In this document: piece after piece, positions 1 through 50,791 of the stretch
Numbering within the stretch: position 1 is the stretch's first letter
How the letters are laid out: the number at the start of each line of letters is the position of its first letter
Assembly (NCBI GenBank): GCA_029262155.1
Contig: JAJCZW010000195.1
Location: 1 to 50,791 of the forward strand
Direction: 5' to 3'
From: Gemmatimonadota bacterium
GTDB lineage: Bacteria > Gemmatimonadota > Gemmatimonadetes > Gemmatimonadales > GWC2-71-9
Length of the DNA: 50,791 nt
Translations under genes and position numbers: made by a program
The notes under the pieces: model-generated
What the model was told of the DNA's origin: nothing
Databases searched by the model: none
Seen by the model: only the letters and a program-made list of their open reading frames with translations

Positions 1-34
1 AAATCAGCTGCTCTGCCAATTGAGCTACGTCAGC
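1..34 (-). tRNA. tRNA 5' part, probably tRNA-Thr(UGU), cut by the window edge
   Basis: Read on the minus strand, positions 34 to 1 fold as the first half of a tRNA: 7-nt acceptor strand GCTGACG, T8-A9, D-arm GCTC/GAGC with an 8-nt loop, A26, anticodon-stem strand GCTGA, then T32-T33-T34. The window ends at anticodon base 1, which is U. A GCTGA acceptor start with a GCTGA anticodon stem fits bacterial tRNA-Thr(UGU). tRNA-Lys is less likely because its acceptor usually begins GGG. The 3' half lies outside the window, so the identity is inferred. Confidence 0.75.
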
Positions 35-81
35 GGCAAAGATCCAAAAATTGACAGACCCTGATAATAGAAGGGGACCGA

Positions 82-104
82 AGCTACGTCAACGGCGCGA
101 GATC
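82..104. repeat. Partial duplicate of the tRNA 5' end
   Basis: Positions 82-104 repeat positions 23-44 in the same orientation. Both carry AGCTACGTCA/A-CGGC followed by a short variable stretch and GATC. The copy covers the tRNA acceptor strand and the bases just upstream of it, but the rest of the tRNA is absent. It could be a remnant of a deleted tandem tRNA or a short duplication at a tRNA target. It lies between the end of the hybrid kinase gene and the tRNA. Confidence 0.5.
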
Positions 105-143
105 GGGAGTTGTAACCCCTCAGATCGACCGAAGAAGCCCCGA

Positions 144-2315
144 TCAACCTTGGGAGAGGACCGCGTCCAGGACATCACCAATCTCCTTGACCGTAAACGG
201 CTTGGAGACGATCCCGGAAACCCCGTGTTGCTGAGCTTCCTCCAGACTCAGTCCTTGGTCATACCCGGTCATGAGCACCACGCGGAGAGCCGGGGAACGC
301 GCAACGGCTGCCGCCGCAAGTTCCAGCCCGGTCATACCTGGCATGCTGAGATCGGTCAGGAGGAGCTTGGCTGGAATGGCACCTTCTTCGAGGCAGCCAA
401 GCACGTGCGCCGCCGACTGGTGGGCGTGAGCCGAATACCCCAGTCGCGTGAGCAAGCTGGTGACGGCGCGGAGAATGGCAGGTTCATCATCGACCACCAA
501 TACATCCTGGCCCGACCCCCTCGGTACGGCTTCCGGGTCCGTCGTTGGCGGGCCGGGTCGAGCGGCGCTCGCGACCGAGGCTATAGACACCGCGGAGGCC
601 AAGGGTAGGTGAAGACGGAAAACCGACCCGACTCCCACAGTGCTTTCTACCGTCATTTCGCCCAAGTGATCCCGGGCAATGCGGGTGGCCATCGCAAGCC
701 CAAGCCCGGTTCCTTCTCCGTGCGGACGAGTCGAGAAGAACGGCTCGAAGATGCGGGAGAGCATCTCAGGCGGCATCCCAATTCCGGTATCCGACACCGC
801 GATGATGGCCTCAGCCTTCCCACTCGCGTCCGGCTCCATCGCCACTCGAATTCGGATCTGTCCCTGTTGATCCTCCAGAGCCCGCCAAGCGTTGATCCCC
901 AAATTCATCAGCACCTGTTGCAACTGGCCCTTGTGCCCTATCACCTCGATGTTGGATGGATGGGGCTCGGCGACGACTTCGACCGCGCGGGGAATCATCG
1001 CGTGAAGGAGTTTCGCGGTGTCCAGTACCAGGGCATTGAGAGAAATGCGCTCGCGGTCTTCAACCCCACCCTTGCTGTACAAGAGGATTTGGTGGACCAG
1101 GTCCCGCGCGCGCAACACCGCCTGCTGAATCTCACTCAACGATTCGTCGATTCGTTCCCCGGCCGGGGCCATCCGCGCGAGATCAACATGACTCCCGATC
1201 GCTGCCAGCAGGTTGTTGAAGTCATGGGCAATCCCTCCAGCCAGGGTCCCCATGGCTTCCATCTTTTGTGCCTGGAAGAGTTGTACTTGCATACTCCGCA
1301 ACTGTTCTGCACTCTGGATCCGTTCGGTGACATCGCGAAAACTCCACACCCGGCCAACGGTCTTGCCCTCAAGTTGTTGCGGTTGTGAGTATCGCTCGAA
1401 AACCCTCCCATCCCGGAACCGAAGGATGTCGAAGCTCACCGAATCCGGTGTGGCATAGAGTTGCCGCACTTTGCCGAGAAACGACTCCGGTTCAGCAAGC
1501 TGTCCGGTTACGAATTGGAGCAGATCCTCGTCGTTTCCCAACTCCATCATCGCGGGAGGAATTCCCCAGAGGTCAACGAATCGTTGGTTCCAACTGGAAG
1601 TGGCTCCATGTTGGTCGACGACCAACAAACCGTCGGCGGTGCTCTCAAGTGTTGCTCGGAGCAGGGAGAGTGTCGTCCGCGTCTGACGTTCAGATTCAGC
1701 CGCACTCCGCTCGGTTTCCCGTCGCTCAACCAACTCCCGCGCGATCTTACTGAAGGCGCGACGTTGGCTGCGCCAGACCACGCCCAAGAGGACGGTCAGC
1801 ACGAGGAACACACCGGCGGCCCCGATGGCAAACTCGATTGAGCTGTACGTCGTGGGTGTGGAGAGAAGGTCCCAGGCGCTGAGGAGGTAGATCAGACAGG
1901 CCCAGCCGAGGAGAATGGCGCCCAAGGTGCCAGCCGCCAGGCCTCCGGCAAGGAGCCCGGCGCTCACCACGAGCAGGGTGCCACCAAGGTACCCGAACGG
2001 CCCCATCTCTCCACCCAATAGGGTCGCCGCCATCAAGACGAGGAGGAACCCGATATGAAGCTCGTACGCTGCCGCGCGGACCTTATTTCGTAAGAGCAAC
2101 CAGACGCCGATCCACCCGACTAGTTCAAAGGCGGCCAGACCCACGACCCAATGGGTCAGGCGATTCGGTTCGTGAACGATGAGAAAGAGGGCGTACGGGG
2201 GCGACAAGATGATCGTTGCCCAAAGCATCGAGGCGACGAGTTGGCGACCTCGTGCATCAATGGCGGGGTGCCATCCCTGCCCTTCCATCACCCATCGGAC
2301 CAGTTTCCGGACCAT
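144..2315 (-). CDS. Hybrid sensor histidine kinase with PAS and receiver domains
   Basis: A 723-aa membrane sensor kinase. Residues 25-185 hold about six hydrophobic segments with no large extracytoplasmic loop. A PAS domain (about 215-335) follows, then a HisKA box GIAHDFNNLL with phospho-acceptor His364. The HATPase domain carries DTGIGM near 509-514 and GTGLGL near 535-540, and a C-terminal receiver has Asp655 and Lys705. The start has a strong GGGAGG 6 nt upstream. It lies 22 bp downstream of cysS and is probably co-transcribed with it. The AHDFNNLL box is typical of hybrid kinases that pass phosphate to their own receiver. No output domain or partner regulator is adjacent, so the signal and targets are unknown. 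Confidence 0.93.
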   Translation of the reverse strand: MVRKLVRWVMEGQGWHPAIDARGRQLVASMLWATIILSPPYALFLIVHEPNRLTHWVVGLAAFELVGWIGVWLLLRNKVRAAAYELHIGFLLVLMAATLLGGEMGPFGYLGGTLLVVSAGLLAGGLAAGTLGAILLGWACLIYLLSAWDLLSTPTTYSSIEFAIGAAGVFLVLTVLLGVVWRSQRRAFSKIARELVERRETERSAAESERQTRTTLSLLRATLESTADGLLVVDQHGATSSWNQRFVDLWGIPPAMMELGNDEDLLQFVTGQLAEPESFLGKVRQLYATPDSVSFDILRFRDGRVFERYSQPQQLEGKTVGRVWSFRDVTERIQSAEQLRSMQVQLFQAQKMEAMGTLAGGIAHDFNNLLAAIGSHVDLARMAPAGERIDESLSEIQQAVLRARDLVHQILLYSKGGVEDRERISLNALVLDTAKLLHAMIPRAVEVVAEPHPSNIEVIGHKGQLQQVLMNLGINAWRALEDQQGQIRIRVAMEPDASGKAEAIIAVSDTGIGMPPEMLSRIFEPFFSTRPHGEGTGLGLAMATRIARDHLGEMTVESTVGVGSVFRLHLPLASAVSIASVASAARPGPPTTDPEAVPRGSGQDVLVVDDEPAILRAVTSLLTRLGYSAHAHQSAAHVLGCLEEGAIPAKLLLTDLSMPGMTGLELAAAAVARSPALRVVLMTGYDQGLSLEEAQQHGVSGIVSKPFTVKEIGDVLDAVLSQG

Positions 2316-2337
2316 AGCGACCTCCCCTGGCGCGAAC

Positions 2338-3843
2338 CTACGTCGCTGAGGAACGCTCGACTAACTCGATTACCCCATCCTTCCGATCGCGGACCTCGAA
2401 TCCCTCCTGCTGGAGAAATGCTCGGATCCGGTCGGCGGTGGCAAAATCTTTGATGCGTTTCGAAGTTAACCGTTGGCGCGCCCAATACTCCGCCCAGGCC
2501 GTCCGCTCGGGACCGGGGGCGGGCGGGCGCTCATCGAAACTGTCGTCCGGCGCCGCGGCAGTACCTATCCGTCGGGTCTCTTCAGGCGGTTGGATCGTGA
2601 ACAGCTCCATCAGGCGCGTCCAGACCTCTTTGGTGTGCCGATCTACGTCCGCCCCCGCGTCGAGGAGGCGGTTGCCCTCGCGGACGGCATCGAAGAGATG
2701 GGCAACCGCTTTCGGGGTATCGAGGTCGTCATTGAGGGCATCCCGTACATCGGAATCTAACCGTTTAAACACATCGGTGAGTGGGCCTTCGTCAGTCCTC
2801 ACGCTCTCCTGTTCTATTCGAAGGCCGAAGGCACCAACCCGACGACTCCCGGCCCGCGCCGCGCTGAGGGCGTCGTGGGTGAGATCGAGTTGCTGGCGAT
2901 AATGGACTTGAGCCATGAGCAACCGGAGCGTCGCCGGCTCCCACCCATCCTCTCGCAGGTCTCGTACCGTCGTGGTGTTCCCAAACCGCTTGGACATTTT
3001 TGCACCACGCACATTGAGGAACTCGCCATGGACCCAGTGTCGGGCGAAGGCTTCCCGCCCCGTGAAAGCACATGACTGGGCGATTTCATCTTCGTGGTGG
3101 GGAAACACCAAATCCACCCCGCCGGTATGAATGTCTAGTTCTTGAACGTCAAACCGTTCACGGATGAGATCAAGCGCCATGGCGGAACACTCCAGATGCC
3201 AGCCTGGCCGGCCCCGACCAAAGGGGGCATCCCAGGCAGCCGCCACCGCCTCGTCTTCGGGTCGCACGGCCTTCCACAAGACGAAATCGCGGGCAGACTC
3301 CTTCGCATACTCGTCCGCCAATGTACGGTCTGCGATTCCACGATTGGTCTGCAGCGCCTCGGGATCAAGATGCGACAGCCGACCGTAGGCGGGGAACCGA
3401 GCGATCGAGAAGTAGACGGACCCGTCGTCACTTCGATAGGCAATGCCCCGGTCAAGCAACGTTGTGACAAGGTCGATCATGGCAGGGACATAATCAGTCG
3501 CTCGGGGCTCGGCATGCGGTGCACGCAGGCCAAGCCAATCTCGGTCCTCGTGAAAGGCCGCGATGAACGGCTCCGTGAATGTTCGGATGTCGGTCCCCGA
3601 CTGACCGGCCTCGTCGATAATACGGTCGTCGACGTCGGTGAGGTTCATAATATGGAAGACATCGTACCCACTCGCCTCCAACCAGCGACGCAGAGTATCG
3701 ACGGTGAGAAAGGTGCGGAAATTTCCGACGTGGGCGCGATTCCATACGGTCGGGCCACAGGAATACATCGTGACGCGAGGCGGGGCAATCGGCACCACCG
3801 GGGTGACCGATCGGCTCATGGTATCGTACAACCGAAGTGTCAT
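2338..3843 (-). CDS. cysS: Cysteinyl-tRNA synthetase
   Basis: Class I aminoacyl-tRNA synthetase that charges tRNA-Cys with cysteine in the cytoplasm. At 501 aa it is close to the usual length (about 460-500). The HIGH-type motif appears as HVGN (38-41), the KMSKR loop is at 282-286, and zinc-binding residues are visible at Cys29 (SCGPTVW), Cys219 (GWHLECS) and the HHEDEIAQS segment at 249-257. The C-terminal helical anticodon-binding region is present. The start ATG overlaps the stop of mscS by 4 bases, so translation is coupled. It is the only synthetase in the window. Confidence 0.98.
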   Translation of the reverse strand: MTLRLYDTMSRSVTPVVPIAPPRVTMYSCGPTVWNRAHVGNFRTFLTVDTLRRWLEASGYDVFHIMNLTDVDDRIIDEAGQSGTDIRTFTEPFIAAFHEDRDWLGLRAPHAEPRATDYVPAMIDLVTTLLDRGIAYRSDDGSVYFSIARFPAYGRLSHLDPEALQTNRGIADRTLADEYAKESARDFVLWKAVRPEDEAVAAAWDAPFGRGRPGWHLECSAMALDLIRERFDVQELDIHTGGVDLVFPHHEDEIAQSCAFTGREAFARHWVHGEFLNVRGAKMSKRFGNTTTVRDLREDGWEPATLRLLMAQVHYRQQLDLTHDALSAARAGSRRVGAFGLRIEQESVRTDEGPLTDVFKRLDSDVRDALNDDLDTPKAVAHLFDAVREGNRLLDAGADVDRHTKEVWTRLMELFTIQPPEETRRIGTAAAPDDSFDERPPAPGPERTAWAEYWARQRLTSKRIKDFATADRIRAFLQQEGFEVRDRKDGVIELVERSSAT

Positions 3844-4751
3844 GCCTCTTCCAGTACGCCCTTACCGTGCCCCTCAGTCTGGACATGGATGGTGCGTTGA
3901 GGATACGGAATGCTAATGCCTTCGCGGTCGAGACGCTTCTTAATGGCCTGACGGAATGCCCGCGCCACTGACCATTGTTTTCCCGGGATTGTTCGAAGCA
4001 ACGTTCGAATGGTCACCGCGCTGTCACCCAGGGTCTCAACCCCATTGACCTCGGGCTCACCGTCGAGGAGGGGTCCGATGGCAGGGTCTTCCTTCAGGCG
4101 GCGCACCTCGTCCCGAAACACCTCGAGGACTCTATCGAGATCCGCCTCATACGCCACCCCGACCTCGACCACCGCCCGCGACCACCCCCGGGTCATATTC
4201 GACACCGTTCCGACGCTCCCATTCGGAATGGTATGCAAAGTCCCGCGGAGGTCTCGGAGCAGCACCACGCGCATGGTCATCCGTTCCACCACACCCGACT
4301 GCCCCCCAGCTGTAATCACATCTCCCACAGCGAACGTGTTTTCGAACAGAATGAAGAACCCGGCGATCACGTCTTTGACCAGGCTTTGGGCACCGAAGGA
4401 AACCGCCAACCCTAAGATGCCCGCACCGGCGAGGAGCGGCGTGATGTCAATGAACACATTGGCCGTGAGTAGGAGGGCCCCGGCAAAGAGCATGATGCGG
4501 CCAACGCTCCGCAGCAGCTGAGCAATCGTGTGACCACGTTGCTCTCGAATCGAGAGCGTGTCGTCGTCCCCATCATCCACTGCCTCGACGATCCGGCGCG
4601 CCAGGAGCTTCAGAATCCGAAGCCCCACCCAGGCCAGGATCCAGATCGCGGCAACCTGCCCCAGTTTCGGTAACACCGTCTCCAGATCGAGCCGCCAGGC
4701 ATCGACCACACGCGCGCCAATTTGAACTAGGGGGATAGCAAGCTCTAGCAC
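3840..4751 (-). CDS. Small-conductance mechanosensitive channel (MscS family)
   Basis: A 303-aa inner-membrane channel that opens under membrane tension to release solutes on osmotic downshock. N-terminal TM helices lie near residues 30-50 and 80-105. The pore helix near 106-130 is glycine/alanine rich (LLAGAGILGLAVSFGAQSLVKD), followed by the FILFENTFAVGD motif typical of MscS and a C-terminal alpha/beta vestibule ending at the PYPQRTIHV motif. The start is GTG with GGAG 6 bases upstream. It overlaps cysS by 4 bases and appears to be the first gene of the mscS-cysS-kinase unit. Which MscS subgroup it belongs to cannot be decided by eye. Confidence 0.93.
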   Translation of the reverse strand: MLELAIPLVQIGARVVDAWRLDLETVLPKLGQVAAIWILAWVGLRILKLLARRIVEAVDDGDDDTLSIREQRGHTIAQLLRSVGRIMLFAGALLLTANVFIDITPLLAGAGILGLAVSFGAQSLVKDVIAGFFILFENTFAVGDVITAGGQSGVVERMTMRVVLLRDLRGTLHTIPNGSVGTVSNMTRGWSRAVVEVGVAYEADLDRVLEVFRDEVRRLKEDPAIGPLLDGEPEVNGVETLGDSAVTIRTLLRTIPGKQWSVARAFRQAIKKRLDREGISIPYPQRTIHVQTEGHGKGVLEEA

Positions 4752-4826
4752 GGGGGGCTCCGAACGGTGGCAAGAGACGTTGCGTGGTGAACCTAGTCAG
4801 TGTGGTTCCGGCAGACAAACGCTCGT

Positions 4827-4846
4827 TTCCAGGGCCTACCCTGGAA
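4827..4846 (-). terminator. Perfect 8-bp hairpin after the glycine-zipper gene
   Basis: TTCCAGGG and CCCTGGAA form a perfect 8-bp stem around a 4-nt loop. The hairpin sits 24 bp beyond the stop of the minus-strand glycine-zipper gene and before mscS. There is no U-run after it, so it is at best an imperfect intrinsic terminator or an mRNA-stabilising hairpin. Confidence 0.4.
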
Positions 4847-4870
4847 TACCGAGCCTCACGGACCAGGGCG

Positions 4871-5335
4871 TTATGGGTAGCGTCTCCGCCACACTGGAAT
4901 CAACGCCCCGACCATTCCACCTGCGAGGGCCCCGCCGACTCCGCCCACCAACCCACCTACAATCGTAGCACCGGCAGTGTCACACCTGTCGGCTTCGCAG
5001 GTTGCGGCAATCACCGTGCCGAGAAACACCCCCACAGCCAGGGCGCCAAGTCCGCCACCGACGAGTGCACCGGTCTTGGTTGCATGCCCCCGTGCCCCAA
5101 GGGCCTCGATCTCCTTCAACGCCACGCGCTGCGATGCATTGCCGATCCTTAGTTGCAGGGTGTCACCGGTGATGCCTTCCAACCGACCCACGAAACGAGT
5201 CCCCCCAACGCTGACCCGAATGGTGGCGGCAGCTTTCATCTGCTCCACCGCAGCCGAGCGAAGCTGGGCTTCGCCACGACCAGCGTGGCCCAAGGCAACG
5301 AAGGTCACAAGAAGACTGCGTCGTAGAATGCACAT
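4871..5335 (-). CDS. Secreted glycine-zipper protein, function unknown
   Basis: A 154-aa protein beginning MCILRRSLLV with a signal peptide of about 24 residues. A small beta region (about 35-85) follows, with the pattern VGGTRFVGRLEGITGDTLQL, resembling the short barrel-like repeats seen before glycine zippers in Gemmatimonadota proteins. The C-terminal half has two glycine/alanine-rich hydrophobic segments (TKTGALVGGGLGALAVG and GGLVGGVGGALAGGMVG) separated by two cysteines, CEADRC. The start at 5335 is preferred over an upstream in-frame ATG because GGAG lies 6 bases before it and the signal peptide then starts correctly. It probably sits in the envelope. A perfect palindrome lies 39 bp upstream. 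Confidence 0.75.
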   Translation of the reverse strand: MCILRRSLLVTFVALGHAGRGEAQLRSAAVEQMKAAATIRVSVGGTRFVGRLEGITGDTLQLRIGNASQRVALKEIEALGARGHATKTGALVGGGLGALAVGVFLGTVIAATCEADRCDTAGATIVGGLVGGVGGALAGGMVGALIPVWRRRYP

Positions 5336-5373
5336 GACGACTCCACATATACCGCGCTGCAGAAGCACCATCT

Positions 5374-5397
5374 TGTGGCGCTTGATCAAGCGCCACA
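5374..5397. promoter_or_regulatory. 24-bp perfect palindrome, candidate operator
   Basis: TGTGGCGCTTGA followed by its exact complement TCAAGCGCCACA gives a 24-bp uninterrupted palindrome 39 bp upstream of the glycine-zipper gene and downstream of hsp20. Neither strand has a U-tract next to it, and hsp20 already has its own terminator at 5446-5483, so a dimeric regulator site is more likely than a terminator. On the minus strand a GGTATAT sequence follows and could be a -10 element. Confidence 0.5.
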
Positions 5398-5445
5398 CAC
5401 AACATCATAACGCCTGGCTTGGGTCGGTGAGGAGTTCCGTGTGTC

Positions 5446-5483
5446 GGAAGAAAAGAAGGACCATGGGATTTCCCATGGCCCTT
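5446..5483 (-). terminator. Rho-independent terminator of hsp20
   Basis: On the minus strand a stem (AAGG-x-CCATGGGA paired with TCCCATGG-x-CCTT, one mismatch, very short loop) is followed directly by CTTTTCTT. It begins 20 bp after the hsp20 stop. Confidence 0.8.
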
Positions 5484-5503
5484 CGGATCGCACTGGAGAC
5501 CAC

Positions 5504-5944
5504 TCAGGAGATTGTAATCCTGTTGCTCGCTTTCGCGACGAGCTTGGGAAGCATCACCGTGAGGATCCCTTCCTGATACTGGGCCTTGACGTTTTCGGCA
5601 TCGACACCGCCGGGAAGCCGGAGTGTTCGACTGAACCGTCCCTCTTTCCGCTCCTGCCAAAGGAAGTTCTCACCCTTGTCCTCCTTCCGGAACTCCCGCC
5701 TCCCAGTCACGGTCAGGAACTCACCGTCAAGTGAAACATCCAGGTTCTCCCGGTGAGCGCCGGGGGCCTCCAACCGCACGATGTACTGCGCGTCTGTCTC
5801 GGACAGATCGAGCAATGGCTCCCAATCAAATTCGAGTTGACGAGCCGGCACATCGGGAAAAAACGGGACCTGAAAGAACTGGTCCATCAGGCGATCCACA
5901 CCTCCGAGCATCGGGTTGGTCGGTCGCGTCTTCATGAGTTTCAT
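5504..5944 (-). CDS. Hsp20/alpha-crystallin small heat shock protein
   Basis: A 146-aa ATP-independent holdase that binds unfolding proteins in the cytoplasm. The short N-terminal arm (GGVDRLMDQFF) leads into an alpha-crystallin domain at about 35-140: LLDLSETDAQYIVRLEAPG, LTVTGRRE, GRFSRTLRLPGGVD, and the classic YQEGILTVMLPK near the end. The C-terminal extension has the IxI-type tail RITIS, needed for oligomer assembly. The start at 5944 is set by AGGAGG 6 bases upstream, ten codons inside the longest reading frame. It is monocistronic, with its own terminator and a 24-bp tandem repeat in its upstream region. Confidence 0.96.
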   Translation of the reverse strand: MKLMKTRPTNPMLGGVDRLMDQFFQVPFFPDVPARQLEFDWEPLLDLSETDAQYIVRLEAPGAHRENLDVSLDGEFLTVTGRREFRKEDKGENFLWQERKEGRFSRTLRLPGGVDAENVKAQYQEGILTVMLPKLVAKASNRITIS

Positions 5945-5992
5945 TCCTTCCTCCTCTGCCTTCCGGCGTTGCATCAGCGGTCTTGGCTCTAA

Positions 5993-6040
5993 CGATCTTC
6001 CAGCCTCCCAATCCTGCGATCTTCCAGCCTCCCAAACCTG
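5993..6040. repeat. Two tandem 24-bp repeats upstream of hsp20
   Basis: CGATCTTCCAGCCTCCCAAT plus CCTG is repeated immediately as 6017-6040 with a single mismatch (t to a). The pair starts 48 bp upstream of the hsp20 start codon. It could be a duplicated regulator site or a small tandem duplication. Confidence 0.75.
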
Positions 6041-6233
6041 CTATGCTGGGATGATTCTAAGGTGGACTCTCCCTAGTGAAACGGTCGTGAATCGCCGAGG
6101 AACGCTCACTCACAAGGCCGCCACCGTCTCTGCCTCCAGCGGGGTTCACGCTGTCTTCAGTCCCTCTTCACAGAGAGGGTCCTACCATAGTGAAGCGATG
6201 ACTAAGTACAACTAGGTGAGAACGGAGGGTCGG

Positions 6234-6632
6234 ATGCGAGTCGCTGATGTCATGCAACGAGATGTCGTCACAGTTCGCTCGGACGCCTCGGTGGCGGAGG
6301 TGGTGGCCATCTTGGCCGACGCGCATGTCAGCGGGGCCCCCGTCGTGAACCGGGTTGGGACACTGGTGGGGGCGATCTCGGCATCCGACCTCCTTATTGC
6401 GGAGGCGGAACACGACAGTGCTGAAGGCCGGGAACAGCTCTTTCGGGAAACCATCGTTGCAGAGTTGATGGCTCGGAACCCGTTGACCATCGATCCTGGC
6501 GCGGAGGTGAAGGAAGCGGCCCGCCAGATGCTCTATGCCGACGTTCACCGCCTCTTTGTCATGCTGGAGGGAGAACTGATCGGGGTGATTACGCGGAGCG
6601 ACGCTGCCCGGGTCCTGGCGACAGCACGATAG
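6234..6632 (+). CDS. CBS-pair domain protein
   Basis: A 132-aa cytoplasmic protein made only of two CBS motifs: VADVMQRDVVTVRSDASVAEV with VVNRVGTLVGAISASDL, then ELMARNPLTIDPGAEVKEAA with VMLEGELIGVITRSDAAR. Stand-alone CBS pairs bind adenine nucleotides or NAD(H) and act as energy or redox sensors, and proteins of this type belong to hypoxic-response sets such as Hrp1 of Mycobacterium. The start at 6234 has GGAGGG 5 bases upstream. It converges with the DUF2892/Usp pair. The ligand cannot be read from the sequence. Confidence 0.92.
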   Translation: MRVADVMQRDVVTVRSDASVAEVVAILADAHVSGAPVVNRVGTLVGAISASDLLIAEAEHDSAEGREQLFRETIVAELMARNPLTIDPGAEVKEAARQMLYADVHRLFVMLEGELIGVITRSDAARVLATAR

Positions 6633-6644
6633 CCGTGCCAAGCC

Positions 6645-6878
6645 TCAGCTGGCGGATGGGCCGTCGTGTGGGGGTTGCCGGACGGTTTGGATGCCGAAAG
6701 AAGCGTAGAGGGGACAGCGCCTCGAGATGGCCGTTCCAATCAGGACAAGACCAAACAGAGTCAGGTACTTCCACGGCGAATCGAGGGCACCATAGAGACC
6801 GAGCAGCAGAACGCCGAGGACGAAACGGATCACCTGGTCGAGACGACCGACGTTTGGGAGCGCACGGGGGCGACTCAT
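6645..6878 (-). CDS. DUF2892 (YgaP-like) inner-membrane protein
   Basis: A 77-aa protein with the DUF2892 pattern: N-terminal NVGRLDQVIRFVLGVLLL, two hydrophobic segments (about 16-34 and 40-55), and the family signature CPLYASFGIQT. The family occurs alone or fused to rhodanese domains (YgaP), and its role is unclear. The start codon lies 1 bp after the Usp stop, so it is the second gene of a Usp-DUF2892 unit. Confidence 0.85.
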   Translation of the reverse strand: MSRPRALPNVGRLDQVIRFVLGVLLLGLYGALDSPWKYLTLFGLVLIGTAISRRCPLYASFGIQTVRQPPHDGPSAS

Positions 6879-6879
6879 C

Positions 6880-7638
6880 TCAAAGAGGCACGGTGAGAAC
6901 GGCACAAGGAGCAGTATATAGGAGAGCCCGACCCACCCCGGTCGACGTCACGACCCCAGCCGGGCCCCCCCGATGATATCCGACAACCAGCAACGAGCCC
7001 TCCGGGTGCCCAATCATTCCGAGCACCCCTCCGACCGGATCCCCGTAATGCACCGTGAGGTCATCAGGCTGGGCAATGCCCGTCTCCCGACTCTCCATCC
7101 AGCCCTGGAGACGTACTTCGCGGCCGGAAGGGGAGTACGCCTCACCCGTCGTCGCATCACGGTGCCGGAGAGGCTCAACGGTCACAACTCGGATCCATTT
7201 CGCTTCCAACCACGGATACACCCGCTCAGCACACTCCAAGACGCGGAATCCGCGCTCGGTGCCATCAAGGGCAACAACAATATCGCCAAAACCTGTTTGG
7301 CCAACGGGGACAAAGAGACACGGAACGGGGCTCCGGCGGACGACGGCATCAGCCGTGGGCCCGAGGTGCGGCTTTCCCAAAGCCCCTCGCAAGTGCCGGC
7401 CAAGAATGAGCAGGTTGGCCCCGAACGCCTCAGCGCGATGCACGATTTCAATCCCCGGGATTCCAGTGCATACCCTCCGACCGTCATCAGGAACGCTTTG
7501 TGGGGCGCGCGGACCGGACACCACCTGGAGGATCTCCATCTGGCCATTAATGACCTTGGAGACGTGTGTTGCCCGGGCGACGGCATGCGATCCAGCGGGC
7601 GAATCGTCAGTTGCGGCGAGAATCCTACGGCTTACCAT
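6880..7638 (-). CDS. Universal stress protein with two tandem Usp domains
   Basis: A 252-aa cytoplasmic protein. The first Usp domain starts SRRILAATDDSPAG and ends near residue 115 with LLILGRHLRG and the nucleotide-binding-like GPTADAVVRRSPVPCLFVP. The second starts DIVVALDGTERG and ends with LLVVGYHRGG and GVGRALLYTAPCAVLTVP. The start at 7638 is chosen because conserved strand 1 begins right after it; longer frames add about 93 unrelated residues. It is divergent from the GAF kinase gene across a 66-bp promoter region and followed 1 bp later by the DUF2892 gene. Usp proteins are induced by starvation, heat and low oxygen. Confidence 0.9.
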   Translation of the reverse strand: MVSRRILAATDDSPAGSHAVARATHVSKVINGQMEILQVVSGPRAPQSVPDDGRRVCTGIPGIEIVHRAEAFGANLLILGRHLRGALGKPHLGPTADAVVRRSPVPCLFVPVGQTGFGDIVVALDGTERGFRVLECAERVYPWLEAKWIRVVTVEPLRHRDATTGEAYSPSGREVRLQGWMESRETGIAQPDDLTVHYGDPVGGVLGMIGHPEGSLLVVGYHRGGPAGVVTSTGVGRALLYTAPCAVLTVPL

Positions 7639-7704
7639 GGAACGACAGTAGGCCCTCTTGCATGAAGATAAGATGAAGGAAAGGCGAAGTTTCGTTAGAA
7701 TGAG

Positions 7705-8955
7705 ATGGTGACATCTACCGATCCGAGTGCTCATCCCAACCCGTTGACCCTGGCCAAGCGCTTGGAGCAACTGGTCGACAAGGGGAACCTCCTGACGCGG
7801 GAAGTTTCCCTGGATTCCGTCTTGCAGCATGTCACCGATCTCGCCCGAACCGTCATCGGTGCCCGATACGCCGCTTTCGGTCGATTCGGACCCGATGGAA
7901 AGACCCTCGAAGCGTTCCATTCTTCGGGTGTGACTGATCAGGAACGGTCACGAATCGGTCCCATCCCCCAGGGGGTGGGTATCCTCGGCCTCGTGGTGAA
8001 GGGGGAACATCCGGTTCGGATCGAGGATATGGTAAACCACCCCGTCGCCGTCGGCTTCCCTCCGAATCACCCGCCAATGCGATCCTTCTTGGGCACCCCT
8101 GTCGTCGGACGAAGGGGGGTCCTTGGGAACCTCTACCTCACTGAAAAGGTCGGGGCCGGATCCTTTTCCGCGGAGGATGAGCACGTCCTGGTCCTCCTCG
8201 CCCGGACGGCGGCCGCCGCGATCGACAATGCGCGCCTCCACGAGGAGAGCGCTCGGCTCCTCTCCGAGGTCCAATCGCTCCATCGCACACGCGAGCGATT
8301 CTTTGCGATGGTGAATCACGAACTTCGAAACGCCCTCGCCGCTGTCTTCGGCTGGGCGGAGATGCTGGTTCGAAGTAAGAAGGGCGAGACTGTTCCGCGG
8401 GCAGCCTACGAAGTGCTCGACTCGGCTTCGGCGGCCAAGGAGCTAATCAACGACCTCCTCGATCTCAGTCGGCTTGATGAGGACCGCCTCAAACCGGTGC
8501 TGCGGGAGGTCCAATGCGGTGGCATGATCCAGCATGCCGTAAGCCGCGTACACCCTGACATCGAAGCCAACGGGTTGCGCCTGACTTTGGATATCGACGA
8601 CCGCCTTACCAACTGTCTCACCGACGCCAGCCGGGTGGAACAGATCCTAGTTAACCTTCTCCGAAATGCCATCCGGCATTCCCCCCCGTCCGGACAGATT
8701 CACGTCGTGGCGGTCCCCTCGGGGGATCGGGTCCAGATTCAGGTCAATGACGACGGCCCAGGGATTCGGGAGGCTGAGTTGGAACGGATCTTCGATGTCT
8801 ACGAAACGACCGCTGGCGATGAACGACGCGGCGTTGGACTTGGGCTCCCCCTCTCACGCCGCCTCGCCCGGCTCTTGGGCGGAGAGCTTTCTGCCACCCA
8901 TGAACCGGGTGGTGGTGGGCGGTTGTTGTTGGAGTTACCTCACACCACAATATGA
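7705..8955 (+). CDS. GAF sensor histidine kinase, DosS-like sensor with HisKA transmitter
   Basis: A 416-aa kinase with no membrane segment. The single GAF domain (about 32-178) carries FPPNHPPMRSFLGTPV and GNLYLTEK, very close to the haem-binding GAF-A of mycobacterial DosS/DosT. A dimerisation helix with NHELRNALAAVFGW follows (phospho-acceptor His205), then a HATPase domain with NLLRNAIRHSP, DDGPGI and GVGLGLPLSRRLARLLGG. DosS itself has two GAF domains and a HisKA_3 transmitter, so the sensor appears joined to a different transmitter class here. It is followed 57 bp later by an OmpR-type regulator, its likely partner. Haem binding is inferred, not shown. Confidence 0.92.
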   Translation: MVTSTDPSAHPNPLTLAKRLEQLVDKGNLLTREVSLDSVLQHVTDLARTVIGARYAAFGRFGPDGKTLEAFHSSGVTDQERSRIGPIPQGVGILGLVVKGEHPVRIEDMVNHPVAVGFPPNHPPMRSFLGTPVVGRRGVLGNLYLTEKVGAGSFSAEDEHVLVLLARTAAAAIDNARLHEESARLLSEVQSLHRTRERFFAMVNHELRNALAAVFGWAEMLVRSKKGETVPRAAYEVLDSASAAKELINDLLDLSRLDEDRLKPVLREVQCGGMIQHAVSRVHPDIEANGLRLTLDIDDRLTNCLTDASRVEQILVNLLRNAIRHSPPSGQIHVVAVPSGDRVQIQVNDDGPGIREAELERIFDVYETTAGDERRGVGLGLPLSRRLARLLGGELSATHEPGGGGRLLLELPHTTI

Positions 8956-9012
8956 AGTATTCTTCATGATCACTTGACGCCTGGTTCATACGCCTTGGAG
9001 TAGACTAGGTCC

Positions 9013-9705
9013 ATGAAAGTTCTCGTCGTCGAAGATGATCGGAAGGTGGCCGGGTTTATCGAGCTTGGCCTCAAGGAAGAGGGCTATGTCGTTGATGTCG
9101 CCTCGGATGGCGAGGAGGCAACGATGATGGCCCACGTCTACCAATATGACGTGATTCTTCTGGACATCATGCTGCCGAAGAAGAACGGATTCCAGGTTGC
9201 GATGGAGTTGCGGCGGGAGGGACGGAGTACACCCATTCTCATGCTCACCTCCCGCGACGCCGTCGAAGATATTGTCCGCGGATTGGATGCGGGTGCCGAC
9301 GACTATCTGGCCAAGCCATTTCGGTTCGAGGAACTCCTTGCCCGGGTTCGAGCCCTTGCCAGACGGGGCGGCGCTGAGCGGATGGAAACCCTTCGCTTTG
9401 GGACGATCGTTATGGACCGGCTTCGTCACACTGTGACGGTGGTCGACCAGATCATCGACCTGACCGCAAAAGAGTTTCAGCTACTCGAGTATTTCCTCCT
9501 TCACCCGGAGGAGGTCGTGCGGAGGACTTCACTGTTGGAAAAGGTGTGGGATATGCATTTTGATCCCGAGAGCAACGTGGTCGACGTGCATATCGGGAAT
9601 CTCCGGCGGAAGCTGAAGCAAGCATCTGCGTTGGAGAAAATCGAGACCATCCGTGGGGTCGGGTTCGCCCTCCGGCCCACGACCGAGGCTGTCTCCCGAC
9701 GGTGA
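9013..9705 (+). CDS. OmpR/PhoB-family response regulator
   Basis: A 230-aa regulator. The receiver (1-118) has the acidic pair VVEDD, phospho-acceptor Asp51 in LLDIMLPKKNG and Lys in LAKPFRFEELLAR. The winged-helix domain (about 128-222) includes LTAKEFQLLEYFLLHPEEVV and VVDVHIGNLRRKL. It probably takes phosphate from the GAF kinase upstream. Its stop overlaps the GTG start of the P-type ATPase by 4 bases, so kinase, regulator and pump form one unit. A TTGACG sequence lies about 40 bases before the start, but spacing to any -10 is poor. Confidence 0.96.
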   Translation: MKVLVVEDDRKVAGFIELGLKEEGYVVDVASDGEEATMMAHVYQYDVILLDIMLPKKNGFQVAMELRREGRSTPILMLTSRDAVEDIVRGLDAGADDYLAKPFRFEELLARVRALARRGGAERMETLRFGTIVMDRLRHTVTVVDQIIDLTAKEFQLLEYFLLHPEEVVRRTSLLEKVWDMHFDPESNVVDVHIGNLRRKLKQASALEKIETIRGVGFALRPTTEAVSRR

Positions 9706-11549
9706 GTGCCGTTCCGGCGGTTGTGCGTCTCCCGGCCGCCACCCTTCTCGCCCTGGTGCTGGGTGCGCTCGGCCTCCTTCATCCGGCGACGTCCCCTTAC
9801 GTCGACCTTTTCTGGCACATCGCCCTCTACGGATTTGGGATCCCGGTCCTCTGGGATACCGTGCGCGGCATTCTACACGGTCGTTGGGCGACCGACTTAG
9901 TTGCCGCCCTTGCCATCCTGACGGCGATGTTCCTCGACCAACCGTTCGCAGGACTCATCATCGTCCTCATGCAATCTGGTGGCGCGGCCTTGGAAGCCCA
10001 CGCCGTGTCCCGGGCAACGGCGGCAGTCCGTCTCTTGGAGGCGGAGGCGCCGCAGATCGCCCACCGGATCGCTGCCCCCGGTGTCGTGGATGATGTCTCG
10101 GTCGATCGTGTTGTTGTCGGAGATCGGCTCCTCGTCAGGCCCGGGGAGATGGTCCCGTGCGACGGCACCGTCGTGGCGGGACACTCTTCTGTTGATACCG
10201 CCCGGGTCACAGGAGAACCGCTTCCGCTGACCGCGACCCTCGGCACCTCGTTGCAGAGCGGGATGGTCAATCTATCCGGACCACTCACGCTGTCGGTTAC
10301 CGCCCCGGCGCGTGAAAGCCTCTACGCCCGCGTGGTCGAATTGGTTCGCCATGCCCAAGCAAGCAAGGCTCCGGTGCAGCGTGTTGCGGACCGGTTCGCG
10401 ATTTGGTTCACGCCACTCACGCTCGGGGTCTGCGTTCTGGCATGGTTCGCAAGCGGCGAGGCACTTCGTGTTCTCGCCGTTCTCGTCGTTGCGACCCCCT
10501 GCCCTATGCTGCTGGCGACACCGGTTGCGATTCTCGGAGGAGTGAACCGTGCGGCTCGTGACCAGATCATTATCCGACATGGTGGGGCGCTCGAATCGCT
10601 CGCGCGGGTGAATACCGTGGTATTTGACAAGACCGGAACACTGACGGTTGGTCGCCCGGAGGTGGTCATGGTGGAGTCGGCCGGCGCAGTGAACGAAAAC
10701 CAAATCCTCTCCTGGGCGAGTGCGGTCGAGCATGGGGCAAGCCATCCGCTTGCCCGGAGTATTGAACGTGCCGCGAGCGAACGACAGATCCCTCTCCTCC
10801 CGACGACCGCTACGGAGGAGTTCCCCGGCCGGGGGGTTCGGGGCACGGTCGAAGGGCGTCGGGTTGTAGTTGGATCTACCAGCTTGGTCCGGGAGCTGGA
10901 GCCGGGGATCGGTCATGTTTCGTTTTCACCAGTGCGACATGATCTGAGCGCCTTGGTCGCCGTCGATGGCCGGTTGGTTGGACGTATCAGCTTTTCCGAT
11001 CGGATTCGCCCCGATGCTGCCGCCGCGTTGCAATCTCTCCGGAGCCTTGGCATCGATCGCACGGTCCTCCTCTCTGGTGACGACCCCGACAACGTCTCCG
11101 CGTTGGCAGCGGAGCTCCACTTCGGTGAAGCGCACGGTGGACTCCTCCCGGATGAAAAGCTTGCGGCCGTGGCTGCCCTCGAACAGGACAAGGCCGTTGT
11201 CCTTATGGTGGGAGATGGAACCAACGATGCGCCAGCACTAAGTTTTGCCACTGTCGGAATGGCCTTGGCCAGCCACGGCGGGGGGATCAGTGCCGAATCG
11301 GCCGATGTGGTTCTCCTGGGGGATCAGTTGAACCGGGTCCCCCAAGCGGTGGCAATTGGACGGCGAACCCTCCGCATCGCGCACCAGAGCCTCTGGTGGG
11401 GGCTCGGATTGAGTGGGGTGGCGATGATCTTCGCGGCCGCGGGGGGCATTACCCCGGCGGTTGGCGCGGTGCTACAGGAGGGGATTGACGTCGCGGTCAT
11501 CGCCAATGCTCTCCGCACGGCTTGGCCCGGTTCCAGAGTATCTTCATGA
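9702..11549 (+). CDS. P1B-type metal-transporting ATPase with TPC motif, no N-terminal HMA domain
   Basis: A 615-aa P-type ATPase. The expected parts are present: actuator TGEPLP, TPCPMLLATPV in the metal-site helix (Thr265-Pro-Cys267), phosphorylation site DKTGTLT at Asp309, the HP dipeptide in GASHPLARSI, and GDGTNDAPAL. Cu+ pumps have CPC and Zn/Cd pumps usually CPC; TPC marks a P1B subgroup of uncertain metal. No metal-binding domain precedes the first TM helix, so it is shorter than CopA/ZntA. The GTG start overlaps the regulator stop. It acts at the inner membrane, and the coupling suggests the two-component system controls metal or redox homeostasis. Confidence 0.93.
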   Translation: MSAVPAVVRLPAATLLALVLGALGLLHPATSPYVDLFWHIALYGFGIPVLWDTVRGILHGRWATDLVAALAILTAMFLDQPFAGLIIVLMQSGGAALEAHAVSRATAAVRLLEAEAPQIAHRIAAPGVVDDVSVDRVVVGDRLLVRPGEMVPCDGTVVAGHSSVDTARVTGEPLPLTATLGTSLQSGMVNLSGPLTLSVTAPARESLYARVVELVRHAQASKAPVQRVADRFAIWFTPLTLGVCVLAWFASGEALRVLAVLVVATPCPMLLATPVAILGGVNRAARDQIIIRHGGALESLARVNTVVFDKTGTLTVGRPEVVMVESAGAVNENQILSWASAVEHGASHPLARSIERAASERQIPLLPTTATEEFPGRGVRGTVEGRRVVVGSTSLVRELEPGIGHVSFSPVRHDLSALVAVDGRLVGRISFSDRIRPDAAAALQSLRSLGIDRTVLLSGDDPDNVSALAAELHFGEAHGGLLPDEKLAAVAALEQDKAVVLMVGDGTNDAPALSFATVGMALASHGGGISAESADVVLLGDQLNRVPQAVAIGRRTLRIAHQSLWWGLGLSGVAMIFAAAGGITPAVGAVLQEGIDVAVIANALRTAWPGSRVSS

Positions 11550-11636
11550 CAATCATCATCAATGGTCCCGACCGGATTTGTCAGTGGGTCCGGTGGGCTC
11601 TGTCCCCAGATCCTCACGTTGCCGCTAGGAGACTTC

Positions 11637-13829
11637 ATGACCTCCCCGCTCGAGTCATTCTCGTACGATGACGCGATAGTACGGAAATTCCTCACCGCAA
11701 CCCTCCTCTGGGGGGTGGTGGGAATGCTGGTGGGATTGGTGATCGCCCTCCAACTGGCCAACCCCGCCTTCAACTTTGACATCCCGTGGTTGTCGTTCGG
11801 ACGGCTGCGACCGCTCCACACCAATGCGGTCATCTTCGCCTTCGCGGGGAACGCGTTCTTCACTGGGGCGTACTACTCAACCCAACGATTGCTCAAAGCG
11901 CGAATGTTCAGCGACACCTTGAGCACGCTTCATTTTTGGGGATGGCAACTGATCATTGTCTCCGCGGCCCTGACGCTGCCCCTGGGATTCACCCAGGCCA
12001 AAGAATACGCGGAACTGGAATGGCCGATTGACATCGCGATTACCATCGTATGGGTGATTTTTGCAGTCAATTTTTTCGGTACCATTGCCCGCCGTCGAGA
12101 GCGCCATCTGTATGTGGCCATCTGGTTTTACATCGCCAGTATCGTGACCGTGGCCATCTTGCACATCTTCAACAACCTGTCGCTGCCGGTCACGTTGTTT
12201 AAGAGCTACTCGCTCTATGCTGGCGTCCAAGATGCCTTCATGCAGTGGTGGTATGGTCACAACGCGGTCGCCTTTTTCCTGACGACTCCGTTCCTTGGCC
12301 TTATGTATTACTTCATGCCGAAGGCGGCCGAGCGCCCCATCTTCAGCTATCGGTTATCGATTCTCCACTTTTGGTCGTTGGTCTTTCTCTATATCTGGGC
12401 TGGCCCCCACCATCTCCACTACACCGCACTACCCGAGTGGGCCTCGACACTGGGGATGGTCTTTTCCATCATGCTTTGGATGCCAAGTTGGGGTGGGATG
12501 GTGAACGGGCTGCTGACCCTTCGCGGTGCTTGGCGCAAGGTGGCGGAAGACCCGGTCCTCAAATTCTTCGTCGTCGCCATAACCGCCTACGGGATGTCGA
12601 CCTTTGAAGGACCAATGCTCTCGATCAAGAGCGTCAACGCCTTGGCCCACTACACCGACTGGGTGATCGCCCATGTCCATACCGGTGCATTGGGTTGGAA
12701 TGGCTTCATGGCAGCGGGGATGGCATACTGGCTGGCCCCCCGCCTCTTCCAAACCAAGCTGCACAGCATCAAGCTCGCCGAGATTCACTTTTGGGTCGCG
12801 ACCCTTGGCATCCTCCTCTATGTCACGGCGATCTATAACGCGGGCCTCACCCAGGGGCTGATGTGGCGGGCCTTCGATGAGACCGGTCGCCTGCAGTTCC
12901 CTGACTTTGTGGAGACCGTGGTCCGGTTACTTCCGATGTATTGGGTACGCGTCGCTGGAGGCGCACTCTACCTCACCGGCATGCTGATCTTCGCCTACAA
13001 CATTGTCATGACCTGGCGCAGTCGGCCGACGACCTACACGGTCCCCGTCATCCAGGCGCCTCGCCTGCTCCCGGTGGCTGCCCTCGCGCCATCCACCCCA
13101 CCAACCCTGGGATGGTACCGCCGGTTCCTCCAGGCCGCCTGGCATCGGACGTGGGAGCGCCTTCCGCTCACCTTTACCGTCATGGTCCTAGTGGCCGTGG
13201 TCGTGGCGTCTCTATTCGAGATCATCCCCACCTTCTTGATTCGATCGAACGTTCCCACGATCGCCAGTGTGCAACCCTACACGCCGCTGGAACTGGCAGG
13301 CCGCGATATCTACATCCGCGAAGGGTGCTTTAACTGTCACAGCCAGATGATTCGCCCGCTCCGCCACGAGACGGAACGCTACGGCGAATACAGCAAACCG
13401 GGAGAGTCGGTCTATGAACACCCCTTCCTTTGGGGCTCCCGGCGGATCGGGCCCGACCTGGCGCGCGAAGGGGGGAAGTACCCCGACCTCTGGCATGTGC
13501 GCCACATGGAGGACCCAAGCGCGATTACCCCGAACTCAATCATGCCGGGATATAGCCACCTCCTGCGCAACCCCCTCGATTTTGAAGGGATTCAGGGCCG
13601 GGTCGATGTGATGGCTATGCTGGGCGTCCCCTATGGGGCTGCGATTGAACGGGCCCCAGCGATGGCCCGGGAGCAGGCGCAGGCGCTGGCCGAGGCAATC
13701 GAGGCACAGGGTGGCCCTTCAGACCTGAGCGACAAAGAGATCGTCGCGATGGTCGCCTATCTCCAACGACTTGGCACTGACCTCAGCCGTGCAGTTCCAG
13801 CGGCGAACCAAACGGGAGGAACCCAATAA
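11637..13829 (+). CDS. ccoNO: cbb3 cytochrome c oxidase, fused subunits I and II (CcoN-CcoO)
   Basis: A 730-aa fusion. Residues 1 to about 480 are the 12-helix haem-copper catalytic subunit, with the conserved blocks HTNAVIFAF, WYGHNAVAFFLTTPFLG, HHLHYTALPEW and DWVIAHVHTGALGWNG supplying haem and CuB histidines. After a linker and one TM helix (about 510-535), the CcoO part has the haem c site CFNCH (564-568), followed by GPDLAREGGKYPDLWH and a distal Met. Separate ccoN and ccoO genes are usual. The start at 11637 has AGGAG 6 bases upstream. High-affinity terminal oxidase, first gene of a run of overlapping cco genes. Confidence 0.96.
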   Translation: MTSPLESFSYDDAIVRKFLTATLLWGVVGMLVGLVIALQLANPAFNFDIPWLSFGRLRPLHTNAVIFAFAGNAFFTGAYYSTQRLLKARMFSDTLSTLHFWGWQLIIVSAALTLPLGFTQAKEYAELEWPIDIAITIVWVIFAVNFFGTIARRRERHLYVAIWFYIASIVTVAILHIFNNLSLPVTLFKSYSLYAGVQDAFMQWWYGHNAVAFFLTTPFLGLMYYFMPKAAERPIFSYRLSILHFWSLVFLYIWAGPHHLHYTALPEWASTLGMVFSIMLWMPSWGGMVNGLLTLRGAWRKVAEDPVLKFFVVAITAYGMSTFEGPMLSIKSVNALAHYTDWVIAHVHTGALGWNGFMAAGMAYWLAPRLFQTKLHSIKLAEIHFWVATLGILLYVTAIYNAGLTQGLMWRAFDETGRLQFPDFVETVVRLLPMYWVRVAGGALYLTGMLIFAYNIVMTWRSRPTTYTVPVIQAPRLLPVAALAPSTPPTLGWYRRFLQAAWHRTWERLPLTFTVMVLVAVVVASLFEIIPTFLIRSNVPTIASVQPYTPLELAGRDIYIREGCFNCHSQMIRPLRHETERYGEYSKPGESVYEHPFLWGSRRIGPDLAREGGKYPDLWHVRHMEDPSAITPNSIMPGYSHLLRNPLDFEGIQGRVDVMAMLGVPYGAAIERAPAMAREQAQALAEAIEAQGGPSDLSDKEIVAMVAYLQRLGTDLSRAVPAANQTGGTQ

Positions 13830-13830
13830 C

Positions 13831-14031
13831 ATGCGTCTCTCCGATATCATGGCAGCGGCCGGTCTTTCCGGTTGGGCCGAAGCCGCACTGGTGCTCTTCC
13901 TTGCTGCATTCGTGACGATCCTGATCGCGGTGATGGCCCCGAGTCGACGCCAGGAATTCGACCGGCTCAGTCGCCTCCCTCTCGACGATGATTCCCCGTT
14001 CTCTTCCGACGCTAACGGAGGAACGCAATGA
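13831..14031 (+). CDS. ccoQ: Small cbb3 oxidase subunit (CcoQ-like)
   Basis: A 66-aa single-TM protein (hydrophobic about 15-35: AEAALVLFLAAFVTILIAVM) with a charged cytoplasmic tail RRQEFDRLSRLPLDD, matching the usual CcoQ/FixQ layout and place between ccoO and ccoP. It starts 1 bp after the ccoNO stop with GGAGG upstream and overlaps ccoP by 4 bases. CcoQ stabilises the CcoP-core interaction. The sequence is short, so the call rests on position and architecture. Confidence 0.8.
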   Translation: MRLSDIMAAAGLSGWAEAALVLFLAAFVTILIAVMAPSRRQEFDRLSRLPLDDDSPFSSDANGGTQ

Positions 14032-14630
14032 CGGATCCTACCCCTAACGATCCCCTGTTACTCGACCACGAGTACGACGGTATCCAGGAGTATGACAACC
14101 CGCTCCCGCGATGGTGGGTGTGGCTCTTCTGGATCACCATCGTCTATTCCATTCTCTATGTCCTCAACGTCCCCGGGATCGGCATGGGCGCTGGCCGAGT
14201 GGCTGTGTACGAGGCCGATGTGGAAGCAGCGAACGCCATCCGCGGCAGCGGCGAGGCTGTGGCAAGTGGAGCCACGGATAGTGCGCTCACCGTGATGTCC
14301 GGGCGCCCCGACCTCGTGGCAGCAGGAGCAACGATCTATGGAACCCGGTGTGCCGTCTGCCACGGCGCAGATGGCGGCGGGATCATCGGCCCCAACCTCA
14401 CCGATGCATTCTGGCTCCATGGTGCTGCCCCAAGCGAGATCCACCGTACGATTTCCGCCGGTGTGCTGACGAAAGGAATGCCGGCGTGGGACAGGGTCCT
14501 CACACCGGACGAGGTGACACAGGTGACGACCTACGTGATGAGTCTTGGCGGAACCACACCGGCGGCGCCCAAACCGCCTGAAGGAGAGCGCCACGAACCA
14601 TCCGTCGAACCAGAGGTTCCGCCTCGGTGA
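14028..14630 (+). CDS. ccoP: cbb3 oxidase subunit III (CcoP) with a single haem c
   Basis: A 200-aa membrane-anchored cytochrome. The N-terminus DHEYDGIQEYDNPLPRWW is the FixP_N signature, followed by one TM helix (about 30-50). One cytochrome c domain carries CAVCH (108-112), GPNLTDAFWLHG and GMPAWD with the distal Met. Typical CcoP is near 300 aa with two CxxCH motifs, so one haem domain is missing. The frame is open and uninterrupted, so this looks like a natural short form. It transfers electrons from soluble cytochromes to CcoO and overlaps ccoQ and ccoG by 4 bases each. Confidence 0.93.
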   Translation: MTDPTPNDPLLLDHEYDGIQEYDNPLPRWWVWLFWITIVYSILYVLNVPGIGMGAGRVAVYEADVEAANAIRGSGEAVASGATDSALTVMSGRPDLVAAGATIYGTRCAVCHGADGGGIIGPNLTDAFWLHGAAPSEIHRTISAGVLTKGMPAWDRVLTPDEVTQVTTYVMSLGGTTPAAPKPPEGERHEPSVEPEVPPR

Positions 14631-16042
14631 CTTCGGGACCGGCAGCTCGTGCCCCTGGCAGGGTCCTCGCAACCCTGAACGAAGACGGATCCCGACGGTG
14701 GATCCGGCCTAAGCAGTCCACCGGCCGGTTTTGGAAGGCCCGTCGCGCAGTGGCGTACGGCCTCATGCTGGTCTTCTTCGTCATCCCGTACATACCGGTT
14801 CGAGGCAAGCCACTCATCTTCCTCGACATACCGCGCCGACAATTCACCATCCTCGGAACGACGTTTCTTCCGACCGACACCCTGTTGCTCATGTTGCTCA
14901 TGGTGAGTGCTGCCATCGCAATCTTTCTGTTGACGGCGATGGTGGGACGAGCGTGGTGTGGGTGGGCCTGCCCCCAGACGGTGTATCTCGAGTTCCTCTT
15001 TCGCCCGATCGAGCGCTGGCTCGAAGGGGGTCGCACGGGATCGATGCTCCTCGATCGGGAAGGCAAGCGCTTGCCCCGGCAGCGGATCGTCAAGTACGGG
15101 GTCTATCTCTTTCTCGCCCTTTTCCTGGCCCACACCTTTCTCGCCTATTTTGTCGGGATCGATCAGTTGCTGGTGTGGGTCCGTCAGTCGCCGTGGGAGC
15201 ATCCGACGTCCTTTCTCGTTATGGCCGGCACGACCGCCGCCATCTTCGCCAACTTCACGTATTTCCGAGAGCAGACCTGTCTCGTGGCCTGCCCATACGG
15301 TCGGTTGCAATCGGTTCTGCTCGACCGACAATCGGTGATCGTGGGATATGATGAGCAGCGCGGTGAACCCCGGCACCGTTCTGTGCACAAAGCCCCATCT
15401 GGGGCTGGTGACTGCATCGATTGCCAAGCATGCGTGCTAACCTGCCCCACGGGGATCGATATTCGGGACGGGTTGCAGATGGAGTGTATTCACTGCACCC
15501 AGTGCATCGACGCCTGTGACCAGATCATGGATCGTGTCGGCCGGCCCCGGGGCCTCATTCGATACTCATCCCAGGAGAGTCTCGCGACAGGTCGTCGTCG
15601 CCTGCTCCGCCCCCGAGTGGTGATCTATCCGGCGCTTCTCCTTCTTTCCCTCGGAGCCTTGGGCTTTGCCCTCGGCACCAAGAGTGACACCGATGTCACC
15701 ATTCTCCGTGGCGGAGGAGCACCGTTCTCCCAAGAGGCGAACGGGAGTATCGTCAACCAACTCCGGCTCAAGGTCACGAACCGGCAACGCACCTCCCGCT
15801 CATATACGATCTCACTCCCAGACGCGCCCGACCTCACCCTTGTCGCCCCAATCAATCCCCTTCAGGTAACCGGTGGGGCCGTTGACGAGACCAGTATCTT
15901 CGTCGTCATTCCACCGACCAGCTTTGTCAACGGTGCGCGAACAGTCACGATCCGCCTGGAGGATGGTGCCGGGTTCGTTGGAACGTATCAGTACATGATG
16001 GTCGGCCCCGAACCCCCTCCCGATCAGGATGAGCATCGATGA
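14627..16042 (+). CDS. ccoG: cbb3 oxidase assembly ferredoxin-like protein CcoG
   Basis: A 471-aa membrane iron-sulfur protein (FixG/RdxA). Several TM helices lie in the first half, with GRAWCGWACPQTVYLEFLFRPIER typical of the family. Two [4Fe-4S] motifs follow (CIDCQACVLTCPTG and CIHCTQCIDACD), then another TM helix and a C-terminal periplasmic Ig-like domain from about 350. CcoG reduces Cu(II) to Cu(I) for delivery to the oxidase. It starts with GTG overlapping the ccoP stop (GTGA) and overlaps ccoH by 4 bases. Confidence 0.96.
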   Translation: MTSGPAARAPGRVLATLNEDGSRRWIRPKQSTGRFWKARRAVAYGLMLVFFVIPYIPVRGKPLIFLDIPRRQFTILGTTFLPTDTLLLMLLMVSAAIAIFLLTAMVGRAWCGWACPQTVYLEFLFRPIERWLEGGRTGSMLLDREGKRLPRQRIVKYGVYLFLALFLAHTFLAYFVGIDQLLVWVRQSPWEHPTSFLVMAGTTAAIFANFTYFREQTCLVACPYGRLQSVLLDRQSVIVGYDEQRGEPRHRSVHKAPSGAGDCIDCQACVLTCPTGIDIRDGLQMECIHCTQCIDACDQIMDRVGRPRGLIRYSSQESLATGRRRLLRPRVVIYPALLLLSLGALGFALGTKSDTDVTILRGGGAPFSQEANGSIVNQLRLKVTNRQRTSRSYTISLPDAPDLTLVAPINPLQVTGGAVDETSIFVVIPPTSFVNGARTVTIRLEDGAGFVGTYQYMMVGPEPPPDQDEHR

Positions 16043-16533
16043 CCAGGATGGGTGGAAGCGGACGCTGGTGGCCCTGGAGTCTCACGATCGTTCTGGGTCT
16101 CACGGTCGCTGGAAACGCTTGGCTCTGGCGAGTTGCCAATTCCGATCCTTCCTTTGCGGTAGAACCTGACTACTACCAGCAGGCAATCCACTGGGATTCC
16201 ACCACCGCACGGTCCAGGAGGAGTGCTGCACTCGGGTGGTCGGTGGACGCGTCCCTGACCGCTGTCGCCAATGGCACCCAGCTCCGCGTGACGGTGCGGG
16301 ATCCGGATGGCCAACCAATGCAAGACGTCAGGCTGTCTGCGAATGCCCGGCACACAGCACGCGCAGCGATCATCTATCCCCTAGTCTTCACTCCAACGAT
16401 CGACAGTGGATTTCTGGGGACTGTTCCCTCAACCCGATCGGGGCGATGGGAGGTGCGGCTCAGTGCCGTGCGGGCCACCGATCATTATGTTGCCACCCTC
16501 CGTCTCGAATCCGTCCCTCCGCCCGACCGATGA
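16039..16533 (+). CDS. ccoH: cbb3 oxidase assembly protein CcoH (FixH)
   Basis: A 164-aa protein with one N-terminal TM helix (about 12-30) and the FixH signature PDYYQQAIHWD at about 50, then a small periplasmic beta domain (LRVTVRDPDGQPMQDVRL, GRWEVRLSA). CcoH is needed for stable assembly of the cbb3 complex. Its ATG overlaps the ccoG stop and its stop overlaps the next gene by 4 bases. Confidence 0.9.
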   Translation: MTRMGGSGRWWPWSLTIVLGLTVAGNAWLWRVANSDPSFAVEPDYYQQAIHWDSTTARSRRSAALGWSVDASLTAVANGTQLRVTVRDPDGQPMQDVRLSANARHTARAAIIYPLVFTPTIDSGFLGTVPSTRSGRWEVRLSAVRATDHYVATLRLESVPPPDR

Positions 16534-17222
16534 CCGTCGTGCTGCCAGTCCTCATCGCCAGCATCCTCGGAAGCCCGCATTGCCTCGCCATGTGTGGTCC
16601 CTTTGTCTGCCTCTACGCCCATGACCCCGACGCGCCCACTCTCCACCTAAGCCACCTCGCCTATCACGGTGCGAGACTCCTTTCCTACCTCACCATGGGT
16701 GCCCTGGCTGGTTTCGTTGGAAGTAGTGCTGATCTCGCGGCCCTCGCACCTGGCCTTCCCCGGACGTCGGCCATGATGGCTGGGCTCTTCATGATTCTTT
16801 GGGGGATGTTCTCGATCGGGCGCGCCCTTGGACTCCGCCCCCGATGGCCCGGCACGCACCGAACCGGGCAGCTCGCTCGACGCCTCGCCGCCCCGCTTGC
16901 CAACCGGTCCGTATCCGTTCGGGCATTTGGCCTGGGGCTGCTCACCGCGATCCTCCCCTGCGGGTGGCTCTGGGTATTCGTGGCCACTGCGGCTGGCACA
17001 GGATCCGCGATGGGTGGGGCGGTCACGATGGGTGTGTTTTGGGTCGGAACCGTTCCAATGCTGTTGACCGTCGCCTGGACGGCTCGCCGCGTCCTGGGAG
17101 CGGTCGGCCAGCGACTCCCGTTGGCCACCGCGGTCGTCGTCCTTCTCCTCGGATTCCTGACGCTCTTTGGTCGACTAGACCCCCAACTGCTCTCAAGCGG
17201 AGTTGGACATGCCGGCCACTAG
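16530..17222 (+). CDS. DsbD_2/UreH-like membrane protein of the cbb3 locus (TauE/SafE-annotated type)
   Basis: A 230-aa polytopic protein with about six TM helices. It begins with the family signature GSPHCLAMCGPFVC and has a second cysteine in TAILPCGWLWVF, the layout of the PF13386 domain often labelled sulfite exporter TauE/SafE. Members next to ccoI/ccoS are thought to help copper or thiol supply for cbb3 assembly. The start at 16530 overlaps the ccoH stop by 4 bases; the longer in-frame extension back to 16236 runs inside ccoH and is rejected. The 3' end overlaps ccoI by 14 bases. The transported species is unknown. Confidence 0.88.
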   Translation: MTVVLPVLIASILGSPHCLAMCGPFVCLYAHDPDAPTLHLSHLAYHGARLLSYLTMGALAGFVGSSADLAALAPGLPRTSAMMAGLFMILWGMFSIGRALGLRPRWPGTHRTGQLARRLAAPLANRSVSVRAFGLGLLTAILPCGWLWVFVATAAGTGSAMGGAVTMGVFWVGTVPMLLTVAWTARRVLGAVGQRLPLATAVVVLLLGFLTLFGRLDPQLLSSGVGHAGH

Positions 17223-19626
17223 GACCCGGGCGTCGGCCACACCTGAATGCACTCACTGCGGACAACCCGTCCCTGGAGCCACTCCCACAGAAGAGGTGTT
17301 CTGCTGCCAGGGGTGCCGCGTGGTGTGGGATATTCTCCACTCCCACGGCCTCGGGGGCTACTACCGGCACGCGGAGCGTGAGGGCCAGCCGGCCAACGGG
17401 TCCGGTCGACCATATGACGAGTTCGATCACGATACCTTCACTCAACTTTACGTCCGGAAAGCCGGGCTGCACTCCACGACCGATCTCTATCTCGAAGGCG
17501 TCCACTGCTCGGCGTGTATCTGGCTGGTCGAGCGACTCCCCCGTCTCCTCCCCGGCGTAATCCGAGCCGAGTTGGATTTGCCACGCGGGCGAGCGCAGAT
17601 CTGGTGGGATTCAACGACCGTCGCCCTCTCGGCCATCGCCAGAATGTTGGATACCCTGGGCTATCGTCCCCACCCCTTTCGGGGGGCCGATGCCGATGCT
17701 GTTCGACGACGAGAGGACCGATCGCAGATCGCTCGGATGGGCATTGCCGGAGCCCTCGCTGCCAATGTGATGTTGATCGCGGTGGCCATGTACGGAGGCT
17801 GGTTTTCGGGGATGGATCAGGCGACCGAGCGATTCTTCCGATGGATCAGTCTGGGGCTCACTACCGCCGCGGTAGGCGGACCAGGATTGGTCTTCCTTCG
17901 GGGAGGTTACGCGTCGCTACGTACCCGATCCCTCCATATGGACCTGCCGATCGCGATTGCCCTCACCGCGGGGTACGGACGAGGGTTCTGGAATACAGTA
18001 ATGGATACGGGGCCAGTATATTTTGACGGCGTTTCCGTCCTTGTGTTCCTGCTGCTGGTCGGGCGATACCTCCAACACAGAGCACAGCGGGCCGCACTCG
18101 ACCGCGCCGAACTCCTCTACTCGGTAGCTCCGTCGACGGCCCGTCTCCTCGACTCCATCACCGGCTCGGTCCAGGTTGTTCCCACTGAAGCACTTCTTCC
18201 CGGTATGGTGGTGCAGGTATGGGCGGGGGAGCGGATCCCGGTCGATGGCAGGGTCACGGCGGGCACCTCGGACCTCAACAACGCCATGCTCTCAGGTGAG
18301 TCGGCGCCCGTGGCGGTTGGCCCAGCCGACGTCGTCTGGGCGGGTGCGATCAATCTCTCGAGCACCCTGGCCATCGTGGCGAGTGCGTCGGGAGAAGAGA
18401 GTCGCCTGGGCAAGGTGCTTGGGATGGTCGCGGAGGGCGCCCGTCGGCGCACACCACTCGTGCAACTTGCCCAACGTACTGCGGGATGGTTCGTTGGTGT
18501 CGTGCTCCTGCTCGCCGTCATCACGCTCGGCGTCTGGTGGCCTCACGACCCCTCACTCGCTATCGATCATGCGATAGCACTCCTCATCGTCACCTGTCCT
18601 TGCGCCCTCGCCCTCGCCACGCCTCTCGCTGTGTCCTCGGCGATAGGCCAGGCCGCACGCGCAGGCATGTTGATTAAGGATGGTGCGGTCCTGGAAACAC
18701 TCGGCCTGCAACCGGGCACGATGTTCGTGGACAAGACTGGAACCCTCACGGAAGGGAACACCACACTGGTGGTCGACCGCATTCCGGTTGAGGTGCGCTC
18801 CAAGGTTCTGGCGGTGGAGCGCGATGCCCTCCATCCTGTCGCGCGCGGCTTTCGGCGTGCATGGGCCTCCACGCCATCGCCAACGGCCACATCCGTTCGA
18901 CAGGTGATTGGCCATGGCGTTGAAGGAACGGTGGATGGCGTCTCGGTCGTGGTGGGATCACCATCGTTTGTCGCCTCCCAACTCGGTGCGGCTCACCTCC
19001 CCCCCCCCTCGCTCCCTGTCCATCTCACACCGATCGTGGTTGGCGTGGGGGGACAGGTCGTTGGTTCCGCCGGGTTCGGCGATCGAATCCGCCCCGGAAC
19101 CCGAGGACATCTCGACACGCTCCGGCAGGCGGGCTGGCGCCTCTGCCTCCTCACCGGCGATGCGGCAGCGGTCGCCAATCGCATTGGCACCACCTTGGGG
19201 TTCCGGGCACAGGAGATCTTCGCCGAACAGACGCCCGAGGATAAGGTGGCGCGTGTGGCTGACACGTACCCCAGGCCTGTTGTGATGGTGGGCGATGGGG
19301 TGAACGATGCGGCGGCGATGGCAGCTGCCACCGCTGGGATCGCCGTCCACGGGAGCGCCGAAACAAGCCTGCTTACGGCCGATGTGCACCTGTCCGAAGC
19401 CGACCCGGGACTGGCTGGCGTATACGATCTCTACCGTGGCGCGACGAGCACCATTCGGATCGTTCGAACGAACATCTTGTTCTCCCTGGCCTACAACATC
19501 GCCGGCACGACGTTGGCCGTGATGGGCCTCTTGTCCCCTTTCCTTGCGGCGATACTGATGCCGGCCAGTTCCCTCACCGTGATCGTCTATTCGTGGCGGG
19601 CGCGATCGTTTCGGACGGATCGATGA
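17209..19626 (+). CDS. ccoI: Copper-exporting P1B ATPase for cbb3 assembly (CcoI/FixI)
   Basis: An 805-aa pump that supplies copper across the inner membrane for CuB. Domains in order: an N-terminal cysteine-rich metal-binding region (CTHC at 14-17, FCCQGC at 31-36), an HMA domain with CSAC (100-103), eight TM helices, actuator SGES, CPC metal site (463-465), phosphorylation Asp508 in DKTGTLTEG, HP in ALHPVARGF, and GDGVNDAAAM. The CTHC/FCCQGC plus CPC layout is diagnostic of CcoI rather than CopA. The ATG at 17209 is chosen over a TTG two codons upstream because GGAG lies 6 bases before it. Confidence 0.96.
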   Translation: MPATRTRASATPECTHCGQPVPGATPTEEVFCCQGCRVVWDILHSHGLGGYYRHAEREGQPANGSGRPYDEFDHDTFTQLYVRKAGLHSTTDLYLEGVHCSACIWLVERLPRLLPGVIRAELDLPRGRAQIWWDSTTVALSAIARMLDTLGYRPHPFRGADADAVRRREDRSQIARMGIAGALAANVMLIAVAMYGGWFSGMDQATERFFRWISLGLTTAAVGGPGLVFLRGGYASLRTRSLHMDLPIAIALTAGYGRGFWNTVMDTGPVYFDGVSVLVFLLLVGRYLQHRAQRAALDRAELLYSVAPSTARLLDSITGSVQVVPTEALLPGMVVQVWAGERIPVDGRVTAGTSDLNNAMLSGESAPVAVGPADVVWAGAINLSSTLAIVASASGEESRLGKVLGMVAEGARRRTPLVQLAQRTAGWFVGVVLLLAVITLGVWWPHDPSLAIDHAIALLIVTCPCALALATPLAVSSAIGQAARAGMLIKDGAVLETLGLQPGTMFVDKTGTLTEGNTTLVVDRIPVEVRSKVLAVERDALHPVARGFRRAWASTPSPTATSVRQVIGHGVEGTVDGVSVVVGSPSFVASQLGAAHLPPPSLPVHLTPIVVGVGGQVVGSAGFGDRIRPGTRGHLDTLRQAGWRLCLLTGDAAAVANRIGTTLGFRAQEIFAEQTPEDKVARVADTYPRPVVMVGDGVNDAAAMAAATAGIAVHGSAETSLLTADVHLSEADPGLAGVYDLYRGATSTIRIVRTNILFSLAYNIAGTTLAVMGLLSPFLAAILMPASSLTVIVYSWRARSFRTDR

Positions 19627-19778
19627 GCGTGCTGTATCTCGTTCTCCCGCTGGTACTCATCATGGTTGGCGCAGCGATCGCCGGATTTGTGTGGGCTGCC
19701 AGGACCGGTGCGTTCGACGATCTCACCTCCCCGGCGCTTCGTGCGCTCCATGAAGACGACACCGAGCCTCCGCCATGA
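19623..19778 (+). CDS. ccoS: cbb3 oxidase maturation protein CcoS
   Basis: A 51-aa protein with one N-terminal TM helix (YLVLPLVLIMVGAAIAGFVWA) and the family pattern WAARTGAFDDLTSPALRALHEDD. CcoS is needed for cofactor insertion into the cbb3 catalytic subunit. The gene overlaps ccoI and the following GMC oxidoreductase by 4 bases each. Confidence 0.93.
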   Translation: MSVLYLVLPLVLIMVGAAIAGFVWAARTGAFDDLTSPALRALHEDDTEPPP

Positions 19779-21310
19779 ACTGGGATGTGATCGTGGTTGG
19801 CGCCGGTTCGGGTGGGTGTGCTGCGGCCGCTCGGCTTGGGGAGCAGGGCCACCGGGTTCTCCTCCTCGAAGCCGGCGGCCGGGGTCGACGCCTTGAGGTT
19901 CAGATCCCGGCAGCGTTCTCCAAGTTGTTCAAGTCCGACCTTGACTGGGGATACGAGACACTCCCCCAAACACATCTGCATAACCGGCGATCCTATTGGC
20001 CCCGGGGAAAGGTCCTGGGCGGATCCAGTGCGATCAACGCGATGATCTACACCACCGGGCATCCTGCAGATTATGATCGGTGGCGCGACCTGGGGAACAT
20101 CGGATGGGGGTGGGACGACGTCGCACCGTGGTTCGATCGGCTGGCCCTGATCGTCGAGACGCAGCGGTCCCCTAACCTATTATCCCACGCCTTCCTCCAG
20201 GCGATTGCCTCCGAGGGCTTCCCCCAGGAACGAGTGTTTCTTGGCGCTCGAGGACAGACCAGCGGTTTCTTTCAGACCACGACGCGGAACGGTCGCCGAT
20301 GGAGTGCCGCCAACGCGTATCTTGGCGCGAACGCACCATCATCGGTCACCCTTTGGCTCAACACGAAGGTGTCCCGTGTAGTCGTCGAAGAGGGCCGAGC
20401 GGTTGGAGTGGAGGCGGTACGGGATGGGCAGCACGTTCAGCTCCGCGCTCGGGTGGCGGTTGTCCTCGCCGGCGGTGCGCTCAACTCCCCCCACCTCCTT
20501 CTGGCCTCAGGGATCGGGCCGGCATCTGATCTGATTGCTGCGGGCATCCCCGTTGTAGTCGACCTCCCGGGCGTTGGACATAACCTGCAGGATCACCTGA
20601 CCGCGGGGCTCACCCATCGGTGCACTCAACCGATCACCCTGGATCGGGCGGACACGGTTGGAAACCTGATGCGCTGGCTCTTCACCCGGCGCGGCCCCCT
20701 TCGGTCACCGGTTGCGGAAGCCGGCGCCTTTTGGACCGATGACGCCCGTCCAGGCGGGCAGTCAGACATCGAATTCATCTTTGGTCCCGTTTGGTTTTCC
20801 AACCACGGCTTCCATCGACCAAGCGGAGACTACTACACGATTGGGGCGGTCCTTCTGCATCCCGCGAGCCGAGGAACGGTCCGTCTCGCCGCAGGACAGG
20901 GAGCGGCCAGCCGCATCGTGATCGATCCGGAATACCTCACCGCATCTGCTGACCACGAACGTTTGCTCGAAGCTTTCCGTCGGTTGCGGCGCATCGCGGC
21001 CCATGAAGCCTTCGCGCCCTATCGTGGCAGTGAGGTTCTTCCAGGGCTGGGGACCGAATCGGATGGCGATATCTTGACTCACCTCCGTGCTACCGCAGAG
21101 ACCCTCTACCACCCTGTTGGAACCTGTAAGATGGGAACGGACCGGGACCCACTCGCGGTGGTCGACGCGCGATTGCGGGTTCGAGGGCTCGATGGACTCC
21201 GGATCGCCGATGCGTCGGTCATGCCAGAGATCATCAGTGGGCATACCCACGCACCGACTGTGATGATCGGGGAACGATTGGCGAGGATGGTGGGGGAAGA
21301 CCAGCGATAG
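19775..21310 (+). CDS. GMC-family FAD oxidoreductase (choline dehydrogenase-like)
   Basis: A 511-aa flavoprotein. The FAD-binding motif VVGAGSGGCAAAARLGEQGH with LLLEAGG is at 6-35, GMC signature 1 appears as GKVLGGSSAINAMIYTTG, and the C-terminal active site as HPVGTCKMG plus SGHTHAPTVMIGERLA. It oxidises an alcohol or polyol and passes electrons to oxygen or a carrier; the substrate is not readable. No signal peptide, so cytoplasmic. The start overlaps the ccoS stop (ATGA), which ties its expression to the cbb3 locus, an unusual neighbour for this family. It ends 11 bp from the convergent DUF1611 gene. Confidence 0.93.
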   Translation: MNWDVIVVGAGSGGCAAAARLGEQGHRVLLLEAGGRGRRLEVQIPAAFSKLFKSDLDWGYETLPQTHLHNRRSYWPRGKVLGGSSAINAMIYTTGHPADYDRWRDLGNIGWGWDDVAPWFDRLALIVETQRSPNLLSHAFLQAIASEGFPQERVFLGARGQTSGFFQTTTRNGRRWSAANAYLGANAPSSVTLWLNTKVSRVVVEEGRAVGVEAVRDGQHVQLRARVAVVLAGGALNSPHLLLASGIGPASDLIAAGIPVVVDLPGVGHNLQDHLTAGLTHRCTQPITLDRADTVGNLMRWLFTRRGPLRSPVAEAGAFWTDDARPGGQSDIEFIFGPVWFSNHGFHRPSGDYYTIGAVLLHPASRGTVRLAAGQGAASRIVIDPEYLTASADHERLLEAFRRLRRIAAHEAFAPYRGSEVLPGLGTESDGDILTHLRATAETLYHPVGTCKMGTDRDPLAVVDARLRVRGLDGLRIADASVMPEIISGHTHAPTVMIGERLARMVGEDQR

Positions 21311-21321
21311 CGAAGCACCGT

Positions 21322-22413
21322 CTACACCGCGCCAGCATCCTCCCGTGCAAGACGATAGTTCTGCAGCGCCTCCTCGACCGCGTCCACCAGCTCGGAGTTG
21401 TCGCCATATCGGACCAGGTCATTCACCGGTAGTCCCGTCGCGTCACGCGCCTGTTCACAGGCGGCACGAGCTTCCTCGTCTTCGCAATCGACCGTATTCA
21501 ACGCAATACCAATCACACGCGTCGGATGGACCATGCCGGCCACGAGTTCATAGGCTTCGATATACGCCGACAATGGCGGGATTGCTGTCCACTCCGCCTC
21601 CCGGTACTCCCCGATGAAGGAGCGCCCCGCCTGATGACAGAGGACGAGCGCATCGGGACAGGCACCGTGTACCAGTCCGAGGGTGACGCCAGAATATCCT
21701 GGATGATTCAGGCTCCCCTGCCCCTCGACGAGGATGACGTCCGGCTGATCGCTCGCCGCCTTGAGTACGAGTTCCTCGGTGGCCCCAGCGATAAAATCGG
21801 CAGCCACCGCATCGACACCGGTCCCCCACCCTTCAATGAGGATACCGGTCTGCCCAGTCGGTACGAACCGAGTACGGATCCCACGCTGGTTCAATGCATG
21901 GGTCAGCTGCAGCTGCGCGGTCATCTTACCGACGTTACAATCGGTACCTACCGTCAGGATCACAAAGGGAGCAACATGCCGTGCCCTCCCGGAAGCGACC
22001 GGGAGAGATGGGGGCGGCCGTCGAAGGTCGTGAATGGTACAGCCTCGCTCTTTTGCCCGCGCCGCCAATTGGGGGTCGTCGCTGAGGAAGGTGTGCAACC
22101 CGCTCCACACATCACAGCCGGCATCAAGGGCGTCGAGAAGCCCCGCCTTCCAATCCTCAGGGAGTCGACCCCCGATCGGTGCGATCCCAATCATCACCGC
22201 ATCGGGACCGAGTGCCAGCCCCTCCGCCATCGTCCCCACGATCGGAATGGAACCGCCGAAGCCGAGAATCGACTCAACGGTGCGTCCCGCGAGGCGCCTA
22301 TCGATCACACCAACGACCCGTTCCGGGTGATATCGAATGAAGGCGTTCGCCGTCTTCGACGTCATGGGAGAAAAGTCCCCATCGGCCAGTATGAGATACC
22401 GCAGAGGCATCAT
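21322..22413 (-). CDS. DUF1611 family P-loop protein (DgcN-like)
   Basis: A 363-aa protein. The N-terminal third is Rossmann-like (ADGDFSPMTSKTANAF, RVVGVIDRRLAG). The C-terminal two thirds form a P-loop NTPase-like domain with TVGTDCNVGKMT (about 155), VEGQGSLNHPGYSGVTL and NTVDCEDEEA. The architecture matches DUF1611, one branch of which (DgcN) is an N-acetyltransferase for D-glutamate working with the epimerase-like DgcA. No DgcA-like gene lies nearby, so the exact reaction is uncertain. The gene sits behind the pspA terminator and has its own short leader. Confidence 0.85.
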   Translation of the reverse strand: MMPLRYLILADGDFSPMTSKTANAFIRYHPERVVGVIDRRLAGRTVESILGFGGSIPIVGTMAEGLALGPDAVMIGIAPIGGRLPEDWKAGLLDALDAGCDVWSGLHTFLSDDPQLAARAKERGCTIHDLRRPPPSLPVASGRARHVAPFVILTVGTDCNVGKMTAQLQLTHALNQRGIRTRFVPTGQTGILIEGWGTGVDAVAADFIAGATEELVLKAASDQPDVILVEGQGSLNHPGYSGVTLGLVHGACPDALVLCHQAGRSFIGEYREAEWTAIPPLSAYIEAYELVAGMVHPTRVIGIALNTVDCEDEEARAACEQARDATGLPVNDLVRYGDNSELVDAVEEALQNYRLAREDAGAV

Positions 22414-22440
22414 GGGCGTTTCGTGTCAGGCTGTGTCAAT

Positions 22441-22472
22441 GAGAAACCGGACCCCTCCAGGGAGGAGCCCGG
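22441..22472 (-). terminator. Rho-independent terminator after pspA
   Basis: On the minus strand a 12-bp imperfect stem (CCGGGCTCCTCC paired with GGAGGGGTCCGG, one mismatch and one G-U pair) is followed by TTTCTC. It begins 21 bp past the pspA stop and separates that operon from the DUF1611 gene. Confidence 0.75.
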
Positions 22473-22493
22473 CTAACGACCGTATCCTAGAAA

Positions 22494-23276
22494 CTATGCG
22501 TCGTCCGTGGGGCCATCCCCAACCTCTTCACCCACGACATCTGCATCCACCACATCGTCCTCACCCGTTCCCAACTGTTTCGCGGCCTCGTCACCGCCCG
22601 CTTCAAGCATCCCCATCTTGACCTTCAGGTCGAGGAGCTGTTGGTCGGCGGTGCCTTTGTATTCGAGTGCTTGGAACTGATCAACCAACGAGTCCCCTTG
22701 AAACTCCTCCTGGAGTTCCGCGGCCGCGAGCGCCTTGCGCTCGACGTCCTCGATTCGCTCGGCCATCCGCTCGAAGGTTTCAAACGCACTCTTGTCAGAC
22801 ATCCCAGCCATCGTCTCATGAATGCGCTGCTGCGCCTCGGCTCTCTTGGCCCGGGCAACCAGGATATTTTTCTTGCGCTTGGCCTCTTCGATCTTGTCGT
22901 GCAGGCCTCGAAGCGACCCCTTCAGTTTCTCGGTCTCGGCTTTATGCCGGACCCAAGTCTCGTGAAGTTGTTGAGCCCCCTGGAGGCTCTCGTTATATCG
23001 CATGAGCGCTTGGGTCGCGAGGTCGTCTCGCCCCTCTTGAACTGCAAGCATGGCGCGTCGCTCCCAATCTTCGGCCGATTTCTTCATCGCTTCGGCGTCG
23101 GCCTGGAGCTTCTTCTCGTCGGCGATCGCTGATGCCGCCTGTTGCTTCGCCTTCGCGAGCTGCGATTTCATATCGAGAATCAGTGTGTTGAGCATCTTCT
23201 CCGGATTCTCGGCCCGCGAGATCAGGTCGTTGATATTGGACCTAAACATCGTGGTAAAACGTTCCCAGATTCCCAT
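22494..23276 (-). CDS. pspA: Phage shock protein A (PspA/IM30 family)
   Basis: A 260-aa coiled-coil protein of the ESCRT-III-like PspA/Vipp1 family, which coats and repairs the inner membrane. It begins MGIWERFTTMFRSNINDLISRAENPEKML, typical of the amphipathic helix and first hairpin, followed by long helices rich in K/E/Q/A (about 25-215) and an acidic tail (DDVVDADVVGEEVGDG). It is longer than E. coli PspA (222 aa) because of that tail. It is the last gene of the run, 6 bp after the YbjN-like gene, and followed by a terminator. No PspF-type regulator is present. Confidence 0.96.
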   Translation of the reverse strand: MGIWERFTTMFRSNINDLISRAENPEKMLNTLILDMKSQLAKAKQQAASAIADEKKLQADAEAMKKSAEDWERRAMLAVQEGRDDLATQALMRYNESLQGAQQLHETWVRHKAETEKLKGSLRGLHDKIEEAKRKKNILVARAKRAEAQQRIHETMAGMSDKSAFETFERMAERIEDVERKALAAAELQEEFQGDSLVDQFQALEYKGTADQQLLDLKVKMGMLEAGGDEAAKQLGTGEDDVVDADVVGEEVGDGPTDDA

Positions 23277-23282
23277 CGCAGC

Positions 23283-23678
23283 TTACCTTTCGCGGTATGA
23301 CGCCAAGGCGCCCAGGTGAGAAGCGAGCGCCAAGGTGATCGAATCGAAACTGGCCTGGAACTCGGTGAAGTCCAGGTCGGCCAGTTCGTGTGCATCGGTC
23401 AGGACGATGTACTCGCCCTCCAACCCGTACGATCCATGGACCAGATCACTGGCGTTGAGTTCAAGAAGGTGGCGATACAGCTCTCCCCGACGCCCTTCAT
23501 CGCTTGGCGACTCCATCACGCGCACTCGCAACAGCACCACAGGCGGAGCGTAATGAACGACCACCTCGGCTCCGTCCGGCGTCTTGAGGACCCACAAACC
23601 CTCTTCCAATTCCTCCGTGCCAAGGTCGCCACCATCTAGGCGGTCCAGATAGGACTGGATGTCTTCCTGCGTGACCAT
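23283..23678 (-). CDS. YbjN-like (CesT/Tir chaperone-fold) protein
   Basis: A 131-aa acidic cytoplasmic protein beginning MVTQEDIQSYLDRLDGG. The pattern GLWVLKTPDGAEVVVHYAPPVVLLRVRVM, a helix with LYRHLLELNASDLVHGSYGLEGEYIVL and a final helix FTEFQASFDSITLALASHL fits the YbjN/type III chaperone-like fold. Proteins of this fold occur beside PspA in several phyla. The start at 23678 has AAGGAG 6 bases upstream; an upstream ATG 13 codons earlier lacks such a site. Located between the PspB-like array (80 bp away) and pspA (6 bp away). Confidence 0.82.
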   Translation of the reverse strand: MVTQEDIQSYLDRLDGGDLGTEELEEGLWVLKTPDGAEVVVHYAPPVVLLRVRVMESPSDEGRRGELYRHLLELNASDLVHGSYGLEGEYIVLTDAHELADLDFTEFQASFDSITLALASHLGALASYRER

Positions 23679-23758
23679 CGGCGCTCCTTCCGGCCGGTCG
23701 AGCGGCCCACAAACCAAACGGTGAAATGTACACCCCCCACCAGAGTCGGCACTACGGC

Positions 23759-24133
23759 CTACTCGCCCGCCCCCTCCCGCACTCCAGGTAACCGATCGAG
23801 ATCGCCGCGTTGGGCGAGGAGCCGCTCTGCGAAATCCACTCGATCCTCCAGTTCGGCGAGCCGTCCCTGGGACTGATCGAGATCGAAGAGACGCTCCTCG
23901 ATCTCATCCAAGCGCGCCATCTGTACCTCACCGGTGGTGATCTCGGGAGGGGCCCGGCGTAGAGCCAATCGGCGGCGGATTCCGAAAACAACTCCTGAAA
24001 TGCCGATGACCCCCGGGATAGCCCAGCCGGCGTCACTTCCGCCGACAACCTCACCCATCGCCACGGCAAGTGCGATGGTCACAACCACGTGAATGGCAAC
24101 ATCCCAGACGTCGAGCCCCAGCCGGCGGCTCAC
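23759..24133 (-). CDS. PspB-like array member 7 (most divergent, two TM segments)
   Basis: A 124-aa protein, the last of seven tandem paralogs in transcription order. It differs at the N-terminus: two hydrophobic segments (about 12-30 and 36-52) rather than one, and a positive stretch RRRLALRR in place of the shared G-P-hydrophobic-G-R-A block. The coiled coil and the shared block LEDRVDFAERLLAQRG are intact (about 93-108). It overlaps member 6 by 4 bases (ATGA). The extra length suggests fusion or drift. Function is inferred only from the array: a membrane-anchored partner of PspA or its neighbours. Confidence 0.75.
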   Translation of the reverse strand: MSRRLGLDVWDVAIHVVVTIALAVAMGEVVGGSDAGWAIPGVIGISGVVFGIRRRLALRRAPPEITTGEVQMARLDEIEERLFDLDQSQGRLAELEDRVDFAERLLAQRGDLDRLPGVREGAGE

Positions 24134-24411
24134 GGATGCCTCCCGGACACCTCATCCTCTGGGGCTCCCACACTTGAGAGCAATCGCTCGGCAAAATCCA
24201 CGCGATCCTCCAGCTCCTGGAGTCGCTTCGCCACGTCTGGAAGCTCCTGAAGCTGGTCGGCGAGGTCTCCTGGGATGCTCTCTCCCATGCGGCCCTGGAT
24301 ACGTCGACCGATCGCCCGACCAATCGGCCCGAGGAAAAGAGCGGTCAACATGCCCGACCCGGCAAGAGTGGCCAGACCAATGGCAATCCACATCGTGCTC
24401 TCTGGGTTCAT
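24130..24411 (-). CDS. PspB-like array member 6
   Basis: A 93-aa protein with one N-terminal TM helix (IAIGLATLAGSGMLTALFL), the shared juxtamembrane block GPIGRAIGRRIQG (28-40), a coiled coil with QELPDVAKRLQELEDRVD, and the shared motif DRVDFAERLLSS near 72-81, then a short variable tail. The layout resembles PspB (TM helix followed by a cytoplasmic leucine-zipper-like helix). Overlaps members 5 and 7 by 4 bases each. Confidence 0.78.
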   Translation of the reverse strand: MNPESTMWIAIGLATLAGSGMLTALFLGPIGRAIGRRIQGRMGESIPGDLADQLQELPDVAKRLQELEDRVDFAERLLSSVGAPEDEVSGRHP

Positions 24412-24740
24412 CTCTCACCCACATCGGTCTTGCCTTCGTGGAGTACCCGTTGGCTTTGTTGTGCCAGGAGTCGGTCGGAAAAATCGACCCGTTCCTCCAA
24501 TTCTGCCACGCGATTGTGGAGTTCATCGACCTCCTGAAGTCGATCCCGCACCTGATCCAGCTCGGCGGTGACCGCTTCGAATCCCGCGCGACCCTCGATC
24601 CGCCGCGCCCACGACCGGACCAAGGGGCGTAACAGAAAGAACCCCGCAGTGATCACCGCGATGCTGATCACCGCGATGACCTCTTCGGGAGGACCGCTTG
24701 GGGGAAAGGGTGGGAACGGTCCTTGGAATGTGAGGATCAT
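24408..24740 (-). CDS. PspB-like array member 5
   Basis: A 110-aa protein with a proline-rich start (GPFPPFPPSGPPEE) unlike the other members, then a TM helix (VIAVISIAVITAGFFLL), a modified juxtamembrane block RPLVRSWARRIEG, a coiled coil and the shared motif ERVDFSDRLLAQQ. The block has lost the central glycine found in members 1-4 and 6. Overlaps members 4 and 6 by 4 bases. Role unknown beyond the array. Confidence 0.75.
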   Translation of the reverse strand: MILTFQGPFPPFPPSGPPEEVIAVISIAVITAGFFLLRPLVRSWARRIEGRAGFEAVTAELDQVRDRLQEVDELHNRVAELEERVDFSDRLLAQQSQRVLHEGKTDVGER

Positions 24741-24994
24741 TGTCCCCTATCCCCGTCCGGCAGGCCGGGCACCGTCCCCCGGTCAGCCAAAAGGCGCTCG
24801 GCAAAGTCCACTCGTTCGTGGAGTTCGGATACCTCTTCCCGCAATTGATGCAGCTCCTCTAAGACCTCGGGATCTTGGAGTGCGGACGGATGTCCTCGCA
24901 CCCGCTCCGCGAATGCTTTGCCGACCGGGCTCATGGAAAGGAGAAACAACGTCCCGCCGCCAAAGATGAAGATGATCGCTAGGACACCTTCCAT
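24737..24994 (-). CDS. PspB-like array member 4
   Basis: An 85-aa protein: MEGVLAIIFIFGGGTLFLLS TM helix, juxtamembrane block SPVGKAFAERVRG, short coiled coil (PEVLEELHQLREEVSELHE) and the shared motif ERVDFAERLLADRG. The ATG at 24994 is preferred over the adjacent GTG because it aligns exactly with member 3 (MEDILAIILIFGGGT). Members 3 and 4 have equal length and share roughly half their residues by eye, so they look like the most recent duplication of the array. Confidence 0.78.
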   Translation of the reverse strand: MEGVLAIIFIFGGGTLFLLSMSPVGKAFAERVRGHPSALQDPEVLEELHQLREEVSELHERVDFAERLLADRGTVPGLPDGDRGQ

Positions 24995-25014
24995 CACGTT
25001 CTTATCCTCTCCGT

Positions 25015-25272
25015 CTAAGGGGTAGCAGGATCTGCCGGGTTTGGCAGTGCGGAAGCCTCTGTAAGTAACCGTTCAGTAAAATCGAGGCGCTCCTGAACCT
25101 CGACCATTTCGTTTCGGAGCCGCTCCAGTTCGTCAAGCACTTCGGGATCGGGCTCCGGTTGAGCACTCCGGCCTCGAATACGATCGCTAATCGCTCGACC
25201 GATCGGACTAAACGAGATCGCGCAAACCGTCCCTCCGCCGAAGATGAGAATAATGGCGAGGATATCCTCCAC
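25015..25272 (-). CDS. PspB-like array member 3
   Basis: An 85-aa protein with TM helix EDILAIILIFGGGTVCAIS, juxtamembrane block SPIGRAISDRIRG, coiled coil DPEVLDELERLRNEMVEVQ and shared motif ERLDFTERLLTEA. The start is GTG, 2 bp after the stop of member 2, with a G-rich stretch upstream. Closest relative is member 4. The tail (PNPADPATP) is variable, as in the other members. Confidence 0.78.
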   Translation of the reverse strand: MEDILAIILIFGGGTVCAISFSPIGRAISDRIRGRSAQPEPDPEVLDELERLRNEMVEVQERLDFTERLLTEASALPNPADPATP

Positions 25273-25274
25273 TC

Positions 25275-25559
25275 CTAGCCCCCCGCCTTGGGAGAGGTGC
25301 CCGAACCTGCCGCTAATAACCGCTCGGCAAAATCGAGGCGCTCTTCACTCTCGAGCAATCGCTGTTCCATCTGATCGACTCGATCGGTCATCTCCTGCAG
25401 GGACAACACCAGCTCGGCATCATCGCTCGACGCGCCATGAATCCTTCGACCGATCGCCTGCCCCACCGGACCTTGGAATACTCGCATAACCGCAAACCCA
25501 ACCATGCCGGTGATGAGAATCCCGGTTACCATCCCCGCAAACGGTATGAGATCGCCCAT
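25275..25559 (-). CDS. PspB-like array member 2
   Basis: A 94-aa protein: TM helix IPFAGMVTGILITGMVGFAV, juxtamembrane block GPVGQAIGRRIHG, coiled coil ELVLSLQEMTDRVDQMEQ and shared motif ERLDFAERLLAAG. It starts 12 bp after member 1 and ends 2 bp before member 3. Confidence 0.78.
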   Translation of the reverse strand: MGDLIPFAGMVTGILITGMVGFAVMRVFQGPVGQAIGRRIHGASSDDAELVLSLQEMTDRVDQMEQRLLESEERLDFAERLLAAGSGTSPKAGG

Positions 25560-25571
25560 GCGTGTTTGACC

Positions 25572-25847
25572 TTAAATTGGCGTGTTCGCGCCCGCGGGAG
25601 GTGTACCGACATTCCCCAGCAAGCGCTCAGTGAAATCGATGCGTTCATGAGCTTCGCCCAACTCTTGCCGGAGCCGATCAAGCTCATCTTCAATCGCTTC
25701 GAGCCTGGCAGCCGGTCCCCCGGCATCCCGGTCGCCACCGATGCGCCGGGCCATCGCCTTTCCAATCGCGGTCCGCGAGAGCAAGATGAGGCCACCAAAA
25801 AACACCGACAAAACCGGAATGAAAAGGACGAGCGTGTGCCTATCCAT
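25572..25847 (-). CDS. PspB-like array member 1
   Basis: A 91-aa protein beginning MDRHTLVLFIPVLSVFFGG with one TM helix, then juxtamembrane block TAIGKAMARRIGG, an acidic coiled coil (LEAIEDELDRLRQELGEA) and shared motif ERIDFTERLLGNV. The ATG at 25847 is chosen because the TM helix starts at once and AGGGG lies just upstream; a longer in-frame extension overlaps the preceding gene. First of the seven paralogs. Confidence 0.76.
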   Translation of the reverse strand: MDRHTLVLFIPVLSVFFGGLILLSRTAIGKAMARRIGGDRDAGGPAARLEAIEDELDRLRQELGEAHERIDFTERLLGNVGTPPAGANTPI

Positions 25848-25911
25848 GGTGACCCCTGACGGTTGGGTGACGATACGGAGGGTGTCACCCGAATGTTTCA
25901 AGTCGGAACAA

Positions 25912-26133
25912 CTAGCTCTCAACCAGCTCCACCATCTGGATGTCGCCGAGCGAAATGGCGATTTCCGTGTCGTCAATCCCCGCAGGTCGCAAGTAGACCT
26001 CATGGGCAGTGATATGGGTATCAACACTTGTGGGGACGCCCATCACTATCGTGTTATCGGTGGTGACCACACGGACCATCTGATCATGCCCCCCGGCCCA
26101 ATCGAGCACCTCTACCATCTGCTCATACGTCAT
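25912..26133 (-). CDS. Small protein of unknown family leading the Psp-like operon
   Basis: A 73-aa acidic soluble protein beginning MTYEQMVEVLDWAGGHD. It looks like a small beta barrel or sandwich: VRVVTTDNTIVMGVPTSVD, HEVYLRPAG, EIAISLGDIQMVELVES. The pattern of short strands ending in a hydrophobic D-I-x-x-V-E strand is reminiscent of small Sm/PRC-like barrels, but I do not recognise the family. AGGAGG lies 7 bases before the start. It is 64 bp upstream of array member 1 and 27 bp after the S9 peptidase stop. Confidence 0.7.
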   Translation of the reverse strand: MTYEQMVEVLDWAGGHDQMVRVVTTDNTIVMGVPTSVDTHITAHEVYLRPAGIDDTEIAISLGDIQMVELVES

Positions 26134-26160
26134 TGAGGCCTCCTCTTGGTCCACCCATGT

Positions 26161-28425
26161 CTATGGTGTAAGCCCCTCCCGCTGGGGCCGGCGCATCAGA
26201 TGGTCGTCCAAATACCGGGTCAATAACTCCTGGAGGTGGAGTGAGGTCATGCCACCGGAGATGGAATGCGTCCGATTCGGATACGCCATGAACTGGAACG
26301 GCTTGTTGGCATCCACCAACGCGTTGATCAAAGCTTCTGAATTCTGGTAGTGCACATTGTCGTCTCCCGTACCGTGTACCAGAAGTAGGTCGCCTCGCAT
26401 ACCGGAGACGTAGCTGAGTGGGGACCCTTTATCGTAGCCCTCCCGGTTGTCCTGGGGGAGTCCGTTGTACCGTTCGGTATAGATGTTGTCATAGTACTGC
26501 CAGTGGGTCACCGGGGCGACAGCTATCGCCATGTGAAACGTCCCTGGTGCCCGAAAGAGTCCATTGAGGCTCATGAATCCACCGTAGCTCCAGCCCCAAA
26601 TCCCGATCCGACTCGGATCAACCCATGGGCGTTCCGCAAGGGCCCTCGCGGCAGCGGCCTGATCTTCTGTTTCAATCACCCCCAGGTGACCGTACACCAC
26701 CTTCTTGAAGTCGCGACCGCGGGCTCCGGTCCCCCGATTATCGACACTGGCGACAACATACCCCTTTTGAGTCAACATCAGATGCCAGAGGTATCGGGCC
26801 CCCCCCCATCGATCAAGGACGGTCTGGCTCCCGGGGCCGCCGTAGACATAGAACAAAACCGGGTAGCGCCTTGTGGAATCAAAATCGGCTGGCTTCATCA
26901 CCCACGCGTTGAGCGCAGTCCCATTCGCCAGGGAGATCGTCTCGAAGGTGACCGGGCCGCGGTGGAGGGCCTTCACCCGAGCCTGGAGGGCGGTGTTGGC
27001 CACGAGAGTCCGCACGGAACGGTGATCAGGTAGATGGACCAGATCGGTGGATGGCGGAAGGCCAAAGGCGGAGAAGGTATGGAAGGCCCACTGGGAATTC
27101 GGTGAGACGACGTAGCTGTGGGACCCGGACACGGCAGGAGAGAGCCGCTCCGGGCTCCCGCGACCGTCCAATCGCACTCGGAAGAGGTAGCGCTCGGTCG
27201 GATTGTCCGGCGACGCGATGTAATAGACGTACCCACCACGGGTATCGATGGAAACCACGTTCAGGACATCGAAGGCGCCTGGAGTGAGAAGGCGGATATC
27301 CTTGCCATCTCGGCTCACGCGATAGATATGATTCCATCCGTCGCGTTCCGAAGCCCAGGTAAACGCTTTCCCTCCATCCGTCCACACCATGTCATCCACC
27401 ACATCGACCCAGGCACTGTCCTTCTCGACCAGAATCGACCGCACCGCTCCGGTGTTGGCGTCGCCCATCAGAAAATCGAGGCGGTTTTGGAGGCGATTGA
27501 GGTACTGGATCACGACTTCATCACTGCGGGCAGCCCATTCCATCCGAGCCGGGTAGTTGTTGCGAGGATCGCCCTTCAACGCAAGCCACTGTATCGGACC
27601 ACCCGATGCGGAGATTACCCCTACCCGGGCGGCTGAGTTGGTCTCGCCGGCCTTGGGATATTGGACTGGCACAACCTGGGAGTAGAGTGAGTCAGTGGTG
27701 TTGATCAAATCGAACTCGCGGATGCCAGTGGCGTCGAGTTGCCAAAACGCGATACGTTGACCGTCAGGGCTCCACCGCCATCCATCCCGGAGATCTAACT
27801 CCTCTTCGTACACCCAGTCGAACGTGCCGTTGATGGTGGTTCGTGATCCGTTGGTTGTCAGACGGGTGATGGCGCCAGTGGTCAGCTCCTCGACATAGAG
27901 ATCGTGCTCACGCACATACCCCACCCGCTCTCCGTCGGGGGAAAATTTGGCGAACATGAGCGTCGACGGCTGAGCTTCGACTCCACCGAGCTTGGTAAGC
28001 CGACCGGAGGCGCGCTCGAGCACCCAATAGTCTCCTCGGGTATTCCGTCTCCACACCCGTTCACTGTTGGTGTAGATCAAGAGTCGGCCATGATCGGATG
28101 ACCAGTCATAATCTTCGATCGAGAGTGGGCGGGTCCCCCCGGTGGGGATGAGGTCGGCCGTCGCGATCAGCACCTGCCGAGCGCCGCTCTCGGTCTCATA
28201 TCGAACGAGATCTCGGCCACCCCCATTCGCCGGTTCGAGCGTGGTATACGCTTGGCCATCGTCCAACCATCGGGTTGGGCCCAAGAAGTCGCCGCGAAAC
28301 TCGGCGCTGGCGTAAATGCGCTCCAGGGTCAGTGGCGCTGGGTTGGGTGCCTGAGCCGCCACCGAGGTCGTCAGGAGACCGAATAAACCAAGGGTACGTA
28401 AGGAACGGAGAATCGTGGACGTCAT
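26161..28425 (-). CDS. S9 family dipeptidyl peptidase IV-like serine protease
   Basis: A 754-aa exported peptidase. A signal peptide (LRTLGLFGLLTTSVAAQA) is followed by the eight-bladed DPP IV N-terminal propeller (to about 490), with EELDLRDGWRWSPDGQRIAFW matching the Glu-Glu substrate-clamp region of DPP IV. The alpha/beta-hydrolase domain has YVYGGPGSQTV and the nucleophile motif GWSYGG (Ser613), then Asp in HGTGDDNVHYQNSE and His in NRTHSISGG. It removes X-Pro or similar dipeptides outside the cytoplasm. The start at 28425 places the signal peptide at the N-terminus. Probably precedes the Psp-like genes in one transcript. Confidence 0.94.
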   Translation of the reverse strand: MTSTILRSLRTLGLFGLLTTSVAAQAPNPAPLTLERIYASAEFRGDFLGPTRWLDDGQAYTTLEPANGGGRDLVRYETESGARQVLIATADLIPTGGTRPLSIEDYDWSSDHGRLLIYTNSERVWRRNTRGDYWVLERASGRLTKLGGVEAQPSTLMFAKFSPDGERVGYVREHDLYVEELTTGAITRLTTNGSRTTINGTFDWVYEEELDLRDGWRWSPDGQRIAFWQLDATGIREFDLINTTDSLYSQVVPVQYPKAGETNSAARVGVISASGGPIQWLALKGDPRNNYPARMEWAARSDEVVIQYLNRLQNRLDFLMGDANTGAVRSILVEKDSAWVDVVDDMVWTDGGKAFTWASERDGWNHIYRVSRDGKDIRLLTPGAFDVLNVVSIDTRGGYVYYIASPDNPTERYLFRVRLDGRGSPERLSPAVSGSHSYVVSPNSQWAFHTFSAFGLPPSTDLVHLPDHRSVRTLVANTALQARVKALHRGPVTFETISLANGTALNAWVMKPADFDSTRRYPVLFYVYGGPGSQTVLDRWGGARYLWHLMLTQKGYVVASVDNRGTGARGRDFKKVVYGHLGVIETEDQAAAARALAERPWVDPSRIGIWGWSYGGFMSLNGLFRAPGTFHMAIAVAPVTHWQYYDNIYTERYNGLPQDNREGYDKGSPLSYVSGMRGDLLLVHGTGDDNVHYQNSEALINALVDANKPFQFMAYPNRTHSISGGMTSLHLQELLTRYLDDHLMRRPQREGLTP

Positions 28426-28594
28426 GAGAGAACCATTTGGAGTTGGGGGACCCTCCCCAATGGAAGGACCTGCCCCGTATTCTAGGGTCGGGAGGGGAAA
28501 TGGGAAGGAGGGCATAGGAAATGGGAACGCGTGGGAGTGAGCACTGAACGAACCACTCATCACGATCTACATTGGAGTGTTCGGCTGCGAGCTG

Positions 28595-29176
28595 CTAATC
28601 GACCTCTGCCAGTGCCCGTTTGATCAGTTCCTGGAAACCGGGTCCCGATGGGTGACCCAGATATACGCTGCTGCCGACCACGAACGTCGGCGTGCCCCGG
28701 ACCCCGGCCCTCCTCGCAGCGGCGATGTCTTCGCTGACGCGATCCGCGAACCTGGCATCCTTCACACAATCCTCGAACTCGCCCACGTCCTGAATGCCGG
28801 CTCGTCTAGCGAAGTCACTCCAGTCGAGCACCCCCAGAGAATCCTGTGCCGCATACACCACTTCGATGAAGGTACCGAACTTTCCCTCGACGTCCGCGCA
28901 CTCGGCCGCCAGCGCGGCCTCGACCATAGCGCAGAATGGGCATTCGAGATCCACGAATTCCACGATCTTCAGTTGCGCGTCTTCGGGGCCGATGAGGTGA
29001 CCGTGGGCTGTAAGTTCGCGCGCGATCTTCGGGTCTATCTCGCGTACGGAGGAGTTCGTGGCCCCACCTGTCGGCGCGGCGGTCAGTTCCCGACGCACGA
29101 CAAGCCCCGTGATCACCACTGCGCACACCACCAGCACCCCGACCGCCGTGTTCTGGTACAACTCCGAGCGCCTCAT
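28595..29176 (-). CDS. DsbA-like membrane-anchored thiol-disulphide oxidoreductase
   Basis: A 193-aa protein with an N-terminal TM anchor (about 10-28) and a thioredoxin fold with an inserted helical region. The active site is CPFC in IVEFVDLECPFCAMVE, and the cis-proline appears in GTPTFVVG near residue 165. It should catalyse thiol oxidation or isomerisation in the periplasm. AGGAGGG 5 bases before the start fixes the N-terminus. It lies just downstream of a truncated propeller gene in a small accessory islet. Confidence 0.9.
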   Translation of the reverse strand: MRRSELYQNTAVGVLVVCAVVITGLVVRRELTAAPTGGATNSSVREIDPKIARELTAHGHLIGPEDAQLKIVEFVDLECPFCAMVEAALAAECADVEGKFGTFIEVVYAAQDSLGVLDWSDFARRAGIQDVGEFEDCVKDARFADRVSEDIAAARRAGVRGTPTFVVGSSVYLGHPSGPGFQELIKRALAEVD

Positions 29177-29242
29177 GGTACCCTCCTGCTGGTAGCCAGA
29201 CGACCCGGGTAAAGGCGGTACAGTTGGACATACTCCACCCCC

Positions 29243-29582
29243 ATCTCGTCCCTCCGTTGGCGACGACGATTCGTCCGTCGGAAAGGCGAAGCGCACCGGT
29301 CACCCGAAAGAGCGCTGCACCGGACGCCCCATCTTCGGAACCGATCTCCACCAGAGGATGGTCTGCGACACGCCAACCGTCTCCATCCGTCCATAAACCG
29401 GCCCCACGGTTCTCTACAACCTGTACGCCCGAGCTATCGCGAATGATGGGGCCTTGTGCTTCCCGCACACCGTCCCCGTGGCGACACCCAGCCACGGCGA
29501 TCCAACAGAGCCCGCCAAAGAGGACAACACGTCGGCTATCCGGAAGCAACCAGACGGCGACGACCGCCTTACCACACCCCAT
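29243..29582 (-). pseudogene. Truncated 6-bladed propeller lipoprotein (5' fragment)
   Basis: From the ATG at 29582 the frame encodes a lipoprotein signal with lipobox VAGC at 31-34, then IIRDSSGVQVVENRGAG, LVEIGSEDGASGAALFRVTG and ALRLSDGRIVVANGG. This is the characteristic first blade of Gemmatimonadota 6-bladed propeller lipoproteins, normally near 380 aa. Similarity stops at about 29243; the open frame then runs on without family pattern into the dsbA-like gene, in a different frame from it. It appears to be a 3'-truncated remnant. It begins 4 bp after the PDZ gene stop. Confidence 0.6.
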
Positions 29583-29586
29583 GACG

Positions 29587-30096
29587 CTACCCACCACCAG
29601 GCCCTCCCGTTTCCAGTGGTCTACGGACGCTCCGGAGGGTGATCGTCTTGGTCTGCCTATCCCGCCGAACCCTAAGCCGGAAGGCCACTCCAGCCTGGTT
29701 CGGGTATTGGAGCGATGGGAGGACGCCCCGTTCATGGGAAGGCCTCCCATTAACCATGAGAATCTCATCCCCTTCTCGTAGGTCAGTTGCGGCTGCGGGG
29801 GAACCGCAGATAACGCTCCCAACCAGGACACGGGACTCCCTGAGGGCCTCCATGACATCGACGCTATCCGGACCGCGCTTGAAGGTAATTATGGCACGGA
29901 CGAATACTCCGGTATAGAACGCTGCTGGCGGACGGCCCATCCGTCTAGACTTGCCCTCTGACAGCCGTTGTTCCTCGTGCTGGTCCCATGTGATACACGC
30001 TTGTCGGTCCTCCCCCTGGCCCACGGCACTGGCTGGCCCTACAGCGAAGACGATCGAAAAGAACGCACGCAGCACTGAGCTAGAACCTCTCACCAT
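29587..30096 (-). CDS. Secreted PDZ-domain protein
   Basis: A 169-aa protein beginning MVRGSSSVLRAFFSIVFAVG with a signal peptide cleaved near residue 25. The C-terminal half is a PDZ domain (about 75-160): VLVGSVICGSPAAATDLREGDEILMVNGRP and FRLRVRRDRQTKTITLRSV, with the GSPA...L..GDEIL...NG pattern of HtrA/CtpA PDZ modules. No protease domain is attached. The start is uncertain: 30096 is preferred for the signal peptide, with a weak site upstream. It overlaps the AraC-like gene by 7 bases. Confidence 0.72.
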   Translation of the reverse strand: MVRGSSSVLRAFFSIVFAVGPASAVGQGEDRQACITWDQHEEQRLSEGKSRRMGRPPAAFYTGVFVRAIITFKRGPDSVDVMEALRESRVLVGSVICGSPAAATDLREGDEILMVNGRPSHERGVLPSLQYPNQAGVAFRLRVRRDRQTKTITLRSVRRPLETGGPGGG

Positions 30097-30548
30097 GAAC
30101 CGCTCACTTCCGTCCAAGAACATGTTGTCACACGGGGGACAAACCGGTAGTACACCGCAGGATCCCCATTCCGGCGTAACACCCAGTGTGCAATGGAGAC
30201 CCCCGCTGCATTCCACTCCACTAGGAGTACGACGTATACCCAGTTCCGAAGCATCTGAAACGGCGGCAACCCCGTGTCCCGCAGATGTCGGTCTAGCAAC
30301 GCGCCCGAGGCGAACCCCAGGAACTGCGCGGCTTCCTTCCGTGACAGTCCGAGCCTGCATTCCACAAAGTGCTGCCATAGGCTCCCGCTGGCCAGCCGCA
30401 CCACCTCCCAACACCCACACATGCTCCCCCCTTCCAAGTCGGGCCCAGCAAACTGCCGTATGTACGTGAGAACTCTCCTAAGTACACGACCGTAACGGAC
30501 GTCCCAGATCAGTGCCAGGGTAGGCCGTGGGACACGAATACTCATCAT
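30090..30548 (-). CDS. AraC-like helix-turn-helix protein, short
   Basis: A 152-aa protein. Residues about 65-150 resemble an AraC-type DNA-binding domain: GLSRKEAAQFLGFASGALLDRHLRDTGLPPFQMLR (first HTH) and GVSIAHWVLRRNGDPAVYYRFVPRVTTC (second HTH with the F/Y-x-x-x-F-like turn). The N-terminal part is short and has no recognisable ligand domain. The start is either of two adjacent ATGs. It heads the islet PDZ-lipoprotein remnant-DsbA. The reading is plausible but rests on one weak family match. Confidence 0.55.
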   Translation of the reverse strand: MMSIRVPRPTLALIWDVRYGRVLRRVLTYIRQFAGPDLEGGSMCGCWEVVRLASGSLWQHFVECRLGLSRKEAAQFLGFASGALLDRHLRDTGLPPFQMLRNWVYVVLLVEWNAAGVSIAHWVLRRNGDPAVYYRFVPRVTTCSWTEVSGSW

Positions 30549-30622
30549 CCTCTGGCCCTAAACGCTGACTGTTCCTATCATCCGGCGTTCGCCAGCACCG
30601 TTTCCCGTTCCTTGCGATACCC

Positions 30623-32077
30623 ATGACTGGCAAGACGTCACCCGAATCCGAACTCGCACGACTTCTCCCCCCCACGGTGCGGTTGGCTCTGGAGTATTTC
30701 GCAGCGCTCGAGGACCCCGCCACGCCGGTCGTGGAGTACCTCCCTCCCCCAGCACTACAGGAAGCACTCGGCCTTTCCTTCGGTTCCGAGGCCCAATCGA
30801 TCGATGCGATCCTTGCCGCAGCAAAAACAACACTCCGTTATAGCGTCCGCACCGGACATCCTCGTTTCTTCAATCAACTCTACGGAGGCGTCGACCCGGC
30901 TGGCATCTTGGGCGAATGGATCACTGCCTTGGTGAATACTTCGATGTACACCTTCGAGGCCGCTCCGGTGGGGACGCTCGTCGAGACGGCCCTCATTGAA
31001 CGGATGAATCGCTGTGTCGGCTACACCGCAGGTGAGGGGGAGGGAATCTTCACCCCCGGTGGCACGATCTCGAACCTGATGGCACTGCTCGCCGCCCGGC
31101 ACCGAGTATTCCCTGATGCCAAGCGTCTTGGGATTCACGCCCTCGAACAGCCCGTCGTCTTTCTCTCGGCGGAGGCCCATTACTCCACTCCGCGAGCCGC
31201 CAGTGTGGCAGGGTTTGGGACCGACGCGGCGATTCCCATCGCCACCGACCCGGTAGGGCGGATGATCCCGTCCGCACTCGACCAGGCGATCACAGCTGCC
31301 AAGAGGAACGGACAGACGCCTGTTATGATCGTAGCAACCTCGGGGACGACCGTCCCGGGCGCCTTCGACCCGATCGACCCGATCGCCGACATCGCCGAGC
31401 GGCACGACCTCTGGCTCCATGTCGACGCATCGTTCGGCGGTGGTGTACTCTTCTCCGATCGACATCGGCATCTGATGGCAGGGGTCGAACGGGCCGAATC
31501 GGTGACCTGGAACCCGCACAAGATGATGGGACTGCCACTCGCGTGCTCCGCGATCCTGATGCGGGTACCCGGTACCCTCGAAGCCACCAACGGGATGCAC
31601 GCCGAGTATCTCTTCCATGGGGCGGAAGGCCCGACCTGTGATCTCGGTGATCTGAGTTTGCAGTGTGGGAGACGGGTCGACGCCTTTAAGCTGTGGTTCT
31701 CGTGGATGGCACTTGGCGATATGGGATACGCGCGTCGGGTCGACCGACTCTTCGACTTGGCGCACACCTTTCAGGGGATGCTCGACGAACGGCCAGGCTT
31801 TCACATCATTCGGGAGCCGGAAGGCACCAACGTCTGCTTTCGCTACCTCCCATCGGCCGACCGTTCCCTCGCGGAGGAAGCCCGGCTGCGCCGGGAGAGT
31901 GACGTGACCTTGGCGGTACGGCGGAGGCTGCTGACGAGCGGCCGGTTCATGATCAACTACGCCACCCTCGATGGTGCGGCGACGTTCCGGATCGTGATGA
32001 GTAACCCCCGCACCACCGATGTCGATCTGGGGGGGCTGCTGGATGCGATCGAGGAATTTGCGGAAGTTTTACCCTAG
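30623..32077 (+). CDS. Group II PLP-dependent amino acid decarboxylase
   Basis: A 484-aa pyridoxal-phosphate enzyme of the glutamate/cysteine sulfinate decarboxylase type. HPRFFNQLYGG, FEAAPVGTLVETALIERM and GIFTPGGTISNLMALLAAR resemble animal GAD/CSAD. The PLP pocket shows SAEAHYS, the Asp of HVDASFGGGVL, and the Schiff-base lysine Lys300 in NPHKMMG. The substrate could be glutamate, aspartate, cysteine sulfinate or an aromatic residue; it cannot be decided here. No ribosome site is clear before 30623. Its 3' end overlaps the convergent uvrA stop by 9 bases. Confidence 0.92.
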   Translation: MTGKTSPESELARLLPPTVRLALEYFAALEDPATPVVEYLPPPALQEALGLSFGSEAQSIDAILAAAKTTLRYSVRTGHPRFFNQLYGGVDPAGILGEWITALVNTSMYTFEAAPVGTLVETALIERMNRCVGYTAGEGEGIFTPGGTISNLMALLAARHRVFPDAKRLGIHALEQPVVFLSAEAHYSTPRAASVAGFGTDAAIPIATDPVGRMIPSALDQAITAAKRNGQTPVMIVATSGTTVPGAFDPIDPIADIAERHDLWLHVDASFGGGVLFSDRHRHLMAGVERAESVTWNPHKMMGLPLACSAILMRVPGTLEATNGMHAEYLFHGAEGPTCDLGDLSLQCGRRVDAFKLWFSWMALGDMGYARRVDRLFDLAHTFQGMLDERPGFHIIREPEGTNVCFRYLPSADRSLAEEARLRRESDVTLAVRRRLLTSGRFMINYATLDGAATFRIVMSNPRTTDVDLGGLLDAIEEFAEVLP

Positions 32078-34906
32078 TTCTCGGGCCAGGAATTGCCCGG
32101 TATAGCTCTCAGCACATTTCGCCACCTCCTCCGGCGTCCCCTCGACCACTATCGTGCCTCCCTTGCTTCCCCCCTCGGGACCCAGATCGATGATCCAGTC
32201 CGCCGTCTTCATCACTTCGAGGTTGTGCTCAATGACCAACACGCTGTTGCCCTTTTCCACGAGACGATGAAGAACCTCTAACAAGAGGCGAACATCCTCG
32301 AAGTGAAGCCCGGTCGTCGGTTCATCCAAGATGTAGAGGGTACGGCCGGTGTCACGCTTCGCGAGTTCGGTCGCCAACTTGACCCGCTGGGCCTCCCCAC
32401 CCGACAAGGTGGTCGCGGATTGTCCCAAGTGCAGGTACCCTAATCCCACGTCGTTCAACAACTCGAGCCGGCCAGCGATACGCCCTTGCGCATGGAAAAA
32501 CTCCAGCGCGTCCGCCACCGTCAGATCGAGCACGTCGGCGATCGACTTTCCTTTATATCGCACCTCCAGTGTTTCACGATTGTACCGCCGACCCTTGCAC
32601 ACCTCGCAAGTGACATAGACGTCGGGGAGGAAGTGCATCTCAATCTTGACCAGGCCATCGCCCTGGCACGCCTCGCAGCGTCCCCCTTTCACATTGAAGG
32701 AGAAGCGTCCCGGTCCATAGCCCCGCAGCTTGGCTTCAGGGAGCTGGGTGAACAACTCTCTGATAGGTGTAAAAAGACCGGTATAGGTGGCAGGGTTCGA
32801 CCGAGGTGTCCGTCCGATGGGGCTTTGATCGATGTCGATCACCTTGTCGATCCGCTTGACTCCCTCCAGACGGGTATGATCTCCCGGAATGACTTTGGCC
32901 CGATACAGGCTTCGCGCAAGTGCCCGATAAAGAATATCGGTCACCAGGGTGGATTTCCCCGACCCGGACACCCCGGTCACGCCGACAAAAAGCCCCAGTG
33001 GGATGGTGACGTTCAAGTTCTGCAGATTGTTCGCTCTTGCCCCGATCACCCGAAGCCGGTGGCCCCGTTTTGCGACGCGGCGGGTGGCGGGTACCCGGAC
33101 CCGAAGCTCTCGCCGAAGATAGCGTGCGGTCAGAGACTCTTTCGATTGGAGGACCTGCTCCAAGGTCCCTTCCGCGACAACCCGACCACCGTGTCTCCCT
33201 GCCCTCGGACCCAAATCGATCAAATGATCGGCCGCCCGAATCGTCTCCTCATCGTGCTCCACGACGATGACAGTATTGCCTAGGTCTCGAAGATCGCGGA
33301 GGGTCGCAAGAAGGCGTGTATTGTCTCGTTGATGCAATCCGATGCTGGGCTCATCGAGGATGTAGAGCACGCCGACCAGACGGGAGCCGATCTGGGTCGC
33401 CAAGCGAATCCGCTGGGCCTCCCCTCCGGAGAGGCTGCCAGCCCCCCGGCCGAGCGTTAGATACTCGAGGCCGACGTCCTGAAGGAAGCGGAGTCGCTCA
33501 CACACCTCCTTCAGGATCGGACTGGCAATGTCGGGATCGATCCCCCCACCTTCACGTCCGACGGGGATTCCCCGGAAGAACTCCAGAGCCTGACCGACCG
33601 AGAGATCGACCACGTCGCCAATATTTGTGTCAGCCACCAGCACGGCAAGGCTCTCCGGCTTGAGCCTCTGCCCGCCACATCCCTGACACGGCATTTCGAC
33701 CATGAACTCGGCGAGCGCGTTCCGGACCGCATCACTCGTCGTCTCGTGGTAACGCCGCGCCGTGTGTCGAAGGACGCCTTCCCACTCCGACTCGTACTCG
33801 GTTCCGTTGCCCTCTCCATCGGACTTGAACTGGAATGTGGTACCGGGAATACCGTATAGGATCCCATCCTGGGCGATCTTCCGCAGGTTCCCCCAAGGCG
33901 CGTTCAAATCAAACTTCAAGTGCCGAGCCAAGGTCGGGAGTATCACTTTACGGAGGTACCCCGACGGTTCACCCCAGGGAAGGATGACACCTTCCGGGAT
34001 GGAGATACTCGAATCGGCCAACACAAGTGCTTCGCTCACTTCTCGGTGGGTGCCGAGGCCGTGGCATTCGGGACAGACGCCAAACGGCGAATTGAAGGAG
34101 AATTGCCGTGGCTCCAATTCGGGCAGGGACAATCCACAGGTGGGACAGGCGAACCGCTCGGAGAACATGACCGATTGCGGGGTGTTGCCATCGTGCCGAA
34201 TCACCTCCACGACACCATCGGCCACGTTGAGCGCCGTCTCGATCGAGTCATGCAATCGTGATCGGTCATCCGGCCGAACCACCAAGCGGTCGACGACGAC
34301 CGCGACATCGTGATTCTGTCGACGATTCAGTTTGGGAAGTTGATCGAGTTCGTAGATCTCCCCGTCAACTTGCGCCCGAACGAACCCTTTTTTTCGGAGG
34401 CTGTCAAAGAGATCTCTGAATTCGCCTTTGCGACCCCGAATCATGGGACCCAACACTTCGATCCGTGTGTCTGCGGGCCAGGCCAGCACAAGGTCCGTGA
34501 TCTGGGATGGACTCTGCCGTTGAACCGGGGACCCGTCATTGGGACAATGCGGCACCCCCACGCGGGCCCAGAGGAGCCGCATGTAGTCATAGATCTCGGT
34601 CACGGTCCCTACCGTGGACCGGGGGTTGTGTCCGGTTGTCTTCTGCTCGATCGAGATGGCGGGTGAGAGCCCTTCGATCGCGTCGACATCTGGCTTATCC
34701 ATCAGCCCGAGGAACTGCCTCGCATAGGCCGACAGCGATTCAACGTACCGACGTTGTCCTTCGGCATAGATGGTATCGAACGCCAACGAGGATTTGCCGG
34801 AACCTGAGAGACCGGTAATCACGGTCAGGCGGTTCCGGGGAATGGCCACCGAGATGTTCTGGAGATTGTGCTCGCGTGCGCCGCGTACCCGCAGGAATTC
34901 TTCCAT
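32069..34906 (-). CDS. uvrA: Excinuclease ABC subunit A
   Basis: A 945-aa DNA-damage sensor of nucleotide excision repair that loads UvrB. It has two ABC ATPase modules with Walker A GLSGSGKSS (31-39) and GVSGSGKST, signature LSGGEAQRI/LSGGEAQRV, and Walker B LYILDEPSIGLH/LYILDEPTTGLH. Zinc-finger CxxC pairs are seen as CPTCG/CPECHG and CEACQG/CEVCKG. Length is standard. uvrB is not in the window. It is divergent from the TPR gene. Confidence 0.99.
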   Translation of the reverse strand: MEEFLRVRGAREHNLQNISVAIPRNRLTVITGLSGSGKSSLAFDTIYAEGQRRYVESLSAYARQFLGLMDKPDVDAIEGLSPAISIEQKTTGHNPRSTVGTVTEIYDYMRLLWARVGVPHCPNDGSPVQRQSPSQITDLVLAWPADTRIEVLGPMIRGRKGEFRDLFDSLRKKGFVRAQVDGEIYELDQLPKLNRRQNHDVAVVVDRLVVRPDDRSRLHDSIETALNVADGVVEVIRHDGNTPQSVMFSERFACPTCGLSLPELEPRQFSFNSPFGVCPECHGLGTHREVSEALVLADSSISIPEGVILPWGEPSGYLRKVILPTLARHLKFDLNAPWGNLRKIAQDGILYGIPGTTFQFKSDGEGNGTEYESEWEGVLRHTARRYHETTSDAVRNALAEFMVEMPCQGCGGQRLKPESLAVLVADTNIGDVVDLSVGQALEFFRGIPVGREGGGIDPDIASPILKEVCERLRFLQDVGLEYLTLGRGAGSLSGGEAQRIRLATQIGSRLVGVLYILDEPSIGLHQRDNTRLLATLRDLRDLGNTVIVVEHDEETIRAADHLIDLGPRAGRHGGRVVAEGTLEQVLQSKESLTARYLRRELRVRVPATRRVAKRGHRLRVIGARANNLQNLNVTIPLGLFVGVTGVSGSGKSTLVTDILYRALARSLYRAKVIPGDHTRLEGVKRIDKVIDIDQSPIGRTPRSNPATYTGLFTPIRELFTQLPEAKLRGYGPGRFSFNVKGGRCEACQGDGLVKIEMHFLPDVYVTCEVCKGRRYNRETLEVRYKGKSIADVLDLTVADALEFFHAQGRIAGRLELLNDVGLGYLHLGQSATTLSGGEAQRVKLATELAKRDTGRTLYILDEPTTGLHFEDVRLLLEVLHRLVEKGNSVLVIEHNLEVMKTADWIIDLGPEGGSKGGTIVVEGTPEEVAKCAESYTGQFLARELG

Positions 34907-34990
34907 AGCCTTGTAAGCTAGGAACGAAGGGGGCCTTCATACAACCCAGACCCCTCGGCGGGCTTCGGAAGGGGGATTATCTTTAGGCCC

Positions 34991-35782
34991 ATGCGATTCC
35001 TCGCTCACGGGCGTTCTCCACGTGTCGGCTCCGAAGCGCATGGCGGAACGGCCCCCGATCTCCTCGCCGGAGAACTCCTACTTCCGCCCTCCGATGAAGG
35101 AACAGCGCTCCGCCCGGGAGCCGAAGAGTTCCCACTCACCCACGTCCCCCTCGCCATAGCCGATGCCTCGCTTCCCGGGCCCGCCGCCGAGGCGCTCGAG
35201 TTGGTCGATCTTGGTCGCCATCGCGACGCCATCGTCATCCTCCGGCAAGCGGTAGAGGACGACCCGACGGATGCGGCCCTCCAGCTTTTCCTGGCCACAA
35301 TGCTGAGTGAGCAGGGCGAAACAGGTCAGGCGTTGGCCCTCCTCGATGGGCTCCTGGCGAGCGATCCTGACCATGTGCAAGGGTTACTCAACCGCGGCGC
35401 GCTCCGATCGAAAGTGGGGATGGTGGACGAAGCGGACGTCGATTTGCGAGCCGCCGTCCATCTTGCGCCGGAGGAAAGTCAGCCAGTGTACCAACTCGGG
35501 GTGGCACTCCTCCGACGAGGACTCGGAAAGGAGTCGGTTCCCAAATTCCGAGCCGCCATCGATCTCGACCCTCGTCGTGGCATTTTCTGGCAATCGCTGG
35601 GCGAGGGACTGGTCCGGGCTGGTGATTCGGAGGGCGCGTTAGAGGCGTTTCAGCGGGCCTCCTCTCTTTTGCCCCATGAGGCACGAATCTGGCAGCATCT
35701 CGGTCGATTGCTGGACCAACTTGGACGCTCGGAGGACGCCATGGCGATGTACCGGAAAGCGCGAGAGGTCTCCGCTCCGTGA
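34991..35782 (+). CDS. TPR-repeat protein of an ABC exporter operon
   Basis: A 263-aa soluble protein. After about 70 residues of low-complexity N-terminus, residues 75-260 form about five TPR units (AEALELVDLGRHRDAIVILRQ, PDHVQGLLNRGALRSKVG, GIFWQSLGEGLVRAGDSEG, RIWQHLGRLLDQLGRSED). It is likely a scaffold for protein contacts. Its stop overlaps the transglutaminase-like gene (GTGA), so the four genes to 39789 are translationally coupled. No signal peptide is evident. Confidence 0.85.
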   Translation: MRFLAHGRSPRVGSEAHGGTAPDLLAGELLLPPSDEGTALRPGAEEFPLTHVPLAIADASLPGPAAEALELVDLGRHRDAIVILRQAVEDDPTDAALQLFLATMLSEQGETGQALALLDGLLASDPDHVQGLLNRGALRSKVGMVDEADVDLRAAVHLAPEESQPVYQLGVALLRRGLGKESVPKFRAAIDLDPRRGIFWQSLGEGLVRAGDSEGALEAFQRASSLLPHEARIWQHLGRLLDQLGRSEDAMAMYRKAREVSAP

Positions 35783-37311
35783 GACGAGCAGTAGGCGCGT
35801 TCATACTTCTCGCATGGGTTGCCTCACTTGGATGGCTCCTGTCGCGTACCTCTTCTGACCAGCGAAGCCTTGTGGCAGCCGGTCAGCGGCTTGCGCCCTT
35901 CTCGGGGTATTACACCGCCAAGTTGGGAGGGGAGCAGATTGGCCTCGGTACCGTTTTTACGGATACCACCGAGTCCTCCTTTCGGGTCAACAACCTCCTC
36001 TCGCTCGATCTGCTCATCCAGGGACAACCGATCCGTTTCGGGTATCGGTCTGATAGTTACTTCGATCGTGGACTGGCACTCCAGACCGGCGACGAGACCG
36101 TGAGCGATGGGACCGCCTCGACCCGATACACCATCGTATCAGATAGTAGCGATTCTGCCCGCATGCATCTGCGCACCGCGTCGCCGATGACCGCCGATCT
36201 GGGTGCTGACGTGGCGGGGTCGAGTCCAGCCCCGGCCACGCTCGCCCGTGCCATCCCCTATCAGATGGTTCTTGCTGATCGTCTTACCAATGACCTCGCA
36301 ACCCCCAACCAAGTCTTTGATCCGGCCGATGGCAGCCTCCGGTTTGACAACATTCGGGTCGTCGGCGAATCGACCTTCGTCGTGCCCGACAGCGCCGTCC
36401 TTGACCCAGAGGGCCACTGGCGCCCCGCCACGACCCTGACCGTCCGCGCGTGGCAGCTGGAGCATGCGCCCTACGGGCTCCCGACCTCGACCTGGGTCGA
36501 CAGCAGGGGCAACCTCGTAGCGGAGCAGAATCTGTTTGGTGTGGGATGGAACCGAACGGCATTCGAAATAGCCCGGAACAACTATCGATCGCGTGTGGCC
36601 ACCGACGGCATCACCATTACAGCCTCGTTGTCAGGCGCCAGACCCTGGGCTGGCTCTGGCCTTGCCCCACTTCCTGGGGATAGCCTCCGCCTCATGATGG
36701 GTCGGACCGACGACTGGCCATTGCCTCAGCCACTCCTCCGCGGTTTGGAGGGCGGTCGGCAGCGACTCGACCATGGGTACCTGATCTCCACGCGGACGAC
36801 TCCGCCGGCCGAAAGCGAGACCGCCCCCATGGGGTATAGCGTCCGGTATGTGGGGCGAGAGGTCGAGAGTGTTGTCACCGATCGGGCACGACGCCTCGCT
36901 GGCAAGGCCACCGATCGCCTCCTCATCACCAAGCGTCTGTTGGCGTGGGTCGCATCCAACATCGCGCTCGATACGTCGATGGGCGCACCGCTTCGCCCGC
37001 CTGACGTGTTAGCCGCCCAACGGGCTGGGAGCGACGGCCGTTCCCGGCTCCTCGCCGCGATGCTCCGATCAGAGCGCATCCCAGCGCGCGTGGTGACGGG
37101 CGTGGTGCTCACCGTGGAGGGACAGCTGGGGCATTCCTGGGTCGAGGTTTGGCTCGACGGATGGGTCGCAGCCGACCCCCAGTCTGGGACCCTCCCGGCC
37201 AGTCCTGCGCTCATCAGGCTTCGGGAAGGTGGGCGCAGTCGCCCGGTAGACCTCGTTCCCCTCATTGCAGCCCTTCGTGTTCAACCCTATCCCTGGCAGG
37301 TTCGTCGATGA
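35779..37311 (+). CDS. Transglutaminase-like protein with catalytic Cys replaced by Ser
   Basis: A 510-aa protein with a signal or anchor segment (residues 5-22) and a large beta-rich N-terminal region. A transglutaminase-like core lies at about 380-470: LLAWVASNIALDTSMG, then AGSDGRSRLLAAMLR, IPARVVTGVVL, GHSWVEVWLDGWVAADP. In active members the second block reads G-x-C; here it reads AGS with Ser418. The His452 and Asp466 partners are kept. It may be a non-catalytic binding protein or an odd serine variant. GTG start overlaps the TPR stop; its stop overlaps the ABC ATPase start. Confidence 0.85.
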   Translation: MRRAVGAFILLAWVASLGWLLSRTSSDQRSLVAAGQRLAPFSGYYTAKLGGEQIGLGTVFTDTTESSFRVNNLLSLDLLIQGQPIRFGYRSDSYFDRGLALQTGDETVSDGTASTRYTIVSDSSDSARMHLRTASPMTADLGADVAGSSPAPATLARAIPYQMVLADRLTNDLATPNQVFDPADGSLRFDNIRVVGESTFVVPDSAVLDPEGHWRPATTLTVRAWQLEHAPYGLPTSTWVDSRGNLVAEQNLFGVGWNRTAFEIARNNYRSRVATDGITITASLSGARPWAGSGLAPLPGDSLRLMMGRTDDWPLPQPLLRGLEGGRQRLDHGYLISTRTTPPAESETAPMGYSVRYVGREVESVVTDRARRLAGKATDRLLITKRLLAWVASNIALDTSMGAPLRPPDVLAAQRAGSDGRSRLLAAMLRSERIPARVVTGVVLTVEGQLGHSWVEVWLDGWVAADPQSGTLPASPALIRLREGGRSRPVDLVPLIAALRVQPYPWQVRR

Positions 37312-38063
37312 TCGTCATCCAGGATCTGACCAAAACGTACGGCAAGTTCACCGCAGTGAATGGGATCAGCCTCCACATTCCCCCAGGGCAACTCTTCGGG
37401 TTCCTCGGACCCAATGGCGCTGGCAAAACCACCACGATGCGGATGATCGCAGGGATATTGAAACCGACCGCGGGGACGATCGAAGTGGCCGGCCTCAACA
37501 TCGTGCGCTATCCGATGAGCGCCAAATCGAAGTTAGGGTACATCCCCGATCGGCCCTATGTGTACGACAAGCTCACCGGAGCGGAGTTCATGCGCTTTGT
37601 GGCCGCACTCTACGGCCAGGAAGGGAAAGGCATTGAGCGCCGTATCGATGAGCTACTCGACCTCTTCGAACTCACTCGCTGGAAGAACGAACTCACGGAA
37701 TCATACAGCCATGGCATGCGCCAGAAGCTGATCATCTCGAGTGCGTTGGTCCACCGTCCTGAAGTGATCGTCGTGGACGAACCGATGGTTGGCCTGGATC
37801 CCAAGAGTGGGAAACTCCTCAAGGATATCTTCCGTCACTTCGTGGGACTCGGGGGCACGGTCCTGATGAGTACGCACACGCTGGAGATCGCCGAATCGAT
37901 GTGTGACCGGATCGGCATCATCCAACACGGCCACATCATCGCCGAAGGCACGATGGATGAACTCCGCGTCCAGCATGACACCGACGCCACATTGGAGCAA
38001 CTGTTCCTCAAGTTGACGGGTGGTATCACGGAGCGAGAACTCGGAGCCATCCTCAGTGACTGA
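37308..38063 (+). CDS. ABC transporter ATP-binding protein
   Basis: A 251-aa ABC ATPase: Walker A GPNGAGKTT (about 35-43), Q-loop region in YIPDRPYVYDKLTG, signature-like SYSHGMRQKL, Walker B VIVVDEPMVGLD and H-loop STHTLEIAE. The form is that of ABC-2 type exporters. The 4-base overlap with the transglutaminase-like gene and 8-base overlap with the permease gene show it is one operon. The cargo is unknown. Confidence 0.95.
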   Translation: MIVIQDLTKTYGKFTAVNGISLHIPPGQLFGFLGPNGAGKTTTMRMIAGILKPTAGTIEVAGLNIVRYPMSAKSKLGYIPDRPYVYDKLTGAEFMRFVAALYGQEGKGIERRIDELLDLFELTRWKNELTESYSHGMRQKLIISSALVHRPEVIVVDEPMVGLDPKSGKLLKDIFRHFVGLGGTVLMSTHTLEIAESMCDRIGIIQHGHIIAEGTMDELRVQHDTDATLEQLFLKLTGGITERELGAILSD

Positions 38064-39789
38064 GGATATCGGCCCTTCGGGTGGGAGGCACGGACACCCG
38101 ACCCCACCGACACAGCCCCACCTCTGGACGATCCTGATCCCCAAGTGGCAGAGCATGCTCGCGCGTGGACGCCAGGATCGGAGTCTAATCAGGCTGGTGC
38201 TCCTCGGTCTCATCGCCCTCATTTTCTGGGCCGCGGTCTTCGGGATCGCGTACCGTGTCATCGACTATTTCCAGGGCGTGGAAGAAATCGGCAACCTCCT
38301 TGCCGGCAAAGTATTGGGGATGACCCTTTTGGCGTTCAGCGGGGTCTTGTTGCTCTCCAACCTGGTCACCGCACTTTCGACTTTCTTTTTGGCGAAGGAC
38401 CTCGACATGCTGGTGGCGGCGCCAGTCGATTGGCTCCGCATCTACCTCGCCAAACTCAGTGAGACCCTGGTCCACAGCTCGTGGATGGTGGCACTGCTGA
38501 TTCTCCCGATCCTGAGTGCCTATGGAGTGGTATATGGTGGGGGGTGGCTTTTCCCCTTCGTGGCAATCGCGGCGCTCACACCCTACCTGCTTCTTCCCAC
38601 GGTGGTCGGCAGCGGCATCACCCTGATCCTGGTGAACGTTTTCCCTGCCCGTCGGACCCGAGACCTCCTGAGCCTCGTAGCGCTGGGAGCGGTTGGAGGG
38701 GTTGTACTCCTCTTACGTGTCGTCCGCCCGGAGCAGTTAGCCCGGCCCGAGGGGTTCAACAACCTGGTCGATTTCCTGGTGGTCCTTCGGGCACCAACGA
38801 ACCCGTTTCTCCCCAGCGAGTGGGCCTCCCAAGCCATCATGAATTGGCTCCTTGAGGTCGCCGACCCGCTCCCGCTCGCACTCCTATGGACCAGCGCGGG
38901 AGCATTCATCGTGCTAGGCGCCGCCCTCCATCGGCGGCTCTATGCGTCAGGTTTCTCGAAGGCCCAGGAGGGCGCGGAGAATTTTGTGCGGGGGCGCACC
39001 ATGTCGCGGATCCTTGCGCCGATGCTCGGTTGGTTACCGGCGACCCGTCGGGAGTTCATTCTCAAAGATCTCCGACTCTTCTTTCGAGACACCACGCAGT
39101 GGAGCCAACTCATTCTCCTTGCGGTACTCCTGATCGTCTACGTCTTCAATATTCGCGCATTGCCGATTTTCACCGGTGAACGGGTTCCGTTTACCCTGGT
39201 GACTCTCATCGCCTTTCTGAATCAAGGCCTTTCAGGGTTTGTGCTTGCCGCGATCGCGGCTCGATTCGTCTTCCCCTCGATCTCACTCGAAGGACGACAG
39301 CTCTGGCTACTCCGATCCAGCCCCCTCAATATGCGGGCGATGATGTGGAGCAAATACTGGATCGGGACGGCCCCACTGTTGGTCCTGGCGGTCGGGATCA
39401 CCGTTCTCACCAATGTGCTCCTCCGCGCCTCGCCGTTCATGATGGGGGTTAGCCTGCTGACGACTGTGGTGTTTACGCTAACGCTTGGTGCACTCGGTGT
39501 GGGGCTCGGGATCCTCTACCCCCAATTCGACACCGAAAACGCGGCCCAGATTCCCACAAGCTTTGGCGGATTGGTGTTCATGATGACGTCGATCAGCCTC
39601 CTCGCAGTGATCATCGTTATCGAGGCCACACCGGTCGCTAGCTACCTCCGGGCCCGCCAAGCAGGTACCGCACCTGGCCTCACCGGGACCCTGGTCTTGT
39701 CCCTCGGCCTCGTGGTCGCGATATGTGCCCTGACGATGTTCATGTCACTCCGGATCGGTATCCGCCGTTTGGAATCGCTGGAAGTCTAG
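38056..39789 (+). CDS. ABC exporter permease (PF16949-type)
   Basis: A 577-aa integral membrane protein with about 12 hydrophobic segments in two halves. The features LAKDLDMLVAAPV, FPARRTRDLLSLVALG and KDLRLFFRDTTQWSQLILL fit the putative ABC exporter family PF16949. The GTG at 38056 is chosen because GGAG is 9 bases upstream and it overlaps the ATPase stop by 8 bases; the in-frame GTG at 38020 lies deep in the ATPase gene. Pairs with the ATPase; cargo unknown. Ends 13 bp from the convergent DUF1028 gene. Confidence 0.9.
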   Translation: MTEDIGPSGGRHGHPTPPTQPHLWTILIPKWQSMLARGRQDRSLIRLVLLGLIALIFWAAVFGIAYRVIDYFQGVEEIGNLLAGKVLGMTLLAFSGVLLLSNLVTALSTFFLAKDLDMLVAAPVDWLRIYLAKLSETLVHSSWMVALLILPILSAYGVVYGGGWLFPFVAIAALTPYLLLPTVVGSGITLILVNVFPARRTRDLLSLVALGAVGGVVLLLRVVRPEQLARPEGFNNLVDFLVVLRAPTNPFLPSEWASQAIMNWLLEVADPLPLALLWTSAGAFIVLGAALHRRLYASGFSKAQEGAENFVRGRTMSRILAPMLGWLPATRREFILKDLRLFFRDTTQWSQLILLAVLLIVYVFNIRALPIFTGERVPFTLVTLIAFLNQGLSGFVLAAIAARFVFPSISLEGRQLWLLRSSPLNMRAMMWSKYWIGTAPLLVLAVGITVLTNVLLRASPFMMGVSLLTTVVFTLTLGALGVGLGILYPQFDTENAAQIPTSFGGLVFMMTSISLLAVIIVIEATPVASYLRARQAGTAPGLTGTLVLSLGLVVAICALTMFMSLRIGIRRLESLEV

Positions 39790-39802
39790 CTCGGTACGAA
39801 CC

Positions 39803-40825
39803 CTACTCTGGATGCTTCCGGAAGATGTCCTCCAATACCACCCGATCGATCTTGCCGTCCATCCGTACTCGCACGTCGTAGTTTTCCCAGTACATGAAGT
39901 TCTTGAGGGCCGCAAGGAAGGTGGGGTTGGCAGTGCCCTGCGATGCTCCAAGCCACTTGTCGGGCTGGCCCTCCGGCTCCCGAAGGAGGATCGGCTCCAA
40001 TCGTGCAACCAGTGCGGGCGTGAGATCCAAGAGATCTTTCGGATCGCTCGGGAAGAAGTACAGTTTGTGGAGCGTGAGAAGCCGGTCGAGTTCGGCAATA
40101 GGATCGACCGCATCATAGACGCGGAGATCGATGAACCGATCGTTCGCCCCCAGGTAACCACCGCCAGCCCGTACCACGAGCAACGCGGCTGACTCCATAC
40201 CCCGCTTGTCCCCACCTCCCGCCTGACCCGCCTTCAGGGCCGCCAGCAACCTGTCCGCAAGTGGTCCCTCGGATGCCAGGAAGGAGGACGCCATGTTCGC
40301 CACAGTCTGGTCCGATACCATGATATTCGCCTGGACGGCAAACCCGCGACCCTGGATGGCAGCTCCCTTCCCGCCCAAGATGGAGCCGCCATGCCCATCA
40401 CCGACCCGTCCGCCGGCCCAGTCAAACGTGGTCGTGCCGGTAAAACTGGCGGCACCCCCATGCGAATCGACCAAGCCCACCTGACGGTCCGATAGCGACG
40501 TATCGCTCCGCATGATGATAGCGAGCGCTTCCGCCGCCGTCGCTCCTTCCGCGATCAACGTGAGGCCACGGTCACCGTACTCGGTGTTTGCGAGGCTCTG
40601 GGTGGCGACAGCCCCTATCCCGGCTTTGGCCCATGGAACAATGCCACCCACGTTGGGGAACTTCGACTGCACGGCCACACCGAGGTCACCGGTCACTGAA
40701 TCGAACGCGACGATGCTGTAGGTATGGGCGAGACGGTGGAAGTGTCCCGGCGGAGTCATCGGTTGCTGGGCGGCAAGAACGTTCGCCACGAGTAGACCGA
40801 AAGTTGGGATCAGCAGGCGCGGCAT
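39803..40825 (-). CDS. Secreted DUF1028 Ntn-hydrolase-like protein
   Basis: A 340-aa protein with a signal peptide (LLIPTFGLLVANVLAAQ). The DUF1028 domain is clear: HTYSIVAFDSVTGDLGVAVQSK, VGGIVPWAKAGIGAVATQS, YGDRGLTLIAEGATAAEAL and QGRGFAVQANIM. A C-terminal extension (about 245-340) resembles the peptidoglycan-binding-like tail seen in longer family members. The fold is Ntn-hydrolase-like, and the substrate is unknown. GGAG 5 bases before the start. Divergent from the C39 protease gene over 205 bp. Confidence 0.9.
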   Translation of the reverse strand: MPRLLIPTFGLLVANVLAAQQPMTPPGHFHRLAHTYSIVAFDSVTGDLGVAVQSKFPNVGGIVPWAKAGIGAVATQSLANTEYGDRGLTLIAEGATAAEALAIIMRSDTSLSDRQVGLVDSHGGAASFTGTTTFDWAGGRVGDGHGGSILGGKGAAIQGRGFAVQANIMVSDQTVANMASSFLASEGPLADRLLAALKAGQAGGGDKRGMESAALLVVRAGGGYLGANDRFIDLRVYDAVDPIAELDRLLTLHKLYFFPSDPKDLLDLTPALVARLEPILLREPEGQPDKWLGASQGTANPTFLAALKNFMYWENYDVRVRMDGKIDRVVLEDIFRKHPE

Positions 40826-41030
40826 GGTAACTCCGTGGTCGGTGATGCCGAAAGATAGTCACACCCACCGGCGGCCATCCGCTGTGACGTCCGGGAGGTC
40901 ATTCCACCGTCCCGCCATCCTGCAGGTAGCCCGCGGCTGAATGATCCGTCGCCGCGATGATCCGGTACCTCAAAGGATCTCACACGGGCGAGGTTGATCC
41001 TGAAACCGAAACCAGGGATGCCAGGAGCCC
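40826..41030. promoter_or_regulatory. Divergent intergenic region between DUF1028 and the C39/peptide locus
   Basis: The 205-bp gap must hold promoters for both directions. Two direct copies of ATGATCCG start at 40941 and 40957, 16 bases apart, about 70-90 bp upstream of the C39 gene. This is a spacing that a dimeric regulator could use, but no clear -35/-10 pair was recognised. Confidence 0.3.
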
Positions 41031-41687
41031 ATGCCACAATTTCATACCCGTTCGACCTACCGACTGGCCCGCGTCGTGGTAGGGGTCCTTCCCGCCATCC
41101 TCCTCAGCCTCGGAGCACTCCGCCCAACGCCCCTCGCAGTGAGCCTGTCCCAAGCTGCGGCTCGCGTGCTCCCCGCCCCATCCGGATCCCGCGTCCTCCC
41201 AGCTGGGGAGATGGTCTGGCAGCGCTCATTGAACGACTGCGGGCCGGCATCGCTGGCAAACTACCTCCGTGCGAACGGCGCCGGGGGCAGCCACCTGCCG
41301 CCGGTACCGGATCTCGATTCTCTCGATCGTCTTGCGATCCTCACACCGACCGGGACTCGGTTGGGAGACCTTGCCGACGCCGCGACGAAAGCTGGCTGGC
41401 CGAGCTGGGTAGCGCGGGTTGATCCAACGGAGGGAGCTGCCTCGCTACGCGGCGACCGGTTGCCAGCCATTGCCTGGATCGAGCAATCTCACTTTGTGAC
41501 CCTGACGCGCCTAGTGGCCGGGGACTCCGTCGAAATGATCGACCCGATGCGCGGGCGCTTGCTGGTGTCATGGAATGGGTTGTTGGCGGTTTGGCGAGGC
41601 GAGTTCTTGAACCGAGAACGACCCCCTGCCGCTGCCTCCGCACGTTTCTTGTTTCCCTCTTCCCCTTTACCCAGGAGTCATTCATGA
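41031..41687 (+). CDS. Stand-alone C39-type cysteine protease, membrane or envelope
   Basis: A 218-aa protein with an N-terminal hydrophobic segment (about 13-30) acting as signal or anchor. The C39 (bacteriocin-processing) core follows: oxyanion Gln64 and nucleophile Cys70 in QRSLNDCGPASLANYL, GTRLGDLADAATKAGW, His154 in QSHFVTL and Asp171 in MIDPMRG. It is not fused to an ABC transporter, unlike double-glycine leader peptidases such as LagD, and its signal places the active site outside the cytoplasm. It overlaps peptide 1 by 4 bases, so it is probably that peptide's processing enzyme. Substrate cleavage is inferred. Confidence 0.88.
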   Translation: MPQFHTRSTYRLARVVVGVLPAILLSLGALRPTPLAVSLSQAAARVLPAPSGSRVLPAGEMVWQRSLNDCGPASLANYLRANGAGGSHLPPVPDLDSLDRLAILTPTGTRLGDLADAATKAGWPSWVARVDPTEGAASLRGDRLPAIAWIEQSHFVTLTRLVAGDSVEMIDPMRGRLLVSWNGLLAVWRGEFLNRERPPAAASARFLFPSSPLPRSHS

Positions 41688-41965
41688 GGACTGTCCATCA
41701 CTTCGGCCTCGCGTTCCTGTTGGCACTCAGCATTGCGAGCCTCCCGGTAACGACCACCGCAGCGACAGAACGCACCCCAACCCCTCAGGCGGTTCAAGTC
41801 GAGGGCCGGGGACTCCTCAGCATCATTGGATGCGTGGGATGCGTGGCAGGAGGCTTGGCGATTGCAATGAATGGTGCGGCCGCTCTCCTCGCCGCTGCAT
41901 TCTCCGAAGGATCTGCCCTCGCCGTGGCCGGTTGCATTGCCATCTGCGCCGATGCCATAGGCTGA
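41684..41965 (+). CDS. Secreted four-cysteine hydrophobic peptide precursor 1 (bacteriocin-like)
   Basis: A 93-aa precursor. A Sec-type signal (FGLAFLLALSIASLPVTTTA) is followed by a polar stretch to residue 40, GRG at 41-43, then a hydrophobic Gly/Ala-rich core with Cys50-x2-Cys53 and Cys84-x3-Cys88, ending in ADAIG. Cysteine spacing, GRG position (7 residues before the first Cys) and C-terminal Gly match peptide 2. AGGAG 7 bases upstream; overlaps the C39 stop. It is likely matured at or near GRG and held by two disulphides. Role as antimicrobial or signal is inferred. Confidence 0.82.
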   Translation: MRTVHHFGLAFLLALSIASLPVTTTAATERTPTPQAVQVEGRGLLSIIGCVGCVAGGLAIAMNGAAALLAAAFSEGSALAVAGCIAICADAIG

Positions 41966-41999
41966 TACCACCCCTACCACCTTCGGAAGGAGCAAATCG

Positions 42000-42305
42000 A
42001 TGTCTCCAAGACTGATGACTCTGCGACAGGGACTCGCCGCCCTGCTCTTCGCCTTTCCCCTCTTGGGGTTTGCGCCCCCAGCGACTGCCACAGCCGACGA
42101 CCCTTCTCCAACCGCGTCAATCGAGCAGGTGGACGCACACCAGGTCATCGGACGCGGGATTCTGGCGAAGCTCGCGTGCATTGCCTGCCTCGCGGGACTC
42201 TTGTCTGTGGCAGGGTTTACGGTGGGTGGCATTCTGATCACAGCACTTGCCTATCCCGAAGTCACCGCACTTTGCGGATTGGGATGCGCCGTTGCATTTG
42301 GTTGA
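42000..42305 (+). CDS. Secreted four-cysteine hydrophobic peptide precursor 2 (bacteriocin-like)
   Basis: A 101-aa precursor paralogous to peptide 1. It has a signal peptide (GLAALLFAFPLLGFAPPATA), polar pro-region, GRG at 51-53, Cys60-x2-Cys63, hydrophobic core, Cys92-x3-Cys96 and C-terminal AVAFG. The two cores share GRG-[LI]-L and C-[VI]-[GA]-C-[VL]-A-G. GGAAGGAG lies 6-7 bases before the start. Located 34 bp after peptide 1. Two related peptides side by side suggest a two-peptide product or a duplicated precursor. Confidence 0.8.
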   Translation: MSPRLMTLRQGLAALLFAFPLLGFAPPATATADDPSPTASIEQVDAHQVIGRGILAKLACIACLAGLLSVAGFTVGGILITALAYPEVTALCGLGCAVAFG

Positions 42306-42326
42306 GCCGTCTCCGAGTGGCAAAGG

Positions 42327-42350
42327 CCCTCTCCCAGGCGAGGGGGAGGG
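42327..42350 (+). promoter_or_regulatory. Hairpin covering the ribosome site of the thioredoxin-like gene
   Basis: CCCTCTCCC pairs with GGGGGAGGG (one G-U) around the loop AGGCGA. The right arm is the only strong Shine-Dalgarno before the ATG at 42355, so the RNA stem would hide it. No U-run follows, which argues against a terminator. It sits just after the second peptide and could lower translation of downstream genes relative to the precursors. Confidence 0.55.
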
Positions 42351-42354
42351 TCCG

Positions 42355-42903
42355 ATGCTCGCACCACCGTCGATGTCGTCCGGGACGCGTTGGAAGGCAG
42401 GAGGTTTGCTCGGCGGATGTGGGCTCCTGGCGCTCTGGATCGCGCATGGGGTAGCCACCTCAAGGCTTGAGAAGATCGTCACACCATTTCCGGCCCACAA
42501 TCTCCGCGGTCAGCTGCCGAGTGGCGCCTCGTGGACCGGTGGAAGCGGTGGGGCGGAGATCCTCCTCTATGTCGATCAACACTGCGCCTACTGCAAAGAA
42601 GAGCTGCACGCCTGGTCGACCTCACTCGCGTTGACCTCAAGGACGCCAGCCCCTCGCGTCGTCTTGTCCCCACGCTCGGATACCCAGCACGACTCCTACC
42701 TTCCCTCTCGGTTTCGAGGAATGTGGATCCACGACCGTGACACCGTCATCGCTCGGGCGCTAGCCCTCAGAGGGGTCCCGACAACGGTCGTGATCATCGA
42801 TAACCGTGTGACCGCAATACGATCGGGCCTCACGTCGGCAGCAGCAAAAGACAGCCTGCTCCAGATCGTCAGCGTCTCGGGGCCGGCCGGAGGAGAGCTG
42901 TGA
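42355..42903 (+). CDS. Membrane-anchored thioredoxin-like protein of the peptide locus
   Basis: A 182-aa protein with a TM anchor (about 16-31: GGLLGGCGLLALWIA) and a thioredoxin-like fold outside. The active-site-like pair is Cys77-x2-Cys80 in LLYVDQHCAYCKEEL, with the cis-Pro in ALRGVPTTVVII. A DsbC/DsbE-like role is likely: making or shuffling the disulphides of the neighbouring four-cysteine peptides. The start at 42355 is set by GGGGGAGGG 4 bases upstream; the in-frame extension to 42247 lies in peptide 2. Its stop overlaps the next gene by 4 bases. Confidence 0.8.
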   Translation: MLAPPSMSSGTRWKAGGLLGGCGLLALWIAHGVATSRLEKIVTPFPAHNLRGQLPSGASWTGGSGGAEILLYVDQHCAYCKEELHAWSTSLALTSRTPAPRVVLSPRSDTQHDSYLPSRFRGMWIHDRDTVIARALALRGVPTTVVIIDNRVTAIRSGLTSAAAKDSLLQIVSVSGPAGGEL

Positions 42904-43574
42904 GTCCACCATTCAATACCACGAACGTCCGAAGGAGCAACCGGCTGGCTCACCAGCTTCAACTCTGTATTCCTACGATGAAAGAGATCGCGGTGGAACG
43001 CCCTTTAATCCCACCCATCCTGGTCGCGACGATCCTCGCACTGGGTGCGGCAGGTACGCTGGCGCCTCTGCTCCCATTGGCTTTCCGGAATTCCTCGCCC
43101 GCGCTGGCGGTCTCACTTCGTCAGTGGCTCTGGATCATCGGATTCCTCACTCCCCTCATTGTGGTGCTCAAAGGGACACTCTCTACCGGGCTCGCCTGGG
43201 GATGGCTGACCCTGAACGGCGTACCGGTCGCCCCACGCGCCCTCTTTTCCATCCTCTTTTATGGAGAGGCAGTGCTTGGCTTGCAAGGTGCCGTTATCGG
43301 GGCAGCACTCCGGTTTCTGGGGACGGCACGACTTCGCACACCAGCCGACCTTTTCCTGCCAACCGGAGCCGATCTCTTTGGCTTGCCCCATCACCCGTTG
43401 GCCCACGCCGTGGTTCAGCATCTCTCCATCTTTCATGTAGCATGGTTCACACTCCTGCTCGTCGGTCTGCCGGCTCTCACCACGTGCTCCCGACGCGTCG
43501 CAGGAAGCACTGCGCTCTTCCTCTGGACGGTATCGGTAGGAATAGATGCGGTGCGCGCGTGGGGACAGGTATGA
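42900..43574 (+). CDS. Polytopic membrane protein of the peptide locus
   Basis: A 224-aa protein with about five TM helices (about 37-60, 73-92, 110-135, 170-190, 195-215). I do not recognise the family with confidence; the arrangement is compatible with a Yip1-like membrane domain. The start is GTG with GGAGGAG about 3-9 bases upstream, overlapping the thioredoxin-like stop; its stop overlaps the ABC ATPase start. It could be an immunity or export component. Confidence 0.75.
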   Translation: MSPPFNTTNVRRSNRLAHQLQLCIPTMKEIAVERPLIPPILVATILALGAAGTLAPLLPLAFRNSSPALAVSLRQWLWIIGFLTPLIVVLKGTLSTGLAWGWLTLNGVPVAPRALFSILFYGEAVLGLQGAVIGAALRFLGTARLRTPADLFLPTGADLFGLPHHPLAHAVVQHLSIFHVAWFTLLLVGLPALTTCSRRVAGSTALFLWTVSVGIDAVRAWGQV

Positions 43575-44293
43575 CCGAAGCCGTCGCAGTGACCGATCTC
43601 GCGGTCCGCTACCCAGGCTTCACATTGCAGCCAGTTTCGCTCCGCATGGACCTCGGCGAGCGCGTCGCCCTCCTGGGGGCCAATGGATCTGGCAAGACAA
43701 CACTCCTCAACGCCATTGCAGGACGACGACCCGGGCATGGTGGGCAGATGCAGATCGTAGGACACCCACCCAACCCACCACCGTGGACTCTGAGCCAGTC
43801 GATCGGGTTCCTCGGCGACCATCTCCTCGGACTCGGATGGATGACCGTCGCAGAACATTTGCAATTCCTTCGTCCATTCTACCCCCGGTGGGACAGCGCA
43901 TATGTCGAGGAGCTGGTCGACCGACTTCAGATTCCTTGGCACACAAAGCTCGGCCATCTCTCGCGCGGGATGACGGTCAAACTTGGATTTGTCAGTGCGG
44001 AAGCCTTTCGCCCCCCGGTCCTTCTCATGGATGAACCAACGGCAGGCCTTGATCCGGTCGTCCGCAATGAACTCCTGGACGTCTTAGACAGTGCCTGCGG
44101 TCTTGGGCCTCGACTCGTCCTATTCTCAACCCATCTCCTCGAAGACGTGGAAACACTTGGAACACGGGTCATAGTCCTCCATGAGGGCCACGTTGTTATC
44201 GATCGATCGGTCGACGAGATCCAAGCCGATTCACATCAACCTTTTCACACCATTCTTCGGGGGCTCGTAACACTCCATGGACACGCGGCATAG
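43571..44293 (+). CDS. ABC transporter ATP-binding protein of the peptide locus
   Basis: A 240-aa ABC ATPase: Walker A GANGSGKTT (about 38-46), signature LSRGMTVKLG, Walker B VLLMDEPTAGLDP, H-loop STHLLEDVE. This is the small BcrA/LanF-like type paired with a separate permease. Such pairs often give self-immunity or export for peptide antibiotics. It starts at the 4-base overlap with the membrane protein and overlaps the permease by 17 bases. Confidence 0.93.
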   Translation: MTEAVAVTDLAVRYPGFTLQPVSLRMDLGERVALLGANGSGKTTLLNAIAGRRPGHGGQMQIVGHPPNPPPWTLSQSIGFLGDHLLGLGWMTVAEHLQFLRPFYPRWDSAYVEELVDRLQIPWHTKLGHLSRGMTVKLGFVSAEAFRPPVLLMDEPTAGLDPVVRNELLDVLDSACGLGPRLVLFSTHLLEDVETLGTRVIVLHEGHVVIDRSVDEIQADSHQPFHTILRGLVTLHGHAA

Positions 44294-44978
44294 GGCACTT
44301 CTCGCACTGGAACTCAGGCGGACTGCCCCAGGGACGTTTCGGTTTCTCGCGGTTGTCGCGCTGATCACGTTGGTCGCAACCCTCGTCGGGCAGGCAACAC
44401 CAGATACCCTGGCTATGGTCTGGACGGGACTCACGACGGGATACGTGGTACAGCTTCCACTCGCAGCGCTGCGCGATAAGATTGAGGGTGGAATGGAATT
44501 CCTTTGTAACCTCCCCATTCCACGATCCGGCCTAGCGACCGCTCGCCTCCTCGCAGGTGGCGTCCTGGCGCTCCCGGCGGCAGCGCATCTCTTCTTGGCC
44601 GCCTGGTATGTATTCCCCCTTCTTGAACTCCACCGGGGCGCCCTGTCACTTCTTTCCATCTTCGGAATCGCGTGGATCGGGTTCGCCGCGATCATCAACA
44701 CGATGACCGCACTGATCATCCGATATCGGATCCAGGACCTCACCAGTACGCCGCTGGTGATCGCCACCCTCGGAGGATTAGGCTTCGTCATGCTTCTCGA
44801 TCGCCTCGTGCCCGACCCGCAGGCGCTGCTTAGAACGCTCCTTCACCAGTGGTGGCTCCCTCCCATGGTGGTTGGCATCCTCCTGGCTGGTTCGCTTCTC
44901 CTGCTGGCGATTGCCCGCTGGGTCATGATTCGAGGCTTTACTGGATACACACCGCGAGGTGATTCGATCAGTTGGTAA
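44277..44978 (+). CDS. ABC-2-like permease of the peptide locus
   Basis: A 233-aa membrane protein with six hydrophobic segments (about 20-40, 45-65, 85-115, 118-140, 155-175, 195-215). The first loop LPLAALRDKIEGGMEFLCNLPI is typical of ABC-2/BcrB-like permeases. It begins inside the ATPase gene and ends before a 152-bp gap that precedes the kinase gene. Function with the ATPase is export or immunity; cargo not shown. Confidence 0.85.
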   Translation: MDTRHRALLALELRRTAPGTFRFLAVVALITLVATLVGQATPDTLAMVWTGLTTGYVVQLPLAALRDKIEGGMEFLCNLPIPRSGLATARLLAGGVLALPAAAHLFLAAWYVFPLLELHRGALSLLSIFGIAWIGFAAIINTMTALIIRYRIQDLTSTPLVIATLGGLGFVMLLDRLVPDPQALLRTLLHQWWLPPMVVGILLAGSLLLLAIARWVMIRGFTGYTPRGDSISW

Positions 44979-45130
44979 TCCCGTTCCATTGGGACAAGGG
45001 ACGGTGTGGAGGGACAGCCCGAGGAGGGGTGGGTCGAGATCTCCAAGACCGGGCAGGCGGCACCATTGAGTTTGCTGGGGCCTCACTGTTCCTCTAGACT
45101 TCAGATCACGATCCAACTTCCGGAGTCTGG

Positions 45131-46285
45131 ATGTCACCCCTCGATCCCTCGGCCAAGCCGATTCGGTACTGGCAGCGCCGTGGGACCCTGATCGCAGCTC
45201 TCTATCTCGCGGTGATGCTGGCCATCATTGAGGTGGGGCAAGTGTACTTCCGCTCCGCCCTAGAGGACTGGCCGATCTCGATCGGGGAAGCGGCTGTCCG
45301 AACGGTCGCATCCTGGATCTTGATCGGAGCCTTGCTCCCGCTCGTCCTCCTCATGGCAGAGCGACTTCCCTTGGCCCGCGGCGAACGGGTACGAGCCACC
45401 AGCATCCACATGGGTGTCTCAATCCTTTTTGGCCTCATTCATCTCAGTGGGATGGGCGTTGTGATCTGGCTCCAAGGCCACCAGGATCATCCCTTCACGG
45501 ACAATCTGGCATGGCTGCTCTCGGCGTACCTTGGCCTCGACATGTTGATCTACTGGGCCATCATCGGCGTGTCCCACACAGTTCGGTTCTATCATGAAGC
45601 ACGGGCACACTCGGTCAAAGCCGCTCGACTCGAGGTCAGCCTGAGTGAGGCACGATTGCGGGCGTTGCGAGCACAATTGAACCCACATTTTCTCTTTAAC
45701 ACGCTGAATGCCGTGAGTGGATTGGCCATTCGACATGGAGACGAGGACACTGCCGACGCACTCGGCCAGGTCAGCGAACTGATGCGATCGGCGATGGATG
45801 ACGATCGGGATCAGGAGATCACCCTTTCGGCCGAGCTCGACTTCACGACACGGTACCTCAACTTGCAACATCTCCGCTTTTCGGACCGGCTCTCGGTCGA
45901 TGTACAGGTCGGCGACGGGCTCGAAACAACGTTGGTTCCGGCCCTTCTGTTGCAACCACTCGTCGAGAATGCCCTCCTACACGGTATTGCGAATCATCCC
46001 GGCCCGGGGCGGGTGGCCATTACCGCCAGAGCCGTGGAAGGAGATAGGCTGCGAATTGAGGTCGAAGACTCGGGCCCAGGATTTGGTCCAGCAGCGTCGC
46101 GACGACCCGGCATCGGCATCGGGCTACGCAATACCCAGACGAGGCTGGCCCTGCTCTATCCCGATCAGCACTTTTTTGCCATCGGTTCCGCTCCCTCGGG
46201 AGGCGGCTTAGTCACCATTGACATCCCACTCAAGCACCAGCACGAGACCGATCCCGCTCGGCAGGCGGTGAGCCATGGGCCCTGA
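45131..46285 (+). CDS. LytS-type sensor histidine kinase (His_kinase PF06580)
   Basis: A 384-aa membrane kinase. Four TM helices lie at about 18-36, 58-76, 92-113 and 125-147, with only short loops. The transmitter has the family signature ALRAQLNPHFLFNTLNAV with phospho-acceptor His186, then LLLQPLVENALLHG and DSGPGFG in the HATPase domain. This class pairs with LytTR regulators and includes peptide-sensing kinases such as AgrC-like ones. The stop overlaps the LytTR gene start by 11 bases. No large sensor domain is present, so a membrane or peptide signal is plausible. Confidence 0.93.
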   Translation: MSPLDPSAKPIRYWQRRGTLIAALYLAVMLAIIEVGQVYFRSALEDWPISIGEAAVRTVASWILIGALLPLVLLMAERLPLARGERVRATSIHMGVSILFGLIHLSGMGVVIWLQGHQDHPFTDNLAWLLSAYLGLDMLIYWAIIGVSHTVRFYHEARAHSVKAARLEVSLSEARLRALRAQLNPHFLFNTLNAVSGLAIRHGDEDTADALGQVSELMRSAMDDDRDQEITLSAELDFTTRYLNLQHLRFSDRLSVDVQVGDGLETTLVPALLLQPLVENALLHGIANHPGPGRVAITARAVEGDRLRIEVEDSGPGFGPAASRRPGIGIGLRNTQTRLALLYPDQHFFAIGSAPSGGGLVTIDIPLKHQHETDPARQAVSHGP

Positions 46286-47099
46286 CGGCATTCGAACGCT
46301 AATCGCAGACGATGAACCGCTGGCCCGGGAGGGCCTCAAGGCACGGCTGGCGCGGGAGCCCGATATCAATATCGTCGGAGAGACGAAAGATGGCCCGGAG
46401 ACGGTCGCCGCCATCCGGTCACTCCAGCCTGACCTCGTCTTGCTCGATATTCAGATGCCCGGTATGAATGGCTTCGACGTCCTCGGCGCACTCGGCGATG
46501 ATCCGATGCCGATTGTGGTCTTTGTTACCGCGTTCGACCAGTTTGCCCTTCGCGCCTTTGACGCGCATGCCGAGGACTATCTCCTCAAACCCTTCACCGC
46601 AACGCGACTCCAGGAAGCGCTCTCCCGCGTCCGTCGCGAAATCGCCCGTGCAGAGACTCTGGCGGCGCATGACCGGTTCGCTGGACTTCTCGATACTTAT
46701 CGTTCAGAGGTGACGCGGGCCGGAGTGACCGGGGCACCAGCCACCGACACCCCCGAGAGCCCTCCCACTGGCCCCCATTCTTGGACGGCCCGCTTCACCG
46801 TCAAAGATAGCGAACGCTTTCTGATCATCCCGGTTGAGAGTGTCGATTGGATTGAGGCAGCGGGAAACTATGCCGTATTGCACACTTCAGGGGGAGCCTA
46901 CAAGATCCGCGATACGATGACTCACCTTGCGAAGGCGCTCAACCCCTTGCATTTCGCTCGAATCCATCGTTCGGCAATCGTTCAGATCAGCAAAGTCAAA
47001 GAGATCCGCCCGGAGTGGCACGGGGATTTCGATGTCGAATTGATCACGGGAACGATTGTACGGATGAGTCGTCACTACCGCGAGCGGCTGCTTACGTAG
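46275..47099 (+). CDS. LytTR-family response regulator
   Basis: A 274-aa regulator. The receiver (about 6-120) has Asp58 in LLDIQMPGMNG and Lys in YLLKPFTATRL. The LytTR DNA-binding domain (about 168-274) shows SVDWIEAAGNYAVLHTSGG, LNPLHFARIHRSAIVQISKV and VRMSRHYRERLL. LytTR domains bind paired imperfect direct repeats, often upstream of virulence or bacteriocin genes. It is co-transcribed with the kinase. Whether it controls the peptide genes just upstream is inferred from position. Confidence 0.95.
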   Translation: MGPDGIRTLIADDEPLAREGLKARLAREPDINIVGETKDGPETVAAIRSLQPDLVLLDIQMPGMNGFDVLGALGDDPMPIVVFVTAFDQFALRAFDAHAEDYLLKPFTATRLQEALSRVRREIARAETLAAHDRFAGLLDTYRSEVTRAGVTGAPATDTPESPPTGPHSWTARFTVKDSERFLIIPVESVDWIEAAGNYAVLHTSGGAYKIRDTMTHLAKALNPLHFARIHRSAIVQISKVKEIRPEWHGDFDVELITGTIVRMSRHYRERLLT

Positions 47100-47110
47100 G
47101 GTGTCGGACG

Positions 47111-47638
47111 TTAGACTGGGAGGGGAGCACCACTCGTCTTGATCGCATTGCCGCACCCGCCGCAGAACTTTTGTCCTGGGACGACTGCGGTGCCACAGAA
47201 AGCGCAAGCTTTATCCTGTACCAAGACGACACCGCACCCTGAACAAAAGCATGCATCCGCCTCAGGTCGTGGTCCGCAGGTCGGGCAGACCAAATGGCCC
47301 GACGGGAGATCAGCGGGTGATGGCCGGGCACGTTGTCCGGCGATCAGGGCTTCAATCTGACTATCGGCTGTCTCCTCCTCCTCGTTGCGGAGAGCCTGCA
47401 GTGCTTCGGCCGCATACCGCGACTGGAGCATCCGGTAATCTTCGTCCGACAGCTTCCCAGTTTCCCGATCGAGGTCCAGTTCCTTTAGTGCGAGCAGTGC
47501 GATGCCACGCGGCGTCTCATCCGGATCCTCAGGCTCGATCCACTCGGCCGCTGTGGTCGCGGGGCTCAGCAGTGGCTGGAAGATGAGCCACAACATCACC
47601 AGCGCGACAACCACGGCGGCTAGCATCTCGGCCCACAT
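47111..47638 (-). CDS. CcmI-like membrane protein with double zinc ribbon
   Basis: A 175-aa protein. The N-terminal TM helix and the following pattern RGIALLALKELDLDRETGKLSDEDYRMLQSRY match the CcmI N-terminal domain, which recruits apocytochrome with CcmH. Instead of the CcmI TPR tail it has two zinc ribbons: CPTCGPRPEADACFCSGCG and CAFCGTAVVPGQKFCGGCG. It starts 5 bp after the ccmH stop, so it is part of the ccm operon. It may guide apocytochrome or heme-lyase interaction. Confidence 0.75.
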   Translation of the reverse strand: MWAEMLAAVVVALVMLWLIFQPLLSPATTAAEWIEPEDPDETPRGIALLALKELDLDRETGKLSDEDYRMLQSRYAAEALQALRNEEEETADSQIEALIAGQRARPSPADLPSGHLVCPTCGPRPEADACFCSGCGVVLVQDKACAFCGTAVVPGQKFCGGCGNAIKTSGAPLPV

Positions 47639-47643
47639 CGGAG

Positions 47644-48222
47644 TCAGTCCACGACCTCAGACAGCGCTCGCTCCAGCCGAGCTTGGTCCTCTGCGCTGAC
47701 GTTCGCGGCGCCAGTCAGGACCGGGGCCGGAACGGGAGCAGCCGCTTGTCGCCGCATCAAGATGGCCGCGAGGAGGGTACCTGCGGCGGTGATGGCAAGC
47801 CCAGGCACGAGATATCCGGCAAGGTTGAATCCCTCGGGCGGGGGAGCCATGAGGATCTCCTCTCCGTATTCAGTCACAAACGCATCGATGATCTGGTCCG
47901 GTGTCGCTCCATTCTCGTGGAGGGCCACCACCTGCCGATGCAGCGCCGGAGAGACGGTACATGTGAAGTCGGTCGTGCGGCAGGTGAAGATGTCGAGATT
48001 GCAGCCGCAAGTACACTTCAGTTTGTGTTCGACTGTTTGAATGATTCCGTTGTTATCTCCCTCGACCACCGCGGGGCGGGACTGCACGGCCTCCGGGATA
48101 CTGAGACGGTCCGCCGGGGCCTCGGGGTCGCCGCCGGGCGATCCTTGCGTCGCTGCGTGGAGGGCTCGCCCGCCAACCAGCAGGGCACTGATACTTGTGA
48201 AAAAGGAACGTCGAGAAATCAT
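47644..48222 (-). CDS. ccmH: Cytochrome c maturation protein CcmH
   Basis: A 192-aa protein. The twin-arginine-like start SRRSFFTSISALLVGG suggests Tat export. The redox motif appears as LKCTCGCNLDIFTC, the C-x-C-G-C-N variant of the CcmH LRCxxC motif, with further cysteines in CRTTDFTC. The helical bundle GATPDQIIDAFVTEYGEEILMAPP is the family hallmark, followed by a C-terminal TM helix (about 135-158). CcmH reduces apocytochrome cysteines before haem attachment. Its start overlaps the ccmF stop by 4 bases. A separate CcmG is not seen. Confidence 0.9.
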   Translation of the reverse strand: MISRRSFFTSISALLVGGRALHAATQGSPGGDPEAPADRLSIPEAVQSRPAVVEGDNNGIIQTVEHKLKCTCGCNLDIFTCRTTDFTCTVSPALHRQVVALHENGATPDQIIDAFVTEYGEEILMAPPPEGFNLAGYLVPGLAITAAGTLLAAILMRRQAAAPVPAPVLTGAANVSAEDQARLERALSEVVD

Positions 48223-50261
48223 ACCGGTACCGCCTCCTCCACCGCAGGTTCAACCGTTGCACCCTGCGTGCGCGTGAGCCCCGACCGAACCGCAGTTCGG
48301 CCTCCACCGGGCCACATGGTTATTAACCCACCAAGCACCAACACCCCACCACCAAACCACAGCCACCACACCAGTGGGTTCACTGTGACGGCATAGTTGG
48401 CTCGCTCTGTCCCACCGATGGATCCGGCGTACACCACGTAGAGATCTTCACGAAGCGTACTGCGAATCCCGACTTCTGTAGACGGCTCAAAGGTCTTGCG
48501 GTTAAAGCTGTCCACATGTTGACGCTTCTCAGAGGAGACGATCCCGGCGGCCTTTCCATCGATCTCCACCTGCAGTGTCGCCGCGGAGACAATCCGATTA
48601 AGCGCCGTGTACTGCGACACGCCGAGATGCGTCAATCGATACACGTGCCCAAAGGGGCTCCGGATTTCCGTAAACTCGCCCGGTGCGAGCGTGGCCTCTT
48701 GGGTAATCTTGAAGCTTGAGCCAACGAACGCCGCGAAATAAATCAGGATACCGGCATGCACGAGGTATCCCCCGTAGCGTCGACGATTCCGATTGATCAG
48801 CAAGCCCAAGGCAACCGGGAAGGATTCCCCGTGCATCCGAATCCGTGCGCGTACACCGCGATAAAACTCCTGCAGAATGGTGCCTGCTACGAACCCAATC
48901 AGACCCAGGGCCAGCACGGCTGAGCCTTCGCGCATTCCCATCCCAAACAACACGCTCGCCGTGACGAGTCCCAGAAGGACGGGGAAGATGAACTGACGTC
49001 TGAGGTTCGCCAGCGAACTCTTCCGCCAGGCGATCAGGGGCCCGATCCCTGTCAGCGCAAGCAAGAGCAGGCCGAGGGGGACGTTGACGCGATTAAAGAA
49101 TGGGGGCCCGACCGTGATCTTTACTCCGCGCACGGCTTCGGTCAGGATGGGGAAAAGCGTACCCCAGAGCACCGAGAAGGCGATGCCAACAAAGATCAGA
49201 TTGTTGAAGAGAAAAGCCGCTTCCCGACTCGCCACCGATTCGAGTTGTGCCTCCGGTTCCAGTTGGGGCCACCGAGTGTAGAGCAGGGTAAATCCAAAGA
49301 CACCCGCCAGCACCAGGAAGGCGAGAAAGAAATATCCTACGTTGGATTGGGCGAAACTATGGACGCTCGCAATCACACCTGATCGAGTGATGAAGGTTCC
49401 GAAGATGCTGAGCATAAAAGTCCCAAAGATCAACCCAAGATTCCAACGCTTGAGCATTCCCCGTTTCTCTTGGATCATGACGGAGTGGAGAAAGGCCGTC
49501 ATCGTCAGCCAAGGGAGAAGGCTGGCGTTCTCCACCGGATCCCATGCCCAGTAACCACCCCATCCCAGCTCGACGTAGGCCCACCACATCCCGAGGGTAA
49601 TTCCGACTGACAAGAAGAGCCACGAGAGCAACGTCCACTTGCGGATGGCGACGATCCAACCGCTATCGAGTCGGCGAGAGAGGAGAGCCGCGATGCCGAA
49701 CGCGAAGGGTATTGTGATACTGATATAACCGAGATAAAGCATCGGCGGGTGGATGACCATGCCAGGGTTCTGGAGTTGGGGATTCAGGCCATTCCCGTCC
49801 GCCGGTGTAAACCCCAGCCGGTCAAACGGGTTCGCTGCAAAGAGCATAGTGGCAACAAAAAAGACCACCACCGCTCCCGTGACCGCTGCCACGGTCGGCA
49901 TGAGTTCCTTGTGCCGTCGACTTGTCAGCGCCTGGGCCAGCGCCGCAAACACCGACAGCACCGTCGCCCAGAAGAGCAGGCTTCCCTTCTGACCGGCCCA
50001 GAAGGCAGTGACCACATAGGAGTCGGGGAGATTGCGAGAGGTATAGCTGGCGACGTATTCGATGTTGAAGTCGTGGGTAATGAGCCCTTGCCACAATGCG
50101 ATCGAGGCGACCAGCAACGCGGCACAGGTTGCGTACACCGAACGGATCGTGCTGGAGGCAAGCTCGGGCCGTGTCCGCCATGCTCCGGAAAAACCAACCA
50201 CGGCTCCCCAGAGCCCTGCCAACAACGCCATCCATAACGCGAACTCCCCGAGCAAGGTCAT
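48219..50261 (-). CDS. ccmF: Cytochrome c haem lyase subunit CcmF
   Basis: A 680-aa polytopic protein with about 14-15 TM segments. The tryptophan-rich WWD domain is visible as WGGYWAWDPVENASLLPWL, and haem-ligand histidines lie in flanking loops (for example HPPMLYLGY and LITHDFNIEYV). A periplasmic domain before the last TM helix contains PFGHVYRLTHLGVSQY. It transfers haem from CcmE to apocytochrome c with CcmH. It starts 3 bp after ccmE and overlaps ccmH by 4 bases. It should serve the cbb3 haem c subunits in this window. Confidence 0.97.
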   Translation of the reverse strand: MTLLGEFALWMALLAGLWGAVVGFSGAWRTRPELASSTIRSVYATCAALLVASIALWQGLITHDFNIEYVASYTSRNLPDSYVVTAFWAGQKGSLLFWATVLSVFAALAQALTSRRHKELMPTVAAVTGAVVVFFVATMLFAANPFDRLGFTPADGNGLNPQLQNPGMVIHPPMLYLGYISITIPFAFGIAALLSRRLDSGWIVAIRKWTLLSWLFLSVGITLGMWWAYVELGWGGYWAWDPVENASLLPWLTMTAFLHSVMIQEKRGMLKRWNLGLIFGTFMLSIFGTFITRSGVIASVHSFAQSNVGYFFLAFLVLAGVFGFTLLYTRWPQLEPEAQLESVASREAAFLFNNLIFVGIAFSVLWGTLFPILTEAVRGVKITVGPPFFNRVNVPLGLLLLALTGIGPLIAWRKSSLANLRRQFIFPVLLGLVTASVLFGMGMREGSAVLALGLIGFVAGTILQEFYRGVRARIRMHGESFPVALGLLINRNRRRYGGYLVHAGILIYFAAFVGSSFKITQEATLAPGEFTEIRSPFGHVYRLTHLGVSQYTALNRIVSAATLQVEIDGKAAGIVSSEKRQHVDSFNRKTFEPSTEVGIRSTLREDLYVVYAGSIGGTERANYAVTVNPLVWWLWFGGGVLVLGGLITMWPGGGRTAVRSGLTRTQGATVEPAVEEAVPV

Positions 50262-50264
50262 CGA

Positions 50265-50687
50265 CTACGCCTTGGTCGCGTTCGCGATCTCAGATTCGTA
50301 ACGCGACCCACATTTCGCCAGCACCTCGGTCGCGTGAAACACGCCATCGCGTCCGAGCTTCCCTTCCACAATGACCTCGATATCATTGGCGTCAGTAAAG
50401 GTGTCGGGCACGAGCCCGCGGTACGTGACCGGTACGGCCGTCACCCCATCGCTCACTTCAAAGTCGATCTGCTGGGTAGCGTCGTCCCGACGGATGGTTC
50501 CAGGGACCACCTTTGCCCCGACTTTCAGCCCCACATCATGGAAACTCGGATCCTGAACCGTGCGCTCAACGAGCTCTGTCGGGGTAAGGAAATAGACGCC
50601 GGTCGACCGGACGCCCTCCGCAATCAGGAACCCGACTCCGAGGACAATGACCGCTGCCCCTACCAGGAACTTCGAACTGGCCTTCAT
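50265..50687 (-). CDS. ccmE: Haem chaperone CcmE, CxxxY variant
   Basis: A 140-aa membrane-anchored OB-fold protein. It has an N-terminal TM helix (about 7-25) and the family pattern YFLTPTELV, VPGTIRRDD, VPVTYRGLVPDTF and EGKLGRDGVFHATEVLAKCGSRY. The haem-binding residue is Cys126 in CxxxY (126-130), where E. coli and most proteobacterial CcmE have His (HxxxY). CxxxY forms are known from archaea and Desulfovibrio. First gene of the ccm run; promoter would lie in 50688-50791. Confidence 0.94.
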   Translation of the reverse strand: MKASSKFLVGAAVIVLGVGFLIAEGVRSTGVYFLTPTELVERTVQDPSFHDVGLKVGAKVVPGTIRRDDATQQIDFEVSDGVTAVPVTYRGLVPDTFTDANDIEVIVEGKLGRDGVFHATEVLAKCGSRYESEIANATKA

Positions 50688-50791
50688 AACACCTCCAATA
50701 GACCGAAATGTGCCACTCTCTACATATCAGTTGTAATCCTCAATATAGCCGTTCATGAGTCTCAACGTCATCAATTTATCCTTGCCCCGAC

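Follow-up and report, generated by a model that had tools for sequence, protein, structure and literature searches.

What is known of C39 proteases mainly concerns their work in the cytoplasm, as the cutting domains of peptide exporters. A peptide toxin gene is found together with thioredoxin-like and ABC genes in the Skf and sublancin clusters, the peptides of which are modified by a radical SAM enzyme or a glycosyltransferase, without the combination of Sec export and C39 processing. SdpC is exported by Sec, and the sdp cluster is not known to encode a C39 protease.

Gallocin A is a two-peptide bacteriocin of the helical-hairpin type, each modelled hairpin being held by an intramolecular disulphide, that needs a thioredoxin-like helper for its activity and has its GG leader cleaved by the ABC transporter BlpAB (PMC10100652). 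SDP is a short disulphide-bonded toxin in Bacillus, to which the Yip1 protein YknW gives resistance together with an ABC pump, as YknWXYZ (PMC4887032); Yip1 proteins are also present in bacteriocin clusters (PMC11580447). FapD of Pseudomonas is a stand-alone C39 protease with a Sec signal that is active in the periplasm, and its authors described the periplasmic C39 class as uncharacterised and possibly having a different recognition sequence (PMC5557850). FapD is the one studied periplasmic C39 that we found in the literature, and our literature search retrieved neither a described system with the gene set reported below nor a bacteriocin described in the Gemmatimonadota.

A seven-gene block in the Gemmatimonadota

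The window, a stretch of 50,791 nucleotides from a Gemmatimonadota bacterium, carries a block of seven genes (41031-44978) encoding a C39 protease, two precursor peptides, a thioredoxin-like protein, a Yip1-family protein, an ABC ATPase and a permease. All nine same-direction ORFs proposed in the first-pass annotation, those of the block and of a LytS/LytTR pair behind it, were recovered at or near the coordinates given there. The features are:

41031..41687, + strand: signal-anchored stand-alone C39 peptidase (PF03412, invariant catalytic residues, N-terminal TM segment)
41684..41965, + strand: precursor peptide A, pepA (Sec signal, disordered spacer, VEGR/G site, 4-Cys core)
41798..41812, + strand: candidate C39 processing motif V-E-G-R-G, pepA residues 39-43 (G41 invariant, motif statistics)
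42000..42305, + strand: precursor peptide B, pepB (architecture as pepA)
42144..42158, + strand: candidate C39 processing motif V-I-G-R-G, pepB residues 49-53 (G51 invariant)
42355..42903, + strand: membrane-anchored thioredoxin-fold protein with CAYC and cis-Pro VP (Shine-Dalgarno-supported start, family matches)
42900..43574, + strand: Yip1-family polytopic membrane protein (PF04893 in homologues, weak YknW match, helical model)
43571..44293, + strand: ABC transporter ATPase (PF00005, 2e-21)
44277..44978, + strand: polytopic ABC-type permease, final gene of the block (position and homologues)
45131-46285, + strand: LytS-type kinase, outside the conserved block
46275-47099, + strand: LytTR regulator, outside the conserved block

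Most junctions overlap, as had been noted, the number being five (4, 4, 4, 17 and 11 bp) rather than the six reported. The difference lies in the start of the thioredoxin-like gene: an earlier TTG at 42247 overlaps pepB, whereas the ATG at 42355 has Shine-Dalgarno support and therefore leaves a 49-bp gap behind pepB. A promoter and terminator scan of the locus gave signals near or below chance level.

The order C39, peptides, thioredoxin-like protein, Yip1 protein, ABC ATPase and permease recurs in other Gemmatimonadota families at about 20-40% protein identity, and is identical in 18 complete loci. Judged by this recurrence across other families of the phylum, the gene combination exceeds chance. 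A pepA profile (cut-off E<1e-5) matches 20 of the 395 Gemmatimonadota genomes sampled, exactly the 20 that have a stand-alone C39, and the two genes are always adjacent; a search of the order with a single peptide sequence gave one true match and many by chance, so that profiles were needed. Confident precursor homologues were seen only adjoining a C39 gene, and no known membrane family was matched, contrary to the two outcomes that had been named beforehand as refuting the proposal. With the block recurring and its precursors linked to C39, the proposal of a conserved peptide system with precursor, maturation, thiol and transport or immunity genes is upheld.

In three related genomes the equivalent site lacks the block, other relatives carry a C39 remnant, and one has an integrase; the block is therefore a discrete unit of gain and loss. 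The empty sites also agree with the permease gene as its end. A wide scan with one 9-residue C39 word found full cassettes in the Gemmatimonadota only; since C39s without the word escape such a scan, as does the C39 of the window itself, absence of the cassette outside the phylum cannot be concluded from it. A selenocysteine peroxiredoxin is encoded upstream of half of the cassettes, but is common in the phylum without a cassette and was rejected as an obligatory redox partner.

The C39 protease and its candidate substrates

The protease matches PF03412 (4.5e-8; 33.4 bits against a cut-off of 22), and its catalytic residues Q64, C70, H154 and D171 do not vary in a set of 17 homologues, 16 of which have an N-terminal TM segment with positive-inside charge. 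The catalytic domain is predicted to be periplasmic. The C39 ORFs, including those of the homologous cassettes, are about 200-290 aa long and contain no ABC domains, the ABC genes being separate, in line with the initial description of the protease as unfused. Among solved structures the protease comes nearest to C39-ABC transporters, PCAT1 and ComA for example, and to the LahT protease domain. With these it shares the C39 family, the catalytic residues and candidate cleavage at a Gly-Gly-like motif in which position -4 is V, whereas it is unfused and predicted to lie on the opposite side of the membrane, and only -4 and -2 are conserved in the precursors. Like FapD it is a stand-alone enzyme with a signal or anchor, its active site is intact, and its location is predicted to be periplasmic; unlike FapD, which serves amyloid secretion with the FapF barrel and has no known substrate, it is accompanied by candidate substrates that number in the dozens and share a single motif.

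The two secreted peptides had been called paralogous, and indeed pepA and pepB are 35% identical (E 2.4e-5). The Sec signals proposed for them were also recovered, as part of an architecture of Sec-like signal, spacer, mostly V-x-G-x-[G/Q], and core. Both peptides have four core Cys, and the pattern CxxC...CxxxC is present in 58 of 58 four-Cys cores. The cores are 35-58 aa long (that of pepA about 50 aa and hydrophobic), about neutral rather than cationic, and free of N/Q-rich repeats. V.G.[GQ] precedes the core in 48 of the 65 precursors, as compared with 4.7 +/- 2.0 in shuffles (maximum 12 in 2000). Its glycine is invariant in 17 pepA homologues (G41) and in 18 pepB homologues (G51). The residue that follows varies (G, R, A, T, Q, S, F and others), which is broader than the usual GG/GA, and therefore the exact cleaved bond is not fixed by the motif. 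Classic C39 substrates have hydrophobic leader positions at -7 and -12 (PMC6363468), which are not conserved in the precursors.

Each complete locus encodes at least one A-type and at least one B-type precursor, with up to six precursors in all; in two loci (L077 and L078) the second peptide could not be assigned to a type. In the three tandem paralogues of locus L067 the leaders are 88-93% identical and the cores 38-49%. The pepA model is moderately confident (pLDDT 69), with a helix (42-62) that begins at the motif and a spacer of pLDDT about 50 or less. Searches of solved structures and folds with the peptides gave no usable match.

The thioredoxin-like protein, the Yip1 protein and the ABC pair

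The thioredoxin-like protein has Thioredoxin_2/AhpC-TSA matches, and its CxxC (CAYC) and cis-Pro (VP) are invariant in 17 homologues. As in the C39 proteases, there is an N-terminal positive-inside anchor, and the active site is predicted to be periplasmic. The structural relatives are ResA, CcmG and DsbE, which are mostly reductases.

The polytopic protein of the first-pass annotation is indeed a membrane protein, and its probable assignment to the Yip1 family comes through the homologues, 4 in a set of 17 having a PF04893 match (best 6e-6), whereas the window copy alone is unmatched and has a weak NCBIfam YknW match (0.0084). It was modelled as a confident helical fold (pLDDT 89), for which solved-structure and fold searches gave no usable match, possibly for want of a closely related solved structure. 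The best NCBIfam match of the ABC ATPase is PmtA (1e-36, below the PmtA cut-off). The permease has no Pfam match, and a homologue occupies the equivalent position in all complete loci. The juxtaposition of a Yip1-family protein (by its homologues, the YknW match being weak) and an ABC pair resembles YknWXYZ; in contrast to that system the block lacks a YknX-like fusion protein and a MacB-type permease match. None of its proteins has a Pfam or NCBIfam match to SdpA or SdpB.

A proposed pathway and its alternatives

The conservation of the seven-gene block, the intact catalytic residues, the precursor architecture, the exclusive linkage and the gain and loss as a block are established. The block probably represents a bacteriocin-like two-peptide system of a Gram-negative phylum, Sec-exported and matured by C39 in the periplasm, the toxicity being inferred. 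Its resemblance to gallocin A and class IIb bacteriocins lies in two different adjacent peptide genes, with both types at each complete locus, in the helical hairpin, modelled for gallocin and suggested for the block, and in the thioredoxin-like gene alongside. Gallocin A, however, has a double-glycine leader that is cytoplasmic and an ABC exporter that also does the processing. The peptides of the block have Sec signals and four Cys each, their C39 is anchored and encoded apart from the transporter, the host is Gram-negative, and Yip1 and ABC genes are added. As to the double-glycine leader of class IIb, the precursors have a Gly-Gly-like V-x-G-x, with an invariant G, a variable next residue and a Sec-like signal ahead; there is no C39-fused ABC exporter.

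Export by Sec followed by C39 processing in the periplasm is the part of which we are most confident, and we consider it likely. To judge from their signals, pepA and pepB would be exported by Sec, after which the anchored thioredoxin-like protein may make, reduce or isomerise the CxxC-CxxxC bonds in the periplasm; the Cys spacing and the model suggest a helical hairpin for the bonded peptide. Motif, location and exclusive linkage point to the anchored C39 as the enzyme that would cut off the spacer at V-x-G-x/[G,Q]. The ABC pair and its Yip1 partner would, as YknWXYZ and Pmt suggest by analogy, clear the peptide from the inner membrane and thus protect the producer, and the mature peptides would most likely target the membranes of close relatives. 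The combination of conserved leaders and variable cores among tandem paralogues argues for this bacteriocin-like reading. Against it count the non-cationic cores and the no more than moderate confidence of the pepA model, and likewise, also as regards C39 processing, the variable residue after the glycine and the lack of conservation at -7 and -12, as well as the kinship of the thioredoxin-like protein to mostly reductive enzymes and the lack of an outer-membrane factor or membrane-fusion protein in the block.

Self-protection appears the likelier role of the ABC and Yip1 proteins. ABC pairs of the Pmt type serve in export as well as in protection, and with PmtA nearest to the ATPase in NCBIfam these proteins might instead export the peptides, the Sec-like N-termini serving as membrane anchors for hand-over. 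This seems unlikely, since the active sites of the C39 and of the thioredoxin-like protein are predicted to be periplasmic, so that the substrates must already have crossed, and since the block encodes no membrane-fusion protein or outer-membrane factor. An antagonistic role of the peptides is favoured, with some reserve, over signalling or a structural function. LytS/LytTR pairs often serve peptide quorum systems, and the pair on the same strand, 152 bp downstream of the permease gene, had been taken as the sensing part; in the organism of the window it could perceive mature peptides that act as pheromones from the same route. The sensing role as a part of the cassette was not supported, since such pairs are missing from the other cassette neighbourhoods, several relatives per genome lie away from any cassette, and the 152 bp set the pair apart from the permease gene; upstream of the C39 gene one imperfect pair of LytTR-type direct repeats was seen, and nothing convincing. 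Since antagonism also accounts better for block-wise gain and loss and for loci with as many as six divergent peptides, we regard signalling as rather improbable.

An envelope or surface function is more doubtful still. The peptides would then be subunits of a Fap-like fibre or membrane-associated, with the C39 as a FapD-like maturase, for which FapD, a periplasmic C39 with Sec-exported partners, offers a precedent (PMC5557850). The conserved block, however, has no FapF-like barrel and no amyloid-repeat subunits, the short hydrophobic cores have paired cysteines in place of N/Q-rich repeats, Fap is not known to include a Yip1 or an ABC gene, and presence in 20 of 395 genomes is patchy.

If the bacteriocin-like reading is true, the Gemmatimonadota possess a Gram-negative, Sec-routed relative of the two-peptide disulphide bacteriocins. 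The cassette provides about 64 candidate C39 substrates with a common motif that are physically linked to their proteases, and the question of periplasmic C39 substrates is therefore directly testable. Such cassettes would probably escape tools that seek C39-ABC fusions or double-glycine leaders of the cytoplasmic kind, and the anchored C39, the Yip1 protein and the Cys pairs together form a marker for finding further systems. There is perhaps an even chance that the cassette is one branch of a general "Sec-first double-glycine" pathway, in which signal-anchored periplasmic C39s mature Sec-exported V-x-G-[G/x] peptide families. A survey of the 2.5 kb around eight stand-alone non-cassette C39 genes, in Gemmatimonadota and in other phyla, yielded five Sec-exported V-x-G-[GR] precursors where about 0.5 would be expected; in one of the five, at locus L076, a classic double-glycine leader stands behind a Sec signal.

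Gene set and distribution of the cassette

All nine genes listed by the first-pass annotation are present in the window. Seven of these make up the cassette and two encode a LytS/LytTR pair; they are given here with the genes on either side.

39803-40825 (-), DUF1028 protein with a signal-like N-terminus, divergent from the cassette
41031-44978 (+), cassette: C39 protease, precursor peptides A and B (pepA, 41684-41965; pepB, 42000-42305), thioredoxin-like protein, Yip1-family protein, ABC ATPase and permease
45131-46285 (+), LytS-type kinase
46275-47099 (+), LytTR regulator
47644-50261 (-), CcmH and CcmF (cytochrome c maturation), just downstream and transcribed towards the LytS/LytTR pair and the cassette

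The count of overlapping junctions falls from the original six to five, since the thioredoxin-like gene starts at the ATG at 42355, preceded by GAGGGGGAGGG, and not at the TTG at 42247. Shine-Dalgarno-like sequences support the start sites of most of the nine genes. In family searches the C39 product matched PF03412 above the family cut-off, the thioredoxin-like product matched Thioredoxin_2 weakly, the ATPase matched ABC_tran, the kinase His_kinase (LytS type) and the regulator Response_reg with LytTR, while no family was matched by pepA or pepB. The polytopic protein is, judging by its homologues, a member of the Yip1 family. Searches of the genome itself recovered a single copy each of the C39 gene and the peptide pair.

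The first peptide search found the same cassette in another family of the order, at ~20-40% protein identity. Across 395 genomes of the phylum, a C39 profile distinguished a stand-alone group from C39-ABC fusions, and the neighbourhoods of this group have a uniform order: C39, precursors, thioredoxin-like, Yip1-like, ATPase, permease. The precursor homologues keep company with the C39 gene: the pepA profile (395 genomes, E<1e-5) matched 20 genomes, identical to the 20 with a stand-alone C39, and always adjoining that gene; weaker matches look like chance. The full gene set occurs in 17 of the 20 loci (in one of them C39 is interrupted by the contig end), one locus ends at a contig edge after a fourth peptide, and two (G044 and G062) are divergent forms whose thioredoxin-like protein, read by eye, has CxxS. 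An additional complete locus (L090) came from a different collection. The presence of the cassette in the phylum is patchy, as the 20 genomes fall into four families (f1, 1; f2, 4; f5, 13; f7, 2) and the window's genome stands alone for its family.

In one genus the cassette is flanked by genes for a peroxiredoxin and an M28 peptidase. These two are adjacent, with the cassette absent, in three related genomes (G174, G212 and G167); G201 has only an N-terminal C39 remnant with different genes, G171 and G268 give similar weak C39 matches, and one related genome has an integrase at the site. Because relatives carry an empty site, a remnant or an integrase, the C39-to-permease block is gained or lost as one unit. 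The LytS/LytTR pair, originally included in the system, lies outside this block and has no counterpart near other cassettes; its closest relatives in nearby genomes (<=39% identity) do not adjoin cassette genes. The peroxiredoxin/M28 site is a turnover hotspot (L169, L170, L171, L172, L176): it is empty, or it is occupied by the cassette, by a C39 remnant plus further small secreted Cys peptides, by an integrase, or by another ABC pair accompanied by a secreted Cys peptide.

Precursors, enzymes and a putative route

From 21 loci 65 precursors were collected, with a charged start, a hydrophobic signal, a spacer, V-x-G-x-[G/Q] and a core of 35-58 residues; the motif is present in loose form in 64, although the Sec-like signal and G-x-[GQ] are partly selected, since the extraction rule asked for both. 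The V two positions ahead of the G (48/64) was not an extraction criterion, although anchoring favoured V/I/L among candidates. All 58 four-Cys cores share the spacing CxxC...CxxxC. The precursors form two families, A-type and B-type, and each complete locus has both. Three tandem precursors in L067 share 88-93% leader identity and 38-49% core identity; a conserved leader with a variable core is what diversifying peptides usually show. The picture is mixed for the pair L061/L063, where leader and core are both less conserved than the enzymes (the permease excepted). In a pepA model of moderate confidence the spacer is poorly ordered and helices span 42-62, 65-72 and 77-92, so that the fold would start at the motif; the Cys pairs are carried by two helices, which could be bridged.

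Gln, Cys, His and Asp are retained across the C39 family, whose closest relatives of solved structure are the PCAT1, ComA and LahT domains. CxxC and the cis-proline are retained in the thioredoxin-like family, which is closest to the ResA, CcmG and DsbE types. Both proteins have a single N-terminal hydrophobic segment preceded by positive charge (16 of 17 members each), which predicts periplasmic catalytic domains; the members lacking this pattern look like wrong starts or truncated readings.

The anatomy of the cassette would fit a route in which the precursors are exported by Sec and trimmed by C39 in the periplasm, thiol chemistry acts on their paired cysteines, and Yip1/ABC serves as a self-protection pump; peptide toxicity, disulphides and the cleaved bond are putative. 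Each step is backed by a known analogue: FapD is an active C39 in the periplasm (PMC5557850), in line with trimming; gallocin A is made up of two disulphide-bonded hairpins and is assisted by a thioredoxin-like protein (PMC10100652), in line with the thiol step; and in YknWXYZ a Yip1 protein and an ABC pump act together against a toxin that is disulphide-bonded (PMC4887032), in line with self-protection. Yip1 proteins also occur in bacteriocin clusters of the leaderless and circular types (PMC11580447). Membership of class IIb was considered and rejected: its defining export by a C39-ABC fusion was looked for in the cassette and is absent, so we regard the cassette as a variant of bacteriocin-like systems outside that class. 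Its parts are already known; neither their combination nor the route was found in the literature searched, which covered few subscription journals.

Stand-alone C39 genes and the upstream peroxiredoxin

Outside the cassette, the neighbourhoods of eight stand-alone C39 genes were examined by a single rule: same strand, within 2.5 kb, ATG start, Sec-like signal and V-x-G-[GASTRQ]. This gave five precursors, where control loci predict ~0.5 (Poisson P 1.5e-4, which is optimistic because the rule was set after some cases had been seen). Two of the five are adjacent Sec-exported precursors in another Gemmatimonadota family (L076, 1872-3163, -), where they lie upstream of a C39 that bears a signal; they have VRGG/VSGG sites and cationic, amphipathic- or helical-looking cores. 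The sequence of one is LSAAQMGEVSGG, a classic double-glycine leader placed after a Sec signal. In Neomarinimicrobiota (L094, 9506-11000) an anchored C39 is followed by small Sec precursors with YDVDGS-G and YDVVGG-D, found by eye and left out of the five; the first looks frame-shifted or short. A Halieaceae C39 locus (L108, 33-335) has a Sec precursor with VRGR and then a ~37-aa hydrophobic core, with a small membrane protein in between.

Directly upstream of C39 in nine cassette loci (L061, L062, L063, L064, L066, L067, L068, L070, L074) lies a gene for an AhpC/TSA-like Sec-exported peroxiredoxin. Its active site has an in-frame TGA (HW-TGA-P[YFW]C) with a conserved hairpin just 3' of it, and the protein is likely a UxxC selenoprotein, which gene callers would truncate. 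This peroxiredoxin is common in the phylum (85/395 genomes, with TGA in nearly all), and SelB was found in 8/8 genomes checked.
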